A stretch of 16,034 bases of DNA, from the NCBI GenBank assembly GCA_016193065.1, contig JACPSX010000164.1, positions 1-16,034 on the forward strand, in the 5' to 3' direction. The position numbers and the translations under genes were made by a program. Positions 1-16,034 of the stretch are shown here, in pieces. The DNA comes from Candidatus Tectimicrobiota bacterium (GTDB lineage Bacteria; JACPSX01). The notes beneath the pieces are model-generated. The model did not search any database. It was not told the DNA's origin and worked only from the letters and a program-made list of their open reading frames with translations. Each line of letters begins with the position of its first letter. Positions within the stretch are counted from its first letter, which is position 1.

Positions 1-76
1 CGGATCCGATTGCCGGGGTGGCCGTGGAGAACAGAATCAGCAGCAGGGAAATGAAGCGCTCCGCGGTCCCGCGCAC
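1..76 (-). CDS. N-terminus of a secreted protein (partial, runs off the window)
   Basis: Reading leftwards from a GTG at 76-74 gives an open frame of 25 codons to the window edge. It starts M-R-G-T-A-E-R-F, followed by the hydrophobic run ISLLLILFS and the small-residue stretch TATPA, which is the layout of a Sec signal peptide. The start has a good ribosome binding site, AAGGAG, located in the last codons of mazG with 8 bases of spacing. Only 2 bases separate it from the mazG stop, so the two genes are probably co-transcribed and translationally coupled. The mature part is outside the window, so its function cannot be named; a periplasmic or envelope protein is the only inference offered. 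Confidence 0.6.
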   Translation of the reverse strand, partial: MRGTAERFISLLLILFSTATPAIGS

Positions 77-78
77 GG

Positions 79-873
79 CTACTTCTCCTTGGCTTCTTCC
101 CAGTAGCGGTCCATCTCTTCCAGAGTGAGCTTCTCCAGATCCTTACCCTGGCGGGCAGCTTCCTTTTCGATGAACTGGAAGCGGGAGATGAATTTTTGAT
201 TGGTCTTGCGCAGAGCCTCTTCCGGATTGATGTCGAGAAATCGGGCCAGATTGACCAGAGCGAAAAAGAGATCGCCCATCTCCTCCTCGCGGCGGTTCTG
301 GTTGTGCCCGTTCAGGACGTGCTCGAGTTCACCCAGTTCTTCCTTCACCTTGGCCAAGACGGGTTCGATGGCGCCCCAGTCGAAGCCCACGCGGCTGGCC
401 TTTTCCTGCAGGCGGCGAGCCCGCAGCAGGGCCGGCAGTTCTTCAGGCACACCGTTGAGCGCCGAGGTTTTGCGGCGCTCCCCCTTTTCGGCGATCTTGA
501 TCTGCTCCCAGTTCTTCAAAGCTTCCTGGGCGCTGTTGACCTGGATCTGGCCGAAGACGTGGGGGTGGCGGCGGATTAACTTGTCGATCAGGTGGTCGAG
601 CACCTGGTAGATGTCGAATTCACCTCGTTCGCGGCCGATCTCGGCTTGAAAGATCGCCTGGAGGAGAAAATCGCCCAGCTCTTCTTGCAAGGCGGCCGGG
701 TTGTCGTGGTCGATGGCTTCCATGACCTCGTAGGTCTCTTCCAAAATGTAGGCCTTGAGGCTCTCGCGGGTTTGCTCGCGATCCCACGGGCATTGGGTGC
801 GCAGCGCGGTCATGATCTCCACCAGACGGTCGAAGCGGTGCTTCTCTTTCATCTCCATATCAACGGTCTCCAT
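79..873 (-). CDS. mazG: MazG, nucleoside triphosphate pyrophosphohydrolase
   Basis: The 264-residue product has the usual length and the duplicated architecture of MazG. The N-terminal half shows FDRLVEIM, the CPWDREQT motif and the metal-binding glutamates of EETYEVMEA and EELGDFLLQ. The C-terminal half shows RVGFDW and a second helical MazG domain with EELGELE and EEEMGDLFFALVNLARFL. The family hydrolyses NTPs to NMPs and pyrophosphate in the cytoplasm, which cleans nucleotide pools and moderates stress signalling. The frame stays open a further 88 codons upstream, but that part is Arg/Pro-rich and unlike MazG. I place the start at ATG 873. An ATG at 858 is equally plausible because GGAG lies 9 bases before it, while the 873 start has no clear ribosome binding site. 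A candidate promoter lies near 940-968. Confidence 0.95.
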   Translation of the reverse strand: METVDMEMKEKHRFDRLVEIMTALRTQCPWDREQTRESLKAYILEETYEVMEAIDHDNPAALQEELGDFLLQAIFQAEIGRERGEFDIYQVLDHLIDKLIRRHPHVFGQIQVNSAQEALKNWEQIKIAEKGERRKTSALNGVPEELPALLRARRLQEKASRVGFDWGAIEPVLAKVKEELGELEHVLNGHNQNRREEEMGDLFFALVNLARFLDINPEEALRKTNQKFISRFQFIEKEAARQGKDLEKLTLEEMDRYWEEAKEK

Positions 874-939
874 TGCCGGTGGGAGTACCGACAGTAATGA
901 ATACGGGAAAAACAATATTTTCCCCGGGCATGCCCGCTT

Positions 940-968
940 ATTATGGGCGAAGGGGGGGCGGCGCGCAA
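940..968 (-). promoter_or_regulatory. Candidate sigma70-type promoter for mazG
   Basis: On the minus strand TTGCGC (968-963) is followed after 17 bases by CATAAT (945-940). The -10 box matches TATAAT at 5 of 6 positions and the -35 box matches TTGACA at only 3 of 6. It would give a leader of about 60 bases before the mazG start. This is prediction only; the GC-rich spacer and weak -35 keep confidence low. Confidence 0.3.
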
Positions 969-1035
969 GGAGAGAAAGGGAAGGACCGGGGTGCCCCTTG
1001 GGGCTCCGGTAAACTTTTGCGCGGGAGGACGATTT

Positions 1036-1168
1036 AGGGTCAGTTGCCTTTCGCATGCGTGGAGTTTCAGATCTTCGGGAGGGCGGCGCCTGCAAAACTT
1101 TAAGTCGCCCTACGGGGCACACCCGGTCTCTTCCCACAATTCTTGGTTGCCTGCGGTGGCAACTCCCT
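1036..1168 (+). ncRNA. Candidate structured RNA with a 6S-like closing stem
   Basis: AGGG (1036-1039) and AGTTGCC (1042-1048) pair with CCCT (1165-1168) and GGCAACT (1158-1164), leaving a 2-base bulge. Further in, CGCA (1052-1055) pairs with TGCG (1152-1155). The 3' strand GCCTGCGGTGGC closely resembles the conserved 3' strand of enterobacterial 6S RNA (GCCUGCGGCGGC), and the 5' strand TTTCGCATGCG parallels its UUCGCAAGCG. The enclosed sequence includes a UACG-capped hairpin at 1107-1118. Against 6S: the enclosed length, 133 nt, is shorter than the usual 160-200 nt, and I could not draw a clean central bubble. It could equally be part of a larger RNA reaching to about 1420. Confidence 0.3.
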
Positions 1169-1596
1169 CGGACTGAGACAACTGAGGAAGCTGCTCTCCT
1201 GCCCTGAGCGGAAGTGCCGGGAGCAGCGGCACCCAGAGGGTACCCGATCGGGAGCGGCCAGGGATGGGAAACCGCGCAGCCTAAACTTGCTTTAAGACAG
1301 CTAAATGCTTAACGTGGCGGTAGCGGAGGGGTCCGGGTACCCGTCCTGGGTGTGGGCGCCCCGAAAGGGTCACTGCGGGAGGCTTGAAGCGAAGGGCGGG
1401 AGGGCAGCTTCATTCGTGATACCGTAGGAATAGACAGGGAATTAGCAAGAATCGAGGTGGAGGTTTTGATTGCAACCCCGCGGGACTTTTGTTAGGCTAA
1501 GCTTCCTTAGGACGCCGCTGGTGTTGCCAAGTCATCCTGTATCCAATTGTCCAGCGAGTTGCAAGAAAACGAAGGGCTGATCGCCGACGCTTTCTT

Positions 1597-1602
1597 GGGG
1601 AG
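1597..1602 (+). promoter_or_regulatory. Ribosome binding site that fixes the DUF1844 start
   Basis: GGGGAG stands 7 bases before the GTG at 1610. The longer alternative start, TTG at 1547, has no such site and would add 21 residues unlike the family. This favours GTG 1610. Confidence 0.7.
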
Positions 1603-1609
1603 ACACATC

Positions 1610-2032
1610 GTGAGCGAGCAGGAAGAGGAAAAAGAAGGCTTCCGCGTTCAGGATCGCCGCAGTTTTACGGAAACGGGAGAGCGCCGTCCCGGGTCAGAAG
1701 ATACCCACCAGGAACGCAGCCGGGAAACCGAGAAGCCACCTCCCCGGGAATCACGACCCCGGCAGGCCCCCCCGCGGCGCGAGGAGGTCCCAGAGATCGA
1801 CTTCGTGACTTTCCTCCTGAGCCTGGGAAGCCAGACGCTCATCCACCTGGGGGAAATTCCAGACCCTGTGAGCCGGAAGCGGGAGAAGAATCTGCTGGCG
1901 GCCAAGCAGACCATCGATCTGCTGGGAATCCTGGCAGAAAAAACCCAGGGGAATCTGACCCGGGAGGAAGATGGAGTCTTGCAGAACCTTCTGACCGATC
2001 TGCGGATGCGATACGTGAAGGCCGCGCCGTAA
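1610..2032 (+). CDS. DUF1844 family protein
   Basis: The 140-residue cytoplasmic protein starts MSEQEEEKEGFRVQDRR, the typical opening of DUF1844 proteins. A charged, Arg/Glu/Pro-rich and probably disordered linker occupies about residues 20-60. The conserved domain fills the C-terminal half: DFVTFLLSLGSQTLIHLGEIPDP, then AAKQTIDLLGILAEKTQGNL, then the LLTDLRMRYV end. Those phrases identify the family clearly. No biochemical function is established for it to my knowledge, so none is given. The stop lies 5 bases before the mutL start, which indicates an operon and possible translational coupling. No transmembrane segment or signal peptide is seen. Confidence 0.9.
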   Translation: MSEQEEEKEGFRVQDRRSFTETGERRPGSEDTHQERSRETEKPPPRESRPRQAPPRREEVPEIDFVTFLLSLGSQTLIHLGEIPDPVSRKREKNLLAAKQTIDLLGILAEKTQGNLTREEDGVLQNLLTDLRMRYVKAAP

Positions 2033-2037
2033 ATCCC

Positions 2038-3831
2038 ATGGCTGGCAAAATCCGCAGGCTTCCCGAAGATCTCTCCAATAAGATTGCAGCGGGTGAGGTC
2101 ATCGAGCGCCCTGCTTCCGTCGTCAAGGAAACCATCGAGAACGCTCTGGATGCGGGAGCCTCCCGCATCGATGTGGAGCTGGAACAGGCGGGGCTGTCTT
2201 TGATCCGGGTTCGGGATGACGGTGAGGGGATGAGCCGGGAAGACGCTCTCCTGGCCTGCGAGCGCCACGCCACCAGCAAGATCCGCATGCTGGAGGATCT
2301 CTCGGCCATCCACACCCTGGGCTTCCGGGGAGAAGCCCTGGCCAGCATCGCGGCCGTGGCGCGGCTGCGCCTGCAAACCCAACCGGCAGGCGATTTGACG
2401 GGAACCGAAATCGAATTGATTCCCGGAGGGAAACCGGAAGTTCGCGAGATCGGGATTCCCCGGGGAACGGTCCTCGAAGTGCGGGATCTGTTCTTCAACC
2501 TCCCCGCCCGGCGCAAGTTCCTGAAGAGTGAAGCCACCGAGCTGGGCCACGTGAGCCGCGTGGTCCACGACCTGGCGATGGCCAACTGTTCCGTCCATAT
2601 CCGGCTGCGCCACGGGGATCGCCTGCTCATCGATGCTCTGCCCACCCCCGATCCATTGCAGCGCCTGTCCTCCATTGTCGGTACGGAAGCAGCGCGAACC
2701 CTGGTGATGCTGCGCTCGAGCCGGGGCTCCCTTGACGTAGAGGCTTTAATCAGCAAGCCCGGGGAGGGGAGGCGCGACCGCGGCGCCCAGCATTTCTACG
2801 TCAACGGCCGCCCGGTGCGCGATCGCCTCATGGGCCACGCCCTTCAGGAGGCGACCCGGACCCTGTTTCCCGGCGATGCCTTTCCCGTAGCTTATCTGTT
2901 CTTGTCTCTGGATCCCGGGGATGTGGACGTGAACGTGCATCCCACCAAAGCGGAGGTGCGATTTGCCCGCAGCCAGGAGGTGCACCGTTTTTTGGTGGAA
3001 AGCCTGAGAATTCAGCTCATCCAGACTTTGCGAGGCGAGGGCGCGGTTCTTGCCGAGCCGGCTCCGGGCGGTTCGGGTTCCGAGAGCGGCGCCGGGGACG
3101 CGAACCTCCTCCGCGAGGAAGCCGCACCCTTTTTCACCTCCAGGCTTTCTCCTCTGCAATCCTCTTTCCCCTCGACGATGATCTGGAGTCCGGTGCCGGT
3201 GGAGCCCTTCGTGCAACCTCCGACCCTGTCTGCAGATCTCATCCATCTCTCCCCCCTGGGGCAGATCGATCAAACCTTCCTTCTGTTTGAAGGTCCCCGG
3301 GGCTTGTACGTGATGGATCAGCACACGGCCCACGAGCGGGTCCTCTACGAGCGCTTCCGCCGCCAGTGGGAAAGGGGGGCCGTGGAGGTGCAGGGGCTCC
3401 TGATCCCGGAGGTTGTGGAACTGGAGCCCGAGCAGGCCTGTTGGCTAAGCGAGCATCTGGCCGAACTGGAGGCCCTGGGATTTGAGGTGGAGCCCTTCGG
3501 CGGCCATAGCTTCGCAATCCGTGCCGCCCCCGCCAGCCTGCTCGCCCCGGGTACCTGCCTTGCGGGTGTCCGCAATCTTTTCTTGGGGTTGGTCGATTTC
3601 CTGGAGCACTGGGGGGGGCCGTCTCCCCTGCCGAACCTGGCCGATGCCGTGGTCCAGGTGATGGCCTGCCATCAGGCGGTTCGGGCCCACGATCCCCTTG
3701 GCCCCGAAGAGATGCGGGCCCTGCTTCGCGAACTGATGGCCGCCGAAAGCCCGTTTACCTGTCCCCACGGGCGTCCCACGATTCTCCTCTGGAGCCTGCA
3801 GGACCTGCAGAAGGAGTTCTTGCGCAAGTAG
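2038..3831 (+). CDS. mutL: DNA mismatch repair protein MutL, endonuclease-type
   Basis: The 597-residue product opens with the GHKL ATPase signature: KIAAGEVIERPASVVKE (ATP/Mg site), DDGEGM, RHATSKI and TLGFRGEALASIA, followed by the transducer domain up to about residue 335. A Gly/Pro/Ser-rich linker (about 336-395) leads to the C-terminal dimerisation and nuclease domain. That domain carries DQHTAHERVLYE (from residue 427), ACHQAVRAHD (543-552) and CPHGRP (575-580), the metal-binding motifs of nicking MutL homologues, which lack MutH partners. The product therefore probably nicks the error-containing strand after MutS recognition. One oddity is Thr in place of the usual Ala in DQHA. Start ATG 2038 is directly behind the DUF1844 gene. 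MutS is not in the window. Confidence 0.96.
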   Translation: MAGKIRRLPEDLSNKIAAGEVIERPASVVKETIENALDAGASRIDVELEQAGLSLIRVRDDGEGMSREDALLACERHATSKIRMLEDLSAIHTLGFRGEALASIAAVARLRLQTQPAGDLTGTEIELIPGGKPEVREIGIPRGTVLEVRDLFFNLPARRKFLKSEATELGHVSRVVHDLAMANCSVHIRLRHGDRLLIDALPTPDPLQRLSSIVGTEAARTLVMLRSSRGSLDVEALISKPGEGRRDRGAQHFYVNGRPVRDRLMGHALQEATRTLFPGDAFPVAYLFLSLDPGDVDVNVHPTKAEVRFARSQEVHRFLVESLRIQLIQTLRGEGAVLAEPAPGGSGSESGAGDANLLREEAAPFFTSRLSPLQSSFPSTMIWSPVPVEPFVQPPTLSADLIHLSPLGQIDQTFLLFEGPRGLYVMDQHTAHERVLYERFRRQWERGAVEVQGLLIPEVVELEPEQACWLSEHLAELEALGFEVEPFGGHSFAIRAAPASLLAPGTCLAGVRNLFLGLVDFLEHWGGPSPLPNLADAVVQVMACHQAVRAHDPLGPEEMRALLRELMAAESPFTCPHGRPTILLWSLQDLQKEFLRK

Positions 3832-3844
3832 TTACGGGAGGTCC

Positions 3845-3873
3845 TTGATTCCGCCCCAGGCGTCCTCTATACT
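3845..3873 (+). promoter_or_regulatory. Sigma70-type promoter for guaB
   Basis: TTGATT (3845-3850) and TATACT (3868-3873) are separated by exactly 17 bases and match the consensus boxes at 4 and 5 of 6 positions. The pair begins 13 bases after the mutL stop. Transcription would start near 3880, leaving a leader of about 40 bases to the guaB ATG. It implies that the guaB-guaA-dnaE-accA block can be transcribed separately from mutL. Confidence 0.6.
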
Positions 3874-3921
3874 TTGGCCATCCTTGGATTTGTCCAGGAG
3901 GAAAGGACAGGGGGTTCGATT

Positions 3922-5385
3922 ATGCTGCCGGAAAACATACCGGAAGCCTTGACGTTTGATGACCTGCTGTTGGTGCCCGGGCGCTCCCGGGTCTTGCCAC
4001 GTGATGTGGATGTAACCACCATGCTGACCCGGAAGATTCGCCTGAATACTCCCCTGGTCAGCGCCGCCATGGACACGGTCACGGAATCGGCGCTGGCCAT
4101 CGCCCTGGCTCAGGAGGGGGGAGTCGGAATCATCCACAAGAATCTGTCCATCGCGTCCCAGGCCCACGAGGTGGATAAGGTGAAGCGGTCGGAGAGCGGG
4201 ATGATCGTGGATCCGATCACCATAGGGCCTGATCGCAAGGTCAGCGACGCCCTGGAACTCATGAGGCGTTACCGGATCTCCGGGGTCCCGATTACCCGGG
4301 GGACCAAGCTGGTGGGGATCCTGACCAACCGGGATCTGCGCTTCGAGACGAACCTGGAGAAGAAAATCGGCGATCTCATGACCAAGGAGAATTTGATCAC
4401 CGCGCCCGAGGGAACCACCCTGGAGCAGGCCAAGAGAATTCTCCACGAGAACCGCATCGAAAAGCTCCTGGTCGTGGATCGGGAGTTTAACCTGAAAGGG
4501 CTCATCACGATCAAGGACATTGAGAAGGCTCGAAAGTATCCAAACGCCTGCAAGGATTCCCTGGGCCGGCTGATGATTGGAGCCGCGGTGGGGGTTGGTG
4601 AAGATCGGGCCGAGCGCGTGCAAGCCCTGGTCGAGGCAGGGGTGGATGTGCTGGCGGTGGATAGCGCTCACGGCCATTCGGAAGCGGTCTTGAAAACCGT
4701 GGAGTGGATTAAAGGAAACTACCCCCAGCTTCAGGTCATTGCGGGAAACGTGGCGACGGGGGAGGGGACCCGCGATCTGATCCAGGCAGGCACCGATGCC
4801 GTCAAGGTCGGCATCGGGCCCGGCTCCATCTGCACCACGCGGATCATCGCCGGAGTGGGCGTTCCCCAACTGAGCGCCGTCTCCGAGTGCGCCCGGGCGG
4901 CGGCCGAGGCCGGCATTCCCATCATCGCCGACGGGGGCATCAAGTTCTCCGGGGACCTGACCAAGGCCCTGGCGGCGGGGGCCAACTCCGTGATGATCGG
5001 CGGCCTCTTTGCGGGCACCGAAGAAAGCCCCGGAGAGAAGGTTCTCTTCCAAGGCCGCAGCTACAAGGTCTACCGCGGGATGGGATCCATCGGCGCCATG
5101 AGCGAGGGGAGCAGCGACCGCTACTTCCAGGAAGGAGAGCTTTCCGATGCCAAGCTCGTCCCCGAAGGGGTGGAAGGCAGAATCCCCTACAAGGGCCCCG
5201 TCTCCTCCGTGGTTTTCCAGTTGATCGGCGGGCTCAGGGCGGGCATGGGCTACTGTGGGGTCGCCACCATTGAAGAGCTCAGGCGCCATTCCCGTTTTGT
5301 GCGCATCACTTCCGCAGGGCTCAAAGAGAGTCACGTCCATGACGTGATTATCACCAGAGAAGCCCCGAATTACCAGAGGGAGTAG
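3922..5385 (+). CDS. guaB: Inosine-5'-monophosphate dehydrogenase
   Basis: The enzyme oxidises IMP to XMP with NAD+, the committed step of GMP synthesis. The 487-residue length is standard. The start of the barrel reads [19 protein letters not shown], and two CBS domains sit at about residues 90-205 ([14 protein letters not shown] to [13 protein letters not shown]). The phosphate-binding loop and catalytic cysteine are in [18 protein letters not shown] with Cys304. The flap region has [10 protein letters not shown] and DRYFQ, and the C-terminal loop has RAGMGYCG. I chose ATG 3922, preceded by AGGGGG 7 bases upstream. A TTG further upstream (3874) abuts the promoter -10 box and cannot be transcribed from it. 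The last codons form part of a 12-base direct repeat that flanks a palindromic insertion. guaA follows. Confidence 0.97.
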
Positions 5386-5542
5386 TGCCGGGCCAATTAA
5401 CTTCGCCTAACTTCGTTTATCGCCCCTCGCGCTCCCTGCGGCGTACTTTCTATGTACGCCTCAGTCGGCTCGGGGCTCGCGCCTCGTTATGCTCGTTTCT
5501 TGGCCCGGCAATATGCCGAGAGTTTTCGTCCGATTTAATTGG
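5386..5542. repeat. Palindromic MITE-like element between guaB and guaA
   Basis: The core 5386-5510 has perfect 11-base inverted ends, TGCCGGGCCAA and TTGGCCCGGCA (5500-5510). Its centre is a hairpin, CTG-C-GGCGTAC (5436-5446) with GTACGCC-T-CAG (5454-5464) around a 7-base loop. A second inverted pair, GCCAATTAA (5392-5400) and TTAATTGGC (5535-5543), spans the whole element. Immediately outside, CAGAGGGAGTAG occurs as a perfect direct repeat at 5374-5385 and 5543-5554, as expected of a target duplication. Removing the element and one repeat copy would leave guaB and guaA about 24 bases apart, like the other gene pairs here. It encodes no protein. It may be a MITE or REP-type element moved by a transposase elsewhere in the genome. 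Confidence 0.7.
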
Positions 5543-5578
5543 CAGAGGGAGTAGGACTCCGTTGGAGAGACACTAGGC

Positions 5579-7138
5579 GTGGACATCCGCGGGGACAAGA
5601 TCCTCATCCTTGATTTCGGCTCCCAGTACACCCAGCTCATTGCTCGCCGAATCCGGGAACTGAAGGTGTTCTCGGAGATCGTGCCCTTTTCCATGCCGGC
5701 TTCCGAAATCCGGCGGCAGGCCCCGAAGGGTCTGGTCCTTTCCGGGGGGCCCGCCAGCGTGTACGCCGCCGATGCTCCGATCTGTAATCCCGAGATCTTC
5801 TCGCTGGGGATTCCAGTGCTGGGGATCTGCTACGGCATGCAGGTCATGGCTCACCTCCTGGAGGGGAAGGTCAGCAGTTCCGCCAGGAGAGAGTACGGAC
5901 CGGCCCGGCTCCTGATCGACCGGGAGGTGGATCTCCTGAGCGGCCTGGAAGACAACGGAGCCCCGAACGGGACACCCGTGTGGATGAGCCACGGGGATCG
6001 CATCGAGAAGCTTCCGGCGGGATTTGTCCCCCTGGCCCACACGGATAACTCCCCCGTGGCGGTCATGGGTTCGCCGGCCCGCAGGCTCTACGGGGTCCAG
6101 TTCCATCCGGAGGTTGTCCATACTCCGAAAGGGGGCGTTTTATTTGCAAACTTTCTGTTTCGCGCTTGCAGTTGTACCCCCAGTTGGTCCATGGCCTCCT
6201 TTGCTGCTGAAGCGGTTGGTGAGATCCGCCGCAGGGTGGGAAGCGCTCGGGTTCTTTGCGCATTGAGCGGGGGGGTTGACTCCTCCGTGACGGCTGTCCT
6301 GGTCCACCGGGCGATCGGTGAGCAGCTCACCTGCGTGTTCGTCGACAACGGGCTCCTGCGGTCGGGGGAAGCGGAGGAGGTGGAGGCCACCTTCCGGCGC
6401 CACTTCCACATGAACTTGCGGGTGGTCGACGCCGGGCAGCGGTTCCTCTCCCGGCTGGCCGGCGTGGAAGATCCGGAGCAGAAGCGCAAGATCGTGGGGG
6501 AGGAGTTCATCGCCGTCTTTGAAGAGGAGGCAGGGCGGCTGGGAGAGATTCAGTTTCTGGCCCAGGGGACTCTTTACCCGGATGTGATCGAGAGCCGCTC
6601 GGTGCGCGGCCCTTCCGCGACCATCAAATCCCACCACAACGTGGGCGGCCTCCCGGAGCGGCTCCACTTTCAGCTCATCGAGCCCCTCAAGGATCTGTTC
6701 AAGGACGAGGTGCGCCGCCTGGGAAAAGAGCTCGGAATCCACGGGTCCATTCTCTGGCGCCAGCCCTTTCCCGGTCCCGGTCTGTCCATCCGGGTCCTTG
6801 GTCCGGTGAGCCGCGAAACCCTGGACCTGGTCCGGCAGGCGGACCGCATCCTTTTAGAGGAAGTCGAAGCGGCGGGACTTCTCGAACGCCTGTGGCAGTC
6901 CTTTGCCGTTTTGTTGCCGGTGCGGAGCGTGGGGGTGATGGGGGACGAGCGGACATACGAGCAGGTGGCCTGCCTGAGGGTCGTGGAGAGCCAGGACGGC
7001 ATGACGGCCGACTGGGCCAGGCTCCCCTACGATCTCCTGTCCCGGGTTTCCAACCGGATCATTAACGAAGTACGGGGAATCAACCGGGTGGTTTACGACA
7101 TCAGCTCGAAGCCGCCCAGCACGATTGAGTGGGAATAG
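5579..7138 (+). CDS. guaA: GMP synthase (glutamine-hydrolysing)
   Basis: The 519-residue product converts XMP to GMP using ATP and glutamine, completing the pathway begun by guaB. The class I glutamine amidotransferase domain (about 1-195) starts [20 protein letters not shown] and carries nucleophile Cys84 in GICYGMQ, with His176 and Glu178 in FHPEV. The ATP pyrophosphatase domain has the P-loop SGGVDSS (230-236). The dimerisation domain ends with the canonical [14 protein letters not shown] and [16 protein letters not shown]. The start is GTG 5579, with GGAG 11 bases upstream; no better start exists before DILILDFG-like sequence. dnaE begins 12 bases downstream, so the two are probably co-transcribed. 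Whether the upstream palindromic element lowers read-through from guaB is unknown. Confidence 0.97.
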
Positions 7139-7150
7139 ACGGAGACTTGG

Positions 7151-10100
7151 ATGACCACGGCTGACTTTGTTCATCTCCACGTGCACAGCGAGTACAGTCT
7201 TCTGGACGGAGCCAACCGCCTCGATCAACTGATGGCGAAGGCCAGGGATTTCGGCATGGGCTCCATTGCGTTGACGGATCACGGCAACCTCTTCGGTGCC
7301 ATCCAGTTCTACAAGAAGGCCCGGGAGTACGGCATCCATCCCGTCCTGGGCTGCGAGGTCTACACGGCTCCGTCCAGCCGCTTTGAGCGCAACCCGGCCC
7401 AGGGCATCGGGGATTCCAGCAACCACCTGGTTCTGCTGGCGGAAAACGAGACGGGGTACAGGAATCTGATCCATCTGGTGACGGCGGGTTACCTGGAGGG
7501 GTTTTATTACCGTCCCCGGGTCGATCGGGAAATTCTGGCGGAGCATTCCGAGGGTCTGATTGTTTTCAGCGGCTGCCTGAAGGGGGAGATCCCCAGTTAC
7601 CTTTTGCAGGGCCAGACGGAGCGGGCCCGCCAGACGGCTTGCTGGTTTCGTGATGTTTTCGGTCCGGACCGCTTTTTCCTGGAGCTCCAGGATCACGGCC
7701 TGGAGGAGCAGGCCCATGTGAGCCCCATGCTGATCGACATGGCCCGCAAGCTCCAGATCCCCCTGGTGGTGACCAATGACTGTCACTACTTGAACCAGGA
7801 TGATTCCGTGGCCCACGATGTCCTGCTCTGCATACAGACGGGAAAAACCGTCAATGACCCCAAGCGGCTCAAATTTGCCACGAACCAGTTCTACGTGAAA
7901 TCTCCCCGGGAGATGGAGGAGCTCTTCGACGGGGTTCCCGAGGCTCTGAGCGTCACCCGGGAGATTGCCGAGCGTTGCCATCTCGATTTCCCCTTCGGCC
8001 AGATTCATCTCCCCCGCTACGAGACCCCGCCCGGAACGAACCTGGACGGCTACCTGGAGACTCTGGCCCGCAAGGGTCTGGAGGAGCGCCTGCGGCAGGC
8101 CGGCCTGTGGGGCGGCGAAGAAGCAGGCCGCTACCGGGAGCGCCTGGACGAGGAACTGCAGATCATCAACCGCATGGGGTACGCCGGTTACTTCCTGGTG
8201 GTCTGGGACTTCATCGACTACGCCCGCCGCCAGGGGATCCCCGTGGGTCCGGGCCGGGGTTCCGCGGCGGGGAGTCTGGTGGCCTACTCGCTACGGATCA
8301 CGGACCTGGACCCGATCCGCTACGGCCTCCTCTTCGAGCGCTTTCTGAACCCGGAGCGGATCAGCATGCCGGACATCGACATCGACTTTTGCATGGAGCG
8401 CCGGGACGAGGTGATCGACTACGTGGTGCGCAAGTACGGGCGGGAAAATGTGGCCCAGATCATCACCTTCGGAACCATGATGGCCAAGGCCGCGGTCCGG
8501 GACGTGGGCAGGGCCATGGACATGCCCTATGGGGAAGTGGACCGGATCGCCAAGCTGATTCCCAACCGTCTGAACATCACTCTTAGCGAGGCCATTCAGG
8601 ACGAAAGCCGGCTGGCCGAGTTGCAGGCCGCGGACCCCAAGGTCGATTTCCTGCTGAAGACGGCGCAGAAAATCGAGGGTCTGACCCGGCATGCCTCGAC
8701 CCATGCGGCCGGGGTGGTGATCTCCCCGCGGCCTCTCGCCGAGTTCGTGCCCCTGTACCGGGGCTCCAAAAACGAAATTCTCACCCAGTACGCCATGGGG
8801 GACATCGAGAGCCTGGGGTTGCTGAAGATGGATTTCCTGGGTTTGAGGACGCTCACGGTGATCCGCCATACGCTGGTTCTGGTCCGCGAGACTTCCGGGG
8901 TCGACCTGACGCCCGAGGAGCTTGCGCTGGACGATCCGGACACTTACGCCCTCCTGGGAGAAGCGCGCACGCTGGGGGTCTTTCAACTGGAGGGAAGCGG
9001 CCTCAGGGAAATCTTGCGAAAGCTGAAGCCGGAAGTCTTCGAGGACCTGATCGCCCTGGTGGCCCTCTACCGTCCGGGGCCTCTGGGCAGCGGGATGGTC
9101 GAGGACTTCATCCGGCGCAAGCACAAGCAGGTGCCGATCCACTACGATCACCCGCTGCTGGAAGAGATCCTGAAGGAGACCTACGGGGTCATCCTGTATC
9201 AGGAACAGGTCATGCAGATCGCCAGTGTCCTGGCCGGTTTTTCCCTCGGAGAGGCGGATCTCCTGCGCCGGGCCATGGGGAAAAAGCAGCCGGAGATCAT
9301 GGCCCAGCAGCGCCAGAAATTCCAGGAAGGGGCGCGCAGCCGGGGAATACCGGAAGGGGTGGCGATCAAGATTTTTGACCAGATGGAATACTTTGCCGGC
9401 TACGGGTTCAATAAATCCCACAGCGCCGCTTACGCCCTGGTGGCGTACTGGACCGCCTACCTGAAAGCCCACTTTTCCCGGGAGTTCATGGCGGCCCTGC
9501 TGACCAGCGACATGGACAACACGGACAAAGTCATCAAGTACCTGGATGGATGCCGGGAAATGGGGATTCCGGTTTCTCCCCCCGACGTGAACGAGAGCAG
9601 CAAGGATTTCTCCGTGGCCGGCAACTCACTGCGGTTCGGGCTGGCGGCGGTCAAGAATGTCGGGGTGGCGGCCGTGGAGAACATCCTGGCCGTGCGGCAG
9701 CGCAGCGGCCCATTTCCTTCCCTGGAAGCTTTCTGCCAGAGCATTGACCTGCGGGCGGTGAACCGGCGGGTGATAGAGAGCCTGATCAAGGGCGGGGCCT
9801 TTGATGGCTGGGGGATCTCGCGCGCCGCGCTCATGGCGGATCTGGACAAGACCATCGAAGTGGGGCACCGATCCCAGAAAGACAGAGAGACGGGACAAAC
9901 CAGCCTCTTCTCCCTGGTGAATCAGGTTCCGGAGCGAAAGCCCCGCACCAAACCGGTTCCCGAATGGCCGGAGAGCCTGCGGCTGCAGTACGAGAAGGAA
10001 GCCCTGGGCTTCTACATCACCGGCCACCCCCTGGCTCGATACGCCCAGCTCCTGAAGGCCTTTACCAACTCCACCACGCAGACCCTGGCGGAGAAGAACG

Positions 10101-10609
10101 GGAACCGGGAGGTGAGCCTGGGAGGGATGGTGAACAAGCTGCGCTCTCTGGTGACCAAGAAGGGAGATCCCATGGGGATCTTCGAGCTGGAGGACCTCTA
10201 CGGTTCGGTGGAAGTCGTGGTCTTCCCGGATGTTTACAAAGATGCCGGGCAATTTCTGGCAGGAGAAGAACCCGTTTGGGTCAAGGGGACCGCGGAGGTG
10301 GACGGGGATGCGGTGAAACTCAGAGCCAGCCGCGTGTTGCCCTTGGAGCAGGCCCCCCTCCTGCAGGGGTTTTCCGTGCACATTAATCTCCAGGTTGAAC
10401 AGGTGAAGCGTTCCACTCTCCTGGGGCTGCGCGATTTGCTGCAGGGCAGCCAGGGGGAGAGCAAAGTGTATCTCCACTTTCATTTCCCGAAACAAAGCAC
10501 AATCCATATGCTGGCCGGAAATTCTTTCCGGATCCTCCCCGAAGGTCCAATCCTGGAGGCCATCGAAGGCCTTGTCGGGGAAGGAAGCGTCGTGCTGGAG
10601 CCGGGCTAG
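7151..10609 (+). CDS. dnaE: DNA polymerase III alpha subunit
   Basis: This 1152-residue protein is the replicative polymerase of the DnaE (not PolC) type. An N-terminal PHP domain begins HLHVHSEYSLLDG, with His8, His10, His12, and Asp43-His44 in TDHGN, so the metal ligands typical of PHP proofreading look largely retained. The palm has GPGRGSAAGSLVAY and the catalytic aspartates 408 and 410 in PDIDIDF. Fingers, tandem helix-hairpin-helix and OB-fold regions follow; the OB part is around EVSLGGMVNKLRS to GSVEVVVFPDVY. The short C-terminus ends SVVLEPG. Start ATG 7151 has GGAG 6 bases before it. The gene lies 12 bases after guaA and 4 bases before accA, an arrangement that ties replication to lipid synthesis genes, as dnaE-accA does in other bacteria. 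Confidence 0.97.
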   Translation: MTTADFVHLHVHSEYSLLDGANRLDQLMAKARDFGMGSIALTDHGNLFGAIQFYKKAREYGIHPVLGCEVYTAPSSRFERNPAQGIGDSSNHLVLLAENETGYRNLIHLVTAGYLEGFYYRPRVDREILAEHSEGLIVFSGCLKGEIPSYLLQGQTERARQTACWFRDVFGPDRFFLELQDHGLEEQAHVSPMLIDMARKLQIPLVVTNDCHYLNQDDSVAHDVLLCIQTGKTVNDPKRLKFATNQFYVKSPREMEELFDGVPEALSVTREIAERCHLDFPFGQIHLPRYETPPGTNLDGYLETLARKGLEERLRQAGLWGGEEAGRYRERLDEELQIINRMGYAGYFLVVWDFIDYARRQGIPVGPGRGSAAGSLVAYSLRITDLDPIRYGLLFERFLNPERISMPDIDIDFCMERRDEVIDYVVRKYGRENVAQIITFGTMMAKAAVRDVGRAMDMPYGEVDRIAKLIPNRLNITLSEAIQDESRLAELQAADPKVDFLLKTAQKIEGLTRHASTHAAGVVISPRPLAEFVPLYRGSKNEILTQYAMGDIESLGLLKMDFLGLRTLTVIRHTLVLVRETSGVDLTPEELALDDPDTYALLGEARTLGVFQLEGSGLREILRKLKPEVFEDLIALVALYRPGPLGSGMVEDFIRRKHKQVPIHYDHPLLEEILKETYGVILYQEQVMQIASVLAGFSLGEADLLRRAMGKKQPEIMAQQRQKFQEGARSRGIPEGVAIKIFDQMEYFAGYGFNKSHSAAYALVAYWTAYLKAHFSREFMAALLTSDMDNTDKVIKYLDGCREMGIPVSPPDVNESSKDFSVAGNSLRFGLAAVKNVGVAAVENILAVRQRSGPFPSLEAFCQSIDLRAVNRRVIESLIKGGAFDGWGISRAALMADLDKTIEVGHRSQKDRETGQTSLFSLVNQVPERKPRTKPVPEWPESLRLQYEKEALGFYITGHPLARYAQLLKAFTNSTTQTLAEKNGNREVSLGGMVNKLRSLVTKKGDPMGIFELEDLYGSVEVVVFPDVYKDAGQFLAGEEPVWVKGTAEVDGDAVKLRASRVLPLEQAPLLQGFSVHINLQVEQVKRSTLLGLRDLLQGSQGESKVYLHFHFPKQSTIHMLAGNSFRILPEGPILEAIEGLVGEGSVVLEPG

Positions 10610-10613
10610 CCCC

Positions 10614-11591
10614 ATGATGCAACAGACTTTGGAGTTTGAAAAACCAATTATCGATCTGGAGATCCAGCTCAAGGAACTCGAGCGTTTGGCCTATACAGGC
10701 AACGGGGAGCACCGCGGGGAAGTCCGCAAGCTCAAGAGAAAGATCAACCATATGCGCAAGGATGTCCTGGACAACCTGACATCCTGGCAGCGCACCCAAC
10801 TGGCCCGCCATCCGAACCGCCCCTATTCTCTGGACTACATTGGTTTCATGTGTGGGGATTTTGTGGAGATGCACGGGGATCGCCTCTTTGCAGACGACCC
10901 TGCCGTGGTGGCGGGCCTGGGACGTTTGAACGGGCGCTTTCCCCTGATCGTCGCGGTGATCGGGCAGCAAAAGGGGCGGGAGACGCGGGAGAAGGTGTCG
11001 CGAAGCTTCGGGATGCCCCGCCCCGAAGGGTACCGGAAGGCGCTGCGGCTGATGAAGCTCGCCGAAAAGTTCCAATACCCCGTCATCACGCTCATCGATA
11101 CCCCCGGGGCTTTTCCCGGCATTGATGCGGAGGCTCGGGGGCAGGCGGAAGCCATTGCCCGGAACCTGCTGGAGATGTCGCGCCTGAAGGTTCCAATCGT
11201 GGCGGTGATCGTGGGAGAGGGGGGGAGCGGGGGCGCCTTGGCCCTGGGGCTCGCGGACCGGGTCGTCATGCTGGAGAACTCCATCTATTCGGTGATTTCT
11301 CCGGAAGCGTGCTCCTCGATCCTGTGGAAAAGCTCGGATAAGGCGGCGGAGGCGGCCGAAGCTCTCAAGCTGACGGCCCCGGACATCAAGAGCCTGGGGG
11401 TCATTGACGAGATTCTCAAGGAGCCGCCGGGGGGAGCACATCGGGAACCGGAGCGGATGGCCGCGGTGGTGCGCCGCTGCGTGACACGCCACCTGAGGGA
11501 ATTGCTGAGCTTGCCGGTCGACCTCCTGTTGGAGCAGCGCTTCGAAAAGTTTCGCCGGATGGGCAAGTGGGTGGACTTCTCCACCTCCTGA
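10614..11591 (+). CDS. accA: Acetyl-CoA carboxylase carboxyltransferase subunit alpha
   Basis: With AccD, AccA moves the carboxyl group from carboxybiotin on AccB to acetyl-CoA, giving malonyl-CoA for fatty acid synthesis. The 325-residue length fits the family. The helical N-terminus is LEFEKPIIDLEIQLKELERLA; then come RHPNRPYSLDYI, GDRLFADDPAVVAGL, the GRETREKVSRSFGMPRPEGYRKA region, TPGAFPGIDAE and the oxyanion-forming VGEGGSGGALALG. The start may be ATG 10614 or the adjacent ATG 10617; the ribosome binding site is weak, with GGAG 13 bases upstream inside the end of dnaE, which suggests coupling to dnaE translation. AccD, AccB and AccC are outside the window. A palindromic repeat follows the stop. 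Confidence 0.96.
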   Translation: MMQQTLEFEKPIIDLEIQLKELERLAYTGNGEHRGEVRKLKRKINHMRKDVLDNLTSWQRTQLARHPNRPYSLDYIGFMCGDFVEMHGDRLFADDPAVVAGLGRLNGRFPLIVAVIGQQKGRETREKVSRSFGMPRPEGYRKALRLMKLAEKFQYPVITLIDTPGAFPGIDAEARGQAEAIARNLLEMSRLKVPIVAVIVGEGGSGGALALGLADRVVMLENSIYSVISPEACSSILWKSSDKAAEAAEALKLTAPDIKSLGVIDEILKEPPGGAHREPERMAAVVRRCVTRHLRELLSLPVDLLLEQRFEKFRRMGKWVDFSTS

Positions 11592-11605
11592 ATCGATGCT
11601 TAGCA

Positions 11606-11671
11606 CTCAGCTCTCAGCTTAAAACTCGGAGGAGAATCAAGAGTTTCACCTCTCTGAAGCTGACATCTGAG
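11606..11671. repeat. Palindromic repeat, copy 1 (behind accA)
   Basis: The outer stem pairs CTCAG (11606-11610) with CTGAG (11667-11671) and TCAGCTT (11614-11620) with AAGCTGA (11657-11663). The inner hairpin pairs AAACTC (11622-11627) with GAGTTT (11641-11646). The core ACTCGGAGGAGAATCAAGA (11624-11642) recurs exactly, in reverse orientation, at 14455-14473. The repeat lacks a T-run after the stem, so it is not a classical terminator, though it could slow transcription or protect the accA mRNA end. Confidence 0.65.
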
Positions 11672-11697
11672 AGCCAATTGCCGACCGCCAGCCGCGG

Positions 11698-11726
11698 TTG
11701 CCCGAGGCCGGTATTTATGCTACTAT
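11698..11726 (+). promoter_or_regulatory. Candidate sigma70-type promoter for trxA
   Basis: TTGCCC (11698-11703) and TACTAT (11721-11726) are 17 bases apart, and each matches the consensus at 4 of 6 positions. Transcription would start near 11733, about 24 bases before the trxA ATG. The surrounding sequence is locally AT-rich compared with the coding regions. Confidence 0.45.
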
Positions 11727-11756
11727 CCAGCAAATTTTTGAAAGGAGCTGGACTCG

Positions 11757-12086
11757 ATGTCCGAAAAAATGGTGACTCTTAACGATAGCAATTTTGAGGG
11801 TGAAGTGCTTTGCAGCGAGATCCCGGTCCTCGTGGACTTCTGGGCCGAATGGTGCGGGCCTTGCCGCATGATTGCACCGGCAGTGGAACAACTGGCTGAA
11901 GAATACGCCGGACGGCTCAAGGTGGGCAAGCTCAATGTGGATGAAAACCCTCTAGTCGCTTCGCGCTTCGGGATCCGCAGCATCCCGAGCCTGCTCATTT
12001 TCAAGGGGGGTGTTGTGGTGGAACAGATCGTCGGGGTCCAGCCGAAAGCCTCCCTCAAGCAACTCGTAGAGAGAAACCTGTCCTGA
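11757..12086 (+). CDS. trxA: Thioredoxin
   Basis: A 109-residue classical thioredoxin that reduces protein disulfides in the cytoplasm using electrons from thioredoxin reductase. The fold is complete: [18 protein letters not shown] holds the active-site pair Cys33 and Cys36, and the cis-proline is Pro77 in RSIPSLLIF, with Ser rather than the more usual Thr after it. The glycine-containing last strand and C-terminal helix end QLVERNLS. There is no signal peptide, and one additional cysteine (Cys19) lies outside the active site. ATG 11757 has AGGAG 9 bases upstream and its own predicted promoter. A palindromic repeat starts at the base after the stop. The naming as trxA is by family; paralogues in the genome cannot be excluded. 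Confidence 0.93.
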
Positions 12087-12180
12087 GCTTCCGTTCGCCT
12101 GGTTCGACAAGCTCACCACAGGCTTCGACCGCGGGTACCCGCGAAGCGGGTGCGGCTTCCGGGTGAGGGCGAACGGAGGT
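12087..12180. repeat. REP-like palindromic element directly after trxA
   Basis: The outer arms 12087-12099 and 12168-12180 pair over 13 positions (with two wobbles), including the perfect TCCGTTCGCC/GGCGAACGGA. CTCACC (12112-12117) then pairs with GGTGAG (12162-12167). The centre is ACCCGC-GAA-GCGGGT (12137-12151), overlapping the perfect palindrome GCGGGTACCCGC (12131-12142). The segment TTCGACAAGCTCACCACAGG resembles a palindromic repeat common in intergenic regions of several GC-rich bacterial lineages. There is no T-run, so termination is uncertain; mRNA stabilisation behind trxA is possible. Confidence 0.6.
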
Positions 12181-12216
12181 CGAAGGGCCTGTAGCGGGAA
12201 TGCTCCGGGGGGACAC

Positions 12217-13005
12217 GTGCCGCACGCCATCGCCTCCGGAAAAACGTACCACTATATCATTGGCAATGAGGGCGCGCGCCCGCAGCCCACGGCGGTCTTC
12301 GTGCACGGCGCCGGTGGGGACCACACGGTCTGGCTGGCGCAGTTCGATGCCCTGAAGTCTGCCGGGTACGGAGCTGTCGCCGTCGATCTGCCCGGCCACG
12401 GCCGCTCCGGGGGAGACGGAGAATCCTCCATCGAGGCGTTCGCCCACGGTGTGCTGGCGCTGGTTCATGATTTACAGATCAGGCGGCCGGTCCTGGTGGG
12501 GCATTCCATGGGTGGGGCCATTGCAATGGCTGCGGCGCTGATTTCCCCTTCGACACTGGATGGGCTCGTGCTGGTGGGGAGCGGGGCGCGCTTGCGGGTC
12601 AGCCAGCAATTCCTGGATGGAATCGAACAAAACTTCTCCGAAGCGGTGAGAAACATCTGCCGCGTGGCCTTTTCCGAGCGGGCCACGGCAGAGATGATCG
12701 AGCGCGGCATCGCCAACATGTTGCGGACCTCGCCTCGGGTTCTGGCTGCAGACTTCCGGGCCTGCAACGAGTTTGACATCCGGGACCGGCTCGGGGCCCT
12801 CACGCTTCCCGCTCTCGTCCTGTGCGGCAGCGAGGACCGGATGACCTTCCCCAAGTATTCGCAATACCTTCACGAACGGATTCCCGGGTCGATCCTGCGC
12901 TGGGTGCCGGGAGCCGGCCACATGGTGATGCTGGAAGAGCCCGAGGAAGTCTCCCAGGCTGTGCTGGAGTTTTTCAGTTCCAGAGCGGGATTCGCCTCAT
13001 CTTGA
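12217..13005 (+). CDS. Alpha/beta-fold hydrolase
   Basis: The 262-residue protein has the fold's complete catalytic triad: Ser97 in GHSMGG, Asp207 in CGSEDRM and His235 in GAGHMV. The oxyanion-hole segment is VFVHGAGGDHTVW, and VDLPGHGRS follows the second strand. The family includes esterases, haloperoxidase-like and C-C bond hydrolases; the substrate cannot be read from the sequence. No signal peptide is present, so it should be cytoplasmic. The frame is open back to GTG 12163, but that part lies inside the upstream palindromic repeat. I therefore place the start at GTG 12217, with a G-rich binding site just before it. sthA starts 24 bases after the stop, suggesting co-transcription. Confidence 0.88.
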   Translation: MPHAIASGKTYHYIIGNEGARPQPTAVFVHGAGGDHTVWLAQFDALKSAGYGAVAVDLPGHGRSGGDGESSIEAFAHGVLALVHDLQIRRPVLVGHSMGGAIAMAAALISPSTLDGLVLVGSGARLRVSQQFLDGIEQNFSEAVRNICRVAFSERATAEMIERGIANMLRTSPRVLAADFRACNEFDIRDRLGALTLPALVLCGSEDRMTFPKYSQYLHERIPGSILRWVPGAGHMVMLEEPEEVSQAVLEFFSSRAGFASS

Positions 13006-13029
13006 GGTGAATTCCATGGAGGGGGGGAG

Positions 13030-14460
13030 ATGATGCACTACGATCTGGTCGTGATTGGATCGGGTCCGGCAGGGGAGAAAGGGGCGGCTCAGGCCGCCTA
13101 CTTCGGCAAGAAGGTGCTGGTCATCGAAGCGGGGGAAGAGGTCGGTGGGGCCGGTGTCAATACCGGTACGATCCCGAGCAAGACCCTGCGGGAAACCGCC
13201 CTTTACTTTTCCGGCCTGCGCCAGAGGGGGCTCTACGGCATCGACTACAGCCTGAAAGAGAACCTCACGATCCCGGATTTCATGTTCCGCAAGGACCGGG
13301 TCATCGAGAACGCCTGGCAGCGGGTCCGCCAGAACTTGAAGCGGCACGGGATCGATCTCCTGTGGGGGCAGGCTTCTTTCGAAGATCCCCGCACTCTGAG
13401 AGTCGTGGGGAAAGACGGGGAGACGGTGAGGGTGACCGGGGACGTGATCCTGATTGCCACCGGCTCCGTTCCCCACCGCCCCCCCTCCGTGCCATTTGAC
13501 GATCAGCGCGTTTACGACAGTGACTCGATCCTCCGAATGGACCGCATCCCGGGCTCCCTGGCGGTCATCGGCGGCGGCGTGATCGGCTGCGAGTATGCCT
13601 CCATATTCACCGCCTTGGGGGTAAAGGTCACATTGATCGACGGGCGGGACCGCCTTCTTCCCTTCCTGGACGGGGAGATCTCGGAGCGCCTGCGCATGCA
13701 ACTCTCCTTGCTCTCGGCCGTCATTCTTCTGGAGGAGGAAGTGGCTTTCCTGGAACCTGAGGGCGATGGAGTTTATGTGGCCCTGAAGAGCGGCAAGCAT
13801 CTCCGCGTGGACCGGGTGCTCCACGCCGCCGGGAGGCAGGGGAATTCCGCCGGACTGAACCTGGAGGCGGTGGGAATCCAGACCACCCCGCGCGGCCACA
13901 TCGTGGTGAACGATCGTTACCAGACTTCCGTCCCCCACGTTTACGCCGCAGGGGACGTCATCGGGTTTCCCGCCCTGGCGGCCACCTCCATGGAGCAGGC
14001 CCGGGTGGCGATGTGCCACGCCTTCGACCTGAAATACAAAACCCGGGTCTCTCCCCATCTGCCGCTGGCCATTTACACGATTCCGGAGATCTCCATGATC
14101 GGGGAAACGGAAGAATCGTGCCGGCAGAAAGGGATTGCCTATTGCGCCGGCAGGGCGCTGTACGCGGAAAATGCCCGGGGCCAGATCATCGGGGATTGCA
14201 GCGGTATGCTCAAGCTCCTGTTTTCCGCGCAGGACTTGAAGCTCGTGGGTGTCCACATCATCGGCGAGATGGCTTCGGAGGTGATCCACCTGGGAGCCGC
14301 AGTCCTGGCCGCGGGTGAGACCATTGATGTCTTCATCCAGTCCGTGTTCAACTACCCGACCCTCTCGGACGCTTACAAGTACGCGGCCTACGACGGGCTG
14401 GGCAACCTGCAGCGCATGAATAGCAGTCAGCTTTCAGCTTCGGAGGGCCGAGTTTCTTGA
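13030..14460 (+). CDS. sthA: Soluble pyridine nucleotide transhydrogenase (SthA-like flavoprotein)
   Basis: This 476-residue FAD protein belongs to the lipoamide dehydrogenase superfamily. It has an N-terminal FAD site, VVIGSGPAGEKGA (Gly10, Gly12, Gly15), and a central NAD(P) site, VIGGGVIGCEYASIF (181-186). The redox-active CxxxxC motif is replaced by GGAGVNTGTIPSK, with Gly42 and Thr47 where the cysteines would be. That is the mark of SthA/UdhA, which equilibrates NADPH with NAD+ without a disulfide. Other disulfide-lacking relatives are possible. The C-terminal dimerisation domain ends FNYPTLSDAYKYAAYDGL. The last 12 residues (465-476) are encoded by an intergenic-type repeat and have no counterpart in the family. 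ATG 13030 or ATG 13033 starts the gene behind GGAGGG. Confidence 0.9.
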   Translation: MMHYDLVVIGSGPAGEKGAAQAAYFGKKVLVIEAGEEVGGAGVNTGTIPSKTLRETALYFSGLRQRGLYGIDYSLKENLTIPDFMFRKDRVIENAWQRVRQNLKRHGIDLLWGQASFEDPRTLRVVGKDGETVRVTGDVILIATGSVPHRPPSVPFDDQRVYDSDSILRMDRIPGSLAVIGGGVIGCEYASIFTALGVKVTLIDGRDRLLPFLDGEISERLRMQLSLLSAVILLEEEVAFLEPEGDGVYVALKSGKHLRVDRVLHAAGRQGNSAGLNLEAVGIQTTPRGHIVVNDRYQTSVPHVYAAGDVIGFPALAATSMEQARVAMCHAFDLKYKTRVSPHLPLAIYTIPEISMIGETEESCRQKGIAYCAGRALYAENARGQIIGDCSGMLKLLFSAQDLKLVGVHIIGEMASEVIHLGAAVLAAGETIDVFIQSVFNYPTLSDAYKYAAYDGLGNLQRMNSSQLSASEGRVS

Positions 14461-14488
14461 TTCTCCTCCGAGTCTCAGGCTGATTGCT
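14422..14488. repeat. Palindromic repeat, copy 2 (overlaps the 3' end of sthA)
   Basis: AGCAGTCAGC (14422-14431) pairs with GCTGATTGCT (14479-14488) with one mismatch, and TCGGAGG pairs with CCTCCGA inside. TCTTGATTCTCCTCCGAGT (14455-14473) is the exact reverse complement of the core of copy 1 at 11624-11642. The repeat provides the final 12 sense codons and the stop codon of sthA. It ends about 30 bases before the next gene. Confidence 0.65.
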
Positions 14489-14505
14489 GAATGCTTTCTC
14501 AAGAA

Positions 14506-14511
14506 AGGAGG
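14506..14511 (+). promoter_or_regulatory. Strong ribosome binding site for the PA2779-family gene
   Basis: AGGAGG lies 6 bases before ATG 14518. It decides against an in-frame ATG at 14491, which lies at the edge of the repeat and has no such site. Confidence 0.75.
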
Positions 14512-14517
14512 CCAAGC

Positions 14518-14919
14518 ATGACCTTTGGCAAAAGGTGGCGCAGACTTCCCTTGGTCGGGGCAATTGCCCTTTGGGTGGTTTTTATTTCCGTGCTTCCCTC
14601 TCCCGCCGTGGCCATGCCGATTCCATCGCAGATGGTGGGCGGTGGACAGAGTTCGAGCTCCGGTGATCTGGCCAAACTGCAATCTTTTCTGGAGGAAAAG
14701 AAAGTCCGGGAACGGCTCAAGGATCTTGGTTTCAGCCCGGAGGAGATCAGCAGCCGCCTTGCCCGTCTCAGCCCGCAGCAGCTCCACGAGGTGGCGCAGC
14801 GCACCGAGAATCTTCGGGTCGGGGCCGATGCGGCAGGTGCCCTGGTCGCGATCGTCCTTATTTTGGCCATCGTAATTTTGGTTCTGGAGCTGACGGGGCA
14901 CCGGATCATCAGCCGTTGA
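14518..14919 (+). CDS. PA2779 family protein (DUF6627), small membrane protein
   Basis: The 133-residue protein has a signal peptide: Lys/Arg-rich start, hydrophobic LVGAIALWVVFISVLP, and a likely cleavage after AVA at about residue 32. A helical part follows (LQSFLEEKKVRERLKDLGFSPEE and SRLARLSPQQLHEVAQRTENL) with the arrangement typical of the PA2779 family. A C-terminal transmembrane segment, ALVAIVLILAIVILVLEL, is followed by a short basic tail. It is probably anchored in the inner membrane with the helical part in the periplasm. The family is uncharacterised to my knowledge. Its stop overlaps the start of the next gene in TTGA, and the same two families are found side by side in other Proteobacteria, so they likely act together. 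Confidence 0.82.
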   Translation: MTFGKRWRRLPLVGAIALWVVFISVLPSPAVAMPIPSQMVGGGQSSSSGDLAKLQSFLEEKKVRERLKDLGFSPEEISSRLARLSPQQLHEVAQRTENLRVGADAAGALVAIVLILAIVILVLELTGHRIISR

Positions 14920-15521
14920 AATCTCCTCTCATCCCGACCCTAACTCTTCTCGCCTTTCTGGCAGCGGGCTGCGGGACGTTCCCCCGGCCCCTGCAAGTCA
15001 GCGAGGGTGGCCGCCTTCTTCTGGACGGAAAGCCGTTTGCCGGAACACTCATCCGCGGCGTCCCTTTTTACAAACAGAAGAGGGAGTACTGCGGCCCCGC
15101 CTCCCTGGCCATGGTCCTCAACTTCTGGGGCGGCAAGTTTTCCCAGGATGACATTGCCCCCGAGGTGTACTCGCCCACGGTGCACGGCTCCCTCACCCTG
15201 GACGTGGAGAACTTCGCTCGCAAGCGAGGGTTTTGGACCCGGAGTTACCGAGGGAACCTGAATGACTTGAAAGCCCACCTGGACCGGGGACACCCACTCA
15301 TTGTCTTCGAGAACCGCGGCTTCAACGTCCTGCCCCTCGACCATTACTCCGTGATCATCGGATATGGCGACGAGCAGGGAGGGGTCGTCATGCACTCCGC
15401 CGAGGATGAGAACCTTTTCATGTCTTATCCCCTGTTCCTGCGCAACTGGGAGAAGGGCGGGTTCTGGACCCTTCTCATCCTCCCCCCGGCGGCCGCCCGG
15501 AGAGAAGAGCTTCAGAGGTAG
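14916..15521 (+). CDS. PA2778-family C39-like cysteine peptidase, predicted lipoprotein
   Basis: The 201-residue product starts with a lipoprotein signal, LLAFLAAGC, whose Cys19 would be lipidated after cleavage. The mature part is a papain-like C39 peptidase domain: Cys59 in KREYCGPASLAMVLNFWGG is the probable nucleophile and His143 in DHYSVIIGYG the probable base. An aspartate in SAEDENLF may complete the site. The protein would sit on the periplasmic face of a membrane. C39 enzymes in transporters cleave after double glycine, but no ABC transporter or obvious substrate is encoded nearby, so the target is unknown. The TTG start at 14916 lacks a good ribosome binding site and overlaps the upstream stop by three bases, indicating translational coupling. 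Confidence 0.82.
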   Translation: MKSPLIPTLTLLAFLAAGCGTFPRPLQVSEGGRLLLDGKPFAGTLIRGVPFYKQKREYCGPASLAMVLNFWGGKFSQDDIAPEVYSPTVHGSLTLDVENFARKRGFWTRSYRGNLNDLKAHLDRGHPLIVFENRGFNVLPLDHYSVIIGYGDEQGGVVMHSAEDENLFMSYPLFLRNWEKGGFWTLLILPPAAARREELQR

Positions 15522-15582
15522 TCGTCCTGGGCTTGCGAGCGGGGTATCATCCACGGCGCCGCCGAACTCTGGAGGGGAAGCA

Positions 15583-16008
15583 ATGCAAAAGATGACGGAC
15601 TCCGAATGCAGGGACTTTCTGCGGGAGGGGACCCGCACTGGGAAAATCGCCACCGTGCGGCAGGACGGACGCCCGAACGTGGTTCCCATCTGGTTCGCTC
15701 TAGACGGGGAGGATCTCGTCTTCACGACCTGGCATGAATCCGTGAAGGCGAAGAACATGCGGCGCGATCCAAGAGTCTGCATCTGCGTCGAAGATGATCG
15801 GCCGCCTTTTGCCTTTGTCCAGATCGAAGGAACTGCTGAATTCCAGGAGATGCCAGGGGACCTCCTCTACTGGGCCACCCGGATCGCCGGCAGGTACATG
15901 GGGGACCAGGCGGAGGCCTACGGCAAGAGAAACAGCGTCCCGGGAGAGATGCTCGTGAAAGTGCACCCGACGAGGATGACGGGTGTCAAGGACGTCGCCG
16001 GGTGGTAA
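15583..16008 (+). CDS. PPOX-class (pyridoxamine 5'-phosphate oxidase-like) oxidoreductase, F420- or flavin-dependent
   Basis: The 141-residue protein has the split-barrel flavin-binding fold. The order of motifs matches the Rv1155-like subgroup: GKIATVRQDGRPNVVPIWFALDG, VFTTWHESVKAKNMRRDPRVCICV, FVQIEGTAEF, and the terminal VHPTRMTGVKD. Members bind F420 or, in some lineages, FMN or other flavins, and reduce small molecules; the physiological substrate is not evident. It lacks features of PdxH, so a role in vitamin B6 synthesis is unlikely. ATG 15583 has GGAGG 7 bases upstream. A possible -10 box, TATCAT at 15545-15550, lies in the 61-base gap after the peptidase gene but has no matching -35. 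Nothing recognisable lies between the stop and the window end. Confidence 0.85.
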   Translation: MQKMTDSECRDFLREGTRTGKIATVRQDGRPNVVPIWFALDGEDLVFTTWHESVKAKNMRRDPRVCICVEDDRPPFAFVQIEGTAEFQEMPGDLLYWATRIAGRYMGDQAEAYGKRNSVPGEMLVKVHPTRMTGVKDVAGW

Positions 16009-16034
16009 TCCCGTGTGAAAAATGATCAATCATA

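Follow-up and report, generated by a model that had tools for sequence, protein, structure and literature searches.

Examination of the window, that is, the whole stretch of 16,034 nucleotides analysed here, revealed the gene run mutL-guaB-guaA-dnaE-accA, in which the identities of guaB and guaA are secure. Between these two genes lies a palindromic stretch of 157 bases with a central hairpin, and a 12-base sequence stands directly on both sides of it, as the preliminary description had stated. The features of the locus are the following.

3874 to 5385, + strand: guaB (IMP dehydrogenase), the upstream gene, from its translation and NCBIfam TIGR01302 (E 6e-196)
5374 to 5385, + strand: left direct repeat CAGAGGGAGTAG, read from the sequence; its terminal GTAG is an NTAG target of the family type
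5386 to 5510, + strand: element core of 125 bases, with an 11-base perfect inverted repeat, TGCCGGGCCAA / TTGGCCCGGCA, at its ends
5386 to 5417, + strand: conserved left end TGCCGGGCCAATTAACTTCGCCTAACTTCGTT, comprising the left terminal repeat and a subterminal motif
5425 to 5475, + strand: central imperfect hairpin around GCGGCGTAC-N7-GTACGCC, from sequence, fold and copy alignment
5511 to 5542, + strand: right tail of 32 bases, alignable with the tails of complete copies
5543 to 5554, + strand: right direct repeat CAGAGGGAGTAG, read from the sequence; its GTAG is the right NTAG
5579 to 7138, + strand: guaA (GMP synthase), the downstream gene, from NCBIfam NF000848 (E 3e-240)

The left copy of the direct repeat corresponds to the guaB C-terminus (...EAPNYQRE) and its TAG stop, which occupies 5383-5385 and closes the copy. 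The guaA gene starts with GTG, 24 bases beyond the right copy, and 24 bases is also the distance from the guaB stop to the guaA start when the insert is left out. Among 808,758 comparisons of exact 12-mers lying 140-190 bases apart in the whole window, the CAGAGGGAGTAG pair is the only match, so a chance origin is ruled out. The 11-base perfect inverted ends reported earlier are present, TGCCGGGCCAA (5386-5396) being perfectly complementary to TTGGCCCGGCA (5500-5510) over 11 bp; they close the core at 5386-5510 and not the 157-base element, which continues for 32 more bases (5511-5542). This tail ends in TTAATTGG, which can pair with the left terminal repeat (5392-5400 with 5535-5543). No open reading frame of at least 80 residues is confined to the 157-base element.

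A search of the draft genome (86% complete, 294 contigs) for further copies, the follow-up proposed in the preliminary description, recovered six relatives of the core at unrelated sites, with 74-91% identity, making seven copies in all and bearing out the idea of a non-autonomous, multicopy insertion; these related copies carry 4-base NTAG duplications. The matched stretch comprises 128 bases, the core together with the TAG at 5383-5385. These window-type relatives begin with TAGTGCCGG.CCAAT, the left terminal repeat of the type being CTAGTGCCGG.CCAAT, and AACTTCGCCTAACTTC in the left end is kept in six of the six copies reaching that end. In every complete left end of the genome TAG directly precedes TGCCGG or TACCGG, so the left boundary at guaB is the NTAG target of the family as well as the guaB stop. 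Four complete copies (L003, L004, L006 and L007) run past the inner repeat into a tail of about 43 bases that ends in ..TTGGAACGGCACTAG or a near-match, which is the right repeat of a second family: about twenty paired miniature inverted-repeat elements (MITEs) of 106 bases with the ends CTAGTGCCGTTCCAACT...AGTTGGAACGGTACTAG. The terminal inverted repeats of the family are CTAGTRCCGTTCCAACT at both ends. Dispersed copies, terminal inverted repeats, a target duplication and the lack of a transposase gene of their own place these elements among the bacterial MITEs. Bacterial MITEs are represented, for example, by those of Pseudomonas syringae (PMC3189936). Like bacterial MITEs in general, the present elements are short, non-coding and multicopy, with terminal inverted repeats, a short target duplication and a longer gene-bearing relative; they differ in that this relative encodes a GIY-YIG protein, not a DDE transposase, and in their preference for TAG stops. 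A scan of contigs with one MutL fragment returned three distant loci only and no close relative.

Two other repeats were encountered in the same genome (G000). One is a distinct short repeat around CACCCACAAGGTGGGTACCCGCC, dispersed over the genome and nested inside the window-type copies L005 and L007 (query 43-69 of L007; matches at C13:3199, C149:33250, C182:28139, C140:4902, C99:7775 and others). On C200, an inverted-repeat stretch around CCGTTCGCCCTTCGACAAGCTCAGGACGAACGG with its mirrored partner (L103:1440-1560) adjoins a solo CTAGTGCCGGTCTAATTA end.

Folded as RNA, the region reaches -74.4 kcal/mol, against -62.1 +/- 4.0 kcal/mol for shuffled sequences (z -3.1). Such a strong fold between two co-oriented genes would suit a fixed structured RNA or attenuator of the guaBA operon instead of a mobile element, a reading that we regard as extremely unlikely: the dispersed copies contradict it, since the relatives adjoin unrelated genes, no Rfam family is matched anywhere in the window, and neither a uridine-rich terminator nor any of the three weak terminator-like matches lies at the element end. 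An integron attC site, raised by the motif GCCTAAC, was set aside, since reading of the sequence revealed no right-hand core site to match.

The target duplication of the family is 4 bases long, NTAG, and the earlier view that the 12-base repeat is the duplication made by the element is not supported. CTAG flanks most copies on both sides; such pairs are ambiguous because CTAG is palindromic. The informative pairs, TTAG/TTAG in L033 and in the window-type copy L004 and CCAG/CCAG in a second genome (G412), are not palindromic and match, hence a direct duplication of 4 bases. The window copy is flanked by GTAG/GTAG. The further 8 bases of its 12-base repeat stand for the right terminal repeat, a situation found in this single copy, where CAGAGGGA in the right repeat occupies the place of the outermost 7 terminal-repeat bases of the others; the left end is thus intact and the outermost right end replaced. 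The tail (5511-5542) aligns best with G467, G421 and L004, 0-2 of 500 shuffles being as good, and weakly with L003 and L007, and NTAG follows TTGG after 8 bases, against 7 in the other copies. From this spacing and the tail alignment, the right end of the window copy is therefore in register.

On the simplest account, a 4-base duplication came first, and the right end of the window copy would then have received 8 bases copied from the left flank. A 12-base repeat that is a genuine target duplication, made when an element with an already damaged right end integrated with an unusually long stagger, would explain directly why the repeat is perfect and abuts both edges and why the right terminal repeat is missing. 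We consider this unlikely, though deserving of some weight: a duplication above about 4 bases is found in no other copy, and a long stagger does not predict a right end in register (8 versus 7 bases). Under the preferred account, the outermost right repeat would have been overwritten by 8 bases of left flank, either later or during insertion, through template switching from one GTAG to the other, and a 4-base duplication would look like one of 12 because of that overwriting. Having lost its right end, the window copy is probably immobile, a non-autonomous passenger.

The GTAG tag and the palindromic structure of the window copy also recall REP sequences. REPs carry GTAG at one of their ends, and terminal inverted repeats border certain RAYT-like genes; like the present elements, REPs are palindromic, repeated, often located downstream of genes and provided with a TAG-containing tag (PMC3733652). 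They differ in length, the elements described here measuring 106-350 bases and not 20-40, and in the duplication of NTAG at both ends, where a REP carries GTAG at one end only (PMC3733652). In the window copy alone is the tag GTAG; other copies have CTAG or TTAG, duplicated at both ends, and the matched TTAG/TTAG and CCAG/CCAG copies speak against a REP origin. Single-strand transposition by Y1 enzymes is not known to yield a duplicated target at both ends. Moreover, no Y1 gene was seen between such ends in the loci read, and movement as a REP or TIRtron-type repeat by a RAYT or TIRYT, with GTAG as the tag, thus appears highly improbable.

The landing at the end of guaB without damage, already remarked upon in the preliminary description, finds its counterpart in much of the family, where a TAG stop is the NTAG target. 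In the draft genome, a gene's own TAG stop served as the target in 17 of 26 insertions. Over six genomes this was so for 47 of 79 insertions (about 60%), versus 26% of comparable CTAG sites outside coding interiors, and the ratio of stop to intergenic positions was 47:29 for insertions and 29:82 for other CTAG sites (Fisher p 1.9e-6), with stop codons called by codon-usage gene prediction and the background drawn partly from the same loci as the insertions. The upstream gene is unharmed because duplication of CTAG restores its stop, and the harmless landing on guaB follows from the preference of the family for TAG stops. The enrichment may reflect either targeting or survival. The family is defined by TGCCG..CCAA terminal repeats, a 4-base NTAG duplication (usually CTAG) and this TAG-stop preference.

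Such ends also occur in another phylum. The 17-base end was found in one of 385 other bacterial genomes searched (G225); within the phylum of that genome, 19 of 95 genomes have the terminal repeat, and G470 carries about 350 ends. The window-type architecture, CTAGTGCCGTTCCAACTAACTTCGCC...TTTGGCCCGGCAC...CGTTGGAAGTCCACTAG, was found in G467, including AACTTCGCC; G465 holds its left part, cut by a contig end, and G421 an internally deleted form, and a motif related to the window left end is present in all three. No match to the related element L018 or to the GIY-YIG protein was obtained in plasmids, none to the window element in phages, and none to the element patterns or the GIY-YIG protein in viral contigs.

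Several arrangements were observed beside these. In G225, an element of 349 bases with exact 17-base terminal repeats (L110:1501-1849, on C9) has no recognisable GIY-YIG gene, and its open reading frame ...LDFLSNEESSLIEPKVVETKKVLNGLIRALRDNL may be captured cargo. At G470:C3:113-288, two tandem MITEs share one CTAG, the arrangement to be expected if a MITE inserts into the CTAG that borders an earlier copy. At G470:C54:21700-22008 (L180), five tandem 25-base units CTAGTGCCGTTCCAACTATTCGCGC precede the remainder of the MITE, which runs to the end of the contig; the unit is the terminal piece of the MITE from the outer to the internal CTAG, and the array suggests repeated events at CTAG.

The preliminary description had proposed looking for a transposase gene between ends like these. 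A gene was found within the ends of the sister MITE family; it encodes a GIY-YIG nuclease, for which the role of transposase is a candidate one. In G470, near-identical copies of 320 bases, bounded on each side by an exact terminal repeat, code for a GIY-YIG protein of 93 residues (PF01541, E 4e-11; 43.5 bits, the cut-off being 22.6). The terminal repeat and the CTAG contribute the last residues of this protein, LERH, and its TAG stop. About 20 copies or fragments of this element are present in that genome, and its 90-base MITE consists of the two ends of the 320-base element with the middle removed by internal deletion. A 62%-identical GIY-YIG reading frame, open through the coding region and bounded by the same ends, is carried by G407. 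Changes between the G470 and G407 genes number 29, 22 and 53 at the three codon positions, the third being highest, and pN is 0.25 against a pS of 0.75; the excess of third-position changes and a pN well below pS suggest selection on the protein. Such ends enclose remnants in G398 and G413, a remnant in G393 adjoins a single end, and the genome of the window itself has one decayed 289-base copy with such ends (C84:7453-7741). No GIY-YIG gene with these ends was found in the MITE-rich genomes G412, G399 and G395, and such ends border none of the GIY-YIG matches outside the clade. Nor was one found between window-type (CCGGGCCAATTAACTTCG) ends, to which the link runs via the shared right repeat and NTAG. 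Most likely, the wider family has its coding form in the element of about 320 bases, with a GIY-YIG nuclease of about 93 residues as its sole gene.

In the main competing explanation, the element is an ordinary MITE, a DDE transposase from an insertion sequence absent from the draft genome cross-mobilises it, and the GIY-YIG gene is a passenger. Insertion sequences of the IS5 group make YTAR target duplications, which the 4-base CTAG and TTAG duplications resemble, many MITEs outlive their source, and a genome 86% complete in 294 contigs could lack it. The GTAG and CCAG pairs fall outside YTAR, and no DDE transposase was found between such ends. No pair of these ends at insertion-sequence size occurs in the genome of the window or among the ends listed for G470, whose multicopy gene-bearing element is the GIY-YIG one, from which its MITEs derive. 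Our search of the window's genome for DDE genes covered the DDE_Tnp_1 profile, and the sole match, a 470-residue reading frame on C242, has no such ends nearby. We judge cross-mobilisation by a DDE enzyme to be unlikely, though deserving of weight. More generally, among the ends that could be read, neither a DDE nor a tyrosine transposase was seen between them. Single ends in G470, considered as edges of larger insertion sequences, turned out to belong either to MITEs whose second end has decayed or to GIY-YIG copies truncated where a contig stops; no insertion sequence accompanies those in G393. The reading frame on C242 (L101/L107, G000:C242:1-3500) stands beside a second one, with no ends of the present family; by eye we take the former to be IS1380-like and the adjoining one to resemble ISKra4-type transposases.

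With the UPF0213 proteins 1zg2 and 1ywl the G470 protein shares a single GIY-YIG domain of about 90 residues. It differs from known GIY-YIG nucleases in that its gene is bounded by terminal repeats, is multicopy and is linked to MITE deletion derivatives. GIY-YIG restriction enzymes are palindrome cutters and can cut short palindromes as dimers. To our knowledge, none of the GIY-YIG proteins has been established as the transposase of elements with terminal repeats, and a literature search for GIY-YIG proteins with MITEs, terminal repeats or insertion sequences, its scope excluding preprints and most subscription journals, returned nothing relevant.

Taken as a whole, the explanation that we hold to be probable is that of a MITE at the guaB stop with a 4-base NTAG duplication, a GIY-YIG nuclease as its mover and an 8-base overwrite of the right end. 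The element would have inserted at the GTAG of the guaB stop region and duplicated it; with GTAG duplicated, the stop of guaB and the ribosome-binding region of guaA are both preserved. The nuclease, probably acting as a dimer on the palindromic CTAG, would make cuts with a 4-base stagger at CTAG or NTAG, both where elements end and in the targets, and would move its own element and, in trans, the deletion derivatives, those with window-type ends included. Gap filling is more likely than simple ligation of CTAG overhangs, which would not explain TTAG/TTAG. The stronger proposition, that a single GIY-YIG nuclease of about 93 residues and host repair suffice to move the 320-base element and its non-coding derivatives through cuts at CTAG/NTAG, with stop codons as preferred landing sites, is put forward tentatively, as something that we would not yet bet on.

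The window case illustrates how a 4-base duplication can pass for a 12-base one. A preference for landing on stop codons would let a parasite insert between co-transcribed genes without damaging them and would explain how such elements build up by the hundred in a genome. Should the GIY-YIG gene be what drives mobility, a class of nuclease not established as transposing bacterial elements with terminal repeats would be at work in an element barely above MITE size; were the nuclease and host repair sufficient, this element would rank among the smallest autonomous transposable elements known and bring a new transposition chemistry to bacteria. The feature between guaB and guaA is a MITE of a family that we have not found described, and its GIY-YIG partner would, if it is active, represent a new kind of transposable element in bacteria.
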